In this document: piece after piece, positions 1 through 64,000 of the stretch
How the letters are laid out: the number at the start of each line of letters is the position of its first letter
How positions within the stretch are numbered: position 1 is the first letter of the stretch
NCBI GenBank assembly: GCA_014695255.1
Contig: JACJNX010000061.1
Coordinates: forward strand, 310,001-374,000
From: Cyanobacteria bacterium FACHB-63
GTDB taxonomy: Bacteria; Cyanobacteriota; Cyanobacteriia; Leptolyngbyales; Leptolyngbyaceae
DNA length: 64,000 nucleotides
Reading direction: 5' to 3'
The notes under the pieces: model-generated
Seen by the model: only the letters and a program-made list of their open reading frames with translations
Told to the model about the DNA's origin: nothing
Database searches by the model: none
Translations under genes and position numbers: made by a program

Positions 1-955
1 GTGTAAGCATCGGATCATTAATCGGAAATCGATCGCCCGCCTTCAACAATGGATAGTAATCGAGCAGACTTTCTTGATCGGGAATACGATCGCTCAATTC
101 CCTCAGTTCATCTGTTGTAAAAAAGTGCTGCAAAACTGCACCACCTGTATTAGAAGCGCCACCGACTAACCATCGATTGCCGAATCGATGACTATAAATT
201 CCAAAGTCAGATCGATCGACCCGAACATCACTCAATAGCTTTAGTACCAATGTTGATCCGAGCGAAGTGACTGCATCTCCACTCTCATTCGCTTGACTCG
301 CAATGAACGCCGCAATACTATCCGTCGTTCCCGCGCAGATTTGACAAGTGGATGGAATATTAAATCTCTCGGAGATTGCTGCTTGAATCGGTGCGATCGC
401 ATTTCCCGGTTCAACCACAATGGGCAACAATTCCCGCAACGGCAACCAATCGGGATACTCTAATCGCTCCACATCGTAACCGAGCTTCAAAGCATTGTGA
501 TAGTCACTGATTCCAAGCTGCCCGTGAAGCTGAAAGGCTAACCAATCTGCTTGATGTAGAAAGTATTGTGCATTAGAAAAGCTTTCATTATTGGCTTGCC
601 ACCAAAGCAATTTTGCAAGGCTAGAAGTTGCACTGATCACGGTATGTTGAGCAGGCGCAATTGATTTAATCTGCTCTAACACACTTGCACCACGAGCATC
701 GTCATACATCAAGGGTGCAGTAATCGGAACACCCGCACGATCGCACAATAACACCGTTGAAGACGTGCCATTAATTGCAATCCGATTCAACTGCGATCGT
801 ACCTCGATCGGCAATGTTTGAAGTAATTGCCATAGCATTTGATCCCAATCTAAAGAAGCGGTAACGGTGGTTTGTGCTGCGATCGCACCTTTGGAATTAA
901 TTGCGATCGCTCTTGCTCCAGAAGTTCCAAAATCAATTCCTAAAGATAAATTCAT
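1..955 (-). CDS. FGGY-family carbohydrate kinase (D-ribulose/xylulose kinase-like), 3' end outside window
   Basis: ATP-dependent sugar kinase of the FGGY family, cytosolic. The first 318 residues are visible on the minus strand from an ATG at 953-955; the stop lies beyond base 1. Seen: the N-terminal phosphate-1 loop LGIDFGTSGARA, the NGTSSTVLLCD strand, YDDARG, and the GTTDSIAAF and SLGSTLVLK segments that form the ATP fold. The compact N-terminus fits the cyanobacterial and plant sugar kinases shown to act on D-ribulose better than classical bacterial XylB; that substrate is inferred from family resemblance. Two HIP1 octamers sit within its first 80 bases (879-886 and 903-910). The upstream region is a long non-coding stretch. 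Confidence 0.85.
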   Translation of the reverse strand, partial: MNLSLGIDFGTSGARAIAINSKGAIAAQTTVTASLDWDQMLWQLLQTLPIEVRSQLNRIAINGTSSTVLLCDRAGVPITAPLMYDDARGASVLEQIKSIAPAQHTVISATSSLAKLLWWQANNESFSNAQYFLHQADWLAFQLHGQLGISDYHNALKLGYDVERLEYPDWLPLRELLPIVVEPGNAIAPIQAAISERFNIPSTCQICAGTTDSIAAFIASQANESGDAVTSLGSTLVLKLLSDVRVDRSDFGIYSHRFGNRWLVGGASNTGGAVLQHFFTTDELRELSDRIPDQESLLDYYPLLKAGDRFPINDPMLT

Positions 956-1272
956 TGAGCATTCAGCAATAATTCGGTCAATATTAGTTAGAAATTATAC
1001 AGCCCTTAAAAAGCTTGAATGGCTTAGAGCAAAGCAAAAGCTCTGCTCTAAGTTTAAGTTGAAAATCTACCTAGAGAAGATGCAAGGCAAATATCAGTGA
1101 TTTATCGTTACCATTAATAACGAAGTCCACTGAAACATGAAATGAAATATAAGAACTTAGCTTACAAATAGAGTACTTATTCCTCATCGTTTCTATCCTA
1201 GAAAGTAGATTACTGATCAAAGTCCTGATTGGCTGACAAAACTCTGAAAGTTCTTTCGCTCTTGTTGCTTTT

Positions 1273-1404
1273 CGCCCGTGAATAGAGTTCACGGTCTATC
1301 GGTACAAAGTCCGTTTTGAACGGACTCAAGAGAAAACGGTGATTGGCGTTCAACCTGTTGAAACAGATTTTTCTCAGATAGGTCGTGAATGGAATTCACG
1401 GGCG
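1273..1404. repeat. MITE-like element of nested hairpins
   Basis: Perfect 11-bp terminal inverted repeats, CGCCCGTGAAT at 1273-1283 and its complement at 1394-1404, bound a 132-bp block. Each end is itself a hairpin (1276-1294, 7-bp stem; 1384-1400, 6-bp stem), and a third hairpin with an 8-bp stem and 3-base loop lies at 1308-1326. It has no coding capacity. The design suggests a non-autonomous mobile element or a REP-like repeat; no transposase is present in the window. Confidence 0.6.
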
Positions 1405-1493
1405 GGGCAATGCAATAAACAAGATGCGATGAACGAAGATTTGTCAGTCAATCAGGAGCAAAGCCTACTGAAGAATTGAGCGATCAATCTATG

Positions 1494-1541
1494 TGCTTTG
1501 TATAGTGTTCCAATTATTGCTTTATATAGTGTTCCAATCCC
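1494..1541 (+). repeat. 24-bp tandem duplication before the CheB/CheR start
   Basis: Two adjacent units of period 24; the first 21 bases (1494-1514 and 1518-1538) match at 20 positions, with core TATAGTGTTCCAAT. It sits just before the likely ATG at 1555. If translation began at TTG 1498 it would encode an eight-residue repeat. It reads more like duplicated promoter or leader DNA. Confidence 0.55.
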
Positions 1542-1554
1542 CATTCTTCCTGTT

Positions 1555-3264
1555 ATGACTTCTTCCCCCCCCAGAGAAAACTCAAATGTTCCGCTCTCAG
1601 GTGGAGCCATGAACCCGACACAATCCCCTCAGAGCGATGCTCTCTTTCCTGTGGTTGGGATTGCTGCCTCAGCCGGTGGACTAGAAGCATTTACAGAACT
1701 TGTTAGCCATCTTCCGTCCGACACAGGTATGGCATTTGTGCTGATTCAGCACTTATCCCCTAACTATGAAAGCTTGCTGGCTGAAATTATCGGTAAAGCA
1801 ACTCAAATGCCGGTATATCAGGTGCAAGACCAGATGATCGTTGAGCCAAATAAAATCTATGTGATTCCGCCAAATACAGAAATGACGATCGCTAATAACA
1901 CCCTACATTTAGCGCCACGTCAGCGGAGCAAGGGCAAATACTTACCCGCAGATGTGTTTTTCGACTCATTAGCCGCCGATCGCGGAAACAAAGCAGTTGC
2001 AGTCGTGCTATCGGGCACAGATGGAGACGGGGCACAAGGATTAACCGAGATCAAAGTTGCAGGGGGTATAACGTTCGCTCAGTGTGATGCCACCGCAAAA
2101 TTTGACGGGATGCCAAGCACCGCCGTTGCTACCGGAAACGTCGATTTTGTAATGCCGCCCCAAGCGATCGCCGAACAAATTGCAACCTTTAGCCGTAAAC
2201 CCGCTTTATTTGACTCAAAGTCACTGCAATTCGTTAAGCAAGTCGCCCAACCCGGCGATGCCTTAACCCGAATTTTTGCAATGCTGCGAACCAAAACCGG
2301 CGTTGACTTTACCGCTTATAAACCCACCACGCTAAATCGCCGCATTCAGCGGCGGATGCTGCTCTATAAGCTCGAAACCCTAGAAGACTACGCCCAATAC
2401 CTCGAAGAACAGCCAGCTGAAGTGCAGGCATTGTATGAAGAAATTCTGATTCATGTCACCAGCTTCTTTCGCGATCCGGAAGTCTTTGAGAAACTGAAAA
2501 CGCGAGTTTTTCCCACGATTGGCCAAAACAAAACCGCAGACACTCCGATCCGAATTTGGGTCGCAGGCTGTGCGACCGGAGAAGAAGTCTACTCGATCGC
2601 TATCTGTCTGGTGGAGTTTCTTAGCTATTGTGCTACCCCTCCGCCGATTCAGATTTTTGCAACTGATATCAGCGAATCCGCGCTCAACAAAGCCAGAACA
2701 GGCATCTACTTAGACAACCAAATGTACGGGGTTTCACCAAAGCGCCGCGATCGCTTTTTTGTCCCCCTCCCCAATGGAGAGTATCAAGTTAGCAGCGCGA
2801 TTCGAGAACTGTGTGTATTTGCTCGACACAACATCGGTGGCGACCCGCCCTTCTCGAATCTCGATTTGATTAGCTGTCGCAACGTGCTGATTTATCTATC
2901 CGACCCGCTCCAAGAGCGGATTATGGCGTTATTTCACTATAGTCTTAACCTATCGGGCTTTTTGGTTCTCGGCACTTCAGAAAGCGTCAAAGCTGCTTCA
3001 GACTTGTTCAGTGCGATCGATGAGTCTGCTAAAATCTATGCTCGAAAGTTCAGCGCAAACCGTTCTCTGTTTGCATTTACCACACCTTCTTTCTCGCTTG
3101 CAAACGTCAATAGCCAGCAGCGTGTAACTGAAACCATCGCCAAATCCTTTGATCTAACGCGAGAAGTCGATCAACTGATTGCCAATCGATATGCGCCGAT
3201 CTCCGTCGTCGTCGATGACCAAATGCAGATTTTGTCATCGACGACGACATCGATCCTTACCTAA
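1555..3264 (+). CDS. CheB-CheR fusion, N-terminal half of a frameshifted hybrid kinase
   Basis: Methylesterase and methyltransferase modules of a CheB/CheR-type multi-domain sensor. Numbering from ATG 1555, CheB spans about residues 30-215 with its catalytic Ser39 (GIAASAGG), His66 (IQHLSP) and Asp156 (SGTDGDG). CheR follows with an N-terminal helical domain and an SAM-binding domain (WVAGCATGEEVYS, FATDIS, DLISCRNVLIYL). Alternative starts are TTG 1498 and ATG 1609; the latter has a GGTGGAG just upstream but very close. The frame ends at 3262-3264, where homologues continue into a PAS/kinase part; that part resumes in another frame at about 3237. Either the gene is inactivated, it makes two proteins, or there is a sequence error. 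It is not part of a visible chemotaxis operon. Confidence 0.8.
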   Translation: MTSSPPRENSNVPLSGGAMNPTQSPQSDALFPVVGIAASAGGLEAFTELVSHLPSDTGMAFVLIQHLSPNYESLLAEIIGKATQMPVYQVQDQMIVEPNKIYVIPPNTEMTIANNTLHLAPRQRSKGKYLPADVFFDSLAADRGNKAVAVVLSGTDGDGAQGLTEIKVAGGITFAQCDATAKFDGMPSTAVATGNVDFVMPPQAIAEQIATFSRKPALFDSKSLQFVKQVAQPGDALTRIFAMLRTKTGVDFTAYKPTTLNRRIQRRMLLYKLETLEDYAQYLEEQPAEVQALYEEILIHVTSFFRDPEVFEKLKTRVFPTIGQNKTADTPIRIWVAGCATGEEVYSIAICLVEFLSYCATPPPIQIFATDISESALNKARTGIYLDNQMYGVSPKRRDRFFVPLPNGEYQVSSAIRELCVFARHNIGGDPPFSNLDLISCRNVLIYLSDPLQERIMALFHYSLNLSGFLVLGTSESVKAASDLFSAIDESAKIYARKFSANRSLFAFTTPSFSLANVNSQQRVTETIAKSFDLTREVDQLIANRYAPISVVVDDQMQILSSTTTSILT

Positions 3265-3293
3265 AGCTGACTCCCGGTAGCACTGAGTTAAAT

Positions 3294-5729
3294 TTGCTGC
3301 GGATGGCGCGAGAAGGATTGTCGATCGCCCTTCGCACCGCAATTTATCGCGCTCAAGCTCAAAACGCTCTGATTCGACAAGAACAAGTTGAGATTGAATC
3401 GGATGAGCGCACAACGTTGCTCAATCTAGAAGTGATTCCGTTCCAGCCTGCAAACGCGAATACGCTTTATTTTCTGGTGATTTTTGAAGCGGTTTCGCCG
3501 CCGATCGCGCCCTCGATCGCACCCCCGACTGAACGACGAGAGCCAGAAGAGTTAGAGCGTGAAATCGTTCAACTGCGGCAAGCCCTCGCCGCCGCCGCTC
3601 AACGAGAACTTTCTGTCCAAGCTCATCTGCAAGCGGTGATTCAAGAGCAGAACTATCTCAATCAAAGTCTGAGAGTCGCCAACGAAGAAATTTTATCGAG
3701 CAACGAAGAACTGCAAAGCACAAATGAAGAACTGCAAACGGCGAAAGAAGAGATTCAAGCCACGAATGAAGAACTAGCGACAACAAATGAAGAACTCCGC
3801 AACCGCAATCTAAGACAAAACCGAGACAATAGCGACCTCAACAACTTCATCGACAGCATTAATGTCCCCATTCTGATGCTGACCAACGATCTGAGAATTC
3901 GCCGCTTTACTCCCGCCGCACAGCGCTTGTTTAATTTTATTCCTGGCGATGTCGGGCGACCATTTCACGACCTCCGCACCGATTTTGATGTGGATAATTT
4001 ACAAGCAATGGCTTTAGAGGTGCTAGACAGCCTCAACACAAAGGTACAAGAGATTCAAACTCAATCCGGCTACTGGTATGCGCTCCGCATTCGTCCGTAT
4101 CGCACGACCGAAAACCAGATCGACGGTGTGACGATGGTTTTCCTCGATATTGATGCGCTCAAACGCCATAGTGAAATGCTAGAAGTGGCGCGCAACTATG
4201 CAGAATCGATCATCGAAACCGTGCAAATCCCGCTTGTAGTAATCGATGCCGATCTACGAATCAGCAAAGTCAATCGAGCGTTCTACGAAACCTTTCAAGT
4301 TTCCCCTTCAGAAACCGCCTCTGCTTCTTTGTCCGAGTTAGCTGACGGACAGTGGGATCTTGCCGAACTACGATCGAGGCTTGAAGAAGTGCTAACTCAA
4401 GATCGTCCGATTCATAATTTTGAGGTGAGTCGTACTTTTGAGCGAATCGGGCAAAAAACCATGCTGCTGAATGCGTGTAAGCTGCAACGAGACGGAGATG
4501 CAGACATGATTTTGCTATCGATCGAAGACGTGACCGAGCGCGAGCAGCTTGAGCGTGAACGATTCGCCCGCCAACAGGCAGAAGCCCACAACCGCATGAA
4601 AGATGACTTTCTTTCCAATCTCTCGCACGAACTGCGGAACCCGCTCAACACGATGCTCGGTTGGGCAAAAATGCTTCGCACTCGCGCACGAAACGAAGCT
4701 TTGATCGATCGTGCTTCAGAAGTGATCGAGCGCAGCGCCAGCGTTCAATCTCAACTGATCGAAGATTTACTCGATGTCTCACGCATCACGAGCGGTAAAA
4801 CCAATCTCAACCGCCGTTCGATTGATGTGCGTTTAGTGGTTGAAGCGGCGATCGAGTCGATTCAACTTTCAGCCGACGCCAAAAACATTCAAATTGTCTC
4901 AGTCTTAGAACCTACGATCGTGCTGGGTGATGTCGATCGACTACAGCAAGTCATGTGGAACTTGCTCTCGAATGCAATCAAATTCACCAGTACCGGGGGA
5001 CGGATTGAAGTAATGCTGACCTCGATTGGAACCGAGGCGCAAATCCAAGTCAGCGACACTGGAAAAGGAATTCGATCGGACTTACTGCCGTATATTTTCG
5101 ATCGCTTCCGTCAAGGCGATTCCAGCACGACCAAAACAGAATCCGGGCTGGGATTGGGATTATCGATCGTCCGGCATTTGGTTGAACTGCATGGAGGTAC
5201 TGTGCAAGCAGAAAGTCCGGGTGAGCAACAAGGGGCAACCTTCACCGTTCGACTCCCACTGCAAACTCCGTCTCAAGTAGCGGCACCTTCCAGCACGCCA
5301 TCTGAATGGACGGCTTCTGTGGACACCGCGGACGAGCCTGTTTTAGACGGATTATGTGTCCTCACTGTGGACGATGAAGAGGATACTTCCAATCTTTGCA
5401 AATTAGTACTAGAAATGTACGGGGCTAAGGTGCGAAACGTCTATTCTGCAAGAGAAGCCTTAGCTGCATTGAGTGAAGCTCCCGATCGATACGATGTACT
5501 CATTTGCGATATTGGAATGCCCGAATACGACGGTCATTGGCTTATTCGGGAAATTCGATCGCGAAATGCCGAAGCAGGCGGGCAAATTCCAGCTGTTGCC
5601 CTCACTGCCTATGCTAATGAAACCGAGCGCCAACGAGCGATCGCATCTGGATTTCAGATGCACGTTGCTAAACCCATTGAGCCAGTTCAATTGGCACTAT
5701 TAGTTGCAAGCCTGACTAGACCCGTTTGA
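3294..5729 (+). CDS. PAS-histidine kinase-receiver, C-terminal half of the frameshifted CheB-CheR kinase
   Basis: Continuation of the preceding gene in a different frame. Recognisable sequence begins before the first possible starts (TTG 3294, ATG 3303), at about 3237, and no ribosome binding site precedes them. Order from 3294: the tail of CheR, a coiled coil (about 85-175) rich in NEELQSTNEEL-type repeats, a PAS10-like domain (about 180-290), a second PAS (about 300-415), a HisKA domain with H-box LSHELRNPLN (His445), an HATPase domain (N-box NLLSNAIKF, G-boxes DTGKGI and GLGLGLS), and a C-terminal receiver with phosphoacceptor Asp in ICDIGMPEYDG. All key kinase residues are intact, so decay, if real, is recent. 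Confidence 0.8.
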   Translation: MLRMAREGLSIALRTAIYRAQAQNALIRQEQVEIESDERTTLLNLEVIPFQPANANTLYFLVIFEAVSPPIAPSIAPPTERREPEELEREIVQLRQALAAAAQRELSVQAHLQAVIQEQNYLNQSLRVANEEILSSNEELQSTNEELQTAKEEIQATNEELATTNEELRNRNLRQNRDNSDLNNFIDSINVPILMLTNDLRIRRFTPAAQRLFNFIPGDVGRPFHDLRTDFDVDNLQAMALEVLDSLNTKVQEIQTQSGYWYALRIRPYRTTENQIDGVTMVFLDIDALKRHSEMLEVARNYAESIIETVQIPLVVIDADLRISKVNRAFYETFQVSPSETASASLSELADGQWDLAELRSRLEEVLTQDRPIHNFEVSRTFERIGQKTMLLNACKLQRDGDADMILLSIEDVTEREQLERERFARQQAEAHNRMKDDFLSNLSHELRNPLNTMLGWAKMLRTRARNEALIDRASEVIERSASVQSQLIEDLLDVSRITSGKTNLNRRSIDVRLVVEAAIESIQLSADAKNIQIVSVLEPTIVLGDVDRLQQVMWNLLSNAIKFTSTGGRIEVMLTSIGTEAQIQVSDTGKGIRSDLLPYIFDRFRQGDSSTTKTESGLGLGLSIVRHLVELHGGTVQAESPGEQQGATFTVRLPLQTPSQVAAPSSTPSEWTASVDTADEPVLDGLCVLTVDDEEDTSNLCKLVLEMYGAKVRNVYSAREALAALSEAPDRYDVLICDIGMPEYDGHWLIREIRSRNAEAGGQIPAVALTAYANETERQRAIASGFQMHVAKPIEPVQLALLVASLTRPV

Positions 5730-5861
5730 AACACCGCTTTCTCAATTGAAAAGACGAGTAAAGAAAACATTAAATTTATTCAACAAATCTACCCGAATCA
5801 AATTATTTCTCTTTAAAATAACGTTCAAAAATTAACTAAGTTTTGAGGAGAAACGGTATTA

Positions 5862-6197
5862 ATGTATACCTTTGATATTGTTGGAGTCTCTCCAATTTTG
5901 TCTTTCTTCAATCAACAACAAACCATAACTCAAAAAAATCTATCTACAGGAGTTGAATATGTCTCAACTTTTGAATGTACACTTGATGCTTTAATTCACT
6001 CAGTTGAAACAGTCAGCCCTCAGCACGAGTGGCATCTAGACCAAGTTGTCGGAACCGTTGTGAGTTTTTGGATGCAAAACTCCGATCTGGTTCATCACTG
6101 GAAAGATCGACTCCGAGATGCAGGAAAAGAAAGCCTTCTTGTAAGTCGTGTTGCCGATATTGACTCACTTAAAACTGAGTTTGAGTTATTACTTTAG
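5862..6197 (+). CDS. Hypothetical protein, 111 aa
   Basis: Not assigned to a named family. It is preceded by a good ribosome binding site (GAGGAGAAAC) 11 bases before the ATG. The protein is soluble by appearance, with no signal or membrane segment; it starts MYTFDIVGVSPILSFFN and ends in an acidic amphipathic helix. I have a weak impression of similar short proteins in other cyanobacteria. It follows the broken sensor kinase by 132 bp and precedes the aldo/keto reductase by 95 bp, so it could be its own unit. Function unknown. Confidence 0.6.
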   Translation: MYTFDIVGVSPILSFFNQQQTITQKNLSTGVEYVSTFECTLDALIHSVETVSPQHEWHLDQVVGTVVSFWMQNSDLVHHWKDRLRDAGKESLLVSRVADIDSLKTEFELLL

Positions 6198-6292
6198 TTA
6201 CATTAACTTAGCCTTATCCGAACTCTTTCTTGGGTAGGACGTAGGATTATAGCAAATACCGCTTAACTGAAAAACAGTTTAGAGGTGTTGCT

Positions 6293-7198
6293 ATGGAAAC
6301 TCAGGACAAAATAATGTCACTGCCGCATTTAAGAGAACTCGGAATTACGCGAGAAATGGTCTTCCCGATCGGGCTTGGCGGAATGCCAATGTCAATCCGC
6401 GATCGCCCACCAGAAGACCAATCGATCGACACCATTCACAAAGCGTTAGAACTCGGTGTTACCCTCATCGACACCGCCGATGCCTACTGTCGCGACGAAT
6501 CCGACAAGCATCACAATGAAAAACTCATTTACAAAGCGCTGCAACAATACACGGGTGATAAAAGCCAAGTCATGATCGCCACCAAAGGCGGATTGATGCG
6601 CCCGAATGGAGCTTGGACACAGAACGGCAATCCTGATCACTTACGTCAAACCATTCGCGAAAGCTTTGAAGCGTTGGGCGGAGACAAACCGATCGACATC
6701 TGGCAATATCACTCACCTGATCCGAACTATTCGATCAAAGAGGCACTCACTCCCGCCAAAGAAGCCCAAAACGAAGGCATCGTCCGCTATGTCGGCGTAT
6801 CCAACTTCAGCATCGATCAAATCAAACACGCTCGCGATGTCGTCGAAATTGTGTCAGTCCAAAATCAATACAATCCCTGGCATCGCAACCCCGAATTTGA
6901 TGGTGTCCTCGAATACTGTGAAGCAGAAGGCATTACCTTTTTACCCTGGAGTCCGCTCGGTGGCATGAGCCGCGTCAAACAGTTACAGCAGTTCACCGGG
7001 ATGACCGATCTCGCGGCTGAAAAAGGCTTATCAATTTACAGTCTGATTCTGGCGTGGATGCTCTCGAAATCTCCTTGCATTGTTCCGATTCCCGGAGCAA
7101 GCCGCCCAGAAACCATTGCTGACTCGATCAAAGCTGCACAAGTCCGACTCGATCCGCCGGAAATCGCGATCGTCGAAGATGCGATCGCAAACCTTTAA
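6293..7198 (+). CDS. Aldo/keto reductase
   Basis: NADPH-dependent oxidoreductase of the AKR superfamily, cytosolic, 301 aa, the usual length. Seen: the barrel start FPIGLGGMPMS, the catalytic Asp-Tyr stretch LIDTADAYC, the Lys motif MIATKGGL, the His/Gln region DIWQYHSPD, VRYVGVSNFS, and the cofactor-binding end PIPGASRPETIADS. GAGGTG before ATG 6293 supports the start. The substrate cannot be read from sequence. It is followed by a hairpin and the Hlip gene on the same strand 67 bp downstream. Confidence 0.88.
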   Translation: METQDKIMSLPHLRELGITREMVFPIGLGGMPMSIRDRPPEDQSIDTIHKALELGVTLIDTADAYCRDESDKHHNEKLIYKALQQYTGDKSQVMIATKGGLMRPNGAWTQNGNPDHLRQTIRESFEALGGDKPIDIWQYHSPDPNYSIKEALTPAKEAQNEGIVRYVGVSNFSIDQIKHARDVVEIVSVQNQYNPWHRNPEFDGVLEYCEAEGITFLPWSPLGGMSRVKQLQQFTGMTDLAAEKGLSIYSLILAWMLSKSPCIVPIPGASRPETIADSIKAAQVRLDPPEIAIVEDAIANL

Positions 7199-7204
7199 TC
7201 TCAG

Positions 7205-7249
7205 CTTCTTTACAAAACTCAATAGCATCTGTTAAGCTTTGTAAAGAAG
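7205..7249 (+). promoter_or_regulatory. 12-bp stem-loop between the reductase and the Hlip gene
   Basis: CTTCTTTACAAA at 7205-7216 pairs perfectly with 7238-7249 across a 21-base loop. It ends a few bases before the TAAGGA ribosome binding site of the Hlip gene at 7266. There is no T-run after it, so it is a weak terminator; a role as leader structure or mRNA stabiliser is possible. Confidence 0.45.
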
Positions 7250-7265
7250 TTAAGGAAAACACAAA

Positions 7266-7475
7266 ATGAGAAGCGGTTCAATTGTTGACGACCAAGGCAA
7301 GCTAAATAATTTTGCGATCGAACCTCAAATGTACGTCACTGACCAGCCTCAGTTCGGTTTCAATACCAACGCAGAACTCTTGAACGGTCGGCTTGCAATG
7401 ATCGGCTTCGTTTCGCTCCTGCTTTTAGAAGCCTTTACCGGACATGGCATCATCGGATTTTTAACCAGCCTATAA
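7266..7475 (+). CDS. High-light-inducible (Hlip) chlorophyll-binding protein
   Basis: Single-helix thylakoid membrane protein of the chlorophyll a/b-binding family, 69 aa. The signature is in the helix: NAELLNGRLAMIGFVSLLLLE, read as the ExxNxRxAMIGF-type pigment-binding motif with Glu, Asn and Arg all present, followed by the GHGIIGFL tail. The polar N-terminus of about 35 residues is typical of cyanobacterial Hlips. Such proteins bind chlorophyll and carotenoid, protect photosystem assembly and are induced by light stress; induction here is inferred. Ribosome binding site AAGGA precedes the ATG. A strong terminator follows directly. The exact Hli paralogue cannot be fixed. Confidence 0.92.
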   Translation: MRSGSIVDDQGKLNNFAIEPQMYVTDQPQFGFNTNAELLNGRLAMIGFVSLLLLEAFTGHGIIGFLTSL

Positions 7476-7494
7476 AATTCGCAATACTTTGTAA

Positions 7495-7528
7495 AAAAGG
7501 GTGACGCTATTAGTAGCGTCACCCTTTT
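7495..7528. terminator. Bidirectional intrinsic terminator
   Basis: Perfect 15-bp stem (7495-7509 with 7514-7528) and tetraloop TTAG; the A/T ends give a T-run on both strands. It lies between the convergent Hlip gene and the CGLD27 gene. Confidence 0.9.
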
Positions 7529-7547
7529 CTGTTTTATAAGTTCTGTT

Positions 7548-8039
7548 TTACAAAAAGAACCAAACTGCAACCCCGATCGTAATTCCGACCGCGATCGCTC
7601 CAAACGTCTTTTTCAATCGCTCCAGAATCGGCTGAACCTGATAACTCACCACTAGCCGATCCTGCGCCAATACTTCCGGTGGCTTTTCCCACATTTGCCC
7701 GTCATACCAGCCCGACTCTTCATAAAACACAGCTGAATTTAGCAACCGTCGCTGCACATACACCCATCCCAAATAAAGCCGCAACAACGCTAAACCTGGC
7801 AGTACGAGCGCCCCAGCCGACGCAAACAAAAGGAACTGCGGCAAATATTTTGCAGGCGGAAAGCTCACAGCCGCAACCGGGGCAGAAATAATCCAACTGA
7901 ATGCCCAAAGAACCGCGATCGGTTTGAGATAGCCGATGCGATCGAGCGTTGCCCACCGAAAAAACCAAGATTCCTTCAGGTCTTGATATTCGTTGATTGG
8001 TCGCTGTTCTTCAGGAACCGGACAACTAACTGAGTTCAT
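7548..8039 (-). CDS. CGLD27 family protein (DUF1230, Ycf36-like)
   Basis: Membrane protein of the CGLD27/DUF1230 family, which is conserved in cyanobacteria, algal plastids (ycf36) and plants and is thought to support photosynthetic function; the biochemical role is unknown. The N-terminus CPVPEEQRPINEYQDLKESW is the diagnostic motif of the family. Two central hydrophobic segments and one at the C-terminus (VGITIGVAVWFFL) suggest three membrane helices. ATG 8039 is chosen over the in-frame TTG two codons upstream. The conserved length is about 160 aa. It converges on the Hlip gene across the shared terminator. Confidence 0.85.
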   Translation of the reverse strand: MNSVSCPVPEEQRPINEYQDLKESWFFRWATLDRIGYLKPIAVLWAFSWIISAPVAAVSFPPAKYLPQFLLFASAGALVLPGLALLRLYLGWVYVQRRLLNSAVFYEESGWYDGQMWEKPPEVLAQDRLVVSYQVQPILERLKKTFGAIAVGITIGVAVWFFL

Positions 8040-8125
8040 GATCAAGCCGAGGAAAGGAAAACATACCGTTTAGTATAAAAGACTTAGCTAGAGGATGAAA
8101 GGAGAGGCTTGAAGAAACAGATTGT

Positions 8126-8254
8126 TTAGGAGAATGGTGTCTCTAATCCGAGCCACGATCGCACCGCTTCTTCAACTTGTGGCATTTGCTCTGCTGTCAA
8201 AGCGCCCAATTTTTTAATTAATTTGACATCTCGTTTCGGAATACTGCTGCTCAT
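8126..8254 (-). pseudogene. C-terminal remnant of a MazF/PemK-type toxin
   Basis: A 42-residue frame from ATG 8254 to TAA 8126-8128. Its sequence DVKLIKKLGALTAEQM followed by VEEAVRSWLGL matches the last helix region of MazF/PemK toxins. The N-terminal two thirds, with the RNA-binding and catalytic residues, is missing. It overlaps the antitoxin frame, which reads through into it out of frame, so an internal deletion removed the antitoxin end and the toxin start. It should be non-functional. Confidence 0.6.
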
Positions 8255-8438
8255 CTTCAGCCTCGGATTCATCCAGGCTCAGGAATAGCGCTTCAGCATT
8301 CAGAATTAACGCTTCACCGGATAACTCAGGAATATCTTGAATCAGCGTCCGTCGAAGAATCTCAGTCGCAACTTGCTGCTTTTCCGAGTCTGGTAGCTGT
8401 TCAAAAGAATTTAATAATTGCTGCGCTGCGCTGTTCAT
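8214..8438 (-). CDS. Antitoxin-like protein with scrambled C-terminus (decayed MazEF-type pair)
   Basis: The N-terminal 55 residues (MNSAAQQLLNSFEQLP, SEKQQVATEILRR, acidic tail with LSLDESEAED) resemble the small antitoxins that precede MazF-type toxins in cyanobacteria. The last residues, from about QQYSETRCQIN, come from out-of-frame translation of the toxin remnant. ATG 8438 fits the family start better than ATG 8480. The partner toxin is reduced to its last 42 residues, so any remaining role would be as an orphan antitoxin. Confidence 0.55.
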   Translation of the reverse strand: MNSAAQQLLNSFEQLPDSEKQQVATEILRRTLIQDIPELSGEALILNAEALFLSLDESEAEDEQQYSETRCQIN

Positions 8439-8585
8439 GATGAGCGCTGCGGGACGCTTGATGATTGAATTTCCAATCATACAAAATTTACGTCATTTCA
8501 GTAAGTTCCTAACTTACAACCTCTCAATCACATGGAAAAATCGGGAGATCGCCTTGCAACCTCCCGATCGATTTAATTCACAACT

Positions 8586-8984
8586 CTAGAACTCAGCAAA
8601 AGGCACTCGTGCTGCGTGACCCCAGAAGGACTCCAGGCCGTAGTATTCACGCTCTTGAGGCATCATGATGTGGACAATCACATCACCGTAATCTTCCACA
8701 ACCCAACTGCCCTCCGCCAAGCCTTCGGATCGGATCGGTCTACGGTTCATCGTTTCCTCGATTTTTTCTTCAATCGATCGAGCGACCGCCCGTACTTGCA
8801 CTTTTGAATAGCCCGTCACCATTACAAAATAATCTGCCAGAACCGTCACATCGCCCACTTTCAGCAACACAATATCGCTCCCTTTCCGTTCATCGGCAGC
8901 CTCTGCCGCCAATCGTGCCAGTGTAGCGCTGCGATCGTCGAGGGTCGCGGGGGAAAGGGTTTGTTGGTTAGAAAGTTCTGTCAT
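8586..8984 (-). CDS. rsfS: Ribosome silencing factor RsfS (Iojap)
   Basis: Binds uL14 on the large ribosomal subunit and blocks subunit joining when nutrients are low. The 132-aa length is normal. The conserved core is clear: GSDIVLLKVGDVTVLADYFVMVTG, SKVQVRAVARSIEEK, the R-P-I-R-SEGLAEGSWVVEDYGDVIVHIM block, and REYYGLESFWG. The first 20 residues are a variable extension. It lies 44 bp downstream of yqeK on the same strand, the classic yqeK-rsfS pairing, and is probably co-transcribed with it. Confidence 0.95.
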   Translation of the reverse strand: MTELSNQQTLSPATLDDRSATLARLAAEAADERKGSDIVLLKVGDVTVLADYFVMVTGYSKVQVRAVARSIEEKIEETMNRRPIRSEGLAEGSWVVEDYGDVIVHIMMPQEREYYGLESFWGHAARVPFAEF

Positions 8985-9028
8985 TCAGGTTTGAATTCCT
9001 TTTACGAAGTGGTTTAGTAAACTGTGAT

Positions 9029-9709
9029 TCAGCGCGATCGTGCCCCAGTTTTATACTGCTGCAAGAACGCATTGCGCGTCTGCACCGTGCGCGGATGGAT
9101 CAAATGACCCGATTGAATCAGGTGTTTCAGCGAGGCATCCGCTGATCGCCAAGTCGCCTGAATCAAATCCCGCCGACTCAAATCACGCAATTCTTCTAAC
9201 TCTGGGGTGTCTCCGCGTCCCGGCTCTAGCCCGTCTGCCAAATACACCACACAACTGAGTAAGCTCATATTCGGACTGCCCAACGTATGATGACGAATGG
9301 CATCCAATACTTCTTGATCCTGCACTCCGAACTCATCCCGCGCTACGATCGCACCCGCATCCGCATGGAGAAGATGTGGATTCGATTCGTCGATCGGATC
9401 AAGCGTCAATCCTTCGGCGATTGCCATACTCAACAATCGCTTTGGCTTAAAGAACTTGGCGAGATCGTGCATCAATGCCGCTTGAGCCGCTTTCTCGACA
9501 TTGAGGCTGTGCAATTCGGCAAGCTCGATCGCAAACTGCTCCACCCGCAGAATGTGTCGAATTCGAGTTTCAGGCACGTTTCCTTTTAGCCAAGATAAGA
9601 CTCTAGCGCGAGTTCGATCCGGCGGAGGCAGCAAACCTGAGAGCGCGATCGATTGATTCACCTGCGGCGAAATCCCTTCAGTCTGTAGTGCTTTGGGCAA
9701 TTCACGCAT
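9029..9709 (-). CDS. yqeK: YqeK-type HD-domain hydrolase (symmetrical Ap4A hydrolase)
   Basis: HD-domain metallohydrolase expected to split diadenosine tetraphosphate into two ADP. Seen: the helix TRIRHILRVEQFAIELA with the first His, the HD pair in AALMHDLAKFF, the HLLHADAGAIVARDEFG segment, AIRHHTLG, and VYLADGLEPGRGD, which are the metal ligands and signature of YqeK. 226 aa, with an N-terminal extension of about 45 residues before the HD domain that may be the tail of an ancestral nucleotidyltransferase linker. It sits directly upstream of rsfS. The nadD gene that accompanies it in firmicutes is absent here. Confidence 0.88.
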   Translation of the reverse strand: MRELPKALQTEGISPQVNQSIALSGLLPPPDRTRARVLSWLKGNVPETRIRHILRVEQFAIELAELHSLNVEKAAQAALMHDLAKFFKPKRLLSMAIAEGLTLDPIDESNPHLLHADAGAIVARDEFGVQDQEVLDAIRHHTLGSPNMSLLSCVVYLADGLEPGRGDTPELEELRDLSRRDLIQATWRSADASLKHLIQSGHLIHPRTVQTRNAFLQQYKTGARSR

Positions 9710-9932
9710 ATATGTGGCTAACTCCAGTCAGCGACACACAGCAAGTAATCCTCGACATTTGGCGCTTGCATCCTCTCAGTTCTGTCCTCATTTTAACGTA
9801 ACTCTCTATTCTCGACTGCTCCGGTCGTAAGTTCGGTTTTTGCGGCAGACACTTGGAATTTCAGGTGGTAGCATACGAGATAAAAGCAGTCAATTAAGTC
9901 CCGTACAGAACTTAAGCAAAGGTAAAAAGGCG

Positions 9933-10619
9933 ATGTTTTTTCACTGGTCATATCTCCTGCTGATTCCCGGCATGATTCTGGTGTTTTGGGCACAGCAGCG
10001 AGTTCAAAACACCTATCGCAAATATTCGGAGATTCCCTCGCGTGGGGGAATGACTGGAGCGCAGGTAGCAAAGATGATTCTCGATCGTATGGGCATCTAC
10101 AATGTGACGGTTGAACCCGTTGCGGGCGAACTGACAGATCATTATGATCCAAGCGCGAAAGCAGTTCGACTCTCTGAAGTCGTTTACAATTCGACTTCGC
10201 TGGCTGCCGCAGCCGTTGCCGCTCATGAATGTGGTCACGTTCTGCAAGATGTGAAAGGCTATAAGCCAATGAATATGCGGGCGGCGCTGGTTCCAGCGGT
10301 GAACCTGGGCGCAAATTTTGGTCCGATCTTAATCATGGCGGGTCTGTTTATTGGCGCGCTGGGTAAGGTATTCATCCCGCTTGGAATTGCGCTGTTTGCC
10401 GCGGTGATTATTTTCCACATTGTGACGTTACCTGTTGAATTTGATGCGTCGAATCGGGCATTGCGGCTGATCGATGAGTTGGGCATTTTGCAGGGTGAGG
10501 AAAATCAGGGAGCGCGGAAAGTCTTGAATGCAGCAGCGTTTACCTATGTGGCGACTGCACTGTATGCGGTGCTTCAATTGGTGCAATACATTCTGATCGC
10601 AATGGGTCAGCGCGATTAG
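9933..10619 (+). CDS. Membrane zinc metallopeptidase (YugP-like)
   Basis: Membrane-embedded M48-like peptidase of the YugP family (COG2738). The zinc motif HECGH lies in VAAHECGHVLQD; the third ligand region VEFDASNRAL is present. Hydrophobic segments at the N-terminus (LLLIPGMILVFWA), in the middle (two helices around residues 130-175) and at the C-terminus fit four helices. ATG 9933 is preceded by AAAGGTAAAAAGG; an upstream in-frame extension to 9840 is rejected because it lacks conserved sequence. 228 aa is the normal length. The substrate is unknown. A terminator-like hairpin follows 28 bases after the stop. Confidence 0.88.
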   Translation: MFFHWSYLLLIPGMILVFWAQQRVQNTYRKYSEIPSRGGMTGAQVAKMILDRMGIYNVTVEPVAGELTDHYDPSAKAVRLSEVVYNSTSLAAAAVAAHECGHVLQDVKGYKPMNMRAALVPAVNLGANFGPILIMAGLFIGALGKVFIPLGIALFAAVIIFHIVTLPVEFDASNRALRLIDELGILQGEENQGARKVLNAAAFTYVATALYAVLQLVQYILIAMGQRD

Positions 10620-10647
10620 TCGATTCATTTGAGTCAAATTTAGCAAA

Positions 10648-10675
10648 CCGATCGATCCGACTCGATCGGCTTTTT
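10648..10675 (+). terminator. Putative intrinsic terminator
   Basis: 7-bp stem CCGATCG/CGATCGG (10648-10654 with 10663-10669), 8-base loop, then C and five T. Located after the metallopeptidase and before the DUF2079 gene. Confidence 0.6.
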
Positions 10676-10727
10676 CATGCGAATTTGATGGGATACTGTT
10701 GCACAAAATAGTCTGACGCGATCATAA

Positions 10728-12116
10728 ATGTTCAAATCCACTGAAACGAAAACCGATTCGATCGTGAAAACGCCTTGGCGCATTTTGGCGATCGCATTCA
10801 TCATCGGGTTCGGATTTAGCGGAATGCGGCATTTTATGATGCAGTCTGAAGCTTGGGATCTTGGTATTTTTGATCAGGCAGTTTATCTAATTAGCCAAGG
10901 TCAAACGCCGTTTTCGACGCTGTTAAGATTTCACATTCTGGGTGATCATGCTGCCGTAATTTTTTATCCGATCGCCCTGCTCTACAAGATTTACCCCAGC
11001 GTATATTGGTTGCTGTTCATTCAAACGATCGCGCTTGTAATCAGCGGTTGGATTGTACGAGAACTAGCGCTTCAGGCAAAGATCATCCCGAAATGGGCAA
11101 CGCTGTTGATGGGAGTGTATTTGCTGTATCCCTTAACGTTTAATGCGAATATTGCCGATTTTCATCCTGAAACGATCGCCGTTCCCGCCTTCTTAGGGGC
11201 AATCTGGTTTGCTCGCGCTCAGCGATTGTGGCAATTCTGCATTTGTGTGGCAATTATTCTGAGTTGCCGGGATGCACTCGGATTGAGCGTCGCAGCGATG
11301 GGGATTTGGCTCTGGTTGTTTGAAGATCGGCGGACGTATGGTGCGATCGCGCTGCTTGCCGGGATGAGTTGGTTTGTGATTGCAACTCAGGTGATCGTAC
11401 CGAGCGCTGAAGGTGGGGTTTCTATCGATCGGTTCCTATTCCGCTACGCCCATTTGGGAAGCTCCTACAGCGAAATCGCCAAAAATCTCATCTTCAATCC
11501 GCTGCTTTTTCTGAAGACCCTGTTCACCTTTCAGAACTTTGAGTACATCGTTTTGATTTTCGCGCCGATCGTCTGGGCAAGTCATCCGCGCAATTGGATT
11601 CCTTTAGTGGCAGCCATTCCCACACTGGCAATGAATATGCTGTCTCAGGAAGACGGACAGCGCACCCTAACCGATCAATACGCGCTGCCGTTGTTACCGT
11701 TTTTGATGTTGATTGCGATCGCAACCGTTGCCAACCCGCCCAAGTGGTTGCCGAGCCGCCGAGCGATTTTAGCCTGGTCGATCGTTGGATTATTAATTCT
11801 CGGCAAGTATGGCTACTTCACGTTTTACACGCGGCGGATGGACACTTGGGCAGCGAGTCGAGCCGCGATCGCCCTGATTCGCAAAGACGATCGAGTGTTA
11901 GCAGATGCGCGTCTAGTGCCCCAGATTAGCCATCGAACCGTTGTCGAACAGTTGGGACGACAGCAATCAGAGCCGTATGATGCAGTGTTAATCAACGCCA
12001 AACGAATCTGGGCAGTGCGGAGATCGATGAGTGACGCAGAAATTCAGCAGCTTCAACAAACCTATGGCTTGAAGCAGGTCTTTGCTCAAGACGGAATTGT
12101 ATTGCTGCACCGTTAA
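10728..12116 (+). CDS. DUF2079 domain-containing membrane protein
   Basis: Polytopic inner-membrane protein, 462 aa, about ten hydrophobic helices. The start region SGMRHFMMQSEAWDLGIFDQAVYLISQG, then HILGDHAAVIFYPIALLYKI and NANIADFHPETIAVP are the family markers. DUF2079 proteins resemble GT-C glycosyltransferases in topology (acidic residues in the first loop), so a role in envelope sugar transfer is possible but unproven. The last 90 residues form a soluble domain. The stop overlaps by 4 bases the stop of the convergent gene. Confidence 0.85.
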   Translation: MFKSTETKTDSIVKTPWRILAIAFIIGFGFSGMRHFMMQSEAWDLGIFDQAVYLISQGQTPFSTLLRFHILGDHAAVIFYPIALLYKIYPSVYWLLFIQTIALVISGWIVRELALQAKIIPKWATLLMGVYLLYPLTFNANIADFHPETIAVPAFLGAIWFARAQRLWQFCICVAIILSCRDALGLSVAAMGIWLWLFEDRRTYGAIALLAGMSWFVIATQVIVPSAEGGVSIDRFLFRYAHLGSSYSEIAKNLIFNPLLFLKTLFTFQNFEYIVLIFAPIVWASHPRNWIPLVAAIPTLAMNMLSQEDGQRTLTDQYALPLLPFLMLIAIATVANPPKWLPSRRAILAWSIVGLLILGKYGYFTFYTRRMDTWAASRAAIALIRKDDRVLADARLVPQISHRTVVEQLGRQQSEPYDAVLINAKRIWAVRRSMSDAEIQQLQQTYGLKQVFAQDGIVLLHR

Positions 12117-14305
12117 GGACTCGGTGAGGGAGACACTTCAGGAGTCGGAGTGGGCGATGCGCTCGGTTCAGGTGTGGGCGACGGAGACACTTCAGGAGTC
12201 GGACTCACTTCAGGAGTCGGAGTTACTTCAGGTGAAGGCGTAGAACTCGTACTCGGTGAAGGCTTCGGCATCGGTCGGCGCGGCATCCGGCGAGGAGAAC
12301 GGGGAACATCGGCAACGACGGCTTGAATATCCACCGACTGTGTGATCTGTTGCCCGTTGCGATTTCGAGCCGTGAGCGTAATCGTTTTTAAGTTACCCGG
12401 CATAATCGGATAGGTGATTGAGCCTCGCGGCTTGACCGCTCCCGAAAACGGTAAAAGCTCCACCTCTAAGCCGTCTTCGTCTGCAACTTGCCAAGAAACT
12501 TCCACATTGGCAACATCTCCACTTGCAACCGGAAAGGTGTGTGTGAGTTGGCTTGTAGCATCTTGTCCGTTGAGGGTAAACGAAAGAATTTGAGGTCGGC
12601 GATCGATTTCAGACGATCGCTCAACAAATAAAGGAGACTGCTCAGACGATTGAGATGATCCGGTTGATTTGACTGTGACGGTTTCAGTGGTCTGCTGAAC
12701 GATCGGAACGCGGGTGTCTGATTTCGAGAACAATTTCAGGCGATATTTAAACGTGCCGGACTGCGACGAAACAAAGGGAATCCCCTGACATTCAATTTTT
12801 GTATAGTTCGCGGGCTGCTGAAGCGAGGAAAACCAGGGCAGATCAGGAAGCGGAAGTTCCCAAAAAACAGGGGCAGACTGAGCGGGTATCTCTGGGCGGA
12901 CACGACGGCAGCCATTGTCGCGATCGGACTTTGCTTGCAGTTCTTGAGGGATTGAGGTGGAAAAATTGTAGGCCTTGCTTTGAATTTCTGCACCTTCATC
13001 CAACTGAACCAGCACCAATCGATCCAGGGTTTCAGGATTTCGCACTGCCCAATTTAGGCGCACTGCATTGCTTGCGCCTTCCAGATAGGTTCGCTTGGTC
13101 GGACTAAACGTGAGGACATCAGCCGTGGTGATTGGCTGACGGTTGAATCGATACACCAAACCCAACAGACTGAGAACGGTAGTAGCTCCAAGCAGCAGCA
13201 AAGCGGCTAAAACCCATTTTGGTTGCGGAAACCAGAGGAGTTTTGCTTGCGGCGGATAAGGCGGAGTCGCCGAGGTGAGATCGGTGGGAATTAAATAAAA
13301 ACTGACCGATGAGCGGATTGGTTTGCCCCATAACGGACGCTGCCACTGCTGACGGGGTGTGGCGTTAAGAACGATCGACATTTCCTGATTGGGTGGAACG
13401 GTGACCGTACTTTTCTCGATCGTGAATTGGAAGCGCCTTTCTGAATCTCTGGCATCAAGGCGTAGTGTCTGTTCGACGTTGCCGCGATTGCGAATGGTTA
13501 GCGTAAAGTTGGCATCTTCTTGGGGCACCGATCGCACTTTGGGGCTAAGTTCAGCTTCGAGATGCGCTTCGGCTAATACTTGAAGATGCAGCGCATCGAG
13601 CGCCAACAGTTCTGAAGCGTTCATCGAGATCAGTTGCAGCGTCGGCGAATAGTTTCCGGCAGGCGTAGATTTAGGCGGGTGAACCGTAAAGCGAATTTCA
13701 CCCCTATGATCGGCTTCGAGCCGCAAGCCATCGACGGATTCAGCCGCATCGACAGATTGGGTATCGCGGTTGAGATACTCGATCGTGAATGCCTCTGGTG
13801 GCAGTCCCGCACAGTTGAGGTAGATCAAATCAGAGAATGCAGAACGATTCTCGATGTTGAGCGTGAAGGTAACAGAGCGACCAGGGCGTAATAAACAGGG
13901 CATTTCAGCCGTCGTAACCGGATCGATCGTCACGTTTAGCGTTTCTTGCTGGGGCTGAATGGACGGGACTTCAAGCTGAAGCGGATGGCGAATTGTTTTG
14001 TTGATGTGTTGCTCAGATTTGTAGGCGATCGTGTAGTGATAGATGCCCGGAGCGGCATGAGCAGGAATATCAAAGCTGAGCGTGATGAGTTTGGTTTCTC
14101 CCGGTGCGATGGCAGTGGGTGATGTCGGTGAAAAGGAATGCCATTCCAGCAGGGAAAAGAAGCTAGGCTCGGTGACTTCTAGCCAATAGTGAATTGCTAC
14201 ATATTTTGCATCTAGCGCTGTGTTCGCGATCGTGAAACTTTGACAGAACCGAATGCCTCGATCTGTCTCAATTCTTTGCATGTCAGAGCGCGTTTCAATT
14301 TGCAT
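12113..14305 (-). CDS. Large Ig-like-repeat membrane protein with Pro/Ser/Thr-rich tail
   Basis: No named family recognised. Numbering from the TTG three bases upstream, residues 1-350 form three or four beta-rich modules resembling bacterial Ig-like or NEW3/alpha-galactosidase-associated repeats (PGETKLITLSFDIP; GRSVTFTLNIENRS; RGEIRFTVHPP; NFTLTIRNRGNVEQTL). One membrane helix follows at about 365-387 (WVLAALLLLGATTVLSLLG). The rest is another beta-rich region and a low-complexity tail of about 50 residues built from SPTPEV-type repeats. No signal peptide is seen, so which side each part occupies is unclear. ATG 14305 is used; ATG 14281 is an alternative. It converges with the DUF2079 gene, overlapping by 4 bases. 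Confidence 0.75.
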   Translation of the reverse strand: MQIETRSDMQRIETDRGIRFCQSFTIANTALDAKYVAIHYWLEVTEPSFFSLLEWHSFSPTSPTAIAPGETKLITLSFDIPAHAAPGIYHYTIAYKSEQHINKTIRHPLQLEVPSIQPQQETLNVTIDPVTTAEMPCLLRPGRSVTFTLNIENRSAFSDLIYLNCAGLPPEAFTIEYLNRDTQSVDAAESVDGLRLEADHRGEIRFTVHPPKSTPAGNYSPTLQLISMNASELLALDALHLQVLAEAHLEAELSPKVRSVPQEDANFTLTIRNRGNVEQTLRLDARDSERRFQFTIEKSTVTVPPNQEMSIVLNATPRQQWQRPLWGKPIRSSVSFYLIPTDLTSATPPYPPQAKLLWFPQPKWVLAALLLLGATTVLSLLGLVYRFNRQPITTADVLTFSPTKRTYLEGASNAVRLNWAVRNPETLDRLVLVQLDEGAEIQSKAYNFSTSIPQELQAKSDRDNGCRRVRPEIPAQSAPVFWELPLPDLPWFSSLQQPANYTKIECQGIPFVSSQSGTFKYRLKLFSKSDTRVPIVQQTTETVTVKSTGSSQSSEQSPLFVERSSEIDRRPQILSFTLNGQDATSQLTHTFPVASGDVANVEVSWQVADEDGLEVELLPFSGAVKPRGSITYPIMPGNLKTITLTARNRNGQQITQSVDIQAVVADVPRSPRRMPRRPMPKPSPSTSSTPSPEVTPTPEVSPTPEVSPSPTPEPSASPTPTPEVSPSPSP

Positions 14306-14751
14306 CAAGTGTTCTCTTTGACTCCAACCCGTTCCATATTGTGACGCAACTTATTCGCTTCTGAAAGCACTTCAAACAAAAAACATAAACTGTAGACCTA
14401 AACGGTTAAAGCGCGAGACCCAATACAGACGATCGCCGAGCAGCCGTTTTCAATCCATTCAAGGTAATTATGTTAGTTGGAATTTTAAAGATGAACGGGG
14501 AGAATGCAGACAACAAGAGAAATTCGGCTCTGAACATAGTAAATTCGCTCTATCTCTGCGTCAAGAGGGAGGCAAAGGAAGATTTCGGCGTGGCTTCTCG
14601 TACTCGGTGAGGATTCCCTGATGTCAAACATTCGGTAATCTAACAATCGCAGATGCTCTCAAAGCCTCTGCAAAATGATTAACTAAAGACAGTCAATCCT
14701 TAAGAGCTTGTTGTTACAATACTTCATAATTATTGCCTCCGGTGTCGATCG
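14306..14751. other. 446-bp divergent intergenic region
   Basis: Lies between the 5' ends of the Ig-like membrane protein and the ABC1 kinase, so it must carry two promoters. No hairpin, repeat or RNA gene recognised. A 46-codon open frame from 14470 has no supporting features. Confidence 0.5.
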
Positions 14752-16737
14752 ATGAATGCAACCTCTCCTTCCTCTATTGCTGCTGAAGCGCCTCAACCTA
14801 CGGACACTCTCCCCTTTATTCGCACCGAGAACGGCATGATCACATCGGAATTGGCAATGGTGCCCAATCAAGCCGATATGACGACGCTGCGCTATGACCC
14901 TGATTTGATTGCAGCCTATTATCGAACGCGAGCGCTTACGGTCTGGCGGCGCACGTTGGGAATCTTTCTACCGTTTCTCTTCTTTGCAGCGCGGCTGTGG
15001 TGGGATCGCATTACCGGAAGAACGATTGAAAGCCAGCCCAGACAGGCGATACATCTGCGCGAGATGTTGACGAATTTAGGTCCTGCATTTATCAAAATTG
15101 GGCAGGCACTGTCCACGCGTCCGGATTTAGTGCCGCCGACTTACCTAGAAGAATTAACCAAACTTCAAGATCAGCTTCCTCCATTTCCAAACGAAGTGGC
15201 ATTCCAATTTATTCGCGAAGAGTTGGGCAAAACTCCGGATCAAATTTACGAAGAATTGAGTCCGATGCCGATCGCCGCTGCCTCTTTAGGTCAAGTCTAC
15301 AAAGGCAAGCTGAAAACAGGCGAAACCGTTGCGGTCAAGGTTCAGCGTCCGGGACTAGCGCGAAGCATTGCCCTAGATATGTTCATTCTGCGCCGCTTGG
15401 CAGGGTTTGCGATGAAAAACATCAAGCAAATCCGGAGTAACTTGGTTGCGATCGCCGATGAATTAGCGACTCGCATCTTTGAAGAAATGGACTACACCCA
15501 CGAGGGACATAACGCCGAGCGATTTCAAGAACTCTACGGACATCTACCAGAGATCTACGTTCCTAAGATCTACTGGGAATATACGGGACGGCGAGTTCTG
15601 ACGATGGAGTGGATTACCGGAAACAAGCTGACGCAACTCGACGCCATCCGCGCTCAGGGCATTGATGCAACTCACTTGATTGATGTTGGGGTGCAATGCT
15701 CGCTTCGACAGCTTCTAGAGCATGGCTTCTTTCACGCTGATCCACACCCTGGAAACCTGCTTGCCATGCCCGATGGACGCTTAGCGTATCTCGATTTTGG
15801 CATGATGAGCCAGGTTGAACCCTATCAGCGATATGGACTGATTGAAGCGATCGTTCACTTGGTGAACCGGGATTTTGAGGGCTTAGCTCAAGATTATGTC
15901 AATCTGGGATTTCTATCGCCCACGATGGATTTGACTCCAATCATTCCGGCATTTGCGGAAGTATTCAACGAAGCATTAGGCGCTTCTGTTGCCGAAATCA
16001 ACATCAAAAGCATCACCGACAAATTATCGGCGCTGATGTATGAGTATCCCTTCCAAGTTCCAGCCTTTTTCGCGTTAATTATTCGATCTCTGGTCACGCT
16101 TGAAGGAATTGCGATTAATGTCGATCCGAGTTTCAAAGTTCTCAGCAAAGCCTATCCTTATGTATCAAAGCGGCTCTTAACTGATCCGGCTCCAGAACTA
16201 AGAGCTTCTTTGCGCGATCTCTTGTTCAAAGATGGAAGTTTCCGGTGGAATCGGTTAGAGAACTTGCTGAAGAATGCGCGGGACAATTCAGACTACAACT
16301 TAGACCAAGCGCTCGATCAGGCGGCGGATTATCTGTTTAGCGATCGGGGCGAATTTATCCGCGCAAACTTAGTCGATGAAATTGCGAAAGCCATAGATTC
16401 ACTGAGCCAAACCGCCTGGAAAACGCTGTCGTATGGTTTTCGCGAGCGGGTGGGTTTAGCGGTTGAACGTTCACCTTTACCGCCTGAAAATCAAGCCACT
16501 TTAGACCATCTCAAGCGAGTGTGGAATATTTTGCGAGAAACACGGGGCTTCAATCAGACGAAAATGCTTGCATTAATTCCGCGTCTATTAGCGAAACCTG
16601 AAACTCAGAAGATGGGGCAGCAAATCATTAGCGATCTGTCTCAGCGACTCGCAGCGCGACTGATTCGAGAAGTGTTACTTAAAGAAGAAGTGAATCGCCC
16701 GGTGCAGCCCACCTCAGCTTTAACCGTGGTTCGATAA
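14752..16737 (+). CDS. ABC1/AarF/UbiB family atypical kinase
   Basis: ABC1-family protein kinase-like ATPase; relatives act in quinone and prenyl-lipid metabolism in membranes. Diagnostic motifs: the KxGQ motif in AFIKIGQALSTRPDLVP with YLEELTKLQDQLPP, the alanine-rich loop PIAAASLGQVYKG that replaces the Gly-rich loop, the Lys in VAVKVQRPG, catalytic HADPHPGNLL and the metal-binding DFGMM. 661 aa, long for the family because of a C-terminal helical extension of about 230 residues, as in other cyanobacteria. A hydrophobic stretch FLPFLFFAARLWW precedes the kinase core. The 55-residue N-terminus is variable. It is monocistronic by position. Confidence 0.92.
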   Translation: MNATSPSSIAAEAPQPTDTLPFIRTENGMITSELAMVPNQADMTTLRYDPDLIAAYYRTRALTVWRRTLGIFLPFLFFAARLWWDRITGRTIESQPRQAIHLREMLTNLGPAFIKIGQALSTRPDLVPPTYLEELTKLQDQLPPFPNEVAFQFIREELGKTPDQIYEELSPMPIAAASLGQVYKGKLKTGETVAVKVQRPGLARSIALDMFILRRLAGFAMKNIKQIRSNLVAIADELATRIFEEMDYTHEGHNAERFQELYGHLPEIYVPKIYWEYTGRRVLTMEWITGNKLTQLDAIRAQGIDATHLIDVGVQCSLRQLLEHGFFHADPHPGNLLAMPDGRLAYLDFGMMSQVEPYQRYGLIEAIVHLVNRDFEGLAQDYVNLGFLSPTMDLTPIIPAFAEVFNEALGASVAEINIKSITDKLSALMYEYPFQVPAFFALIIRSLVTLEGIAINVDPSFKVLSKAYPYVSKRLLTDPAPELRASLRDLLFKDGSFRWNRLENLLKNARDNSDYNLDQALDQAADYLFSDRGEFIRANLVDEIAKAIDSLSQTAWKTLSYGFRERVGLAVERSPLPPENQATLDHLKRVWNILRETRGFNQTKMLALIPRLLAKPETQKMGQQIISDLSQRLAARLIREVLLKEEVNRPVQPTSALTVVR

Positions 16738-16752
16738 CAAAAGCAATTAGCG

Positions 16753-17136
16753 TTAGGATTTCTGCCCATCCCGGCGACCCAGTTCATAAACGCCGCAGCC
16801 CATGCAGGCAAGCACTCCAGCGCTAATTGCCCAACTTCTTCCCAAACCAATCTCGACTCCAAAATTGCACAACGCCCCGATGCCCAAAAACGGGAAAATG
16901 CTCAGAATTGAAGCATAAAACGCATTCTGAGCTTCTCGCGCCGATCGAGTGCGCTCAAACTCTTCGATCGATGAATAGAGCGATCGCTCCGCATAGTTAA
17001 ACCAGCGATTTAGTTGCTCCATCACCCAATCGCTCACAGGTGAGAACCCCAGATAGAGCGCCAATGCCCAGAGACAAGCACCCGCGATCGCGCTTGGATC
17101 AACCGTGATGCTAAAGACAAGTAAATCGATCGACAT
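16753..17136 (-). CDS. Hypothetical membrane protein, 127 aa
   Basis: Unknown. ATG 17136 gives a protein beginning MSIDLLVFSITVDPSAIAG; the 17-codon extension to 17187 looks non-coding. Three hydrophobic segments (AGACLWALALYLGFS; YASILSIFPFLGIGALCNFG; WAISAGVLACMGCGVYELG) flank a polar central helix (WFNYAERSLYSSIEEFERTRSAREAQN). This looks like a small conserved cyanobacterial membrane protein. It is convergent with the ABC1 kinase (15-bp gap) and downstream of the Uma2 gene. Confidence 0.65.
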   Translation of the reverse strand: MSIDLLVFSITVDPSAIAGACLWALALYLGFSPVSDWVMEQLNRWFNYAERSLYSSIEEFERTRSAREAQNAFYASILSIFPFLGIGALCNFGVEIGLGRSWAISAGVLACMGCGVYELGRRDGQKS

Positions 17137-17198
17137 CTTTGCAAAAGGACAAACGTTGTCCTCAAAGATAACGAATGCCTCGCGCAAAAATCAATCGC

Positions 17199-17786
17199 TC
17201 ACTCATCGGTGAATAAATCGGCCTGCAACTCAAATCCAGGTAAAACTGTTTCTCCAGATAATTTTGTCGGCAGGGATTTCACCTCTTTAGCCTGCTCTTG
17301 CCGATAAATTTCGACCTGCTGATCCTGTGGGTTAAACAGCCAGCCCAGCCGAACACCGCTATCGAGATATTCCTGCATCTTTTCTTGCAAATCGCTTAGA
17401 CTATCGGTTCGAGAGCGCAGTTCAATCACAAAATCAGGCGCGATCGGCGGAAATTTTTGGCGTTGTTCCGGGGTGAGTGCCAGCCAACGAGATCGTTCAA
17501 TCCATGCTGCATCGGGAGATCGATCTCCCCCATTAGGAAGCCTAAACAACGTCGAGGAACTAAATACTTCTCCAAGATTTGTTTGGCGATTCCAAATCCC
17601 TAAATCGACAATATAGCTAGCCTCTCGCTTTCCGCTATCTCCTCCAACCGGGGGCATAACGATTAAAACTCCTTTCGTATTCCGTTCAATGTTCAACTCA
17701 GGATTATGAATGCAGAGTTGATAAAACTGCTCATCACTGAGATGAACACGATCCAGATTCAACTTGAGGGGAAGCGGCAGTTCCAT
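17199..17786 (-). CDS. Uma2 family endonuclease (DUF820)
   Basis: Uma2/DUF820 protein with the PD-(D/E)XK nuclease fold; these are found in many copies in cyanobacteria and their substrate is unknown. Seen: LSDEQFYQLCIHNPELNIE, LIVMPPVGG, the first catalytic Asp in RSPDAAWIERSRW, and the core motif APDFVIELRSRTDSLSDLQEKMQEYLDSGVRLGWL holding the ELR (for the usual E-x-K/R) catalytic strand. 195 aa is standard. It starts 45 bp downstream of the pdxH stop on the same strand. Confidence 0.92.
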   Translation of the reverse strand: MELPLPLKLNLDRVHLSDEQFYQLCIHNPELNIERNTKGVLIVMPPVGGDSGKREASYIVDLGIWNRQTNLGEVFSSSTLFRLPNGGDRSPDAAWIERSRWLALTPEQRQKFPPIAPDFVIELRSRTDSLSDLQEKMQEYLDSGVRLGWLFNPQDQQVEIYRQEQAKEVKSLPTKLSGETVLPGFELQADLFTDE

Positions 17787-17831
17787 CTTTTAACTCCCAC
17801 TGCTAGCTTGAATACGCTCCTTCATTATTGC

Positions 17832-18476
17832 TTAGGGGGACAGACGATCGATGACCCATTTCCCATCCTGAAGCTGATAGCGTAAGCGATCGTGCAAGCG
17901 GCTCGATCGACCTTGCCAAAACTCAATCTCACGCGGAATCACTCGAAATCCTCCCCAATGGGGCGGGCGCGGAACTTCTTGATTCTCATATTCAAGCTTC
18001 AACGCCGCTAACTTTTGCTCTAATACATCACGGTTCGGAATCACCTCGCTTTGCTCAGATGCCCAAGCTCCCAAACGGCTATTGTGCGGACGACTAGAAA
18101 AATATCCGTCCGATTCTTCAGGCGAAACCTTCTCGACCGTGCCCACAATTCGCACTTGGCGCTCTAACTCTGTCCACAGAAACACCAGCGCGGCTTGAGG
18201 ATTGGTTTCTAGTTCTTTGCCCTTGGTGCTGTTGTAGTTCGTGAAAAAGGTAAAGCCACGATCGTCCACTGCTTTAAGCAAGACAATTCGGGCATCGGGA
18301 ATGCCGTCTTTTGATGCGGTCGCCACGGTCATCGCGTTGGGTTCGGGTAGTTCTGCCTTCACCGCTTGATCAAACCAGCGGCGAAACTGCTCGAAAGGAT
18401 TTGGATCAATATCCGTTTCGTTGAGCGTTTCTCTGGTGTAGTCTTTTCTGAGGTCTGCGATCGAGGAAGTAGCCAT
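17832..18476 (-). CDS. pdxH: Pyridoxamine 5'-phosphate oxidase
   Basis: FMN-dependent oxidase making pyridoxal 5'-phosphate from PNP or PMP, the last step of the vitamin B6 salvage route. 214 aa, typical. Motifs: [36 protein letters not shown] (FMN phosphate site), [35 protein letters not shown], and the C-terminal [14 protein letters not shown] plus SRLHDR substrate-binding stretch. All expected residues appear intact. It is divergent from glucokinase with about 105 bp between starts. Confidence 0.96.
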
Positions 18477-18582
18477 CGTTTTTATCTATCTTTGTCCTAA
18501 TTGCATTCTTGGTCCTAATTGCATTGTATTAAAGACACAGAGTAGATTACTGAAGACTTGCACGATCGGAGGACGACAACGA

Positions 18583-19632
18583 ATGACGCTGTTACTTGCT
18601 GGCGATATTGGAGGAACGAAAACCATTCTACGTCTGGTGGAAGCGGAAGCAGATCATATAGAAACCGCTCGGAACAACCAGTTTGAGAAACGCTATTCCA
18701 GCCGTGAATTTCCAGATCTCGTACCAATGGTGCAGACGTTTCTCAAGCAAGCGCAAGAAGAAACCGGACAGACGTTTCAGCCAGAAAAAGCCTGTTTTGG
18801 CATCGCCGGACCCGTGGTAAACAACACAAGCAAGGTTACTAATGTTGGCTGGACACTGGAAGCAGATCGTTTATCGGAACAGCTATCCATCCCACAGGTT
18901 TCGCTCATCAATGATTTTGCGGCGGTTGGTTATGGGCTTTTAGCGCTAGATGAATCGGATTTGCAAACGCTACAAGTTGGCAAGCGCGAACCGAATGCGC
19001 CGATCGCGCTGATTGGTGCGGGTACGGGATTAGGTCAGGGGTATCTGATTCACAACGGCAAAGAGTATCAAGTCTTTGGTTCAGAGGGTGGACATACAGA
19101 TTTCTCTGCACGCACCGAGCTAGAGTTTCAACTGTCGCACTATCTATTAGAGAAGCTCGATATCGAGCGAGTGTCAGCCGAGCGCATCGTCTCTGGACAG
19201 GGCATTGTGTCAATTTATCAGTTTCTGCGCGATCGCCACTTTGCAGCCGAATCTCCTGAAATTGCAAAGCTGATGCAGGTCTGGGAATCGGAAATCGGCA
19301 AGAGTGAGAAAACGGCTGATCCAGCCGCCGCAATCTCGCAAGCGGCACTAGAGAAACGCGATCGACTTTCAGAAAAAACAATGCAGATCTTCGTTGAAGC
19401 CTACGGTGCAGAAGCAGGAAACTTGTCGCTGAAACTGCTTTCGTATGGCGGATTGTATATTGCAGGTGGAATTGCAGCGAAGATTTTGCCGTTGATGGAA
19501 GAAGGCAGCTTCTTACGATCGTTTGCACTAAAGGGCAGAATGCGATCGTTGATGGAACGAATTCCTGTTCAGGTTGTGTTGAATCCACAAGTTGGACTGA
19601 TCGGAGCTGCGCTCTGTGCATCCCGATTGTAA
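18583..19632 (+). CDS. glk: Glucokinase
   Basis: Phosphorylates glucose to glucose 6-phosphate with ATP; Glk family (not the ROK type). Motifs: LAGDIGGTKTILRLVE (phosphate loop), CFGIAGPVVNNTSKVTNVGW, LINDFAAVGYG with catalytic Asp, GAGTGLGQGYL, the SEGGHTDFS glucose-binding segment, and GGLYIAGGIAAKI. 349 aa, normal for cyanobacterial Glk. The start is supported by GGAGG 11 bases upstream. It stands alone; a palindromic repeat follows 80 bp downstream. Confidence 0.95.
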   Translation: MTLLLAGDIGGTKTILRLVEAEADHIETARNNQFEKRYSSREFPDLVPMVQTFLKQAQEETGQTFQPEKACFGIAGPVVNNTSKVTNVGWTLEADRLSEQLSIPQVSLINDFAAVGYGLLALDESDLQTLQVGKREPNAPIALIGAGTGLGQGYLIHNGKEYQVFGSEGGHTDFSARTELEFQLSHYLLEKLDIERVSAERIVSGQGIVSIYQFLRDRHFAAESPEIAKLMQVWESEIGKSEKTADPAAAISQAALEKRDRLSEKTMQIFVEAYGAEAGNLSLKLLSYGGLYIAGGIAAKILPLMEEGSFLRSFALKGRMRSLMERIPVQVVLNPQVGLIGAALCASRL

Positions 19633-19713
19633 TCGTCTTGATTGTGCAGAGGCTAATTTGTGTAAAAGCACGATAGAGCAATCCTAATTGATTTATGAGA
19701 GCATTGCGTTTCC

Positions 19714-19799
19714 GCCCTCACCCTAACCCTCTCCCTAGGGAGAGGGAACAAGAGGTCTCATCCCCAACTTCTCCCTAGGGAGAAGTTGGGGATGAGGGC
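19714..19799. repeat. 86-bp element of two palindromes with terminal inverted repeats
   Basis: Outer repeats GCCCTCA (19714-19720) and TGAGGGC (19793-19799) enclose a perfect 20-bp palindrome (19727-19746) and a perfect 40-bp palindrome (19757-19796); both are centred on CCCTAGGG. The sequence type (CCCTCACCCTAACCC..) resembles dispersed intergenic repeats in many bacterial genomes. As RNA it would form a very strong hairpin downstream of glk and might act as terminator or transcript stabiliser. Confidence 0.8.
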
Positions 19800-20235
19800 A
19801 ATCCGATCTGCTGCCATTCTCGAAGTGATTTAAGCCACAATACTGAACTAAACATCAAATTGTTCTTCGATTGAGCTAGCTCAACACCCGATCGCTACAT
19901 CACGGGTTCAAAAAGCCGCCTCAGTCGATCGCGCTATCAGCCAAAACATTGGCCAATTTCCCTGTGTACGTAAAGCTGAGGATGTGATGGCTCACATTTT
20001 ATGCGCTACAGGAATCATTTCGGAAAAGCGTTTAACGTTTGGAGCTTCGTTAGCAATCGAGTCAGTGATACGGATGCTTAATATTCACTCGGTCGCGATC
20101 TATCGAACAAACAGTACAATGGGCAGACTGAATAAAATGCTTATATTTCCGACCTATTCTAGATCCTAGACGGAGTGGCATAGATAACCTGTGTCAGAAA
20201 TTTTTACAGATTGACTCATAAAAGAGGAGTTCCCG
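19800..20235. other. 436-bp stretch without a recognised gene
   Basis: One frame stays open from about 19849 to 20169 on the plus strand, but it has no start near its beginning, no ribosome binding site and no recognisable motif. It could be a decayed gene. The end near 20225 carries AAAGAGGAG, the ribosome binding site of the next gene. Confidence 0.4.
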
Positions 20236-21294
20236 ATGCAATCCTTTCTCTCGATCGATGACCTTGAATCTATTTCACAAGAAACGCTTCGCTTAATGGA
20301 AGTTCGGCAAGACATTCAGCAGCGATTAGAACAATACTGTGTTCGCCTAGAAGAACTTAAGCAGGGCTTTGACCAAAAAGGCATTCTTGAAGGGGATACT
20401 CAAGCGCAAGCAACTTACGAACAACTCTCTACTGCTATCCGGCACTATCGTACCCAGATACAGCAAGATTTACCAGAACTATCTCGCCGTCTAATCGAAG
20501 CGCGTCAATCTTTAGCAGACAATGGGGAAAGCGCTGCTGACATTGACCTGATCAAACAAATCATCGAAGAGCGGCGCGAGGAACAAGCGCAGCGCGAATA
20601 CGAAGCGCAGATGAGTAAGCATCAAGCCGAAAGATTAACGCAGGAGCGGCATGAAACCGCAGAACAACTGCTCGATCGCATCCGCGAACAAACAAGTTAT
20701 TATGATGCGTCATACTTAGCAATGGATGTCTATCACTACCGCGAAGATCTAAAGGGGGTCAATCGCTTAGATGAAGTCGTAGAGTTTTTATATAACCGAA
20801 TCCAAGAACTTAGCGAGAAGCCGATTACGATTCAAGGAACTGCAATCCAGAGACTCAAAATCATGGATGCTCATGCCCGGAAGCTTTGGTCGCAATCACA
20901 ATCTGAGCCAAGACCAATTAGCGAAAAACGATCGAAGCCTGAGTCTTCTGTGAGTGAAGCTGAGGAGAAAGAATCCTACACACATCTACGGGGAAAAGTA
21001 GTCGTGTTTGGCGGACACACAACGACACGAACTTATGTAAAGGAGAAATTGCCCAAGGTTTATTTTGTCTGGTCTACAGTGGAGGATGGATTGCTGATTG
21101 TGGATCAAGCGGTGCAGCAGATTCAAACCGCCGATGTGGTCTTATTGCTCACAGATGACACGAGCCATGCGGTCACACGTAAAGCCATGACCGAACTGCG
21201 ACGATTGAAAAAACAACCGATCGAACTCCATCACGAAGGCGTGAATACGATCGTGGAGAAAATTGCCTGGAAACTCATGTTTAAGTCTTGTTAG
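20236..21294 (+). CDS. Coiled-coil protein with C-terminal DUF2325-like domain
   Basis: Soluble 352-aa protein of unknown function. Residues 1-160 are strongly helical and charged (EERREEQAQREYEAQMSKH), predicted coiled coil. A middle helical part leads to a Ser/Glu linker (about 230-250). Residues 255-350 form a Rossmann-like domain: GKVVVFGGHTTTR, alternating hydrophobic strands, ADVVLLLTDDTSHAVTRKAM, PIELHHEGVNTIVEKI. This pattern resembles DUF2325. AAAGAGGAG lies 8 bases before the ATG. No operon partner; 174 bp separate it from the ABC transporter gene. Confidence 0.65.
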   Translation: MQSFLSIDDLESISQETLRLMEVRQDIQQRLEQYCVRLEELKQGFDQKGILEGDTQAQATYEQLSTAIRHYRTQIQQDLPELSRRLIEARQSLADNGESAADIDLIKQIIEERREEQAQREYEAQMSKHQAERLTQERHETAEQLLDRIREQTSYYDASYLAMDVYHYREDLKGVNRLDEVVEFLYNRIQELSEKPITIQGTAIQRLKIMDAHARKLWSQSQSEPRPISEKRSKPESSVSEAEEKESYTHLRGKVVVFGGHTTTRTYVKEKLPKVYFVWSTVEDGLLIVDQAVQQIQTADVVLLLTDDTSHAVTRKAMTELRRLKKQPIELHHEGVNTIVEKIAWKLMFKSC

Positions 21295-21468
21295 AAGACG
21301 CTTGTAATACTGACTTGTAATATTTAGCTGGAATACTTAGCAAATTCTTGTATCTGTCCTAGCCCAACTCGTCAAAGAATCGCTAATTTGGTATTGGTGT
21401 GATTAGTCGCCTGTTGACAGCCCTGCATATGCTGCAATCTGGCATTCACAGATCGAGGATAAGGGCGC

Positions 21469-22251
21469 ATGGCTGAGCCGTTAATTGAACTTAGAGAAGT
21501 CAGCAAAACGTTTGGGGAGAACAAAGTCCTCGATCGGGTGAATCTGACGATCTATCCGGGAGAAGCGCTGGCGGTGATTGGTCCTTCGGGTACGGGAAAA
21601 TCAACAGTATTGCGAATTATTGCAGGACTGCTGGCTCCCGATGAGGGAGCAGTTTACGTCGGCGGCAAACGGCGCAAAGGATTAATCGAGGACGCTCCTG
21701 ACCCCTTACTCATTAGCATGGTGTTTCAGCAAGCGGCGCTATTTGATTCGCTCACCGTTGAAGAAAATGTCGGGTTTCTGCTGTATCAGCATTCCCGGCT
21801 GTCTCGTCGCCAGATTCGGCAGTTAGTAGAGGAGCGCTTAGAGATGGTGGGACTGGCGGGGATTGGGCAGCGCTATCCAGCAGAGTTATCCGGCGGCATG
21901 AGAAAACGGGTGAGCTTTGCGCGGGCAATCATGGTGAACCCTGAGAATCATGAGGATACGCCTGCTGTGCTACTTTATGATGAACCGACAGCGGGACTTG
22001 ATCCGATCGCTTCGACGGTGATTGAGGATTTAGTGCGAGCGCTGCAAGATCCGCAGCGGGGCTGCCAGAGTTATGTGATGGTGACGCATCAAGAAAGTAC
22101 AATCCGACGGACTGCCGATCGCGTATTATTTCTCCATCAGGGACAGGTGCAGTGGGAAGGCAAGGTGCATGAACTTGATACGACAGATGAGCCGTTAATC
22201 CGGCAGTTTTTGAGTGGCAGTGTGGATGGGCCGATTCAGGTATTAGGGTAG
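21469..22251 (+). CDS. MlaF-type ABC transporter ATP-binding protein
   Basis: ATPase of an Mla/TGD-type lipid transporter (family of MlaF, Ttg2A and plant TGD3). 260 aa. Walker A GPSGTGKST, Q-loop VFQQAALFDSLTVEEN, signature LSGGMRKRVSFARAI, Walker B LLYDEPTAGLDPI, and the H-loop in VMVTHQES are all intact. The LSGGMRKR form of the signature is typical for Mla ATPases. The MlaD-like gene starts 5 bp after its stop, so they form an operon; the permease (MlaE-like) is not in the window and must lie elsewhere. Confidence 0.92.
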   Translation: MAEPLIELREVSKTFGENKVLDRVNLTIYPGEALAVIGPSGTGKSTVLRIIAGLLAPDEGAVYVGGKRRKGLIEDAPDPLLISMVFQQAALFDSLTVEENVGFLLYQHSRLSRRQIRQLVEERLEMVGLAGIGQRYPAELSGGMRKRVSFARAIMVNPENHEDTPAVLLYDEPTAGLDPIASTVIEDLVRALQDPQRGCQSYVMVTHQESTIRRTADRVLFLHQGQVQWEGKVHELDTTDEPLIRQFLSGSVDGPIQVLG

Positions 22252-22256
22252 GAGTT

Positions 22257-23438
22257 ATGCGATCGCGAACGGTTCGAGAAGGTTCAGTCGGGTTGATGAT
22301 TTTGGCAGGCGTGGGGCTGTTTGGCGGCTTGGTGTTATGGCTGAAGGGGCTGAATCCTGCGAATCAAAGTTTTACGGTCTATGCGGATTTTGCCGCGATT
22401 AACGGGGTGCAGACGGGATCTGCGGTGCGCTACCGGGGCGTGAACGTGGGCAGAATTGACAATATTGTTCCAGGGCCGAATGGGGTCGAGGTCAAGCTAG
22501 AGATTGCACGGGCGGATCTGGCGATTCCAAAAGATTCAGACCTGAGCGTGAATCAAACAGGCTTACTCGGTGAAACGGTGCTAGATATTACGCCCCGTCG
22601 AGCGATTCCTGAAACAGCGGTTTCGGCGAGACCTCGCGATCGTGACTGCGATCGCGAACTAATTCTCTGCCAAAATTCCCGCATCAGAGGCGTAATTGGG
22701 ATTAGCACGGATGAATTGATTCGGGCGACAATTCGCTTTGCGGATACCTATAGCAACCCCCAATTTACTGGCAATATCAATACTCTGACGAAAAATAGCA
22801 GCGAGGCAGCCTCTGAGATTGCTCGACTCAGCCGCGAAGTAACCGGATTGGTGAGAACGGCACGAACTGAAGTGAGAACTTTTTCGGCGACCGCACGATC
22901 GATTGCAAATACGGCAGATCAAGCCACCTTAACGATCGCGCAAGTGAATGATCTGATTACAGCGAATCGATCGACCCTGGTTTCGACCTTGGATAATTTG
23001 AGTGCGACGAGCACTGAACTCCGCAGCAGTGTCGCGCGGTTCAGTCCGTTGCTAAATCAAGTTGAAGGGAGTAATTTGCTCCGCAACTTAGAAACGTTGT
23101 CAGCAAATGCAGCTCAAACTTCCGCAAATCTCCGTGATGTTTCAGCCACGCTAAACAATCCCACAACGGTGACGATGCTGCAACAGACTTTAGATTCCGC
23201 TAGAGCAACTTTTGAGAACACGCAAAAGATCACCTCGGATTTAGATGAGCTAACGGGTGATCCGAAGCTGCGCGATAATTTGAGGCGGTTGATTAACGGC
23301 TTAAGCGGCTTGGTGTCTTCGACGCAACAGCTCCAGCAGCAAGCCCAAATTGCCCAGATTCTAGCTGCACCAACCGCACAAACTGCCCCGCCTCAACCCG
23401 CCGCAAACCCAATCAACACAGGTTCGCCAACACCCTAG
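22257..23438 (+). CDS. MlaD/MCE family lipid-transport protein
   Basis: Substrate-binding MCE protein of the Mla/TGD2 type, anchored in the inner or thylakoid membrane and facing the periplasm. A single N-terminal helix (LMILAGVGLFGGLVLWLKG) is followed by the MCE domain (FTVYADFAAINGVQTGSAVRYRGVNVGRID, then VKLEIARADLAIPKDSDLSVNQTGLLGETVLDI). After residue 190 comes a long helical, Ser/Thr/Asn-rich region that in relatives forms a tube or coiled coil, ending in a Pro/Gln-rich tail. 393 aa. Coupled to the ATPase gene by a 5-bp gap. Confidence 0.9.
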   Translation: MRSRTVREGSVGLMILAGVGLFGGLVLWLKGLNPANQSFTVYADFAAINGVQTGSAVRYRGVNVGRIDNIVPGPNGVEVKLEIARADLAIPKDSDLSVNQTGLLGETVLDITPRRAIPETAVSARPRDRDCDRELILCQNSRIRGVIGISTDELIRATIRFADTYSNPQFTGNINTLTKNSSEAASEIARLSREVTGLVRTARTEVRTFSATARSIANTADQATLTIAQVNDLITANRSTLVSTLDNLSATSTELRSSVARFSPLLNQVEGSNLLRNLETLSANAAQTSANLRDVSATLNNPTTVTMLQQTLDSARATFENTQKITSDLDELTGDPKLRDNLRRLINGLSGLVSSTQQLQQQAQIAQILAAPTAQTAPPQPAANPINTGSPTP

Positions 23439-23496
23439 AATGCTGAGCAAATTGTCCTTGAAGTGAACGATGAATTAGAAGACTTGTCTAAGACGA

Positions 23497-23760
23497 TCAA
23501 TCATTGTCGTCTTTATCAGGCGATTGATTCTTGTCATCGTCGTCATCTTGGGCTTGATTTTTTTGCTGTTTGTTGTCGTCATCCTCGTCTTGGGCCTGGT
23601 TTTGTTGCTGCTGATTGGCTGGCTGCACCGCTTCCGATTCTGGTTTTTTCTCAGCCTCAGATTGTCCGCAGCTTGTCAGTAACACGCTCCCAGTCAGCAG
23701 CGAAGCACTCATCAGTAGCGCTCCCAAAGTTTTCGTTCCTAAGCTTGTCATAATCACCAT
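23497..23760 (-). CDS. Small acidic lipoprotein
   Basis: 87-aa predicted lipoprotein. The N-terminal signal ends in a lipobox LTSC followed by GQ (Cys at residue 31), so the mature part would be lipidated and exported. The mature chain is low-complexity: two imperfect copies of NQAQD(E/D)DDDNKQQK and further Asp/Gln/Lys runs. AAGAAGG seven bases before ATG 23760 supports the start. Function unknown; a metal-binding or charge-buffer role could be imagined for the Asp runs but is not shown. Confidence 0.65.
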   Translation of the reverse strand: MVIMTSLGTKTLGALLMSASLLTGSVLLTSCGQSEAEKKPESEAVQPANQQQQNQAQDEDDDNKQQKNQAQDDDDDKNQSPDKDDND

Positions 23761-23864
23761 TATTTAACCTTCTTTCAAAAATCTAGCGAACAGAAGTCCT
23801 GATAAGACTCTAAATTTTTTATGGGTACGATTCGTCAAATTCAATGAGCATTTTTGTTTGATCG

Positions 23865-24434
23865 CTAGAACCAACGCTTCGGATACCCTTTTCCTATAGC
23901 AAAATGGCTGAATGCCGCAGTACAGCCAACCATGATCAGCGATCCGGCTAATACGGGAGTGAAAAGAAAGTCCCAAGATGCACTATTCATCACGCCGACT
24001 AAAGCAACAGCACCGCCCGGAGGATGGATCGTTTTGGTTAACTGCATCAGCTTGATAGCCGTGGCAACCGATAGCGCCATCACCCAAGGAGCCGTCCCAA
24101 AGTAGTGAACCGAAAGAATGCAGACGATCGCGCCAATACAGTTTCCTAAAATCACGTTGCGGGGTTGAGCAAGCGGACTGTCGGGGAGGGTGGAGAGAAT
24201 TACGGCAGTTGCACCAAAGGGAGCTGCGATCAGCGGATGGTTAGTATGTACTGAAAGATAAGCCAGCGTTGCAATACTGAGGAAACTTCCGAGCCAACAG
24301 AGCAGAATCTGGCTGTAAGAGAACTGAGGTTGATTGGTAGTTCCAGAGTGTTGTAAGAAAGATCGAAGCGATCGTACCGCAGATCGAGGTCGAGTCAATG
24401 TTTCAGCTTGGCTTTTGGAAAAGAGCTTTCTCAT
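23865..24434 (-). CDS. HPP family integral membrane protein
   Basis: HPP family, four-helix membrane protein. The diagnostic motif is TKTIHPPGGAVALVGV. Other conserved parts: LIAAPFGATAVILSTLPDSPLAQPRNVILGN and FLFTPVLAGSLIMV. Some cyanobacterial and chloroplast HPP proteins are reported nitrite transporters; that role here is an inference from family. ATG 24434 is chosen; upstream codons to 24485 do not look conserved. The first 60 residues are a polar N-terminal extension. About 190 bp separate it from the end of mreD upstream on the same strand. Confidence 0.85.
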   Translation of the reverse strand: MRKLFSKSQAETLTRPRSAVRSLRSFLQHSGTTNQPQFSYSQILLCWLGSFLSIATLAYLSVHTNHPLIAAPFGATAVILSTLPDSPLAQPRNVILGNCIGAIVCILSVHYFGTAPWVMALSVATAIKLMQLTKTIHPPGGAVALVGVMNSASWDFLFTPVLAGSLIMVGCTAAFSHFAIGKGYPKRWF

Positions 24435-24622
24435 AGCTGCACTAAAGTACACAGTATTTGAACTATTGTCAGAATACCGTAACAATTATGCTCAAAACGA
24501 AGAAATTGTGCTTTTCACTACAGTTTTTTCTTATCAAGTCCATACGAGTTCGTTTACAGAACTGAGCCGGATTTCGATAAGTCCGCACAAGAATTCGGCA
24601 TCACTGCCGGAGACGATCTCTA

Positions 24623-25189
24623 TTAATTCTGTTTCTGTTCTGCAAGGCTCATTGTCTCCCACCAGCGATTGAGCGGGAAGTAAACCACAGGTGCCCACAA
24701 ACTGCTGAGAATGGCAGAACTCAGCGCAATAAATTGGTGATACGTCCAGATCTCGGAGAGCGATCGACCCCCTGAAACGCTAAACTGTAGCGCCGTAATC
24801 GTCTCCGAAACCACTGCCATCAAGAAGACAATCAGCGCCACTGAAATAAAATCTTCTTGGACATAGCGCTGCTTTTGCAGCTTTGCGGTCAACGCCCCCG
24901 CCACAATCAATCCAAGCGCATGGCTAGGATGGGGCGAAGACATTCCATCCTGTAGCAACCCTAAAATTAATCCTGCCATCGCCCCTTGCCAGACGACGCG
25001 CTTAACACTCCATGCCACAACCCAGATTAAAAGCCAGTTCGGGCTAATTCCCGCTAATTCCATTCCGGGCAATCGTAGCGGGAGCAACAGCAGACATACC
25101 CAGACCGATCCCACCGTGATCGCACCGTTGAGGAGTGGGCGAGCGATCGGATAGGTATCCGTGAATTTTGCGATCGCACGAAGAGTCAT
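24623..25189 (-). CDS. mreD: Rod-shape-determining protein MreD
   Basis: Integral membrane component of the elongasome, working with MreB, MreC, RodA and PBP2 in lateral wall synthesis. 188 aa with five or six hydrophobic helices; the conserved stretch is ISPNWLLIWVVAWSVKRVVWQGAMAGLILGLLQDG. Sequence conservation in MreD is low; the call relies on topology and gene order. Its start overlaps the mreC stop by 4 bases (ATGA arrangement), indicating translational coupling. Confidence 0.9.
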   Translation of the reverse strand: MTLRAIAKFTDTYPIARPLLNGAITVGSVWVCLLLLPLRLPGMELAGISPNWLLIWVVAWSVKRVVWQGAMAGLILGLLQDGMSSPHPSHALGLIVAGALTAKLQKQRYVQEDFISVALIVFLMAVVSETITALQFSVSGGRSLSEIWTYHQFIALSSAILSSLWAPVVYFPLNRWWETMSLAEQKQN

Positions 25190-26046
25190 GGCGTAGGGCT
25201 GGGTAAGGCGGTTGGAGAAGGCGAAGCGGAAGATCCCTCAGGTGCAATCGTTGCCTCTGGCAAGGGTGATGCTGCGGGTTGTGGAGCAGGTTGAGGAGTT
25301 GCAAGGGCAGGTGTATGTGGATAAATGATTGCCCACTCTAAATAGTTGATTGGAGCGGTTAACTCGATCGTGGCTTCAGGAGCAGGGCTTTTGGTGAGAT
25401 CCACCGATTCCACTCGTCCAACCGGAATTCCTGCTGGAAACAACTGACTAAACGAAGAAGTAGTGACGACATCGTCTTTGCGAACATCGGGGACTTTTTC
25501 AAAAAACTCCACCACTGCCCGATTCCCCGTTTTACCGCGCAGGTAGCCCATAAACCGACTGCGACTGATCACCACACCCACATGACTTGATGGATCGCTC
25601 AGCAGGAGAACGCGGCTTGTACTCGCGGTCGTCTGCGTCACTCGCCCGACGAGTCCTCCTGGACTCAGAACAACAGCCCCTTTTTTGACCCCATCGTTTG
25701 TGCCGCGCCCAAGCGTCACTTGTTGCCACCAGTGGTCTGCGCTGCGCCCAATTATCGGTGCCGGAATCCCTTTCACTGGCTTTGATCGAGCCAGTCCCAG
25801 TAATTCTTCTAATTTCTGATTTTTGCTCTCTAGCTCAATCAACCGCTGGCGCAGTTCGTTATTCTGAGCGGTGGCTAATTGTTCGGGTAAAACAGGCTTG
25901 GACTGAAATGGACGGGTAAACCATTGATAGGTTTCCATCACAAAGCCAGCTTGAGTCTGCCGAACTAAGAGAGCCGTTCCTAGTCCCAGGGCGGCAAGAG
26001 AAAATGGGACTCCAAAGCGATCCCACCAGCGGCGCAATTCGTACAT
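25186..26046 (-). CDS. mreC: Rod-shape-determining protein MreC
   Basis: Periplasmic scaffold of the elongasome. One N-terminal membrane anchor (PFSLAALGLGTALLV), a coiled coil (about 60-85, LRQRLIELESKNQKLEELLGL) for dimerisation, then the beta domain: IGRSADHWWQQVTLGRGTNDGVKKGAVVL, GGLVGRVTQTTASTSRVLLLSDPSSHVGVVISRSR and PAGIPVGRVESV. The last 40 residues are an Ala/Pro/Ser-rich tail. 286 aa. Lies between mreB (97-bp gap) and mreD (4-bp overlap). Confidence 0.95.
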   Translation of the reverse strand: MYELRRWWDRFGVPFSLAALGLGTALLVRQTQAGFVMETYQWFTRPFQSKPVLPEQLATAQNNELRQRLIELESKNQKLEELLGLARSKPVKGIPAPIIGRSADHWWQQVTLGRGTNDGVKKGAVVLSPGGLVGRVTQTTASTSRVLLLSDPSSHVGVVISRSRFMGYLRGKTGNRAVVEFFEKVPDVRKDDVVTTSSFSQLFPAGIPVGRVESVDLTKSPAPEATIELTAPINYLEWAIIYPHTPALATPQPAPQPAASPLPEATIAPEGSSASPSPTALPSPTP

Positions 26047-26143
26047 TCAGCATTCTCAAGGGATAGACTGCATAGCAAACTGAGTCTTACCAATGCAAGA
26101 CTTTACACAATTTCCACGCGTTGATGCGCCTGATCAGGACAAT

Positions 26144-27181
26144 CTAGCGGGGCGGACGAGTGCTGAAGACGCGCTCTAATTGCTTAAAGTTTTCTAACAC
26201 GCGACCTGTTCCCAACACAACACAACTGAGCGGATCGGCGGCAACGTGAACCACAATTCCGGTTTCGTGGCTGATCAGGGTATCGAGTCCTTTAAGCAAT
26301 GCGCCACCCCCTGCCAGCATAATGCCTCGATCGATAATATCTGCTGCGAGTTCTGGTGGTGTCCGCTCCAGAGTGCGCTTGACGGCATCGACAATCACAG
26401 AAAGCGGCTCTGACATACTCTCGCGAATTTCAGGCCCTTTAATCGTCACGGTTCGCGGCAGTCCAGACAGCAAGTGCAAGCCTCGCACTTCCATCACATC
26501 CTCGTCGGCGGCGCTCGGATAAGCAGAGCCGATTTGAATTTTAATTTCTTCAGACGTGCGTTCCCCGATTACCAGGTTGTGAACCTTTTTCATGTATTGA
26601 ACGATCGCATCGCTCAATTCATCGCCTGCGACTCGCACCGACTCGCTCAAAACTGTTCCCTGCAAACTCAGAACCGCAACTTCGGTTGTGCCTCCACCGA
26701 TATCGATGATCATGTTTCCGGTCGGTTCTGCTACGGGTAATCCCGCTCCGATCGCGGCAGCAACAGGTTCATCAATCAAATACACTTCACGCGCTCCAGC
26801 TTGTGAAGCTGCTTCCATGACCGCACGACGCTCGACTCCGGTGACTCCGCTAGGAATGCCGATCACTATACGAGGCGAAACGAGTGCCTTCCCCTCATGG
26901 ACGCGCTGAATGAAGTGTTTCAGCATCAACTCAGCCGTATCGAAATCGGCAATTACACCGTCACGGAGGGGGCGCAGGGCGACTACGTTTCCGGGTGTAC
27001 GACCCAGCATTCGTTTGGCATCTTCACCTACAGCTAGTGGAACTTTATCGGTTTGATCGATCGCGACAACGGACGGTTCCGATAGAACAATGCCTTTGCC
27101 AGATACGTAGACTAGGGTGTTAGCGGTACCGAGATCGATACCCATGTCCCGCGAGAGGGAGAAGCGACTGAAAAGACCCAC
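26144..27181 (-). CDS. mreB: Actin-like rod-shape protein MreB
   Basis: Bacterial actin that forms membrane-bound filaments guiding cell-wall synthesis. 345 aa. ATPase motifs: phosphate-1 [28 protein letters not shown] (phosphate-2), adenosine motif [14 protein letters not shown]; also [16 protein letters not shown] and [13 protein letters not shown]. First gene of mreBCD; its 226-bp upstream region is shared with the divergent ssb gene. Confidence 0.98.
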
Positions 27182-27407
27182 TAGATTCCTGCCTCTTTAA
27201 AGTGTGATGAGTATGCTGAAGATTGCAAAGCTACGCAATGATGCCAGTCGATAGTGGATCTTATTATAGTTTCCACCCTGAGTCTAGAGGCATTTCCGGA
27301 GAATTACCTAGCCGCGAGATGAAATTCACTAAAAGCGATCGAGTCTCCGTTTAGGCAGCAAAATCGATTAACATAGAGGCGAGTGCTAAATGGAGTACAG
27401 GTGAACT

Positions 27408-27770
27408 ATGAGCTTAAATGTCGTGACGCTGGTTGGACGGGTTGGCGGGGAGCCTGATGTCAAATATTTTGAGTCGGGCAGCGTTAAATGCCGCTTGACG
27501 CTGGCGGTGAACCGACAAACGAAAAATAGCGAGCAGCCCGATTGGTTTAATTTAGAGCTTTGGGGTAAGCAAGCGGATGTGGCAGCGAATTATGTTCGCA
27601 AAGGCAGCCTGATCGGAGTTAAGGGATCGCTGAAGCTGGATACTTGGACAGACAAAAACACGGGAGCCGCACGATCGAGTCCTGTAGTTTTAGTCGATCG
27701 ATTGCAGCTTCTTGGATCAAAGCGCGACAACGAAGGCGGGGAGACTGCCGCTTACGAAGAAGATTTCTAG
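27408..27770 (+). CDS. ssb: Single-stranded DNA-binding protein
   Basis: OB-fold ssDNA-binding protein, 120 aa: MSLNVVTLVGRVGGEPDVKYFESG, LTLAVNR, WFNLELWGKQADVAANYVRKGSLIGVKGSLKLDTW. The C-terminus ends in acidic EEDF, matching the short acidic tip by which SSB recruits partners. It is shorter than E. coli SSB because it lacks the long Gly/Gln linker, as is common in cyanobacteria. AGGTG precedes the ATG. Confidence 0.93.
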   Translation: MSLNVVTLVGRVGGEPDVKYFESGSVKCRLTLAVNRQTKNSEQPDWFNLELWGKQADVAANYVRKGSLIGVKGSLKLDTWTDKNTGAARSSPVVLVDRLQLLGSKRDNEGGETAAYEEDF

Positions 27771-27779
27771 AATCCCTGG

Positions 27780-27797
27780 GCGGGGAGTTTTCCCCGC
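27780..27797. terminator. Hairpin between convergent ssb and Spy-like genes
   Basis: 7-bp GC-rich stem (27780-27786 with 27791-27797) and a GTTT loop. It touches the stop codon of the minus-strand gene. No T-run on either side, so termination strength is doubtful. Confidence 0.45.
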
Positions 27798-28300
27798 TAA
27801 ATTCCTGGAGGTCGTCCCGGTAATCGATCGCGCATTTCTCCTCTACGTTTGTCCATGCGCTCCGCAAATTTTTGTCGCTGTTCTACACTCAGCACATTTC
27901 GGATTTCTAACATACTGTTGAACTGAGCATCTGCGACCTTGGCTCTGAGATCTTTGACCTGACGATATTTCTCTTGGATCTGAGCATCGGTTGCAGTTCC
28001 CGCCATCAGAGTGCGGAGTTCTTGTTGTGCTTGGCGGGCAGCATTTCGATCGTTACTTAACTCATCCCGATAGCGCGATCGAATCTGCTGAATCTTGGTC
28101 ATCTGCTCGGCTGAAAGATTTAGTTCACGCATCAGTCCCCCGTCGCCTCTACCAGGGCGATCCCGCATCGGACGATCGGGAGCTTGGGCGATCGTTTCAC
28201 CGAATCGCTCTTGTCTGAAATCTACCGCCCGTAAAACTGCTGCACTTCCAACTAATACTAAAACTGATGAAGTCGCAATCAGGGCAACACGACGCAACAT
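27797..28300 (-). CDS. Spy/CpxP-like LTXXQ-motif periplasmic protein
   Basis: 167-aa protein with an N-terminal signal or anchor (RRVALIATSSVLVLVGSAAVL) and a helical mature domain bearing the two LTXXQ-type motifs, LSAEQMTKIQQI and LSVEQRQKF, as in the Spy, CpxP and CnrX families (periplasmic chaperones or metal sensors). Start ATG 28300 has AGGAG upstream; the 13-codon extension is rejected. It is the third gene after an ECF sigma and a putative anti-sigma, so it may sense or respond to envelope or metal stress in that circuit (inference). Confidence 0.82.
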   Translation of the reverse strand: MLRRVALIATSSVLVLVGSAAVLRAVDFRQERFGETIAQAPDRPMRDRPGRGDGGLMRELNLSAEQMTKIQQIRSRYRDELSNDRNAARQAQQELRTLMAGTATDAQIQEKYRQVKDLRAKVADAQFNSMLEIRNVLSVEQRQKFAERMDKRRGEMRDRLPGRPPGI

Positions 28301-28313
28301 AATAATTGAACTC

Positions 28314-28634
28314 CTAATTAGTAGAATCGACCAGCGCAAGGTAATCAGAATTCGTATCGCTAGTCCCGTCTAAAACGGTTGACCAGCTACTTTCCATAAA
28401 GGCTTCGAGGGTTGCAGAATCGGGTGAAGGAGATCGAACAGGTTGAGCCACAATCACCCCAATAAAACTTGCTGCAATTCCCGCACTAAACAAAATGAGC
28501 GGGCGAGAAACGCGACGCTTTGGCAAAGATTGAATAATCCGATCTTCTAGATCCGGCGCGGCGGCAGGGGGTGAAGATCGATGCTGACGAAGAAATTGAA
28601 TCAGATCCTCGTCATCTTCGGAAAATGGTTTCAT
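28314..28634 (-). CDS. Putative membrane anti-sigma factor
   Basis: 106-aa protein with an acidic cytosolic N-terminus (DDEDLIQFLRQHRS), one membrane helix (LILFSAGIAASFIGVIVA) and a short outside part ending DYLALVDSTN. There is no recognisable zinc-binding HxxxCxxC motif. The call rests on topology and position: its ATG overlaps the stop of the ECF sigma gene by 4 bases, a hallmark of sigma/anti-sigma pairs. Confidence 0.65.
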   Translation of the reverse strand: MKPFSEDDEDLIQFLRQHRSSPPAAAPDLEDRIIQSLPKRRVSRPLILFSAGIAASFIGVIVAQPVRSPSPDSATLEAFMESSWSTVLDGTSDTNSDYLALVDSTN

Positions 28635-29263
28635 AGTTGGACTCCTTGACGATCGAGAAATTGACGCATTGCCCCACGCGCATGAAACAACCTTGATTTC
28701 ACTGTACCAACCGGAATTTCTAAAATATCAGCGACTTCTTTTTGCGGCATTCCTTCCAAATCATGCAGCACCAGAATCGTGCGGTGATCGAAGCTCAATT
28801 CCTTCAAGCCTCGCATAACAACATCCTCGTAGTGCATCTGAATCAGATCGGGGGCATCTTGCTGTTTCGGGGCGTGTTGGGTCAGGACTTCGAGGCGCGA
28901 TCGGCTTTTTGCTGCCGCTTGACGATAATCGGATGCTACATTCCAGACAATTCGATACAGCCAAGTGGAGAACTGGGAAGTTTGGCGAAACTTAGGTAAG
29001 CCTTTCCAAACCCGCAAGAATACTTCTTGAACCAGATCATCGATCGCGTGATGGTCGCAGAGTTGGTAGAGCAACGCCCGAACGCGATTTTGATAGCGTC
29101 TGTAGAGGCGGCGAAAGCTTTGAGTATTTCCCGCAATGCTGTCTTTGATCAGTTCGTGATCGCCCTGATCGGCAAAATTTGAGAGAGAATCATCTGCTTG
29201 CACCGGGAATATAGAACCTATCCAAGAAGTTGCTGCCGTAGTCACCGATCGAGTGCCATCCAT
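28631..29263 (-). CDS. ECF-type RNA polymerase sigma factor
   Basis: Group 4 sigma factor, 210 aa. Region 2: FRRLYRRYQNRVRALLYQLCDHHAIDDLVQEVFLRVWKGLPKF and the WLYRIVWNVASDYRQ promoter-melting segment. Region 4 helix-turn-helix: MPQKEVADILEIPVGTVKSRLFHAR. It has an N-terminal extension of about 35 residues. It resembles the SigG-type ECF factors of cyanobacteria, but I do not assign a symbol. Likely released from its downstream anti-sigma partner upon envelope stress. Confidence 0.9.
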   Translation of the reverse strand: MDGTRSVTTAATSWIGSIFPVQADDSLSNFADQGDHELIKDSIAGNTQSFRRLYRRYQNRVRALLYQLCDHHAIDDLVQEVFLRVWKGLPKFRQTSQFSTWLYRIVWNVASDYRQAAAKSRSRLEVLTQHAPKQQDAPDLIQMHYEDVVMRGLKELSFDHRTILVLHDLEGMPQKEVADILEIPVGTVKSRLFHARGAMRQFLDRQGVQL

Positions 29264-29344
29264 TCAAGATACTGTTTAGACTGCAATGAGTTTAGAAAGG
29301 TTCAATTGATCAAACTTGCTGAATCAAGTTGAAATGAGTAGACT

Positions 29345-29362
29345 TGTACAAAAAATAGTACA
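29345..29362 (+). promoter_or_regulatory. Putative YefM-type operator (TGTACA repeats)
   Basis: TGTACA at 29345-29350 and AGTACA at 29357-29362, centres 12 bp apart, directly upstream of the antitoxin start. E. coli YefM-YoeB autorepression uses TGTACA core motifs in paired palindromes; the same motif here suggests autoregulation by the Phd/YefM-YoeB complex. Confidence 0.6.
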
Positions 29363-29374
29363 GGTGTGAAACAA

Positions 29375-29629
29375 ATGGAAATTATATCTTTCAGCGAAGC
29401 GAGAAATAATCTCAAAGCGGTGTTGGATCGAGTGGCGGCCGATTCAGACTATACAATCATCACCCGACGAGACGCGGAAGATGCAGTTGTGATGTCGCTA
29501 GAGTTGTTTAATAGTTTGCTCGAAACCGTTCATTTGTTGAAATCTCCTGCAAATGCGGCTCATTTAGAGAGATCGATCGCTCAGTTCAAACAAGGGAAAA
29601 TCGTAGAGCGGAATCTCTTGGATGACTAG
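29375..29629 (+). CDS. Phd/YefM family antitoxin
   Basis: Type II antitoxin, 84 aa. Seen: MEIISFSEARNNLKAVLDRVAADSDYTIITRRDAEDAVVMSLELFNSL, the classic Phd/YefM DNA-binding fold, followed by a helical tail that neutralises the toxin. ATG 29375 is chosen because AGGTG lies about 8 bases upstream; GTG 29366 would start inside that site. Overlaps the toxin gene by 8 bases. Likely represses its own operon through the upstream TGTACA motifs. Confidence 0.92.
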   Translation: MEIISFSEARNNLKAVLDRVAADSDYTIITRRDAEDAVVMSLELFNSLLETVHLLKSPANAAHLERSIAQFKQGKIVERNLLDD

Positions 29630-29888
29630 AAAGATAGCTTGGACAGAAGAAGCTTGGAACGACTACTTGTATTGGCAAGGACAAGATAAAAAGACTCTGA
29701 AGCGGATTAACAAATTAATTGAAGCAGCGTTGCGATCGCCATTTGAAGGGATTGGTAAGCCAGAAGCACTCAGAGAAAACCTAGCAGGATTTTGGTCGCG
29801 GCGCATAGATGATACCAATCGCTTAGTTTATGCAGTTGATGATGAGCATTTAACCGTAATTTCCTGTCGATACCACTACAGCGATTGA
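29622..29888 (+). CDS. YoeB-type toxin (Txe/YoeB family mRNA interferase)
   Basis: Ribosome-dependent mRNA endonuclease, 88 aa. Family markers: IAWTEEAWNDYLYWQGQDKKTLKRINKLI, PFEGIGKPEALRENLAGFWSRRID, NRLVYAVDDEHLTVISCRYHY. Catalytic residues of YoeB (Glu46, Arg65, His83, Tyr84 in E. coli) have clear counterparts in KPEAL, WSRRI and YHY. It appears intact, so the module is probably active. Translationally coupled to the antitoxin. Confidence 0.93.
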   Translation: MTRKIAWTEEAWNDYLYWQGQDKKTLKRINKLIEAALRSPFEGIGKPEALRENLAGFWSRRIDDTNRLVYAVDDEHLTVISCRYHYSD

Positions 29889-29964
29889 GAAGTTCTAATA
29901 ACTCTGCTGCTCGGATTGATTCGGATAGCATAGGATCGATGAGAAGAAATCATTCCTTTTACCT

Positions 29965-30873
29965 ATGTCTGCGTCGTCTCAAGTCGTCTTAATTACGGGT
30001 GCATCGGCGGGAATCGGAGCCGCACTCGCGCAAACGTTAGCCGATCTCCTGCCCAACGTCCGATTGATTCTGGCGGCTCGGAGCATTGATAAATTAGAAA
30101 AGATCGCCGATCGTATTCGTCAATCTGGAGTCGAAGTTCTTGTTGTCGCAACGGATATGGGACAGCCGGATCAGGTGCAAGCGTTGGCAGATATCGCGAT
30201 CGAGAAGTTCGGGCGCGTGGATGTGCTGGTGAATAATGCGGGTTACGGACAGATGGGACCGGTTGAACTAATTCCGATCGAATCAGTTCAGCGCCAATTT
30301 CAGGTAAATGTGATCGGCGCGATCGGACTGATTCAAGCCTTGATTCCGGTGATGCGCGATCACGGCGGCGGCAAAATTATTAATGTCAGTTCGCTGGGCG
30401 GTCGAATTGCATTTCCGTTGGGTGGCTTGTACAGCGCCTCTAAGTTCGCGCTGGAATCGCTGAGTGACAGTCTACGACGGGAATTAGAGCCGTTTAACAT
30501 TCGAGTCAGCGTGATCGAACCCGGACCAGTCAGCACAGAATTTTTTGATGTGGTCGATCGTGAAGTTCACAGCACTATCCCTCATGGGAAAAATACACCT
30601 TATCGAGCCGCATTTGAGCAACTGAAAAACTTAGATAAAATTACAAAACGTCAGGCTTGGAGTTCAGAGCGGGTTGCGACTGTAATCGCGAAGGCGATCG
30701 TTGCCAAATCTCCCCGCTCTCGATACATCGCAGCCACTGCGGGCGGCTTGACTGTATTTATGATGACAAAGGCACTTCCCACATGGATCGTCGATCGCTT
30801 TTGGCAAAGATTCTACGGCATCGATCGCGTTGCCAAGGAATGGAAAACTCGTCACCGTCAGCCCTCTCTGTAA
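29965..30873 (+). CDS. Short-chain dehydrogenase/reductase
   Basis: NAD(P)-dependent classical SDR, 302 aa. Cofactor motif GASAGIGAAL, NNAG in VLVNNAGYGQMG, catalytic Ser in VSSLGG, YxxxK as YSASKFALE, and the PGPVSTEFF loop. The C-terminus has an extra hydrophobic helix (TAAGGLTVFMMTKALPTWIVDRFWQ), suggesting membrane association as in sterol or ketone-type SDRs. Substrate unknown. Its stop overlaps the sucC start by one base (TAATG), so the two are translationally coupled. Confidence 0.9.
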   Translation: MSASSQVVLITGASAGIGAALAQTLADLLPNVRLILAARSIDKLEKIADRIRQSGVEVLVVATDMGQPDQVQALADIAIEKFGRVDVLVNNAGYGQMGPVELIPIESVQRQFQVNVIGAIGLIQALIPVMRDHGGGKIINVSSLGGRIAFPLGGLYSASKFALESLSDSLRRELEPFNIRVSVIEPGPVSTEFFDVVDREVHSTIPHGKNTPYRAAFEQLKNLDKITKRQAWSSERVATVIAKAIVAKSPRSRYIAATAGGLTVFMMTKALPTWIVDRFWQRFYGIDRVAKEWKTRHRQPSL

Positions 30874-32060
30874 TGGATCTTCTCGAATATCAAGCTAAAG
30901 ATTTGTTCCGCGAAGTCGGCATTCCGGTGCTGCCTTCGCAACGTATTGAGCGTCCGACCGACCTCAAAGCGCTTAAAATTCCCTACCCGATCGCGCTGAA
31001 ATCTCAAGTTTATGTGGGTGAGCGCGGACGGGTCGGGGGCGTGCGGTTTGTGTCGAATACGATCGATGCGATCGCGGCGGCGCACTCAATTTTCAATCTG
31101 CCGATTATGGGCGAATATCCCAAAGTCTTGTTGGCAGAAGCAAAGTATGAGGCGCAGCAGGAGCTTTACCTCGCCGTTGTACTCAATCAATCGATTCGCC
31201 GACCTGTGATTCTGGGATCGACCAAGGGAGGAATCGATGTGCAAACAGCGATCGACGAAATGCAGCACGTCATCATTGATCAAGAATTCTCCTCGTTTTA
31301 TGCCCGACGCTTAGCGCTGAAGATGGGACTACAAGGGAATTTGATTAATGCTTTCAGCGAGATTGTTGAGCGCCTGTATCGCCTGTTCATCGACAAAGAT
31401 TTAGATTTAGTTGAAATCAATCCGCTCGGTGTGAGTGCGACGGGTGAGCTAATGGCACTGGACGGGAAAATCACCGTCAATGATGCCGCTTTGGGTCGTC
31501 ATCCTGCGTTAGCTGCCCTCGATCGCCGTTCTCGTAAGTTCGGTATCGATCGGTTACCAGAATCGCTAACGACGATCGATCCAGAGGGACAGATTGCGAT
31601 TGTATGTAACGGAGCCGCTTTGACGATGATGACGATGGATATGATCGCTCAAGCAGGTGGAAAATTGCTGCATTATGTCAATATTGGCAGCGACACGCAC
31701 CACAACTGGCAGCCCGAAACGCTGTGCGATCGACTAGAGCAAGGTTTATCGTTGTTATCAAAAAATAAGCAAGTTAAGGTCATATTAATCAACATTGTGA
31801 GCGGAACGGTTAAGAGTGACCAAGTTGCAACCGCAATCGTTCGCTTTCTGCGTCCGCCTGCACCGACAAGAGCCATTAGCAACAAAGAAGAGCTTAGAAT
31901 CAGTCGGGGTGCGCCATCACCAAAATTAGTTGTGCGGCTATTGGGTACAAACTTAACCGAAGCAAAAGAGCAACTCTCGGTCACTCCAGCCATTCTGATC
32001 GATAATTTGGATGGGGCGATCGCGCAGTTGATTGCTCTTGCGAAAAAACGAGAGAGTTAA
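30873..32060 (+). CDS. sucC: Succinate-CoA ligase beta subunit (SucC-like, cyanobacterial type)
   Basis: ATP-grasp subunit of succinyl-CoA synthetase, 395 aa. Begins MDLLEYQAKDLFREVGIPVL, as SucC proteins do; ERGRVGGVRFV corresponds to the ATP-binding GRGKAGG loop, DLVEINPLGV to the metal-binding ALIEINPL. Two loops differ from E. coli SucC: the GGGAT loop is NIGSDTH and the GGIVRCD loop is SGTVKSD. This suggests altered nucleotide or phosphohistidine handling. The start at 30873 is set by the TAATG overlap with the SDR gene; the longer frame from 30657 is rejected. sucD follows after 369 bp. Confidence 0.88.
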   Translation: MDLLEYQAKDLFREVGIPVLPSQRIERPTDLKALKIPYPIALKSQVYVGERGRVGGVRFVSNTIDAIAAAHSIFNLPIMGEYPKVLLAEAKYEAQQELYLAVVLNQSIRRPVILGSTKGGIDVQTAIDEMQHVIIDQEFSSFYARRLALKMGLQGNLINAFSEIVERLYRLFIDKDLDLVEINPLGVSATGELMALDGKITVNDAALGRHPALAALDRRSRKFGIDRLPESLTTIDPEGQIAIVCNGAALTMMTMDMIAQAGGKLLHYVNIGSDTHHNWQPETLCDRLEQGLSLLSKNKQVKVILINIVSGTVKSDQVATAIVRFLRPPAPTRAISNKEELRISRGAPSPKLVVRLLGTNLTEAKEQLSVTPAILIDNLDGAIAQLIALAKKRES

Positions 32061-32429
32061 GCGATCCTAATCTGTCCTTAACCAAAATATAATCAAGTAA
32101 TTCTACTGATTTTTCTAAACAGAATTAAGTTGCATTTGTTGATTTTGGCAGATCTAAGGATTTCCAATCTCGCTGCGCCTTCTATAATTTGGGAAATACC
32201 TAAAGTTTGCCTGTTCTAGCACACAACGAAAAGATAGATCCAAATTCAATTTTTTACTGTTCGGTAAGTCCTGCTGAAGACGAACACGTACTAGCCCACA
32301 TCAACAATTTGAGCGGGTTGCATTCGTCAAAATTGACCGTTTATATTCCTAGCAGAAGGCTCACCTTGAACAGTCACCGTCATCATTCCTCGGAATGATT
32401 TAATCATCCCTTGCTTATCTACCTTATTT
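32061..32429. other. 369-bp gap between sucC and sucD
   Basis: No convincing gene, repeat or RNA. A 63-codon frame at 32207-32398 starts with TTG and lacks a ribosome binding site. The unusual distance implies a separate promoter for sucD. Confidence 0.5.
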
Positions 32430-33338
32430 ATGAATTTTACGCCAGCCAGCAAAGTCATCGTGCAAGGCATCCTAGAGCCATTGGGAAGACTCTATGCGCC
32501 ACTCATGCAGAAGTATGGCACACAAATTGTCGCAGGTGTGAGTCCAGGTTATGGTGGGCAGACGCTTGCGGGAATTCCAGTGTTCGATATGCTCGAACAG
32601 GCGTTACCCAAGATCGGTGGGGCAGATACAACCGTAATTTTTTCGCCGCCTTACGCCGCACTAGATGCAGCCCTTGAAGCGATTTCGGTTGGCATTCGTC
32701 AGATTGTCTTGGTCAGCCACGGAATTCCCCCACTTGATATGGTACATCTGATCCGCAAAGCTGAAGCAACCGAAACCTTGATTGTGGGTCCGAATAGTCC
32801 GGGCGTAATTGTACCGGGACAAGTGCTGTTAGGGATTCATCCACCGGAGTTTTACCGACCAGGTTCGATCGGGCTTGTGAGCCGCAATGGAACGCTCACC
32901 TATGAAGTAGCTTGGACGCTGACGCAGGCGGGATATGGACAATCGATCGCGGTAAGCTTAGGCGGCGATCAGATTACCGGATCGACGTTTCCGCAGTGGC
33001 TTCAGATTTTGGACGAAGACGATCAGACCGATGTGATTGTGCTGGTTGGAGAAATTGGCGGGGACTTTGAAGAGACCGCAGCCCACTATATTGCAGAAGC
33101 GATCGACAAACCAGTAATTGCGTATGTAGCGGGTCGCAGCGCTCCCCGAAATCGCCGCATGGGACACGCAGGAGCCATTATTGACTTACAAGCAGCAAAT
33201 GTCGGACCTGATTTGGGAACCGCAGAAAGTAAGGTTGCAGCCTTTAAACGTGCAGGAATCCCAGTGGCTGAGCGCCCTTCTGAGATTCCTGAAATCGTGA
33301 AACGAATTTTGAAAACGCCTGTGAGAGAAGCAATCTAA
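32430..33338 (+). CDS. sucD: Succinate-CoA ligase alpha subunit (SucD-like, cyanobacterial type)
   Basis: CoA-binding subunit carrying the phosphorylated histidine. 302 aa. The catalytic His is kept in RRMGHAGAII; SRNGTLTYE and VGPNSPGVI match SRSGTLTYE and IGPNCPGVI of E. coli. The CoA P-loop GFTGSQG is replaced by GILEPLG, and GGDPIPGS by GGDQITGS. The fold is clear but CoA binding may differ. No clear ribosome binding site precedes ATG 32430. It works with the sucC product upstream; both are likely part of the cyanobacterial variant TCA route. Confidence 0.88.
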   Translation: MNFTPASKVIVQGILEPLGRLYAPLMQKYGTQIVAGVSPGYGGQTLAGIPVFDMLEQALPKIGGADTTVIFSPPYAALDAALEAISVGIRQIVLVSHGIPPLDMVHLIRKAEATETLIVGPNSPGVIVPGQVLLGIHPPEFYRPGSIGLVSRNGTLTYEVAWTLTQAGYGQSIAVSLGGDQITGSTFPQWLQILDEDDQTDVIVLVGEIGGDFEETAAHYIAEAIDKPVIAYVAGRSAPRNRRMGHAGAIIDLQAANVGPDLGTAESKVAAFKRAGIPVAERPSEIPEIVKRILKTPVREAI

Positions 33339-33343
33339 CGGAG

Positions 33344-33829
33344 TTACGCTTCGGTTGCTTTTGCCAGTTCCGCAGGTTTTACAAATCCAGCATAAGCCGC
33401 GACTATAGCCGTTAGAGCGTTAAACCAAACGTTGTTACCGTAGATCGGCATTAGACCAAAAGTGGTATTAGTTGCCGGGATCAAGCCGAACAGAACGATC
33501 GCAGTGTAAGCAATTGCGAAACCTTGGTTGTAGACGAGTGAACCGCTAAAGCTAGTTGCTGCGGCAATTCCCAACAAGCCAACAACGATATGCACTGCAT
33601 TGTGCACATAGTTGGTCGGGAACAATCCAAACAAGTGACCATAGCCATCCGAAGAAGACAGGCGGGGAATATAGACATCACCCGTTACAGGGGCACTTCC
33701 AGGGAGCGCCATGAATTGGGGAAGAAATCCAGCAATTCCGATCGTCAGAAAAATGATGCCGAGAATCAAGGCAACTAACTTTTCTGTGTCTGCTAGGCTT
33801 TTGAAGGAGATTTTAAATTTGTCTTGCAT
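33344..33829 (-). CDS. DUF4383 domain-containing membrane protein
   Basis: 161-aa membrane protein of unknown function with four hydrophobic helices. The family signature is seen in DGYGHLFGLFPTNYVHNAVHIVVGLLGIAAA and the first helix VALILGIIFLTIGIAGFLPQF. An N-terminal polar tail of 17 residues and a C-terminal KPAELAKATEA tail face the same side. Convergent with sucD (5-bp gap), divergent from the PfkB-type kinase. Confidence 0.85.
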   Translation of the reverse strand: MQDKFKISFKSLADTEKLVALILGIIFLTIGIAGFLPQFMALPGSAPVTGDVYIPRLSSSDGYGHLFGLFPTNYVHNAVHIVVGLLGIAAATSFSGSLVYNQGFAIAYTAIVLFGLIPATNTTFGLMPIYGNNVWFNALTAIVAAYAGFVKPAELAKATEA

Positions 33830-34042
33830 GATAGTGTTGTGGGTTCGATGAGTAGTCGTAAGCAGAAATGTTGCTTATAGTTTTCATTGAACTATGTTCT
33901 ACGTGAAAGAAATCTGTCGAAAGACTATTACTTTCACAAAACTTGCTGAATACCAAAAAATAGCTTTCATCTATCTCAAGCGGCATTCTGAATTTTTTCA
34001 TTTCCGACATAATAGAGCCCAAATTATTAAGTTTGCTTGGTT

Positions 34043-35092
34043 ATGAATGACGGAATTGAGTTGTTGCGATCGCATCGAGATCGCTTATTTGAATTAATTG
34101 ATCGATTTTCTGAAGCGACTGTATTAGTGGTCGGAGATTTGACACTGGATGAATTTCTCAGGGGTGAAGTCGAACGAGTCTCACGGGAAGCTCCGGTGCT
34201 GATTCTCCGCCACGAAGAAACGCAGCAAATTCCGGGTGGAGGTGCAAATGCCATCTACAATTTTGCGCGATTGGGAGCGACCGTTAAAGCGGCGGGACTC
34301 CTCGGAAAGGATATTCAAGGGCAAGCCTTAGCACAACTGTTAGAAGCAGCAGGAGTTGATCTAGAAGGGATTGTTTGGGAGGTCGATCGACCCACTGTAA
34401 CCAAAACTCGAATTACAGGACACTCGCGTCAGTCTGTAACTCAGCAAATTGTGAGAATTGATCGCAAATCGAATGCGTTACCCGCGCTTGAACTTCAACA
34501 ACAGTTAGCGGCTTATATTCGGGATCAGATTGATCACGTTGATGCGATCGTTTGCTCGGATTACGGCGATGGGACGCTAACGCAACCTGTGATCGAAGCG
34601 GCATTAGAGCATCCGAGAACGATCGTTGATTCGCAAAAGCAGATTCCGCGCTATCAGGATGCAATGATTTTTACGCCCAACTTACCCGAAGCAGAGTTAG
34701 CCGTTGGATATGCGATCGACAATGCTGCATCGCTGTCTAGAGCGGGACGAGATTTACTCCGATTAACACACGCGCAATACATTCTGATCACACGCGGCGA
34801 ACAGGGGATGACATTGTTCGATCGTTCTGGCAACGAGCAGCATATTCCCGCTTTCAATCGCACAAAGGTTTTTGATGTGACTGGAGCTGGAGATACGGTT
34901 GTCGCTGCGTTAACACTTGGACTAATTGCAGGCGCAACAGTTTGGGAAGCAGTGGTGTTAGGAAATTTAGCAGCAAGTATTGTCGTAAGACGATTCGGAA
35001 CGACAACGACGACGACAACGGAAATGAAAACAGCATTAGAAACGATGATTGAACGATCGGAGCTTGAAATCGTAGCATTCAACAATCACTAA
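34043..35092 (+). CDS. PfkB-family sugar kinase (HldE/RfaE kinase-domain-like)
   Basis: Ribokinase-fold kinase, 349 aa. Closest in pattern to the heptose 7-phosphate kinase half of HldE: VLVVGDLTLDEFLRGEVERVSREAPVLILR, PGGGANAIYNFARLGA, and the DVTGAGDTVVAAL active-site loop with catalytic Asp. The nucleotidyltransferase half of HldE is absent. ATG 34043 is used instead of TTG 34037. A stretch of consecutive Thr codons (TTTTTTE) near residue 325 is a small low-complexity patch. Role probably in LPS or polysaccharide heptose supply, but the substrate is not certain. Confidence 0.85.
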   Translation: MNDGIELLRSHRDRLFELIDRFSEATVLVVGDLTLDEFLRGEVERVSREAPVLILRHEETQQIPGGGANAIYNFARLGATVKAAGLLGKDIQGQALAQLLEAAGVDLEGIVWEVDRPTVTKTRITGHSRQSVTQQIVRIDRKSNALPALELQQQLAAYIRDQIDHVDAIVCSDYGDGTLTQPVIEAALEHPRTIVDSQKQIPRYQDAMIFTPNLPEAELAVGYAIDNAASLSRAGRDLLRLTHAQYILITRGEQGMTLFDRSGNEQHIPAFNRTKVFDVTGAGDTVVAALTLGLIAGATVWEAVVLGNLAASIVVRRFGTTTTTTTEMKTALETMIERSELEIVAFNNH

Positions 35093-35203
35093 ATCTCGCG
35101 TAGTAATGGAATATTCAAGCATCGTTCGGTATGGTTGCCCAGTCTTCATCAGAAATCTGAGCGTCAATCTCAGCAACACTCTTCCAAATTCGATCTTTTC
35201 GGA

Positions 35204-36928
35204 TCAATTCGCCTTATTAGGGTTAGAGGATTGTTGAAGATTAGATTCATTCTCATTGCCGTCAAACTCATTGCGGTCAAAAATCTCGTCGTCGATCGCA
35301 CCCCGCACCGAGAAAGCCTGTTGCGGAATGGCGATCGAGATGCCTTCCGCATCCAGCGCTCGCTTTAATCGCTTCCGAAATTCGCGCCCTACGTACCATT
35401 GCTGCAACGGTTGAGTTTTGATCCAAATTCGGATTGTGACTCCTTCGTTGCTGATATTCTCAACCCCTAAAACTTGAGGTGTTTCTAATATCTTGGTTTC
35501 CCAGTTTGGGTCTTGGCTGATCTCCTGTCCAACTTTTTCGATTAAGTGAATCGCTTGATCGACGTTGGCATCAAACGCGATCGCGATCGACAAATCAACC
35601 CGCGACCAATCCTTAGAAAGATTCTCAACGATCGAAATCGCACTGTTTGGAATCGTAATTAATCGCCCTTCTGAATTGCGAATCTGCGTAATTCTTAAGC
35701 TAATAGATTCAACAAATCCGGACATCGTTCCAACTTGGATCACATCTCCGACTGCGTACTGATCTTCTAACAGAATCAGAAATCCATTAATTACATCCTT
35801 GATCAAATTCTGGGATGCTAAAGAGATGCCAAGCCCAATAATTCCCGCACCTGCTAATAATGGCAAAACTTGAATTCCAAGAATCGATAAGATAGTAATC
35901 AAACTAATGCTAATCCAAATCAGTGTAGATAAGCCTTTTACAACGCGAGAGAAAGTCGTGACACGCAGCGCCACTCGTTGAGAAACATCCGGCGCAGATT
36001 GCTGCGGAATATCAAGCGCGATAAAAAGACGATCGATCAGTATTTCACTAAATCGAATTGCTAAATAGGTCAGAACAATGATTCCTAGTACCTTTAACGG
36101 AGTCGAAAGCACAAGCGGCTGAAGCGATCGCGTTTGCGGAAACAGCCCTAAAATCGTATATCCACCCGTTGCCCAAAGGATGACCTGCACAAGCTGCAGC
36201 GATCGTCGGCGCACATCTTTCATTGTGCGTTGCTGACGATTGGCTAACTGTTGCTTCACTATTAACTGAGTGCGAGAACTTGCCATTTCAGGCGTGTTGG
36301 GTGGCACTTCAGAAAAGGGTAATGCTTCGGTGTGCGGGTGTCTTTGCTGCTTGCGGAGGTAAGCCTGCAAGCGAGAGACAAACCAACTTAAAGCAAACAC
36401 ACCGAACACAATCGCGATCGCTCTCCCTGCCTGTTGTGCAATAAATTCAGGTTGCCGTTCGCGCTGTGCCTGAATCAGACCCTCTCGAATAATTTGCGTC
36501 AGGTTTTCTGCATAAGCCGTCGGATCTTGTCCTTGCAGTTGAGCATCAAGCGTGGTCACAGTCATGAGATACTGACCATTCACAGTAATCACAGGCAGAT
36601 TACTGCTGGTGTCGATCGTAGCGGTGACTTGAGGTGCAGCCGCGCTGGGTTGGTTTGCGAGGCGCTGTAGCGTTGCTTCGATGCCTTGCACTCGGACTTG
36701 AATCGCGCTGGTTTGATTCGGCTGGCTCGTTCCACTATTTGCTGGAACTGCAACCTGAAACAGTTCTCGTCCATCTAGACGAACTGGAGCCGTTCTGACC
36801 TCGGTATTGCTAAATTGCGGGAGTTCCAGTTTTGGACTGGGTAAAACAGGATTCTGCGCTAGAGCCGAAGAACTCAACATCAGTAAGATGCTTAAGACAA
36901 CCGTGAAGATAAACCTGCGCGATCGCAA
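35204..36928 (-). CDS. MscS-family mechanosensitive channel
   Basis: 574-aa channel of the MscS family with an N-terminal signal peptide (VVLSILLMLSSSALA) and a periplasmic domain of about 150 residues, larger than E. coli MscS. Membrane helices follow, then the pore helix LLAGAGIIGLGISLASQNLIKDVINGFLILLEDQYAVGDVI with the Gly/Ala packing pattern, and the cytosolic beta domain (ITIPNSAI). The start is TTG 36926-36928: GGAGGTG lies four bases upstream on the minus strand and there is no better ATG. Acidic/Asn-rich C-terminal tail. Protects against hypo-osmotic shock. Confidence 0.9.
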   Translation of the reverse strand: MRSRRFIFTVVLSILLMLSSSALAQNPVLPSPKLELPQFSNTEVRTAPVRLDGRELFQVAVPANSGTSQPNQTSAIQVRVQGIEATLQRLANQPSAAAPQVTATIDTSSNLPVITVNGQYLMTVTTLDAQLQGQDPTAYAENLTQIIREGLIQAQRERQPEFIAQQAGRAIAIVFGVFALSWFVSRLQAYLRKQQRHPHTEALPFSEVPPNTPEMASSRTQLIVKQQLANRQQRTMKDVRRRSLQLVQVILWATGGYTILGLFPQTRSLQPLVLSTPLKVLGIIVLTYLAIRFSEILIDRLFIALDIPQQSAPDVSQRVALRVTTFSRVVKGLSTLIWISISLITILSILGIQVLPLLAGAGIIGLGISLASQNLIKDVINGFLILLEDQYAVGDVIQVGTMSGFVESISLRITQIRNSEGRLITIPNSAISIVENLSKDWSRVDLSIAIAFDANVDQAIHLIEKVGQEISQDPNWETKILETPQVLGVENISNEGVTIRIWIKTQPLQQWYVGREFRKRLKRALDAEGISIAIPQQAFSVRGAIDDEIFDRNEFDGNENESNLQQSSNPNKAN

Positions 36929-37017
36929 TTCACACCTCCTTTTGATTTGTCAGTCGAGGATTTTAGCGAAGCGGCTGTGGCGATCGTCTCTCCACTGCGG
37001 TAGAAGTGCAAAAACAA

Positions 37018-37045
37018 ACGCCTCCTGAAGATCTTCAGGAGGCGT
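37018..37045 (-). terminator. Intrinsic terminator after DAHP synthase
   Basis: Perfect 28-bp palindrome (14-bp arms) followed on the minus strand by TTTGTTTTTG. It lies 21 bases past the DAHP synthase stop and separates it from the mscS-like gene. Confidence 0.85.
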
Positions 37046-37065
37046 AAGATTTCAGCCGATCTGAC

Positions 37066-38127
37066 CTAAACGGCGATGGGTTGACGTTGTTCTGTCCAAC
37101 GTCCGAGGGGTTTACCGACGATCGCAAGTTGCTTCATCAGTTGATCAAACTGATCTGGGGTGAGCGATTGCGGTCCATCCGATAAGGCTTTCTTCGGATT
37201 CGGGTGAACTTCGATCATCAGCGAATCGGTTCCGGCTGCAACCGATGCCATTGCCATTGCAGGAACGTACTCAGCGCGTCCGGTTCCGTGACTTGGATCA
37301 ATCATGATGGGCAGGTGAGTCAACGTTCTGAGAACGGGGATCGCTGCGAGGTCTAAAGTATTTCGGGCGTATTCACGATCGAAGGTACGAATTCCACGTT
37401 CACACAGAATCACGTTCGGATTTCCGGCGGCAAGGATGTATTCTGCTGCCATCAGCCAATCTTCGATCGTCGCTGCCATTCCCCGCTTCAGCAAAATCGG
37501 CTTGTCCTGAGCGCCAACTTTCTTCAACAGCGAGAAGTTTTGCATATTGCGTGCGCCGATCTGAATCACGTCAGCCACTTCTGCCAACGGTTCTAGATCT
37601 GCGGCATCCATCAATTCCGTAATGATCCCCAATCCGGTTGCTTCACGCGCTGCCGCAAGCAAACCGAGTGCGCTTTCTCCGTGTCCTTGGAATGCGTAGG
37701 GAGAAGTCCGGGGCTTGAATGCGCCGCCTCTGAGGAACTGTGCGCCTGCTGCTTTGACGCGACGAGCCGTTTCGATGATCATCTCTTCGTTTTCGACCGA
37801 GCAAGGACCTGCGACCGTGACGATCGGGTGATTCTCACCGATGTAAACGACACCATTCGGAGTTGAAATCGGAACTTCGCTGGCTTCACCGTGACGATAC
37901 TCGCGGCTTGCCCGCTTAAACGGTTGCTCAACTCGTAAAACCTGCTCGATCCAATCGCTAGATTCTTGAATCTGGAGTGGCTCCATCTCAGCCGTGTCAC
38001 CGACTAAGCCAATCACAACTTTATGCTTTCCAACAATCTTTTCGGGAGAGAGTCCCCAAGTCGAGAACTCTTCGGTGAGACGGGCGATTTCGGCTTCCGG
38101 GGAGCCGACTTTCATAACCACAATCAT
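37066..38127 (-). CDS. aroF: 3-deoxy-7-phosphoheptulonate synthase (DAHP synthase)
   Basis: First enzyme of the shikimate pathway, condensing PEP and erythrose 4-phosphate. 353 aa. The N-terminal 90 residues are a ferredoxin-like regulatory domain (MIVVMKVGSPEAEIARLTE, IGLVGDT) as in the Thermotoga-type class I-beta enzymes. The barrel has VAGPCSVENEEM, LRGGAFKPRTSPYAFQG, DVIQIGARNMQNF, PILLKRGMAATIEDWL, LCERGIRTF, PIMIDPSHGTG (metal His) and MIEVHPNP. Feedback inhibition by an aromatic amino acid through the N-domain is likely. 102 bp downstream of the PAM68 gene. Confidence 0.95.
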   Translation of the reverse strand: MIVVMKVGSPEAEIARLTEEFSTWGLSPEKIVGKHKVVIGLVGDTAEMEPLQIQESSDWIEQVLRVEQPFKRASREYRHGEASEVPISTPNGVVYIGENHPIVTVAGPCSVENEEMIIETARRVKAAGAQFLRGGAFKPRTSPYAFQGHGESALGLLAAAREATGLGIITELMDAADLEPLAEVADVIQIGARNMQNFSLLKKVGAQDKPILLKRGMAATIEDWLMAAEYILAAGNPNVILCERGIRTFDREYARNTLDLAAIPVLRTLTHLPIMIDPSHGTGRAEYVPAMAMASVAAGTDSLMIEVHPNPKKALSDGPQSLTPDQFDQLMKQLAIVGKPLGRWTEQRQPIAV

Positions 38128-38229
38128 GTTAAACGTTCCTGCTGAATGTGTTGATTTCTGTGCCGATCGAGCAGTGGGCTGCCCGGATCAGTCTGCTGTA
38201 AATTAATCGTACCGTACTCGATCGAATCC

Positions 38230-38763
38230 CTAATTCTGGCTGCGTTTTTGGCGCTGCTGCTCACGGGCTTCTTTCCAGGCTCCGGTCAGTCGTCCAAAGT
38301 TGGTCGAGAATTCGCTGGCTCCAACAATTCCTCCAACGCGGTCTTCGTCCCACGAGGCTGAAAGAATGCCGTAGGACAATCCAACCACCCCTAATCCAAA
38401 AAAGAGCATACTCACAAGCACGACCGCAGTGTTCGGCAGTTTGTAAATGCCTTGGGTCACGATGAAATAGCTGACCACAAATGTAGCGATGCCCAGTGTC
38501 GTCGGAACTCCGCAAAAGAATGCCATCCGCCGTGCCATGCGCCGACTGACTACTTCAGGTACAGCAAGCGCTTCGCGGGTGGGAGCGGGAGCAGGAGCCT
38601 TTTTCGGAGAAGATTTGGGGCGCTTCTCGATTAAGGCTGGCTTTGCTTCCTTTGCGGGAGTGTTCGCGGGTTCGGGCGCGGGTTTTGCGGATGACTTCGC
38701 TTTCTTGCGTCCTGGCTCGAATGGAAGTCGCTCTGAGTTGGAATCAGGGGCGTTATCGGGCAT
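38230..38763 (-). CDS. PAM68 family photosystem II assembly protein
   Basis: Thylakoid membrane protein of the PAM68/DUF3464 family, involved in photosystem II assembly and cotranslational insertion of antenna proteins in plants and cyanobacteria. 177 aa. Residues 1-75 are a Pro/Ala/Lys-rich disordered tail; then VVSRRMARRMAFFCGVPTTLG, two membrane helices (GIATFVVSYFIVTQGI; VVLVSMLFFGLGVVGLSYGILSASWDED) and the conserved end GASEFSTNFGRLTGAWKEARE. Begins 4 bp after the rpsO stop, so the two form an operon, as in other cyanobacteria. Confidence 0.92.
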   Translation of the reverse strand: MPDNAPDSNSERLPFEPGRKKAKSSAKPAPEPANTPAKEAKPALIEKRPKSSPKKAPAPAPTREALAVPEVVSRRMARRMAFFCGVPTTLGIATFVVSYFIVTQGIYKLPNTAVVLVSMLFFGLGVVGLSYGILSASWDEDRVGGIVGASEFSTNFGRLTGAWKEAREQQRQKRSQN

Positions 38764-38767
38764 GGAT

Positions 38768-39037
38768 TTAACCCCGGATACCGAGACGGGTAATCAGAGC
38801 GCGGTAGCGATCGGTATCACCTTTTTGGATGTAGGCAAGAAGACGCTTACGCTGACCGATCATTTTCAGCAGTCCGGTGCGGGAAGCGTGGTCTTTTTTG
38901 TTGCTTCTCAGATGCAGGCTGAGCTTGTTGATGCGCTCGGTAAGCATTGCCACTTGCACGTCTGCCGATCCGGTGTCGGTTTCGTGAACTTGATATTGGC
39001 TAATAATTTCTTGTTTGCGTTCTTGTACCAGTGCCAT
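38768..39037 (-). CDS. rpsO: 30S ribosomal protein S15
   Basis: uS15, 89 aa, binds 16S rRNA central domain early in 30S assembly. [70 protein letters not shown] is canonical. Start ATG 39037; 17 extra upstream codons are rejected. Promoter region is the 142 bp before it, which also contains a short inverted repeat. Confidence 0.98.
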
Positions 39038-39124
39038 TGAGAGTTTGTCCTGAATTGCGATGAATACGGCAGTTTTTAATATTATCACAGCAATTCGAGG
39101 GAGCGGTAAGGGAAATTTTGGGGA

Positions 39125-39165
39125 GTAGGGAGTAGAGGAGCGAAATTAATCCCCCTACTCCCTAC
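39125..39165. repeat. Inverted repeat with GGGAGTA-type sequence
   Basis: GTAGGGAGTAG (39125-39135) pairs with CTACTCCCTAC (39155-39165) over a 19-base loop. The sequence type GGGAGTAGGGAGTAG occurs as dispersed intergenic DNA in cyanobacteria. It may act as terminator for the amylase gene upstream on the minus strand. Confidence 0.5.
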
Positions 39166-39179
39166 CTCAATTTCTTATC

Positions 39180-40832
39180 TCATTGACTTAACAGAACTTT
39201 TGCGCTGAAGCTGGGAAGGTCGATCGCGGTTCTCCCCTCCGTTACTTCGATTTCGCTGCCATTGTTCCAGTCTCGCCAGCAGCAATCAGTTGGAAAATTC
39301 TCGATCGCATAGTTCTCATAAGTTTGATCAAAGAAATTTGCGACCACAATGATTCTTTCGCCCTGATCGTTCCAGCGCACATACGCCAAAACTTTATCGT
39401 CTAGATGCTCGAAGAAAAATTCGATATTGTCGGTGCGGAGCGAGGATCTTTCGTGACGAAGCGCGATCGCTCGCTTGTAGAACTCAAATAAATCGCGATT
39501 GTGGTCGAGCAGCGACCAATCTAATTGGTTCGGCTCTAGGGTTGTTTGTGTCTTGTGTGTTGCTTGTCCGAATTCATCACCCATCCAGATCATGGGAATA
39601 CCCAGAGCAGTAAGCTGAAGAATCACGCCGAATTTGACGCGATCGAAGGCAGGTTGATCAAAAATGCCAACATCGCCCAGTTCAACGATCATGTGTTCGC
39701 GATCGTGAGTTGCTAAATAGTTAATCACTGCTGTTGCTTCAGCGTACCCTTGTTGACGGGCATCGATCGCCTTTTTCAGTTCCTCTAAATCGACAGATTG
39801 ACCGATGAGTGCATCTTTGAGAAAGTAGCGGAAGCTTTCATGCCAGCAAGCATCAAACACACCTTTGGGTTTGCAAACTTCACTGGTATCGGGGATATGT
39901 TCTGCAATTTGATAAAAAGGTTTGTCTTTGACTTCAAGTTGTTCAAATAACCAGCCAAAGAATTCGTAATTTGCAATCTGGCGGACTGCATCATAGCGAA
40001 TGCCGTCGATGTGATATTCACGAATCCAGAATTGCACTACATCGCGGATAAAATTCCAGGTCGGGCGAATGTTGCGATCGCTGTCGTAATTTTCGTAGCT
40101 CAGTTCAGGACCCCAATAATTTGCATCATCTTCGGGATAATGCCGATCGTGGTAGTACCAATAGTCACGATCGATTTTCAACAACGGACTTTCTTCGTTT
40201 GTGTGATTAAAAATGCAATCAATCAAAACCCGAATTCCGCGACCGTGACATTCATCGATCAACCGCTTAAAGTCTTCGGGTTTGCCGTAGCTGCTTTCAA
40301 GTGCGAAAAAGTGAAGCGGCATATAGCCCCAGCGATAGTCGCCATCGTATTCGGTGACTGGCATGAGCGCGATCGCATTAATTCCCAATTCGCTTAAGTG
40401 ACCGAGCTTCTCTAGAACTTGCTTAAATTTAGTCGGATCAGAAATATCAGTGCCTTTGCCGCAAAAATCTGCAATGTGCATTTCGTAGAGAATCACATCC
40501 CGATTTTCGGGAAGTGGTTGCTGATCATGTTGCCATACATAGGCATCTAAAATTCTTTGTCCGTCTTTTATTCTTACAATTCCATTCTCTGTTTTACGAT
40601 CCATCTCCGTCATGTACGGATCGTTTGTCTCAACCCATTGTCCTTGCAGTTCGGGACTGTTTGATTTTACGCGCAGTTTGTATTGATATTGTCCATCTTC
40701 GAGATCGACTTGTACCCGAAAGAACCCATCCTCGCCCTTTTGCATCGGAATGTCTTCTTGCGAAAAAGAACCAATCAGATGAACCGCTTCGTTTCGTGGA
40801 GCGAACACCTTAAATTCGATCGGGCTACTCAT
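39180..40832 (-). CDS. GH13 alpha-amylase family glycoside hydrolase with CBM48-like N-domain
   Basis: 550-aa cytosolic enzyme (no signal peptide). The first 100 residues form a CBM48-like beta domain (FKVFAPRNEAVHLIGSFS). GH13 regions: DVILYEMHIADF, region I LIDCIFNHTN, region II GIRYDAVRQI (nucleophile Asp), region III QIAEHIPD (acid/base Glu), region IV NYLATHDREH (third Asp), then a C-terminal beta domain. The Asp after His in region IV is followed by REH, unusual. Probable role in glycogen or malto-oligosaccharide metabolism; bond specificity (hydrolase, branching or debranching) cannot be settled. Confidence 0.88.
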   Translation of the reverse strand: MSSPIEFKVFAPRNEAVHLIGSFSQEDIPMQKGEDGFFRVQVDLEDGQYQYKLRVKSNSPELQGQWVETNDPYMTEMDRKTENGIVRIKDGQRILDAYVWQHDQQPLPENRDVILYEMHIADFCGKGTDISDPTKFKQVLEKLGHLSELGINAIALMPVTEYDGDYRWGYMPLHFFALESSYGKPEDFKRLIDECHGRGIRVLIDCIFNHTNEESPLLKIDRDYWYYHDRHYPEDDANYWGPELSYENYDSDRNIRPTWNFIRDVVQFWIREYHIDGIRYDAVRQIANYEFFGWLFEQLEVKDKPFYQIAEHIPDTSEVCKPKGVFDACWHESFRYFLKDALIGQSVDLEELKKAIDARQQGYAEATAVINYLATHDREHMIVELGDVGIFDQPAFDRVKFGVILQLTALGIPMIWMGDEFGQATHKTQTTLEPNQLDWSLLDHNRDLFEFYKRAIALRHERSSLRTDNIEFFFEHLDDKVLAYVRWNDQGERIIVVANFFDQTYENYAIENFPTDCCWRDWNNGSEIEVTEGRTAIDLPSFSAKVLLSQ

Positions 40833-41064
40833 AAAAATAAATGGTAAAACTGTATTGTCTGAAAAGTATTACTGTTCTAAAACTGTTCGTGCATCTGACC
40901 ACTGAAGGACTTTTATCGGCTTGCTAACTATCCACAGATAGGTCTTCTATCAACAGGCAGAGATCAAATAGTTCGCATTCATAGTATTATAGAAAGCCAT
41001 TTGATCCTTGAATTTGTCCTTACGCTCCACGCCCGATCGTATCTAGACCTTAGTGGCTAACTCA

Positions 41065-42492
41065 ATGAACGGCGAAGAAACTAATCGAGATCTGACGCTT
41101 CAGACTTCTACCGAAACCCCTCCAGAGCGAAAACCTCCCCGTTGGCGACGATTTCTGGTTCCTGCTTTGATTGGAACTGCGATCGTCGGTGGATTGGGCT
41201 GGATTCTGTTTAATCGGCTAATTCTGCCGATCATGATTGCTAGTCAGATGAAACCGCAAGCGACTCCCGTACCGCTTGCAAATCCAAAAGCAGGGATGAT
41301 CGAGGATAGCTCTGACTATGCCGCTAGCCTCGATTCCCGCCAGTCGGTGACATTGCAGCCAAGAGTCTCCGGGCAAGTTGCGGCGATTTTTGTGCGACCC
41401 GGACAGCGAGTGGAAGCTGGGCAACCCTTAATTCAGATTGATTCAGCCGAACAACGCGCCCAGCTTGCGAGTCGGCAGTCTGCGACACAAACCGCTGAGG
41501 CTGAGGTGGAATCGGCACGAGCAGATGTCGCTAGCGCCAATGAAACCTTACGATCGCTTGATGCTCGACGCGCTACAGCCGAATCAAATGTGCGACTAGC
41601 GCAACAAGAATACAACCGCTTTGTGCAGCTGCAAAAAGAAGGCGCAACCAGTCAGCAAGTCGTGGAGCAGCGATTAAATGCGCTGCAAACGGCTCAATCT
41701 GCTCTCAGAGAAGCCAGTGCAGAGCTCGCTGCTCAACGTGCCGCCATTCAACGGGCAGCCACGGTCGTTGCTCGAAATCAACGAGCTGTCGAACAGGCGC
41801 AAGCGAATACGGCTGAAGGTGCTGCCCAGTTACAGAATTTCACGATTACGGCTCCGTTTGCAGGCACGATCGGGGACATTCCTGTGAAAGTGGGTGATAC
41901 GGTGAGCAATACCAGTCAGCTACTCAACGTCACGCAAAACCAACAGCTAGAAATTCAGATTCAAATCCCTCTAGAGCGAGCTTCCGCACTGAAGACGGGA
42001 TTACCCGTCAAGCTGCTGAACGACAAAGATCAGCCGATTCAAACTGGGCAAATTTCCTTTGTTGCACCGAATGTTGATCCGACGACGCAATCTGTACTGA
42101 CGAAAGCGCGATTTGCAAATGTTGGAAATCTACGAACTTCGCAATTTGTCAGAGCGAGAGTGGTTTGGGCGACTCGTCCAGGTGTGCTAGTCCCGACCAC
42201 AGCAATTTCGCGCTTAGGCGGAAGAGATTTTCTGTTTGTGGCGGCTCCGTTTAATGCTTCAGGTTGCGATGCTCCGGCGGCTCCTAGAGACGGTGGAAAA
42301 ATTGAAGTGACTCCCGATCAATTAGTCGCGGCGCAAAAGCCAATTCAGCTAGGCAGAATTATCGGCAACGACCAAGAAGTGCGCGAAGGAGTCACAGCCA
42401 ACGATCGCATCGTGACTTCTGGAATTCTACAACTGCAAAACTGTGCACCGATCGCAGATGCCGCACAGATTCAGCGTCCACCTTCACCTTAG
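41065..42492 (+). CDS. RND efflux pump periplasmic adaptor subunit
   Basis: Membrane fusion protein linking an RND pump to an outer membrane channel. 475 aa. One N-terminal helix (FLVPALIGTAIVGGLGWILF), then barrel-sandwich part (VTLQPRVSGQVAAIFVRPGQRVEAGQPLIQID), a long alpha-hairpin of two coiled coils (about 120-245), the second sandwich half (FTITAPFAGTIGDIPVKVGDTVS) and beta-barrel. ATG 41065 is used; GTG 41053 is possible. 16 bp before the pump gene, same operon. No TolC-like gene adjacent. Confidence 0.92.
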   Translation: MNGEETNRDLTLQTSTETPPERKPPRWRRFLVPALIGTAIVGGLGWILFNRLILPIMIASQMKPQATPVPLANPKAGMIEDSSDYAASLDSRQSVTLQPRVSGQVAAIFVRPGQRVEAGQPLIQIDSAEQRAQLASRQSATQTAEAEVESARADVASANETLRSLDARRATAESNVRLAQQEYNRFVQLQKEGATSQQVVEQRLNALQTAQSALREASAELAAQRAAIQRAATVVARNQRAVEQAQANTAEGAAQLQNFTITAPFAGTIGDIPVKVGDTVSNTSQLLNVTQNQQLEIQIQIPLERASALKTGLPVKLLNDKDQPIQTGQISFVAPNVDPTTQSVLTKARFANVGNLRTSQFVRARVVWATRPGVLVPTTAISRLGGRDFLFVAAPFNASGCDAPAAPRDGGKIEVTPDQLVAAQKPIQLGRIIGNDQEVREGVTANDRIVTSGILQLQNCAPIADAAQIQRPPSP

Positions 42493-42508
42493 CCAATGGC
42501 GCTAATTT

Positions 42509-45500
42509 ATGATTTTCTCAGTTTCCACGTTTTTCATTAAACGCCCTGTGTTTGCAACAGTGTGTTCAATTATGATCACGCTACTAGGACTGGCTTGTAT
42601 TCCGACCTTACCTGTAGCACAGTACCCGGAAATTGCGCCGCCTCAAGTGAGTGTGACTTCGACCTATGTGGGCGCAAATGCTGAAGTGGTCGAATCAACT
42701 GTCACGAACATTCTAGAGCGGCAACTCAACGGGATTAATGGTGTGAAATACGTCAAATCTACTAGCGCCAATAATGGCGTGAGTCAGATTAATCTAACGT
42801 TTGACTTGGGGCGCGATCAGGATTTAGCTGCGGTTGATGTGCAAAATCGAGTCTCTACAGTGCAATCGCGTTTACCTGCACCCGTGGTTCAAACCGGGGT
42901 GCAAGTTGCTAAAACGAACAATAATTTTCTATTAGCGATCGGGCTGTATTCCGAGCGCGACGAAGCGAAAAATCAGGATCTCTATGATGATCTTTACCTG
43001 AGTAACTACGCAGATTTGTATCTAGCGGATGCGATTCGGCGGATCAAAGGGGTGGGTGAAGTTCAGATCTTTGGGGAGCGGACTTATGCAATGCGTCTTT
43101 GGCTTGATCCAGAGCGATTAGCGAGTCGAACGCTTACACCTCAAGATGTGATTGCTGCACTGCAACAGCAAAACATTCAGGTGGGAGCGGGACAAATCGG
43201 ACAAGCTCCCGCCGTTCCGGGACAGCAGTATCAGTATTCGATCACTGCACAAGGACGGCTTAAAGACGCTGAGGAATTCAACAATCTAGTCATCAAAACT
43301 GGGGAGACTGGAACTTTAGTCAGGCTGCGAGATGTGGGTCGTGCAGAACTTGGAGCCGAGAACTATGGTTCTTTACTGAGATTTACAACCGAAGATCGGG
43401 TGACTCACCGAGGCGTAGGACTAGGCGTGAACCAACAGTTCGGTAGTAACGCGCTCGATGTTGCTAAAGCAGTGAAAGAGGAAATGCAGAACCTTTCCTC
43501 AAGCTTTCCGCCCGGATTAAAGTATGAAGTTGCATTCGACACCACAACATTCATTGAAGCAGGCGCAAGAGAGGTTATCCGATCGCTGTTTGAAGCCGTT
43601 ATTCTAGTCGTGTTGATTCTGTTCTTGTTTCTACAAGATTGGCGAGCGGCATTTATTACCTCGATCGTGATTCCGATCGCGTTTCTCGGTACGTTCATCT
43701 TTGTGAAACTGCTGGGATTTTCGATCAACACTCTTACATTGTTTGGATTGACGCTGGCAACGGGGCTAGTGGTTGATGATGCGATCGTAATCATTGAAGA
43801 CATTATCCGACGGATTCAGGAAGAAGGACAGCGACCCTTGGAAGCTGCGATCGCATCAATGAATACGTTGTTTGGTGTTGTGATTGCAACTTCGTTAGTG
43901 TTGATCACCGTGTTTGTTCCTGTCGCTTTCTTTCCGGGAACAACCGGACAGCTTTATCGCCAGTTTGCGTTAACGATCGCATTTTCAGTCGTAGTTTCAA
44001 CCTTTAATGCACTGACCTTTACTCCAATGTTGTCAGCATTGATGCTCAGAGCTGGACAAACAAAAAGCGACAATTGGTTTTTCCGGCGGGTGAATTGGGG
44101 GATTGATAAAACTCGCGAGAGTTATGGGCGAAACCTCGATCGTGCAGTTCGTCGGAAAGGGTTAATTCTGGCATTGTTTGCAGGAGCATTGACGCTAACG
44201 TACTTTGTTTACAACTTTGTTCCTCAAGCATTCATTCCGGATGAAGACCAAGGTGTGTTTATCACCATTGTTCAAGCCCCCGAAGGAGTTTCACTCGACT
44301 ACACCGAGAAAGTTCTAGAAAAAGCTGAGGCAATTCTGAAAGCACAGCCAGAAGTTGCCAATATCTTTGCGGTCGGCGGATTTAGCTTTAGTGGAGCAAC
44401 ACCGAACAATGGCTTGATCTTTACCACCCTCAAACCTTGGGAAGAAAGAACTGGAGCGAATCAATCACTACAAGGCATTATTGGTGGCTTCTTCCCTCAA
44501 CCAACCGGGCTGTTTCCGAAAATGGCAGCCATTCAAGAAGCCGTAGTTCTGCCGTTTAACTTACCTGCGGTTCCAGGTATTGGGAACTTTGGTGGATTTG
44601 AGTTTCACTTACAAGATCGCACGGGTTTAGGCTTTCCTGCGCTCGGTGAAACGCTAGGCAATTTTATTCAGCGTGCCTCTACTTATCCTTCACCACAAAG
44701 TCCCAAAGTCTCTGGCTTGCGCCCGAACTTCAGTGGCAATACCCCGCAGATTGCTATTGAAGTCGATCGCGATCGTGCCAACCAGCTCAATGTCTCAGTT
44801 CAAGACATCTTCAGTACACTGCAAATCTTTCTCGGTTCTGCTTATATCAACGACTTTAACCAGTTCAACCGAGCCTACCGCGTGTATGTCCAAGCCGATC
44901 AACAGTTTCGATCGAACCCTGAAGACATCAAGCGATTGTATGTTCGCAGTGGGGGTACAAATGGTGAACCCGGACGCATGATTCCGCTAGGAAACTTAGT
45001 TAAAGTGACTCAAACGAATGGTCCTTCGATCATTACGCACTATAATCTGTTCCGCGCGGTGGAAATCAACGGCGCATCCGCACCGGGGTCAAGCTCAGGA
45101 CAAGCCATTCAGGCAATGGAAGCGGTTGCAAAAGAAACTTTACCCAAAGGGTTTGGGTTCGAGTGGTCAGGACTATCCCTCGAAGAAATTGAGTCAGGCG
45201 GTGCAGCACTGTTTATCTTTGGATTAGCGATCGTCTTTGTGTTCCTGACGCTGGCAGCACAGTACGAAAACTATGTTGATCCCTTTATCATTCTGCTGAC
45301 TGTACCCTTAGCAATCTTAGGTGCGTTACTGGCAGTGTTACTGCGGGGAAGCTCGAATGATGTTTACACTCAAATCGGCTTTGTCATGCTGATCGGGATG
45401 GCAAGTAAAAACTCGATTTTGATTGTGGAATTTGCCAACGAAGAACGCGATCGCGGCAAAGGGATTGCGAGTGCGGTGGTTGCGGCAGGGCAGGAACGAC

Positions 45501-45829
45501 TGCGACCGATTCTGATGACCGCGATCGCGACGGCGATCGGGGCTGTGCCGCTTGTGATTGCCTCTGGTCCTGGTGCAACAGCAAGACAATCACTCGGAAC
45601 CGCGATCGTCGGGGGTATGTTGGTAGCAACCTTCCTCAGCTTGTTTATTGTTCCAGTGCTGTACATTGTGATCAAGTCGTTTGAGGATCGGATTAAACGA
45701 CCCTTGAGAACCGTAACGACGAATGGAAAGACTGATTACACGATGGATGGTCATCTAGATGGTCATCGGGATGGATCAACGATTCGCGAAACTATGGGAC
45801 AATCGAGCGATCGAGATAAGCACCCTTAA
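42509..45829 (+). CDS. RND efflux transporter, AcrB/HAE1 type
   Basis: Inner-membrane proton-driven multidrug pump, 1106 aa. Begins with the typical FFIKRPVFATVCSIMITLLG helix; TM4 has the proton relay Asp-Asp in GLVVDDAIVIIEDIIRR, and the second half has MLIGMASKNSILIVEFANEERDRGK with the relay Lys equivalent. Two large periplasmic domains (porter) are present. A 40-residue hydrophilic C-terminal extension with a DGHLDGHRDG repeat is unusual. Likely substrates are hydrophobic drugs, dyes or siderophores, which sequence does not decide. Confidence 0.95.
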   Translation: MIFSVSTFFIKRPVFATVCSIMITLLGLACIPTLPVAQYPEIAPPQVSVTSTYVGANAEVVESTVTNILERQLNGINGVKYVKSTSANNGVSQINLTFDLGRDQDLAAVDVQNRVSTVQSRLPAPVVQTGVQVAKTNNNFLLAIGLYSERDEAKNQDLYDDLYLSNYADLYLADAIRRIKGVGEVQIFGERTYAMRLWLDPERLASRTLTPQDVIAALQQQNIQVGAGQIGQAPAVPGQQYQYSITAQGRLKDAEEFNNLVIKTGETGTLVRLRDVGRAELGAENYGSLLRFTTEDRVTHRGVGLGVNQQFGSNALDVAKAVKEEMQNLSSSFPPGLKYEVAFDTTTFIEAGAREVIRSLFEAVILVVLILFLFLQDWRAAFITSIVIPIAFLGTFIFVKLLGFSINTLTLFGLTLATGLVVDDAIVIIEDIIRRIQEEGQRPLEAAIASMNTLFGVVIATSLVLITVFVPVAFFPGTTGQLYRQFALTIAFSVVVSTFNALTFTPMLSALMLRAGQTKSDNWFFRRVNWGIDKTRESYGRNLDRAVRRKGLILALFAGALTLTYFVYNFVPQAFIPDEDQGVFITIVQAPEGVSLDYTEKVLEKAEAILKAQPEVANIFAVGGFSFSGATPNNGLIFTTLKPWEERTGANQSLQGIIGGFFPQPTGLFPKMAAIQEAVVLPFNLPAVPGIGNFGGFEFHLQDRTGLGFPALGETLGNFIQRASTYPSPQSPKVSGLRPNFSGNTPQIAIEVDRDRANQLNVSVQDIFSTLQIFLGSAYINDFNQFNRAYRVYVQADQQFRSNPEDIKRLYVRSGGTNGEPGRMIPLGNLVKVTQTNGPSIITHYNLFRAVEINGASAPGSSSGQAIQAMEAVAKETLPKGFGFEWSGLSLEEIESGGAALFIFGLAIVFVFLTLAAQYENYVDPFIILLTVPLAILGALLAVLLRGSSNDVYTQIGFVMLIGMASKNSILIVEFANEERDRGKGIASAVVAAGQERLRPILMTAIATAIGAVPLVIASGPGATARQSLGTAIVGGMLVATFLSLFIVPVLYIVIKSFEDRIKRPLRTVTTNGKTDYTMDGHLDGHRDGSTIRETMGQSSDRDKHP

Positions 45830-45841
45830 AAACAACACCAG

Positions 45842-45883
45842 CGACAGCATCATCGAGAAACAACCAACGCGGTGATGCTGTCG
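45842..45883 (+). terminator. Hairpin after the RND pump gene
   Basis: 11-bp stem CGACAGCATCA (45842-45852) with 45873-45883, loop 20 bases. Followed by TCTTCTCC, not a clean T-run, so termination is only plausible. Confidence 0.45.
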
Positions 45884-45966
45884 ATCTTCTCCAGCAAGGA
45901 TTGTCCTACCGTTTAATGATCGGATGTCATTATTGCGGCATTCTGACAACTTATTAAACTGACACC

Positions 45967-46818
45967 TTAAAAGTTTCGCAGCTTCACGGGCGGAACTGAC
46001 TTCTCATTTTTTTGCAGCGGAACCCCTCTTCTCGCCGCTTCCACAAATCGGCTGACGCGAATTGGATCGATCGAATTCTCTCGCTTGCCCTGCCGCTTCA
46101 GCGAACTTGACACAATTACACCATCTGCGACCTGCATCATTTGCGGCACATTTTCCCAATCTGCGCCGCTCCCAACGAATACGGGAGTTCCTTCAGCCGC
46201 ATCCCGCGCTAATTCCAAGTCTTCCAGGTTTGGTGGATCGCCTGTTGCCCAGCCAGAGAGAATCACTGCATCGGCTAATCCCCGCTCGATCGTATCTTGT
46301 ACCGCTGTGGTCAAATTCACGGAGCCTAATGGACGAGCGTGTTTCACCAAAACATCCGCAAAGATTTTCACATCGCTACCTAATTCGCGGCGGTAGCGCA
46401 TCAATTCATGGGCGCGTCCTTCGATCAAGCCCTGATCCGTTGCCATGATGCCTGTCCAAACGTTGACGCGGATAAACTGCGCCTGCACACAAGAGGCAAT
46501 TGCCAACGCACTCTGAGCATCGTTCCGCAGCACATTGATCCCGATCGGCAGCGTGATCATTTGCTGCAAACGCTGAATAATCACAGTCATGGCGCTAACC
46601 ACTGCCGGATCGACATGATCTTTGGGAAACGGGGCATCAAAGAAATTTTCTACAATAATCCCGTCTACGCCGCCAGCAGCGAGGGCAGTCGCCTCTTGTT
46701 CGGCACGATCGAGAACGGTCTTCAAACTACCGCCCCAGCGCGGAGAAGTCGGCAGGGGCAGGAGATGAACCACCCCGATGATGGGGTTTTGAGTTTTGAA
46801 TATTTGTTTTAAGTCCAC
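45967..46818 (-). CDS. btpA: BtpA/SgcQ family protein, photosystem I biogenesis factor
   Basis: BtpA is a thylakoid-associated TIM-barrel protein required to stabilise photosystem I reaction-centre proteins in cyanobacteria. 283 aa. Conserved: IIGVVHLLPLPTSPRWGG, GVDGIIVENFFDAPFPK, LPIGINVLRNDAQSALAIA, FIRVNVWTGIMATDQGLIEGRAHELMRYR, ADAVILSGWATG, PVFVGSGADWENVPQMM. Divergent from the creatininase-family gene. Activity at the molecular level is unknown. Confidence 0.93.
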   Translation of the reverse strand: MDLKQIFKTQNPIIGVVHLLPLPTSPRWGGSLKTVLDRAEQEATALAAGGVDGIIVENFFDAPFPKDHVDPAVVSAMTVIIQRLQQMITLPIGINVLRNDAQSALAIASCVQAQFIRVNVWTGIMATDQGLIEGRAHELMRYRRELGSDVKIFADVLVKHARPLGSVNLTTAVQDTIERGLADAVILSGWATGDPPNLEDLELARDAAEGTPVFVGSGADWENVPQMMQVADGVIVSSSLKRQGKRENSIDPIRVSRFVEAARRGVPLQKNEKSVPPVKLRNF

Positions 46819-46924
46819 AGCGCCTACGGGATCGGCTTTCTAAGCAACGTCAATATAGGAAATGATAACGCGATTCTGTAAGCGAAATGAAGGAAACTGG
46901 AAGGAGGAATTTGAAAAAACAGTT

Positions 46925-47665
46925 ATGTTGCTGCATTTATCGACTTGGCAAGAAGTAGAGACCTATTTGACGCGATCGACGGGGATCATTATTCCGATCG
47001 GTTCGACTGAGCAACATGGACCGACGGGATTGATCGGGACGGATGCGATTTGTGCGGAAGCGATCGCCAAAGGAGTCGGGGAGTCCATCGATGCTTTGGT
47101 TGCGCCCACAATCAGTGTGGGAATGGCGCTGCATCATATGGCGTTTCCCGGCAGCATGAGTTTACGACCGAGTACGATGATTTTGGTGATTCGGGATTAC
47201 GTTTCCGGGTTAGCGAAGGCGGGATTTCGCAAATTCTTCTTCATTAATGGACACGGCGGAAATGTTGCGACGTTAAAAGCGGCATTTTCAGAAACGTATG
47301 ATTATTTATCGGACTTAGGAATTTCGCACAGCGTTCAGTGTGTCGTGAGTAATTGGTATATGTGCGGCTCGGTGTATAAGCTGGCAAAAGAGTTATACGG
47401 TGATCAAGAGGGATCTCATGCCACGCCCAGCGAAGTGGCGCTGACGCAATATGTTTACCCTGAGTCGATTAAATCTGCGCCGTTGAGTGAACCTGTGGCG
47501 AAGGGGCATCGAATTTATGGCGCGATCAATTTTCGCAGTCACTATCCTGATGGACGCATGGGATCGAATCCCGCGCTTGCCACTCCCGAACACGGCAAAC
47601 AACTCTATGAATTGGCCGTCAAAGAAATTAGCAGTTCATATTTAGAGTTTTTAGCAACGGACTAG
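46925..47665 (+). CDS. Creatininase family amidohydrolase
   Basis: Metal-dependent hydrolase of the creatininase/MftE/FAPy-deformylase-like family, 246 aa. Metal ligands: Glu and His in PIGSTEQHGPTGLIGTDA, His in FFINGHGGN, Glu/Asp in the HATPSEVALTQYVYP region. The natural substrate in cyanobacteria is unknown; creatinine itself is unlikely. ATG 46925 fits the family; an AAGGAGG at 46901-46907 is 17 bases upstream, rather far. A longer frame from 46862 looks non-conserved. Convergent with the hybrid kinase gene. Confidence 0.88.
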   Translation: MLLHLSTWQEVETYLTRSTGIIIPIGSTEQHGPTGLIGTDAICAEAIAKGVGESIDALVAPTISVGMALHHMAFPGSMSLRPSTMILVIRDYVSGLAKAGFRKFFFINGHGGNVATLKAAFSETYDYLSDLGISHSVQCVVSNWYMCGSVYKLAKELYGDQEGSHATPSEVALTQYVYPESIKSAPLSEPVAKGHRIYGAINFRSHYPDGRMGSNPALATPEHGKQLYELAVKEISSSYLEFLATD

Positions 47666-47721
47666 GTTTTTGGTAGCCAGTCTTCCAATCTAAGCATTGA
47701 TATCCGCAATGTCGTGCATAG

Positions 47722-50700
47722 TCATTTTGTCAAAATGTTGTTGATGCGATCGAGCAAATCTTCCATCGGCATCGGCGGCAGAACAACGGTCGCGATCGCT
47801 TCGAGCAGCGGCGTATTTTCGGGCTGATGATTGATGACTACGATCGCAATTTTTTCTCGGAATCGCTTTAAGGGTGAAAGCTGCTCGATTGCTGATTGAT
47901 CCAAGTCCAGAGCATGAAGCAAGAGTAAATCGATGCTTTGGGTATCGAGTTTTTGGAGGACATCTTGCCACGATCGCGCAATCATGCCGCGAAATCCAGC
48001 CGTTTGAAAGTATTGCATCACGGCTTGGAGCCAGTCTGCGCGCTTGGCTTCGGGAGAGCGCAACTTAGCAGCGTCGATCGCCAACACAAACGGTCGCCAA
48101 GCAAAGCCTGCGGCAACTTGAATCACTTGCAGCAGTGCGGAAGATTCTGCGCTTTCGTCAAGGGGTGCTAAACAAGGAAACACGGTTAATCCAGGCACTT
48201 GATTGGCGGCTTGTGCTGTAACTGGATCAAGCGTGACCAAGGGTAACGATGCAAGAAAACTACAGTCTCCTAATAGTCTCAGGTATCCGATCGGGTCAGA
48301 CACCGCCGCATCGAGCAGTACGATATTCGGCTTCCAGACCTGTGCGAGCAGTTCGGCTTGCTCTAGATCGTCTGCTTCAACGACGCGGTAATTCTGGCTA
48401 TGCAGCAACGCATTTAGATCAATCCCCGATCGATTTCCTAACCGATGTAGTTCTCCGTAGCGCGTTGGACTCAGCCGCAAAATCACGATACTTTGCGGCA
48501 GTGGCTCCACGATCGACGGCACCGATACCTCATCAGGCGTGAGTTGGTTGAGGACTTGCTGAAGCGCTTTCTGCACGATCGGCAATGCGACGAATCCATC
48601 GGCTTGATTGCGGTAGGCTTGATCACGATCGCCGCGAGTTCCCGTCACAATCACGGGAATCTCCCGCGTTTCAGGCTCAGCCTTTAGCAGCGTCAGCACG
48701 TCCCAACCAGAGAGCGTCGGCAACAGTGGATTGATCAACATGGCACAAGGCTGTAACCGACGGGCTTTTTCGATCGCCTCGGTTCCCGATCGCGCAATCA
48801 CCACGCGATATCCGAGTTCGGCAAGCTGTTCTGAAAGCAGTTCGATCGACTTCACCACGGCTTCGACAACCAGAACGAGACGATTGTTGGTCGATTTTGC
48901 GCGAGAAACGGCAATGCGATCGGTGGGATGCGGATGAGTGGGCGGCAGCAGGAGCGTAAATTCGCTGCCCTGATTCTCCTTAGACACAAACGAGACATCG
49001 CCGCCGTGCAGTCGTGCTAAACGCTGCGTCAGCACTAATCCCAATCCGGCTCCTTCAAATCGACGAGTCATCGGATTTTCAAGCTGCTGAAACTTCTGGA
49101 AAATTAAATGCTGCTTTTCAGACGGAATTCCAATCCCGGTATCCCAGACGGTAAAGGCGATCCAACCTTCCCAACGGCTTACTTTTAAGCCAATCTTGCC
49201 AGAAACATCGGTGAACTTTAACGCATTCGACAACAAATGCACCAGCATTTGACGCAGGCGCAATTCATCGGCAACTAAGGCTTCTAATCCTGGCTCAATT
49301 TCTAGAGTGCATTCTGGCAAAGCTCCGATCGCATCGAGAACGGTTCTAGTCTCTGGTTTCTCTTCTTCTAAACAGACTTGCTTCGCTTGCTCGAGCACTC
49401 GATCGCACAAAGACTTCACGCTGACCGAATAAAAAGTCAGTTCGAGCTGCCCGGTTTCAATCCGCGTCAAGTCGAGAATATCGTTGACGATCGCCATCAG
49501 ATGCCGTCCGCTGCGGTGAATCAGTTGGGCATAGCGAATCTGGCGTTCGTTTAGCGTTCCAGAAAGCTGATCTTTGAGCAAACTTGATAAGCCGAGAACG
49601 GCGGTGAGCGGGGTTCTGAGTTCGTGACTGATACAGGCAAGAAATTCGTCTTTCAGACGATTGAGCTGAATCAGATCGGCGTTTTTGGCTGCAAGTTCTC
49701 GCGAGAGCTGCTGTTGTTCTGTGATGTCTTGCGCCAGCACCAGCCAAATGCTCTCTTGCATCGGCGGTTGAGAATGATCGGATGGCGCTTTCCCTTGCTC
49801 AAATGCTGCTAGTCGAAACGCCGAATCAGAATTGACCCCTGGAATGTGCTGGTGTGAGAACAGTTCCCCAAGAGGAATTTTGGCAAACTGCAAGACGCGC
49901 TCTTGTCCATTTTTCAGCGGACAAACGCAAATACAGGTATTTGGTGCGGAGCCTTTTTGGCAAAGGTTAGCCGTCACAGAGGCGACAACGGGTGCGCTAT
50001 GGGTTGAAGATGGGACGGTAGGTGCAGCAAACTCCAGGATCGTGGCTGCATCTCGCTGCACCCAGTTTGGATCGAGGATATCTCCCAGTTGCTCTGCCCA
50101 CACTTTATTTTGAGCAATCACCTCTCCGGTTTGGGTTTGCAGCATCAAGGGCAGCGGTAGGTGATCCAGAAACTGCATTAACGTTGCATTTGAGTCAGGT
50201 TCAGCGGCTGCATCAAAGTGTGTAAAGCCTTCAACGAGTTCATAGCCAAGTTTTGCAGTCTGAGTTTGAATCTGCTGCTGAAGTTGATTCATTGCAGGTG
50301 AGAGCTTCAGGCGCGATCGTTCCAATTCTGCACAGGATTCGGTTTTGGCGCGATGCCAGAGGGATTCAGAGGAAGCCTTCGGCTGAATCGGCTCGGACTG
50401 CAAAAACCCTGACCAGGTGCGTAACACCACGCTATCAACTAATCCGAGAAACTGATGCGCTGCGTTTACCACTGCCCAATATCGGAGCGGACTCGAAAAT
50501 TCAAGTTCAAGTAAATCTGTCGTGTCTGCGATCGTCGGTAGCGGCTGGATCAAGGGTTCAAAGTCGCACTCCTCTGCCTGCCTGACCTGAGAGAGCAACG
50601 CATACGCATGAACTACACCGATCGGAGACTGCCGCTCATCTACGAATACCAAGCGGTCAGCCTGATACCGCCCCAGCAGTTCAATGACTTCAGTCGAAGT

Positions 50701-50766
50701 TGCCGACTGCAAACAAACGGGGGCAGGCTCGATGAAATCATGAATCGAGGCTGGATAGATCACCAT
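47722..50766 (-). CDS. Hybrid histidine kinase with CBS pair, PAS and three receiver-like domains
   Basis: 1014-aa soluble sensor kinase. Order: two CBS-like segments (about 10-118; RLVFVDERQSPIGVV, YWAVVNAAHQFLGLVD), a helical linker, a PAS-like region (about 195-350), HisKA with H-box ISHELRTPLT (His381), an HATPase (N-box LLSNALKF, DTGIGI, GAGLGLV), and three receiver-like domains. In receiver 1 the phosphoacceptor Asp is Asn679 (MLINPLLP); receiver 2 keeps Asp819 (IVLLDAA); receiver 3 has His951 (LLLLHAL). The switch Lys is missing in the first two. It is divergent from kaiA, 375 bp away. Pseudo-receivers of this sort occur in the clock proteins KaiA and CikA, so a clock role is a reasonable inference. 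Confidence 0.88.
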   Translation of the reverse strand: MVIYPASIHDFIEPAPVCLQSATSTEVIELLGRYQADRLVFVDERQSPIGVVHAYALLSQVRQAEECDFEPLIQPLPTIADTTDLLELEFSSPLRYWAVVNAAHQFLGLVDSVVLRTWSGFLQSEPIQPKASSESLWHRAKTESCAELERSRLKLSPAMNQLQQQIQTQTAKLGYELVEGFTHFDAAAEPDSNATLMQFLDHLPLPLMLQTQTGEVIAQNKVWAEQLGDILDPNWVQRDAATILEFAAPTVPSSTHSAPVVASVTANLCQKGSAPNTCICVCPLKNGQERVLQFAKIPLGELFSHQHIPGVNSDSAFRLAAFEQGKAPSDHSQPPMQESIWLVLAQDITEQQQLSRELAAKNADLIQLNRLKDEFLACISHELRTPLTAVLGLSSLLKDQLSGTLNERQIRYAQLIHRSGRHLMAIVNDILDLTRIETGQLELTFYSVSVKSLCDRVLEQAKQVCLEEEKPETRTVLDAIGALPECTLEIEPGLEALVADELRLRQMLVHLLSNALKFTDVSGKIGLKVSRWEGWIAFTVWDTGIGIPSEKQHLIFQKFQQLENPMTRRFEGAGLGLVLTQRLARLHGGDVSFVSKENQGSEFTLLLPPTHPHPTDRIAVSRAKSTNNRLVLVVEAVVKSIELLSEQLAELGYRVVIARSGTEAIEKARRLQPCAMLINPLLPTLSGWDVLTLLKAEPETREIPVIVTGTRGDRDQAYRNQADGFVALPIVQKALQQVLNQLTPDEVSVPSIVEPLPQSIVILRLSPTRYGELHRLGNRSGIDLNALLHSQNYRVVEADDLEQAELLAQVWKPNIVLLDAAVSDPIGYLRLLGDCSFLASLPLVTLDPVTAQAANQVPGLTVFPCLAPLDESAESSALLQVIQVAAGFAWRPFVLAIDAAKLRSPEAKRADWLQAVMQYFQTAGFRGMIARSWQDVLQKLDTQSIDLLLLHALDLDQSAIEQLSPLKRFREKIAIVVINHQPENTPLLEAIATVVLPPMPMEDLLDRINNILTK

Positions 50767-51141
50767 CGCTTTATCCTGACCGATTCGGCAGAAGATCGCA
50801 AGTCAGCGTTGTCCTTGATTTTAATCGCTGATCAAGGTCTGATTACGGTTTATCGAGCAGCAAAAGCACTGACTGAAATGGAATTTATAAGGGTTGAGTG
50901 ATCACACTCAATTGAAGCGAATTTAAATTTATTTAAGCCTAGATCATGACACAGCGGCAAACTCATGTATGAGAAAAAAAGCTTTATGTAATTATAATTA
51001 ACGGAGCGCCAAACGCTTCAATCTAAATTAAACCTTTGATAAGAGCCTGTGCCCTAACTCTGGCACTTTCTCTACAACATCTTTGTAGGAAGAATCTTAG
51101 AATACAATTTAGCTCCCTTCATTCCATTCAGGTTTTTCGTT
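50767..51141. other. 375-bp divergent region between hybrid kinase and kaiA
   Basis: Carries the promoters of the sensor kinase and of the clock cluster. One perfect inverted repeat is visible (TTGAGTG-ATCA-CACTCAA, 50894-50911). The rest (50920-51120) is AT-rich without a recognised motif. Confidence 0.55.
50894..50911. promoter_or_regulatory. 18-bp inverted repeat upstream of kaiA
   Basis: Seven-bp arms with a 4-base centre ATCA. Position in the divergent kinase/kaiA region makes it an operator candidate; no T-run follows, so it is not a typical terminator. Confidence 0.35.
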
Positions 51142-52035
51142 TTGACAGTTCCTGTTTCTTCGATCGTGCGTCCGCAGCTTTCGATCGGTGTATACCTTGA
51201 TTCCCCTGATCTGACTCGATTGGTCGAGCAGTCGCTTTTAAGCGAGATTCTACAAGATCGCTATACTTTATCGATCGCGCAGTCCGAAACCGATTTTTTC
51301 CAACTGATTGAGCACCAAAAACAGCAGCTAGATTGTCTGATTTTAGAGGACGGGCAACACTTAATCTCTGTCCTAGAGTGGCTCCAGACAGGGGCGATCT
51401 TGCTTCCGGTCGTGATTGTTCAACCTGCGTCACAACAGATTGACCACAAACTCACCTTTTTCTACCACACCGCTAAGATCTGGGTGTCACTTGCAGACCT
51501 CGATCGCCTCGATATCTCGATTGCTCAGGCGATCGAAGCGTTTTTAACGTTATCCCCGACGTGTCAGCTTCCTGATCCGATTGCGACCCCGGATTTTACT
51601 CGCGATTTGCTCGCCCAGAACTTTCTAATGATGCAACAGCGCCGACTGACCGATAAACTCAAAGAGCGATTAGGCTATTTAGGAATCTACTACAAACGCA
51701 GTCCAAAAGTCTTTCTCAAAAACTTACCTTCCAATGAGCAGGCGGAATTTTTAGAGCAGCTTCGGATCGAGTATCGCGTCATTGTTTTGAGTTATTTCCA
51801 GGACGATCACGATCTCAATCAACGGATTGACAACTTTGTCAATGCGGCATTTTTCGCAGATGTGCCTGTGTCATACATCGTGGAGATCCATATGGAACTG
51901 ATGGACGAATTTGCAAAACAGCTAAAATTAGAAGGAAGAAGCGAAGAAATTCTCCTCGATTATCGACTGACCTTGATTGATACGATCGCCCATCTTTGCG
52001 AGATGTACCGTCGCTCGATTCCGCGTGAATCTTAA
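51142..52035 (+). CDS. kaiA: Circadian clock protein KaiA
   Basis: Stimulates KaiC autophosphorylation by binding its C-terminal tail. 297 aa, full-length form with N-terminal pseudo-receiver (about 12-140: LSIGVYLDSPDLTRLVEQSLL, LDCLILEDGQHL) and C-terminal four-helix dimer domain (about 175-297) with RLGYLGIYYKRSPKVFLKNLP, SYFQDDHDLNQRIDNFVNAAFFADVPVSYIVEIHMELMDEFAKQLKLEGRSEEILLDYRLTLIDTIAHLCEMYRRSIPRE, the KaiC-binding part. The start is TTG 51142 or GTG 51166; no ATG is available in the right place. First gene of kaiABC. Confidence 0.96.
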   Translation: MTVPVSSIVRPQLSIGVYLDSPDLTRLVEQSLLSEILQDRYTLSIAQSETDFFQLIEHQKQQLDCLILEDGQHLISVLEWLQTGAILLPVVIVQPASQQIDHKLTFFYHTAKIWVSLADLDRLDISIAQAIEAFLTLSPTCQLPDPIATPDFTRDLLAQNFLMMQQRRLTDKLKERLGYLGIYYKRSPKVFLKNLPSNEQAEFLEQLRIEYRVIVLSYFQDDHDLNQRIDNFVNAAFFADVPVSYIVEIHMELMDEFAKQLKLEGRSEEILLDYRLTLIDTIAHLCEMYRRSIPRES

Positions 52036-52101
52036 CTTAGAATTCGGATTCTTCAGTCCATCGTGAGCGCTACGCTAGTGTTCATCCTGATCGATTAAAA
52101 T

Positions 52102-52419
52102 ATGAGTCCTTTGAAAAAAACCTACGTCTTGAAGCTGTATGTTGCGGGCAATACACCAAACTCGGTTCGTGCGCTAAAGACACTGAATAATATTCTTGAA
52201 AAGGAGTTTCAAGGTGTTTATGCGCTGAAAGTCATTGACGTGCTAAAAAATCCGCAGCTAGCCGAAGAAGACAAAATTCTTGCAACACCCACATTGGCGA
52301 AAATTCTACCCCCACCTGTGCGTAAAATTATTGGAGATTTGTCCGATCGAGAAAAAGTTTTGATTGGACTTGATTTGCTCTACGAAGAATTACGCGAAGA
52401 AGAAATTGATGCAGAATAA
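52102..52419 (+). CDS. kaiB: Circadian clock protein KaiB
   Basis: 105-aa fold-switching protein that binds the KaiC CI ring at night, sequesters KaiA and signals to SasA/CikA. Canonical sequence: [89 protein letters not shown]. The acidic tail ([11 protein letters not shown]) is usual. 66 bp after kaiA and 124 bp before kaiC. Confidence 0.98.
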
Positions 52420-52543
52420 ATCAGCCCAACAAAGCCTGATCAAACTTCTTGTTTACAGGTTTTGTGGTAAATAAGTGGATCAGATTCGTTTTAATTCCTT
52501 TGATAATAAGGAGCTTGCTCCGTTTGTTTGACATCCTAACCCT

Positions 52544-54100
52544 ATGACTTCGAGCAACCCGACCGAACAACGTAACCCTCCGCAGCTTACCGGTGTCCAG
52601 AAAATCCGCACGATGATTGAAGGCTTTGACGATATTAGTCATGGCGGTTTACCGATTGGTCGGACGACTTTAGTAAGTGGCACTTCTGGCACTGGAAAAA
52701 CGCTGATTGCAGTTCAATTTATCTACAACGGTATTACTCAGTTTGATGAAGCAGGCGTATTCGTGACGTTTGAAGAATCGCCCGCCGATATTATCAAAAA
52801 TGCCTTTAGCTTCGGCTGGGATCTGCAAAAATTTATTGATGAAGGAAAGCTGTTTATTCTCGATGCTTCTCCTGATCCAGAGGGTCAAGATGTCGTTGGA
52901 AATTTTGATTTATCAGCGTTAATCGAACGCATCCAGTATGCAATTCGCAAATACAAAGCGAAGCGGGTGTCGATCGATTCAGTGACGGCTGTGTTTCAGC
53001 AGTATGATGCGGCATCGGTGGTGCGGCGCGAGATTTTCCGCTTGGTAGCGCGGCTCAAACAAGTGGGCGCAACGACGATTATGACTACCGAGCGCATCGA
53101 GGAATATGGTCAGGTGGCGCGGTTTGGGGTAGAGGAATTTGTTTCGGACAACGTTGCGATCGTGCGAAATGTGCTGGAAGGCGAGCGGCGTAGAAGAACG
53201 ATCGAGATTCTGAAACTGCGCGGTACGACTCATATGAAAGGCGAGTATCCGTTCACGATTACGAATCAGGGAATTAATATCTTCCCGTTGGGTGCGATGC
53301 GTCTGACTCAGCGATCATCGAATGTGCGCGTCTCGTCAGGCGTAAAAACGCTCGATGAAATGTGCGGCGGCGGCTTCTTCAAAGATTCGATCATTCTGGC
53401 AACGGGCGCAACCGGAACCGGAAAAACGCTGCTAGTCAGCAAGTTTTTGCAGGAAGCCTGTACCAGGGGCGATCGAGCAATTCTGTTTGCTTACGAAGAG
53501 TCTCGCGCTCAATTATCGAGAAATGCTTATTCGTGGGGCATTGACTTTGAGGATTTAGAGCAAAAAGGGTTGCTCAAAATTATTTGCGCGTATCCAGAGT
53601 CGGCGGGGCTTGAGGATCACTTGCAAATTATTAAATCTGAAATTGCAGAATTCAAGCCGTCTCGAATTGCGATCGATTCGCTTTCGGCGCTGGCAAGAGG
53701 GGTGAGTAATAATGCGTTTCGTCAGTTTGTGATTGGCGTGACTGGATTCGCGAAGCAAGAAGAGATTACAGGTTTCTTCACGAATACCACCGATCAATTT
53801 ATGGGGTCGCATTCGATCACAGATTCGCATATCTCGACGATTACCGACACAATTATCATGCTGCAATATGTCGAAATTCGAGGGGAAATGTCGAGAGCGC
53901 TAAACGTGTTTAAGATGCGCGGATCTTGGCACGATAAAGGAATTCGAGAATATACAATCAGCGATCAAGGACCTGAGATTAAGGATTCGTTCCGTAATTT
54001 TGAGCGAATTATTAGTGGGTCGCCGACGCGCGTTGCTGTCGATGAGAAGAGCGACCTATCTCGGATTACAAAAGGGTTGCGAAGCGAGGATAAGGGTTAA
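52544..54100 (+). CDS. kaiC: Circadian clock protein KaiC
   Basis: Hexameric autokinase, autophosphatase and ATPase at the core of the cyanobacterial clock. 518 aa, one shorter than the Synechococcus protein with the same numbering at the N-terminus. CI has Walker A GTSGTGKT (46-53) and catalytic Glu77-Glu78 (TFEESP); CII has GATGTGKT. The phosphorylation sites are kept as Ser431 and Thr432 in DSHISTITDT. The C-terminal A-loop and KaiA-binding tail (FERIISGSPTRVAVDEKSDLSRI) are present, so the oscillator should be complete. Ends before a strong bidirectional terminator. Confidence 0.99.
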   Translation: MTSSNPTEQRNPPQLTGVQKIRTMIEGFDDISHGGLPIGRTTLVSGTSGTGKTLIAVQFIYNGITQFDEAGVFVTFEESPADIIKNAFSFGWDLQKFIDEGKLFILDASPDPEGQDVVGNFDLSALIERIQYAIRKYKAKRVSIDSVTAVFQQYDAASVVRREIFRLVARLKQVGATTIMTTERIEEYGQVARFGVEEFVSDNVAIVRNVLEGERRRRTIEILKLRGTTHMKGEYPFTITNQGINIFPLGAMRLTQRSSNVRVSSGVKTLDEMCGGGFFKDSIILATGATGTGKTLLVSKFLQEACTRGDRAILFAYEESRAQLSRNAYSWGIDFEDLEQKGLLKIICAYPESAGLEDHLQIIKSEIAEFKPSRIAIDSLSALARGVSNNAFRQFVIGVTGFAKQEEITGFFTNTTDQFMGSHSITDSHISTITDTIIMLQYVEIRGEMSRALNVFKMRGSWHDKGIREYTISDQGPEIKDSFRNFERIISGSPTRVAVDEKSDLSRITKGLRSEDKG

Positions 54101-54123
54101 CGATCGTCCCCCCAAAGGAAACA

Positions 54124-54155
54124 AAAAAGCGAGGAGATTAATCTCCTCGCTTTTT
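54124..54155. terminator. Bidirectional terminator between kaiC and tsf
   Basis: Perfect 32-bp palindrome with 16-bp arms; the outer A/T bases give T-runs on both strands. It serves the convergent kaiC and tsf transcripts. Confidence 0.93.
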
Positions 54156-54172
54156 ACATATCAATCAAATCC

Positions 54173-54835
54173 TTACTTTCCGCCTGCCATCTGTGCAGCA
54201 ACTTCTGCGGCGAAGTCGGTTTCTTCCTTCTCGATGCCTTCACCCAAAACAAAGCGAACAAAGCGACGAATCCGAATATTTTCGCCGAGTTGCGCGATGT
54301 TCTGTTTCACCAATTCTTCAACGGTGATATTCGGGTCTTTGATGTAAGGCGTGGGCAACAGGCACATTTCATTCAGGCGCTTATCGATCCGACCTTGAAC
54401 GATCTTTTCTTTAATGTTGTCGGGCTTGCCAGCGATATCATCTTTGCCCATCTCGATCGATTTTTCCCGATCCACAATTTCTGCCGGGATATCTTCAACG
54501 CGGACATACTCCACATTCGCGCTTGCGGCAATCTGCTTAGCAATATTCCGAACTAACTCTTTGAACGCATCGTTACGCGCCACAAAGTCGGTTTGGCAGT
54601 TCACTTCTACCAACACACCGATCCGTCCGCCGATGTGAATATAGCTGTCAACCAGACCTTCAGCCGTGATTTTGCCTTCTTTCTTGCCCGCCGACGCAAT
54701 CCCCTTCTTCCGAAGCCAATCGATCGACTTTTCCATGTCGCCGCCGTTTTCGGTCAGCGCTTTCTTACAATCCATCATCCCTGCGCCCGTTTTTTCGCGC
54801 AGTTCTTTCACCGCTTTTGCTGAAATGTCTGCCAT
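54173..54835 (-). CDS. tsf: Elongation factor Ts
   Basis: Nucleotide exchange factor for EF-Tu. 220 aa, the short cyanobacterial/plastid form. N-terminal UBA-like domain [45 protein letters not shown], then the [14 protein letters not shown] core with the TDFV motif that contacts EF-Tu. The C-terminal part has a single core subdomain. 61 bp after rpsB; the rpsB-tsf order is the common one. Confidence 0.98.
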
Positions 54836-54896
54836 TTGCCTCAGTTCCCAATGTCTTTAGAGAGGATGGAGGAGAATACTTCTCCTCCACATTGTC

Positions 54897-55685
54897 CTAT
54901 GATTCTGTGCTTTCTTCGTCTTCCGAAGCTTCAGCTTCAGTTTCGTCGTACTCGTACTCTTCTTCTACGCCTTCGTAGTCGTACTCTTCTTCGGCTTCGA
55001 GCTGACCGTGACGACCCTCGTAGATGGCATCCGCTAAGCGTCCGACGATCAGCTTGATCGATCGAATCGCGTCATCGTTTGCCGGAATGGGCACATCGAC
55101 GGTGTCCGGATCGCAGTTGGTGTCAAGTAACGCCACGATCGGAACATTCAACTTCAAACATTCTTGAACTGCATTGTACTCCCGACGCTGATCGACCATG
55201 ATGATCACATCAGGCAGCTTCCGCATATTCTTAATCCCGCCCAAGTATTTCTGGAGGCGCTCCAATTCTCGACGCAGCACCGATGCTTCTTTCTTCGGCA
55301 GCAGAGCAAGTGCGCCTGTTTCTTCGCGACGCTCTAGATCTTTGAGGCGCTCAACGCGGGTTTTGATCGTTGCCCAGTTCGTGAGCATTCCACCTAGCCA
55401 GCGCTGGTTGACGTAATATGCACCGCAACGACTTGCTTCTTGAGCGATAATGCCCGCAGCTTGACGCTTTGTGCCGATGAATAAGAATTTTTTCCCTTGT
55501 TCTGATGCAGTCCGCACATAGTTATATGCGCTGTCCATCAATTGAGCGGTCTGCACCAGGTCAATGATGTGTACACCGTTGCGAGAGGTGTAGATGTAGG
55601 GACTCATTTTGGGATTCCATCTGCGGGTCTGATGCCCAAAGTGGACTCCCGACTCAAGTAGCTGAGCCAATGAAACAACTGGCAT
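54897..55685 (-). CDS. rpsB: 30S ribosomal protein S2
   Basis: uS2, 262 aa. [43 protein letters not shown], then [45 protein letters not shown] and [22 protein letters not shown]. An acidic Glu/Tyr-rich tail of about 40 residues ([17 protein letters not shown]) follows the conserved part, as in other cyanobacteria. Start ATG 55685; an 11-codon upstream extension is rejected. Confidence 0.98.
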
Positions 55686-55849
55686 GAATTGATCTCCTAG
55701 TTCGGGTTTATCGTCCATTCAGAAAGCAGCGATTCCGTTGGAATGCACCACCCGAAATTCTGAATGTGAGAGTTTTAACAGCTTATCTAGGGTAACACAG
55801 GAACGGGTTTGATAACCTGGAGGCAGTTTGGGTTTCTAAGGATGGTTAA

Positions 55850-56380
55850 ATGCTTCAGATTCCGACACAGGTAGATGTGGTGATTACGGTTTTGGGAGGA
55901 GTATTAAGCGTGATCGCGGCGTTTCGGGTTCCGCGCCGGGAACTCGATCGGGTGCCGCTGTCTGGGCTGGCATTGCTGTGGATTGTGTATGTGCTAGCGG
56001 GCGGGGGACTGGCTGCTTCGCGGGTGGCGTTTGGCGTTTGGGTTTGTGCGGCGCTGGCGGCGCTGGCAGTCGCGGTTGGATCGTCGCTTCAGTTGGGCAG
56101 AAGTGGGTTAGTGGTGCTTAGTTTGGCGGGGGTGAGCGCGATCGCAGGAGTGCTGCTGCGGGATCAGAACGCGGAGTTGGCGCGGTGGAGTGCGGCGGGG
56201 TTGGTGGCGACGGGTTTATGGCTGTGGGCGGTTGGGGGAGCGAAGTATCGGATGGAGCGGGCAGGATTTCGGCGATCGTCTGTGATGTGGACATTAGCAG
56301 CGATCGGCTGGGAGGGCTTGTGGGTGGGATGGTTGATCAACAAGTTTGTTGTGTCGCAGGTGGGAGGCTGGTTGTTTTAG
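55850..56380 (+). CDS. Hypothetical membrane protein, 176 aa
   Basis: Unknown function. Five or six hydrophobic helices (VVITVLGGVLSVIAAF; GLALLWIVYVLAGGGLAASRVA; VWVCAALAALAVAVG; LVVLSLAGVSAIAGVLL; LVATGLWLWAVGG; WTLAAIGWEGLWVGWLI). AAGGATGG precedes the ATG at good distance. The DNA is visibly richer in G (many GGG and GCGG runs) than neighbouring genes. Divergent from rpsB and convergent with the response regulator gene. No family recognised. Confidence 0.65.
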   Translation: MLQIPTQVDVVITVLGGVLSVIAAFRVPRRELDRVPLSGLALLWIVYVLAGGGLAASRVAFGVWVCAALAALAVAVGSSLQLGRSGLVVLSLAGVSAIAGVLLRDQNAELARWSAAGLVATGLWLWAVGGAKYRMERAGFRRSSVMWTLAAIGWEGLWVGWLINKFVVSQVGGWLF

Positions 56381-56413
56381 TAGAGACAACTGCTTCGATG
56401 CGATCGACTCCCA

Positions 56414-57148
56414 TTATCCAAATCGATAGCCAAATCCGCGAACAGTTATAATGTATTGCGGTGTACTTGGATTAAGTTCTAGCTTCTCGCGCAACCAGCG
56501 AATATGCACATCTACGGTTTTAGAATCGCCTAGATAGCTCATTCCCCAGACTTGCTCTAACAGTTGTTCTCGCGAGAACACGCGGCGCGGATTGTTCATG
56601 AACAGTTCTAACAGAGAGAACTCTTTCGGCGATAGATTGATTTCTTCTTGCCGGACAACAACGCGATACTCTTGCAGATACAGCGTGATGTCTTCGTATT
56701 GCAGAATCGGCTGTGTTTCGGGTTGGTCTTGCGATCGACGGCGTAGCAATGCTCGACAGCGTGCAATTAGTTCTCTCAGTCCAAAGGGCTTAGTGAGATA
56801 GTCATCTGCACCAACTTCTAGACCAACAACAATATCAGTTTCACTGGTGCGGGCACTGAGTATCAGGATTGGAACTGTGTTTCCTCGCTGACGCAAAATT
56901 CGACAGAGATCCAGTCCACTGATGCGAGGCAACATCAGATCGAGAATGATCAGATCGATCGCTGGATCTTCGGGTTTTAGGGATTCAATGATATCAAGCG
57001 CTTGCTGTCCATCTCTGGCTGTCAAGACTCGATATCCTTCTTGAGTGAGGGCTGAAGTGAGGGATTCGAGAATTACAGCTTCATCGTCAATCACTAAGAT
57101 AGAGGCTTGATAAAAACTAGGCGTAATGGATAATCCAGGCGATCGCAT
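56414..57148 (-). CDS. OmpR/PhoB-family response regulator
   Basis: Two-component DNA-binding regulator, 244 aa. Receiver: ILVIDDEAVILESL, phosphoacceptor Asp in IILDLMLPRISGLDLCR, switch Thr/Ser in ILSARTSE, Lys in LTKPFGLREL. Winged helix: INLSPKEFSLLELFMNNPRRVFSREQLLEQVWG and KTVDVHIRWLREKLELNPSTPQYIITVRGFGYRF. It has an N-terminal extension of 15 residues. No cognate kinase lies next to it; I do not equate it with RpaA or RpaB. A 22-bp palindrome lies 96 bp upstream of its start. Confidence 0.93.
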   Translation of the reverse strand: MRSPGLSITPSFYQASILVIDDEAVILESLTSALTQEGYRVLTARDGQQALDIIESLKPEDPAIDLIILDLMLPRISGLDLCRILRQRGNTVPILILSARTSETDIVVGLEVGADDYLTKPFGLRELIARCRALLRRRSQDQPETQPILQYEDITLYLQEYRVVVRQEEINLSPKEFSLLELFMNNPRRVFSREQLLEQVWGMSYLGDSKTVDVHIRWLREKLELNPSTPQYIITVRGFGYRFG

Positions 57149-57243
57149 AAGTGAGCCATGAACAGTGGTTCAGCGATCGAGCAAACTGTTCAGAGTTGTC
57201 AATCGGTGGAAACTTGAAGAACATTTACAATAGGGGTTAATCT

Positions 57244-57265
57244 GGGTTTGTTCGCGAACAAACCC
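57244..57265. promoter_or_regulatory. Perfect 22-bp palindrome upstream of the response regulator
   Basis: Arms of 11 bp centred on TTCGCGAA, with outer GGGTTTG/CAAACCC. It lies in the region between the GTPase gene 3' end side and the regulator start. It could be an operator, a hairpin terminator or a REP-like copy. Confidence 0.4.
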
Positions 57266-57399
57266 TTCAATACAATAAACAAACTCGCGATGCTCAAGGT
57301 TAATCCGAATTTAAAACTAGATTAAGCTTTAATTATTCGGAATCATCGAATGAATGGTTTGGTTGTGCTAGAAACACACAACTTGTAAGGGTCTGTGCT

Positions 57400-59283
57400 T
57401 CACTTCGGAGATTGTTGCTCACGGCTGAGATAGTTGTGATAGCGGGCTTCAAGCTGGTCGATCGCTAAGTTCTGCGTCCAGTATTCGGTCAGTGCATGAC
57501 CAAACGCCCAAGCGACTCGATCGGGAGTGGCTGTGTTATCTACAATCAAATTCCACAGTGATCTAAGGTCAAGCGGGATTTTAGGTTGTAGCAGTGTGTA
57601 GAGATCGTAAGTCATTTGCAGTTTGCCAATGACGATCGGCAATTGTTCGATCGGAATGCGTTCGGCTAAGAGAAATGCAAGCGCGGGTGAACCTGTTGTG
57701 ATTTCTGAGATGAATCGCAGAATGGGACTTTTTAGAAAGGTAGTTAGACCTTGAGTCGTTGCCATTTGGAAGGTGTAGCGATCGATAATCTTTGCTGCTG
57801 CAACACTTCGAGCATCAATGTTTCGCAGAAATCGAGCAAGACGCGCTTGTTTAGCAGGATCGATCGTGTTGAGAATTGACATTGAGAGGGTATCTACTCC
57901 CCAGGGTTCACGATTGTTCCCAAGAGTCACAAGCGGCAGAACAAATGAGCAAACATGACTTAGAACTTCCTGACGGTAGGCAACCGCTTCACGAATCGAG
58001 ATTTCTTTGGATCGATCGCCGAATTGCCAGTTGTAGGGTGGGTTCCATTCGCGAATTGGACGTAAGCGATCGACTTGGGTGACGACTGCAATAGTGGGTA
58101 ATGAGAGCGATCGTAGTTCATTCAGAAAGTCTAAGTCCATCTGTAAAGCTGGATCGAGTGCGGGTGTTATCAATAGCACTAGATCAGTGTTTTTTGCATA
58201 GTCTAATACTCGATCGCGTAGTTCAGGACGCTCTACTTGTTCATATCCAGGTGTGTCCCAAAGTGTAAGTGTATCTCCGGTTTCTGTTTGCCATTGATAG
58301 TCTTGAATCTGATCGGTTGAAGGAAGCGCATCAACTTGGGCTTGAGCTTCGACAAACAAAGTATTGATCACACTGCTTTTTCCGGCTCCGGTGCGACCAA
58401 CTAGCAATAGGCTTACAGGCTTTTGTTCGACGACATCAGTTGGATTAGCTTGAGCAATGATGTCTCGTAGGGTTTGAAACTTAGGTGTAGCAGGTTGCTC
58501 GATCGTTGTTAAAGCTGGAGGAGTTGTGCCACTGTAAAGCGCGATCGCTTGTCGAGCTAAGTTTCGCAGTGCGGCTTCTCGCAATAGCTGACTGAGATTG
58601 CCTAAGAGTTCTTGTGTGGCTTGATTGCCGCTACGCTGTGTAACGGTTTTGGTTACTGCTACGGCTGGATTGAGTAGCCATTGTGCCCAACTCCAAGCTT
58701 TCCAAAGTTTTCGTGCGGAAGGTTCAAGTTTTTGATAAATTTCGTAAGCTTGCACTGCTTGTCCAACCGTGACTTGATTGAGCACAGGGGATAGTTGGCG
58801 TATCCATTGATCTAAGTCATCGACTGTTCCGCGCAACAATGTGTAAGCTTGTGGAAGATAGATGTTTAATAAGGGTTTTTGGGCTTCTGGATAGTAGACT
58901 GATGCGATCGCTCGAATCATGCTTAAACAACGCTGCCAAAAGGTATTCCAGTCTTCCCAGAGCGGCGAATCAGATTGTGCTTCAGTCAGAATCTTTTGGA
59001 CTTCGGCTTCAACTTTCCGGGTAATTTCAGTTGCGGGTGAATCCGTTAACTCGGTTGCTTCTTCGGATAGTTCGGCAACAATGGCTTCGACTTGCTGTAA
59101 GGCGGGCTGTGTCCATTTCACCAACAACCATCGCCAACCGAAGAAGATCAATCCGACGATCGCCCAAATCCAGCTAATGCCCCACTCTTGAATCTGCAAG
59201 CCTGCGGCAATGAGCAGAAATCCGACCACAAGCGCGATCGGGAGGGCTAACACAATCCACTGCCAAATCCGCAATCGCACCAT
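57400..59283 (-). CDS. Membrane-anchored GTPase with Era-like G domain
   Basis: 627-aa protein. Two N-terminal membrane helices (IVLALPIALVVGFLLIAAG; WIWAIVGLIFFGWRWLL), a helical cytosolic region of about 230 residues, then a TRAFAC-class G domain: G1 GRTGAGKSSV, G3 WDTPGYEQ, G4 VTQVDRLRP. The C-terminal 180 residues are helical with hydrophobic patches. It is similar in plan to bacterial membrane GTPases of the dynamin/DUF697 type; the exact role is unknown. It follows the era gene by 63 bp on the same strand. Confidence 0.8.
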   Translation of the reverse strand: MVRLRIWQWIVLALPIALVVGFLLIAAGLQIQEWGISWIWAIVGLIFFGWRWLLVKWTQPALQQVEAIVAELSEEATELTDSPATEITRKVEAEVQKILTEAQSDSPLWEDWNTFWQRCLSMIRAIASVYYPEAQKPLLNIYLPQAYTLLRGTVDDLDQWIRQLSPVLNQVTVGQAVQAYEIYQKLEPSARKLWKAWSWAQWLLNPAVAVTKTVTQRSGNQATQELLGNLSQLLREAALRNLARQAIALYSGTTPPALTTIEQPATPKFQTLRDIIAQANPTDVVEQKPVSLLLVGRTGAGKSSVINTLFVEAQAQVDALPSTDQIQDYQWQTETGDTLTLWDTPGYEQVERPELRDRVLDYAKNTDLVLLITPALDPALQMDLDFLNELRSLSLPTIAVVTQVDRLRPIREWNPPYNWQFGDRSKEISIREAVAYRQEVLSHVCSFVLPLVTLGNNREPWGVDTLSMSILNTIDPAKQARLARFLRNIDARSVAAAKIIDRYTFQMATTQGLTTFLKSPILRFISEITTGSPALAFLLAERIPIEQLPIVIGKLQMTYDLYTLLQPKIPLDLRSLWNLIVDNTATPDRVAWAFGHALTEYWTQNLAIDQLEARYHNYLSREQQSPK

Positions 59284-59346
59284 AGGAGACTACCAACGCT
59301 TGTTTCCTTCAGTGTACAAATTTCGATGAGGTCTAACGCACGATCG

Positions 59347-60276
59347 TTAATCTTCTTCTCGATAGCCAAATTCAGCCAGTCTTACCCGCGATTGCCGCCA
59401 TTTCGGCAGCACTTTCACAAATAACTCTAGATGTACTTTGCCCTCGATCAGTTTTTGCATCTGTTCGCGAGCCGCAGTGCCGATCGTCTTAATCATGCTG
59501 CCACCCTTCCCCAGAAGAATTGCTTTTTGTGAAGGACGCTCGACGTTAATTGCGGCAAAAACTCGCGTCAGCTTCGGTTCTTCGACGACTCTTTCGATCG
59601 CGATCGCTACCGAATGCGGCACTTCTTCGCGGGTCAATAGTAGAATTTGCTCTCGGATGAGTTCGCCCATGATGAAGCGCTCTGGCTGATCGGTGACTAG
59701 ATCGGGCGGATAGTAGTAGGGTCCCGGTTCTAGCTTTTCGATGATGGCGGTTTGCAGGGCTTCCATGTGATCGCCTTGAAGCGCTGAGAATTTCGCGATC
59801 GTCCAGCCTCTATTCTCTGCTAATTCCCGATACTGTTGATCTAAAAAATCATCAGACTGCTGATCTGATTTGTTCAAACCTAAAATCACAGGTGTTTCCG
59901 TTTGTTCCAACAGGTCGGCAACATAGCGATCGCCGCCACCTAACTCAACTGAGCAATCCACCACAAATAAGACCACATCGACCGCATCGATCGCGCCTTT
60001 AGCATTCCTGACTAACACCTGTCCGAGTTGATGATGCGGTTTATGAATTCCGGGGGTGTCTACGAAAATAATCTGAGCTTCAGGCGTGGTGAGAATGCCG
60101 CGTAACCGATTGCGCGTGGTTTGTGCGACTGGGGAGGTAATCGCGATCTTTTGACCCACCAGGAAGTTCATAATCGTAGACTTGCCGACATTGGGGCGAC
60201 CAATGATGCCGACAAAGCCCGATCGATAATTTTCGGGTGCAGTGGGAATCGTGAAAATGTCTGTTTCTTCTGACAT
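59347..60276 (-). CDS. era: GTPase Era
   Basis: Essential GTPase for 30S maturation; binds the 16S 3' end. 309 aa. G1 GRPNVGKST, G2 TTRNRLRGI, G3 VDTPGIHKPHHQLG, G4 LNKSD, then KH domain (KAILLGKGGSMIKTIGTAAREQMQKLIEGKVHLELFVKVLPKWR). A short N-terminal extension of 18 residues precedes the G domain. Divergent from pfkA across 78 bp. Confidence 0.97.
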   Translation of the reverse strand: MSEETDIFTIPTAPENYRSGFVGIIGRPNVGKSTIMNFLVGQKIAITSPVAQTTRNRLRGILTTPEAQIIFVDTPGIHKPHHQLGQVLVRNAKGAIDAVDVVLFVVDCSVELGGGDRYVADLLEQTETPVILGLNKSDQQSDDFLDQQYRELAENRGWTIAKFSALQGDHMEALQTAIIEKLEPGPYYYPPDLVTDQPERFIMGELIREQILLLTREEVPHSVAIAIERVVEEPKLTRVFAAINVERPSQKAILLGKGGSMIKTIGTAAREQMQKLIEGKVHLELFVKVLPKWRQSRVRLAEFGYREED

Positions 60277-60354
60277 TCCTAAATCTATTCTGTAATCTTG
60301 GATACTGCTGGTTTCGATCGTACTAAACTCACAGCTTATTCAGTGTATGAGATT

Positions 60355-61434
60355 ATGGCTGAAGTCAAACGAATCGGAATTTTAACGAGTGGTGGTGATT
60401 GTGCAGGTCTGAATGCGGTCATTCGAGCGGTCGTGTTTCGGGCAAGCACATACGGCTGGAAAGTGTTTGGCATCTCACGCGCCACAAATGGACTGATGGC
60501 AAGACCTCCAGAGTTTATCGCGTTGGATATCGAGAAGGTCGATCGCTTTCTCACTCACGGCGGAACTCTGCTTGGAACCACGAACAAAGGCGATCCGTTT
60601 GCATTTCCCATGCCTGATGGACAAGTCATCGATCGCTCTGAAGAAATCATCGAAGGGTATCGGCTGCTGGAACTCGATGCAATTATTGGCATTGGGGGTG
60701 ATGGCAGTATGGCAATCCTTCGCAGACTAGCTCAACAAGGTGGAATGAATTTAATCACCATTCCGAAAACGATCGATAACGATGTTGACATTACCGAACG
60801 ATCGATTGGGTTTGATACCGCAGTAAACATTGCAACGGAAGCACTCGATCGATTACATTTCACAGCCGCAAGTCATTCACGGGCGATGATTCTAGAAGTG
60901 ATGGGACGTGATGCCGGACATATTGCGATGAGTGCGGGTATTGCGGGCGGAGCGGATGTGATTTTGATTCCCGAAATTCCCTACACGATTAGCAATCTGT
61001 GTCGTAAGCTCGATGAGCGTCAAGCACAGGGGAAAAACTATTCGCTGATCATCGTTTCAGAAGCGGTTAAAACAGAGACTGGTGATGCGATTAGCTGTAC
61101 TCATGCTCATGGGGAAATGCGGTATGGCGGAATTGGGCAGTATCTTGCTGAGAGTATTCACGCTTGCAACGGAGCAGAAACCCGCGTAACCGTGCTGGGT
61201 CATGTTCAACGCGGTGGAACGCCTTCACCACTCGATCGCTTGCTTGCAGCAGCGTTCGGAGTGGCGGCAGTGGATTTGATTGCAGCAGGAAGATTCGATC
61301 GCATGGTGGGCTGGCACGATCGACAGGTGATTGATGTGCCGATCCGAGATGCAATTCAGAACTATTGTGTGGTTGATCCAGACAGTACACTGGTGAAGAC
61401 TGCGCGTGGACTGGGAATTTATTTGGGAGACTAA
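60355..61434 (+). CDS. pfkA: 6-phosphofructokinase
   Basis: Glycolytic PFK, 359 aa. ILTSGGDCAGLNAVIRAVV (ATP site), GIGGDGSM (Gly at the position of E. coli Gly104, typical of ATP users), PKTIDNDVDITERSIGFDTAV (catalytic Asp in TIDND), EVMGRDAGHIA and GHVQRGGTPSP. The Lys in PKTIDND (Gly124 in E. coli) is the residue more often seen in PPi-dependent enzymes, so the Gly/Lys combination puts it in the mixed subgroup; ATP use is likely. ATG 60355 preferred over TTG 60298. Its stop overlaps the surE start (TAATG). Confidence 0.93.
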   Translation: MAEVKRIGILTSGGDCAGLNAVIRAVVFRASTYGWKVFGISRATNGLMARPPEFIALDIEKVDRFLTHGGTLLGTTNKGDPFAFPMPDGQVIDRSEEIIEGYRLLELDAIIGIGGDGSMAILRRLAQQGGMNLITIPKTIDNDVDITERSIGFDTAVNIATEALDRLHFTAASHSRAMILEVMGRDAGHIAMSAGIAGGADVILIPEIPYTISNLCRKLDERQAQGKNYSLIIVSEAVKTETGDAISCTHAHGEMRYGGIGQYLAESIHACNGAETRVTVLGHVQRGGTPSPLDRLLAAAFGVAAVDLIAAGRFDRMVGWHDRQVIDVPIRDAIQNYCVVDPDSTLVKTARGLGIYLGD

Positions 61435-62111
61435 TGACGGTTATCTTGACGAATGATGATGGCATTGATGCACCGGGGATTCGGGCATTGTTAAGTGCGG
61501 TGAATGGAGCCGGAGTGTTGGTTGCACCGAGCAGTCACTATTCCGGCTGTGGTCATCAAGTGACCACGACTCAACCGATTCGAGTGGAGAAACGCAACGA
61601 TTGGGAATATGCGATCGCGGGCACTCCAGCTGATTGTAGTCGTATTGCTCTAAAGTATCTTTTTCCTGATACAAAACTGGTTTTATCTGGCATTAACTCA
61701 GGTGGAAATATGGGCGTTGATGTTTATATTTCTGGAACGGTTGCAGCCGTTCGAGAAGCGGCATTTCATCGCATTCCAGGGATTGCCATTTCGCAATATA
61801 AGAAAGGGAAGATTCCGGTCGATTGGACTCGATCGGCTAATCTAGCCGCGAAAGTTTTGCAGGAATTGAGCGATCGTCCCTGTGAAGCGGGATTCTACTG
61901 GAATGTGAATCTTCCGTATGTCGAACCGAATGCGCCTGATCCAGAAATTGTCTTTTGCGAACCCTGCACACAACCGCTTCCGAGCGATTTTCGTATCGAG
62001 GGCAGTGAGTTTTACTACTGTGGTAACTATGGGGCGCGAAAGCGCGATCGTGGTTCTGATGTAGATGTTTGCTTGTCAGGTCAGATTGCGATTACACAGT
62101 TAAAGGTTTGA
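61434..62111 (+). CDS. surE: 5'/3'-nucleotidase SurE
   Basis: Metal-dependent nucleotidase removing phosphate from nucleoside 5'- and 3'-monophosphates. 225 aa. MTVILTNDDGIDAPGIRAL holds the metal-binding Asp8-Asp9, VLVAPSSHYSGCGH the Ser, LVLSGINSGGNMGVDVYISGTVAAVREA the Asn and catalytic loop. It starts one base inside the pfkA stop, so the two are translationally coupled. The 3' end overlaps the convergent radical SAM gene by 20 bases. Confidence 0.96.
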   Translation: MTVILTNDDGIDAPGIRALLSAVNGAGVLVAPSSHYSGCGHQVTTTQPIRVEKRNDWEYAIAGTPADCSRIALKYLFPDTKLVLSGINSGGNMGVDVYISGTVAAVREAAFHRIPGIAISQYKKGKIPVDWTRSANLAAKVLQELSDRPCEAGFYWNVNLPYVEPNAPDPEIVFCEPCTQPLPSDFRIEGSEFYYCGNYGARKRDRGSDVDVCLSGQIAITQLKV

Positions 62112-63714
62112 ACTGATCGACTGCAATCGCCAAGTGTTTCTCTAATGTTGTTTGCGGTAATGCCCCTTGTAAATGGCTCCAAGGCAACACGCGATCGAGT
62201 TCCCAACGATCGAACACATAATGATTCAAATCGGGTAACTGTCCTTTCAGTTCCTTAAATGCCCGTCGATAGCTTCCAAGAGAATCTCCATAGTTGCGGA
62301 CGAGTTCCAGAAACTTAGATAGACGGCGATCGCCTCGCGACAAAATTGCTTGGATCACAGACCAGTTATAGCTTTCAGGACGAAAATCAATACCTTGCGA
62401 TCGCAGTTGTTTTTGCAGGAATTGTAAGCGTTTTTCAGATTGCGGATTTACACCAAACCATTGAAACGGGGTGTGTGATTTCGGCACAAAGGTACTGCAT
62501 CCGAGTGTCAGCCGTAAGCCTGGAGCCGCTTTCTTCAGCGATCGCATCATTGCAACGGTTTGCTCTAAGTCTTCTTGTTCTTCTCCCGGAAGTCCGACCA
62601 TGCCGTAAAGCTTCAACGCACTTAACCCGCCTGCTTTGGCATTGATTGCGGCTTGGGTAATTTCATCAGTTGTCAGCTTTTTATTAATAATTTGTCGGAT
62701 GCGATCGCTGCCACTTTCAACGGCGATCGTAATAGACTTCGCATCATGTTTTACCAATGTTTGTGTAAGCTTTTCGGTCACAGTATTAGTTCGTACCGAA
62801 GATAAGCTTAATCGCACTTGATCAAACTGCGGCTGATTGAGATAGTCAAGTAAGCTCTCAAACTCTGGATGCTGTGTCACCGATGCACCTAGTAAGCCTA
62901 ATCGATCGGTGTACTTTAAGCCCTGTTCGATCGCTGGAATCAATGAATCTTCAACATCGGCAATCCGAAACGGTAGAGTAAGATAGCTTGCTAAACAGAA
63001 GCGGCACATCTCCGGACAACTCCGTACCACTTCAACCATAAAGATATTTTCCCAAGCCGCTTTCTCAGTCACAACGGTTGAAGCAGAAAGCGTATTGCCG
63101 CGATAGGTTTGCTTCTGAACTTGAGCGGGAACAGTCGAATCAATTGGAGCAATCGACGCGACTCCACCCTCTGCACTTTCGTAAGTAACTTCATACAAGC
63201 TTGGAACATAGATTCCCGGTACTTGCGCTAGATGCTTTAGTTGTGTGGCGCGATCGGCGTGACGAACTTCTTGATAAGCATTGATAAACGCATCCAGCAG
63301 AATTTCTCCATCTCCAAGCAAGAACACATCAAAGAAATCCGCAAAAGGTTCAGGATTCGCGGTGAGTACCGGGCCACCACCGAAAACGATCGGATGATCA
63401 TCGCTGCGATCGCGACTCCAAATCGGAATATCCAAGGATTCTAACAGTCCCAGAATGTTGACATAATCCAATTCCCAGGACATCGAAAAGCCCAATAGCT
63501 CTGGATTAGACGGCAAAGACTCATGCACATCCGTAAACAATCGCGCCACATCGAGATCCGATCGTGCTGCCAGTGTTGCCCAAACGACTTGATAGCCCAG
63601 TGCCGTAATTCCGACACTGTATTCGTTTGGAAAAGCAAAGATAAGCGGCACTGCGTCTGCGATCAATGTTGCAGGCGTGAACAATAGGCGTTCGGACAAG
63701 AAAGGAAAAGTCAC
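62092..63714 (-). CDS. Radical SAM protein with B12-binding-like N-domain
   Basis: 540-aa radical SAM enzyme. The Cx3Cx2C cluster motif is RSCPEMCRFCLAS; further radical SAM features are TIAVESGSDRIRQIINKKLTTDE and YGMVGLPGEEQEDLEQT. The N-terminal 200 residues look like a B12-binding-type Rossmann domain (YSVGITALGYQVVWATLAAR; GFSMSWELDYVNILGLLE; FGGGPVLTANPEPFADFFDVFLLGDGE). This type is seen in cyanobacteria; the reaction is unknown. GTG 63714 (start MTFPFLSERLLFTPATL) fits conserved sequence; TTG 63816 would overlap the upstream TPR gene. Confidence 0.88.
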   Translation of the reverse strand: MTFPFLSERLLFTPATLIADAVPLIFAFPNEYSVGITALGYQVVWATLAARSDLDVARLFTDVHESLPSNPELLGFSMSWELDYVNILGLLESLDIPIWSRDRSDDHPIVFGGGPVLTANPEPFADFFDVFLLGDGEILLDAFINAYQEVRHADRATQLKHLAQVPGIYVPSLYEVTYESAEGGVASIAPIDSTVPAQVQKQTYRGNTLSASTVVTEKAAWENIFMVEVVRSCPEMCRFCLASYLTLPFRIADVEDSLIPAIEQGLKYTDRLGLLGASVTQHPEFESLLDYLNQPQFDQVRLSLSSVRTNTVTEKLTQTLVKHDAKSITIAVESGSDRIRQIINKKLTTDEITQAAINAKAGGLSALKLYGMVGLPGEEQEDLEQTVAMMRSLKKAAPGLRLTLGCSTFVPKSHTPFQWFGVNPQSEKRLQFLQKQLRSQGIDFRPESYNWSVIQAILSRGDRRLSKFLELVRNYGDSLGSYRRAFKELKGQLPDLNHYVFDRWELDRVLPWSHLQGALPQTTLEKHLAIAVDQFKPLTV

Positions 63715-63788
63715 TGGAAAACGTTCAAACTCAAATAGGTTGCGCTTCTTCAGCCTAGCACTCGAATGTGGATGCCGTGGGCAGAACT

Positions 63789-64000
63789 TTAGCGCGATCG
63801 CTGATATTCCTGCCAAGCCTGTACCAGATTTCCCTGCATCAATCCAGCAACGGCATTCAGGGTATGCAGTTCTTTTAGCTTAGGGTCAAGTGCGATCGCA
63901 GAGTTCAGCGCCTTTTGTGCCGCATGAGGACGAAAATCATACAAATTAACAAAGGCAAGATAAGCATGGGCGATCGGATTTTGCGCATCGAGTTGGGTTA
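63789..64000 (-). CDS. TPR-repeat protein, C-terminal end only
   Basis: The last 70 residues of a minus-strand gene that continues beyond base 64000; stop TAA at 63789-63791. The sequence shows two tetratricopeptide-like helical pairs: NPIAHAYLAFVNLYDFRPHAAQKALNSAIALDPKLKELHTLNAVAGLMQGNLVQAWQEYQ, with the typical Ala/Tyr/Pro spacing (ALDP). A protein-protein scaffold role is expected. 75 bp before the radical SAM start, possibly one transcript. Confidence 0.75.
   Translation of the reverse strand, partial: TQLDAQNPIAHAYLAFVNLYDFRPHAAQKALNSAIALDPKLKELHTLNAVAGLMQGNLVQAWQEYQRSR

Follow-up and report, generated by a model that had tools for sequence, protein, structure and literature searches.

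Input to and output from the cyanobacterial clock are known mainly from one unicellular species; filamentous cyanobacteria also possess a clock, and their input kinases are unsettled. The output histidine kinase SasA carries a KaiB-like domain at its N-terminus and lacks receivers, and the pseudo-receiver of the kinase CikA binds quinones as well as KaiB. In Synechococcus elongatus, the clock-linked histidine kinase CikA ends in a C-terminal pseudo-receiver (PMC12632262; PMC13421787), that is, a receiver fold devoid of key catalytic residues, whose alpha1-beta2-alpha2 face binds KaiB (PMC12632262). A separate CikA has been reported in Nostoc and Anabaena (PMC12691664; PMC8064755), and a 2025 study in Nostoc punctiforme sought CikA substitutes through similarity of the GAF and kinase domains (PMC12691664). 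In ShkA of Caulobacter crescentus, a pseudo-receiver binds HisKA and restrains autophosphorylation, and another receiver is phosphorylated (PMC12632262). For a histidine kinase of the kaiBC operon in Rhodobacter sphaeroides, a possible role in relaying redox signals to KaiBC has been suggested (PMC5520375).

In this study, we analysed a hybrid histidine kinase encoded in a stretch of 64,000 nucleotides (the window) from Cyanobacteria bacterium FACHB-63. Like CikA, it is a clock-linked histidine kinase carrying a C-terminal pseudo-receiver; unlike CikA, which has a GAF domain, it combines a CBS pair and a PAS-like domain with three pseudo-receivers, and adjoins kaiA. It shares with ShkA the combination of hybrid kinase and pseudo-receiver, yet ShkA has a phosphorylated receiver whereas no receiver is intact here. 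The likeness to the Rhodobacter sphaeroides kinase is one of gene linkage, both being histidine kinases tied to kai genes, there within the kaiBC operon and here divergent from kaiA. Finally, the N-terminal pseudo-receiver of KaiA, encoded across the same intergenic region, gives a weak profile match to receiver 3; KaiA, however, has no kinase part, and this likeness lies below confident homology. Because the place beside the clock genes is kept in most sampled carriers, even though the receivers are phosphate-defective, the kinase is probably a regulator with ties to the daily clock that has so far escaped recognition. We found no description of this kinase family, or of its linkage to kaiA, among openly licensed papers. 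A GAF-based search for CikA substitutes would probably miss it, since GAF is absent from its Pfam matches at E up to 10 and the CBS pair and PAS-like domain stand instead. Held beside kaiA, the kinase is a direct genetic target.

The kinase gene and its kai locus

The coordinates of the open reading frames agree with an earlier note, which placed the kinase head to head with kaiA across a common control region of 375 bp (table 1). In the window kaiA starts with TTG, and the two frames that follow, considered alongside their kai-locus matches, we take to be kaiB and kaiC. In the intergenic region between kinase and kaiA, promoter-like and terminator-like sites were no better than chance level and no repeats were found; the L006 form of a 23-bp block common to close relatives matches the window once, at 2 mismatches, against 0 in 100 shuffles. 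The Anabaena locus tag of the kinase gene is presumably all2883. This tag appears among the predicted CRP targets tabulated in one paper (PMC2633013).

Table 1. Features of the kinase and the adjoining kai genes (window coordinates; residues refer to the kinase)
Feature	Coordinates	Strand	Evidence
Clock-linked hybrid histidine kinase gene	47722..50766	(-)	1014 aa ORF from ATG, domain evidence
Pseudo-receiver 3, residues 893-1014 (D898, H951)	47725..48090	(-)	Alignment, predicted fold
Pseudo-receiver 2, residues 760-886 (R764-L765, D819, P864-C865)	48109..48489	(-)	Alignment, predicted fold
Pseudo-receiver 1, residues 630-742 (E635-A636, N679, L728)	48541..48879	(-)	Pfam, fold, alignment
HATPase_c, residues 500-610	48937..49269	(-)	Pfam 2.7e-26
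HisKA, residues 372-439, with H381 and T385	49450..49653	(-)	Pfam 2.6e-19
PAS-like domain, residues 192-348 (about), three conserved Cys	49723..50193	(-)	PAS_4, modelled strands and helices
Cys triad C269, C278, C280	49927..49962	(-)	80, 76 and 80 of 81 orthologs
Predicted helical linker, residues 133-177	50236..50370	(-)	Helices 133-154 and 157-177 in model of residues 1-370
CBS pair, residues 5-125	50392..50754	(-)	Pfam CBS in members, fold match 2ef7_A
Divergent intergenic region common to kinase gene and kaiA	50767..51141	.	375 bp
23-bp block common to close relatives L004-L006	50980..51002	(+)	Alignment of six intergenic regions
kaiA, full length with N-terminal pseudo-receiver	51142..52035	(+)	Pfam KaiA 1.4e-61, KaiA_N 6.4e-32
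kaiB (presumed)	52102..52419	(+)	ORF; matches in 79/80 named loci
kaiC (presumed)	52544..54100	(+)	ORF; matches in 77/80 named loci

The domain order runs from the CBS pair through the helical linker, PAS-like domain, HisKA and HATPase to three receiver folds. The best curated family, HrmK (NF038297), matches residues 344-740, kinase core and receiver 1, with 297.9 bits; given a cut-off of 725, and with the CBS part and receivers 2 and 3 outside the match, identity with HrmK was rejected. So was identity with SasA, whose family spans 383 positions (NF006800, 121.8 bits against a cut-off of 342); SasA itself is encoded in the same genome, at C13 (551 bits).

Linkage to kaiA and descent with KaiC

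A lack of conserved linkage to kaiA was the first of the refuting conditions in the earlier note; the linkage held strongly. In 79 of the 80 named loci, the best 80 of 190 relatives found in the scan, kaiA lies divergent beside the kinase, and in the remaining one the contig ends. Likewise, 80 of the 90 sampled kinase-bearing genomes show the head-to-head order, which concerns 46 of 50 genera; a direct look at the locus found it in G091 too (for this genome and for G326, both kinase-bearing, KaiA status was checked at the locus directly). KaiA matches occur in 89/90 kinase genomes versus 158/386 in the whole sample, the genomes being related to one another. Conversely, 69 of the 158 KaiA-positive genomes are without a kinase ortholog at the cut-off, so the clock in general does not need the kinase. 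From these 69 we selected 28 loci below the cut-off, and eight hold a divergent homologue at the same position, five of them with a degraded ATPase. Kinase and KaiC descended in parallel: tree distances of the histidine kinase core and of KaiC correlate at r = 0.947 over 76 sequences, the best of 500 label permutations reaching 0.27.

Could an ordinary stress or metabolism kinase have stayed beside kaiA simply by vertical descent and a common promoter, without clock function? In two genomes the kinase has outlived parts of the clock: G255 has kaiB, kaiC and an intact kinase gene but no KaiA match, and G326 keeps the kinase gene intact beside remnants of kaiABC and sasA. Over 917 residues the G326 copy shares 69% identity with that of G121, and the first, second and third codon positions differ by 0.26, 0.15 and 0.54, which indicates that these copies are constrained. 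Moreover, in six of the 90 genomes (G105, G111, G123, G157, G203, and G262) kaiA is on another contig than the kinase, with no kinase in the flanking stretch examined. These cases suit a passenger; yet the head-to-head order across so many genera would be unusual for one, divergent relatives are still in place at the eight loci mentioned, and in G039 the kinase is missing along with KaiA and a close KaiC. We therefore regard a passenger without clock function as unlikely. The same two genomes, one keeping the kinase without kaiA and the other with kaiABC and sasA ruined, speak against a role in the oscillator only. A more far-reaching model, possible but doubtful, has the kinase and kaiABC together as the four genes of the ancestral cyanobacterial kai locus. 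In this model the kinase would serve the clock as an unrecognised input or output arm, its Cys-PAS sensing redox and its receivers blind to phosphate; in several lineages it would first have decayed to a pseudokinase scaffold and afterwards disappeared.

Sensory part and kinase core

The window kinase itself scores weakly against Pfam CBS (0.085). However, with E allowed up to 0.1, the family is matched by 45 of the 47 N-terminal parts in the alignment (best 1.3e-8), and residues 1-370, as modelled, resemble CBS pairs over 3-125 (2ef7_A, Z 14.4, rmsd 2.7, 120 aligned); on these family matches and the modelled fold, we consider the predicted CBS pair genuine. The ribose motif of adenylate-sensing CBS pairs is G-x-x-[TS]-x-x-D. 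In the 81-row alignment, which leaves out the own-genome loci L001-L003, none of the 81 sequences has it at the position aligned behind G50 or at that behind G108, up to six gaps falling in the CBS columns where the start chosen for several loci is internal; an unconstrained search of residues 1-200 found the string in L015 and L039 only. The proposal that the CBS pair senses adenylates is thus unsupported as regards this binding mode; other modes of binding may apply. The two AlphaFold inputs comprised 50 and 46 of the 80 loci, left once sequences at least 88% identical had been taken out and, in the second case, short sequences too. In the model of residues 1-370, pLDDT drops in the linker from about 75 to <50.

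The PAS-like domain (about 192-348) does not figure in the earlier note's description. PAS_4 matches at E up to 0.1 occur in 7/47 members, and a PDB sequence search with the PAS alignment, built like the receiver alignments from 22 of the 80 loci, gave no match at E up to 10. In the kinase core, H381 and T385 are each kept in 81/81 sequences, as are the ATPase residues N514, D542, G544, G546, G574, and G576; the phosphoacceptor His and the N, G1 and G2 box residues of a hybrid kinase core are accordingly present in all 81. The kinase motifs are intact and, judged by motif, a phosphatase capacity appears to be so too.

Three pseudo-receivers and their possible partners

The model of residues 622-1014 (mean pLDDT 84.2) predicts three consecutive beta/alpha receiver-like units. 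The fold search probed receiver 1 well (3t6k_A, Z 20.9, rmsd 1.4, 119 aligned), the unit that also holds the single strong Pfam receiver (631-739, 2.8e-14). Sequence searches of the PDB at E up to 10 returned 24 matches for receiver 2, the best a receiver at 0.005, and four for receiver 3, the best a receiver at 0.04. CikA and KaiA structures were absent among the fold matches listed, which is little informative, as the lists were filled by one domain. Receiver 1 has exchanged the phosphoacceptor Asp for Asn, the second acidic residue for Ala and the Lys for Leu, and its substitutions are nearly fixed (E635 in 81/81, A636 in 79/81, N679 in 81/81, L728 in 77/81), bearing out what had been noted of its Asn. 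The companion claim that receiver 3 has His describes the window protein, in which residue 951 is His, but does not extend to the family, where this position varies (Cys in 66, Tyr in 8, His in 4 of 81). That receiver 2 alone keeps its Asp is right in the letter (Asp819, 80/81); receiver 2 is nonetheless also degenerate, because Arg-Leu replaces the acidic pair in most sequences and Pro-Cys stands at the place of the Lys. No receiver of the kinase combines Asp, acidic pair and Lys (0/3), and all three, with the folds of receivers 2 and 3 predicted, are by these residues pseudo-receivers.

A conventional phosphorelay through Asp819 could invoke the conservation of this residue, and changes of DD, T or K need not wholly abolish phosphorylation (PMC12632262). 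Against this stand the missing acidic pair and Lys, as well as the replacement of Asp819 in 5 of the 13 added sequences having that position; we consider such a relay very improbable. The switching of pseudo-receivers was called a mystery in a 2025 review (PMC12632262), and three of them on one intact kinase make a good test case.

The earlier note's idea that the pseudo-receivers could serve the clock is plausible. In receiver 2, R794, E797, Q803, A804, and W811, in or at beta2-alpha2, are kept in 13/13 added sequences, five of these with a degraded ATPase, and in 12 of the 13 identity is higher in beta2-alpha2 than across the entire domain. Receiver 3 scores 28-32 against the KaiA N-terminal profile in hhalign, above the maximum of 21.4 in 100 column shuffles and the 10.0 of the reversed profile. 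Given the face by which CikA binds KaiB (PMC12632262), receiver 2 or 3 might bind KaiB, KaiC or KaiA in a CikA-like manner, so that the kinase would read the phase of the clock. Nevertheless, the hhalign probability of the receiver 3 match is 35-52%; receivers 1 and 2, its controls, score at shuffle level and were rejected as KaiA-like domains. Furthermore, L099 shows the opposite pattern, with beta2-alpha2 less kept than the domain, L838, P864 and A885 elsewhere in receiver 2 are likewise kept in 13/13, and G326 retains the gene without intact kaiABC. A direct oscillator partner is, on balance, rather unlikely.

A related idea is that receiver 3 substitutes in trans for the pseudo-receiver lost from short KaiA. 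Its faint KaiA-like profile would suit this, as would a kinase frame of at least 1000 aa, our stand-in for receiver 3, in 44/44 short-KaiA kinase genomes versus 21/46 others. These 44 genomes, however, fall in few families (f7, f3), so the pattern may reflect one or two events; G241 has a short KaiA, yet neither the stretch nor the matches above the cut-off include a kinase, and the window itself combines a long KaiA with receiver 3. We give this substitution very little credence.

The account we prefer, and hold tentatively, is that of an old cyanobacterial kinase linked to the clock locus and acting in trans, which may couple the clock or its output to a metabolic or redox state; co-inheritance with kaiABC and the common intergenic region suggest this coupling. 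The CBS pair and the Cys-bearing PAS-like domain would form the sensing part, and metabolic or redox state the signal. By analogy with CikA and ShkA, both precedents for a pseudo-receiver that holds a hybrid kinase in check (PMC12632262), the pseudo-receivers would work without phosphorylation, whether in regulation or in docking: receiver 1 would clamp the kinase core or scaffold it, and receivers 2 and 3 would offer a partner surfaces on which to dock. Since the three attached receivers cannot take phosphate normally, the kinase core, possibly also active as a phosphatase, would act on a separate response regulator. RpaA is the obvious candidate target. A candidate RpaA site has been reported upstream of the Anabaena kai genes (PMC8064755), and the kinase is not among the RpaA-site regulators named in the main text of a later Anabaena paper (PMC10805033). 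Clustering of the 64 loci with at least 4 kb downstream gave no clear conserved response regulator there; four clusters of 41-48 loci each are not response-regulator-like, judged from one sequence each, and a fifth, of 8 loci, has, from one sequence, the look of a membrane sensor.

Linkage of the kinase to kaiA

The window kinase is separated by 375 bp from kaiA, downstream of which come kaiB and then kaiC. In the kinase, Pfam recognizes HisKA, HATPase_c and one strong receiver, with a CBS match below threshold; the neighbour is recognized as a full-length KaiA. A search of the genome itself (7.2 Mb in 179 contigs) returned 157 matches to the kinase, one of them full-length and the remainder, among those listed, partial matches to other kinases and receivers. 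A contig scan gave 190 relatives, of which the best 80 loci were kept and queried with the window KaiA, KaiB and KaiC. Among these best 80, kaiA lies on the opposite strand, on the 5' side of the kinase, in 79; the exception is locus L022, whose contig stops 798 bp before the gene. Of the 80, 79 gave a match to kaiB and 77 to kaiC, which was missed in L022, L027 and L082.

An even sample of the phylum (386 genomes, 143 genera) gave the kinase at a cut-off of E 1e-90 or better in 90 genomes and 50 genera, and KaiA in 158 genomes. Judged by paired positions, kinase and kaiA are head to head in 80 of the 90 genomes and 46 of the 50 genera; seven more carry them on separate contigs, and in three KaiA is not among the matches listed. 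On fetching, genome G091 (L113) proved head to head, and the kaiA contig of G097 (L109) bears a kinase fragment at its edge; no kinase was found in the stretch fetched beside kaiA in G105, G111, G123, G157, G262 and G203 (the last with about 3.3 kb upstream only). The conserved neighbourhood that the earlier note had wished to see surveyed is thus borne out, and the linkage is real and old. Distances in the kinase-core and KaiC trees of 76 sequences agree (r = 0.947; 500 permutations reach at most 0.27); thus, kinase and KaiC descended together.

Two side features of the locus were observed. A 23-bp block between kinase and kaiA is common to close relatives. Of the 64 named loci whose downstream sequence spans 4 kb or more, 48 (e.g. 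L034) have a convergent gene past the end of the kinase, at a median of 125 bp from the end of the match, whose product reads as a glycosyltransferase-like membrane protein.

Features located in the window and in two sampled genomes
Feature	Location	Strand	Remark
Kinase ORF	window 47722-50766	minus	1014 residues
Three Cys of the PAS-like domain	window 49927-49962
23-bp block	window 50980-51002
kaiA start	window 51142	plus
G255 kaiC and kaiB	G255:C1:642718-644783		adjacent
G326 kaiA and kaiC remnants	L112 (G326:C106) 4029-4951		kaiB absent between
G326 sasA remnant	L130, 873-1135		residues 8-95, in two frames

Kinase core, receivers and sensing domains

Residues were counted over 81 sequences, the window and the 80 named loci. 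H381, T385 and six residues of the N, G1 and G2 boxes are present in all 81, and by motif the kinase core is intact; H-E-x-x-T is the motif of bifunctional kinase/phosphatases. In receiver 1 the phosphoacceptor position is Asn (81/81), the acidic pair Glu (81/81) and Ala (79/81), and the Lys position Leu (77/81); alignment to PleD confirmed the Asp, pair and Lys positions and left that of Thr ambiguous by one residue. Key positions of receivers 2 and 3 were assigned by reading the sequence and predicted strands. Receiver 2 has Asp819 in 80 sequences, with Arg764 (72) and Leu765 (79) at the acidic pair; its Lys site is occupied by Pro864 (80), the next residue being Cys (49) or Tyr (31). Receiver 3 retains Asp898 in 80 sequences, its acceptor position being Cys in 66, Tyr in eight and His in four. 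The earlier note had described two degenerate receivers; that observation stands, but the count is three, receiver 2 having lost its pair and Lys. All three are pseudo-receivers as the term is defined in a 2025 review (PMC12632262). Receiver 1 is the best kept, with a mean column identity of 74% against 48% and 37% for receivers 2 and 3.

Two AlphaFold models were built on ortholog alignments. That of residues 1-370 (mean pLDDT 78.8) predicts a CBS pair, long helices and a PAS-like fold, and that of 622-1014 (pLDDT 84.2) three receiver-like units. Residues 3-125 match CBS pairs by Foldseek and VIA-align (best by Z, 2ef7_A: Z 14.4, rmsd 2.7, 120 aligned), and Pfam detects CBS at E ≤0.1 in 45 of 47 members. 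The PAS-like assignment is on weaker ground, namely PAS_4 in 7 of the 47, the predicted strand order and the position before the kinase. The receiver 1 model matches receivers (Z 20.9) and filled the list, so that receivers 2 and 3 were barely probed by this search and their fold is a predicted one.

The ribose motif of CBS repeats served as the check on adenylate sensing. None of the 81 sequences has it at either aligned place, which leaves the adenylate sensing formerly proposed for the CBS pair without support. Among the structures of similar fold are OpuCA and DarB bound to c-di-AMP, which makes this nucleotide a fair candidate ligand, no more. The three Cys of the PAS-like domain occur in 80, 76 and 80 of the 81, and in only three or four of 15 added sequences. 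According to a 2026 review, the GAF domain of Hik2 carries a [3Fe-4S] cluster and LdpA a [4Fe-4S] cluster (PMC13421787); by analogy, a possible metal or redox role of these Cys is worth considering.

Divergent homologues and genomes where kinase and clock part ways

We searched with the family profile the kaiA regions of 28 genomes, picked from 69 KaiA-positive ones that failed the cut-off. A divergent homologue lies upstream of kaiA in eight (L086, L087, L090, L091, L092, L097, L099 and L121); the profile found none in the other 20. L103 holds a 78-residue stretch resembling receiver 2, left uncounted, and L093 and L116 gave generic receiver matches only. All eight keep the phosphoacceptor His. 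The six checked ATPase residues are all kept in L086, L090 and L121, whereas L087, L091, L092, L097 and L099 have each lost at least two and thus look like pseudokinases. Three parts persist: the CBS region, the helix with the phosphoacceptor His, and receiver 2. The receiver 2 residues R794, E797, Q803, A804 and W811 lie in or at beta2-alpha2 and are retained by all 13 added sequences, five of which are undecayed (L107, L112, L113, L122 and L123); L838, P864 and A885, outside that stretch, are likewise retained by all 13. Identity to the window is higher over beta2-alpha2 than over the whole receiver in 12 of the 13, L099 excepted.

G255 has adjacent kaiC and kaiB, SasA above the cut-off and no KaiA match genome-wide; its intact kinase (L107) is located elsewhere, with no kaiA beside it. 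In G326, kaiA is left as fragments and kaiC as an 82-residue tail, the only KaiC match of the genome; these remnants lie beside an intact kinase frame of 929 residues (L112). No SasA exceeds the cut-off there, against one in each of five compared genomes, and a sasA remnant is present; one other KaiB-domain protein is retained (C112, 242-aa frame). G326 is a natural clock loss in a cyanobacterium. Between the G326 and G121 kinases identity is 69%, and the two genes differ by 0.26, 0.15 and 0.54 at the first, second and third codon positions, respectively. Thus, the gene can survive loss of the oscillator for at least some time, and that loss could be recent. G039 (G039:C121:1614-3035; L128, L131) represents the opposite direction, with no KaiA match, no kinase at the cut-off and no close KaiC (best 29% identity), SasA being kept. 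Overall, it is reasonable to suppose, as the earlier note did, that the kinase may be a clock signalling protein; the linkage favours this, but G255 and G326 argue that its dependence on Kai is not absolute.

A proposed mechanism

Because no receiver would work, phosphate should pass to a separate regulator. Among the cases treated in the 2025 review, the ShkA pseudo-receiver binds HisKA and restrains autophosphorylation until c-di-GMP binds; that of CikA is likewise inhibitory to autophosphorylation, and it binds quinones as well as, via alpha1-beta2-alpha2, KaiB (PMC12632262). By analogy, receiver 1, directly after the kinase, would be suited by place to a ShkA-like restraint of HisKA, and receiver 2 has a conservation pattern such as a docking surface could give. 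Against the KaiA N-terminal profile, receivers 1 and 2 score at shuffle level in hhalign; receiver 3 gives a faint match, scoring 31.8 in one set-up and 28.1 in another, against no more than 21.4 for 100 shuffles and 10.0 for the reversed profile, a likeness below confident homology that may serve as a lead.
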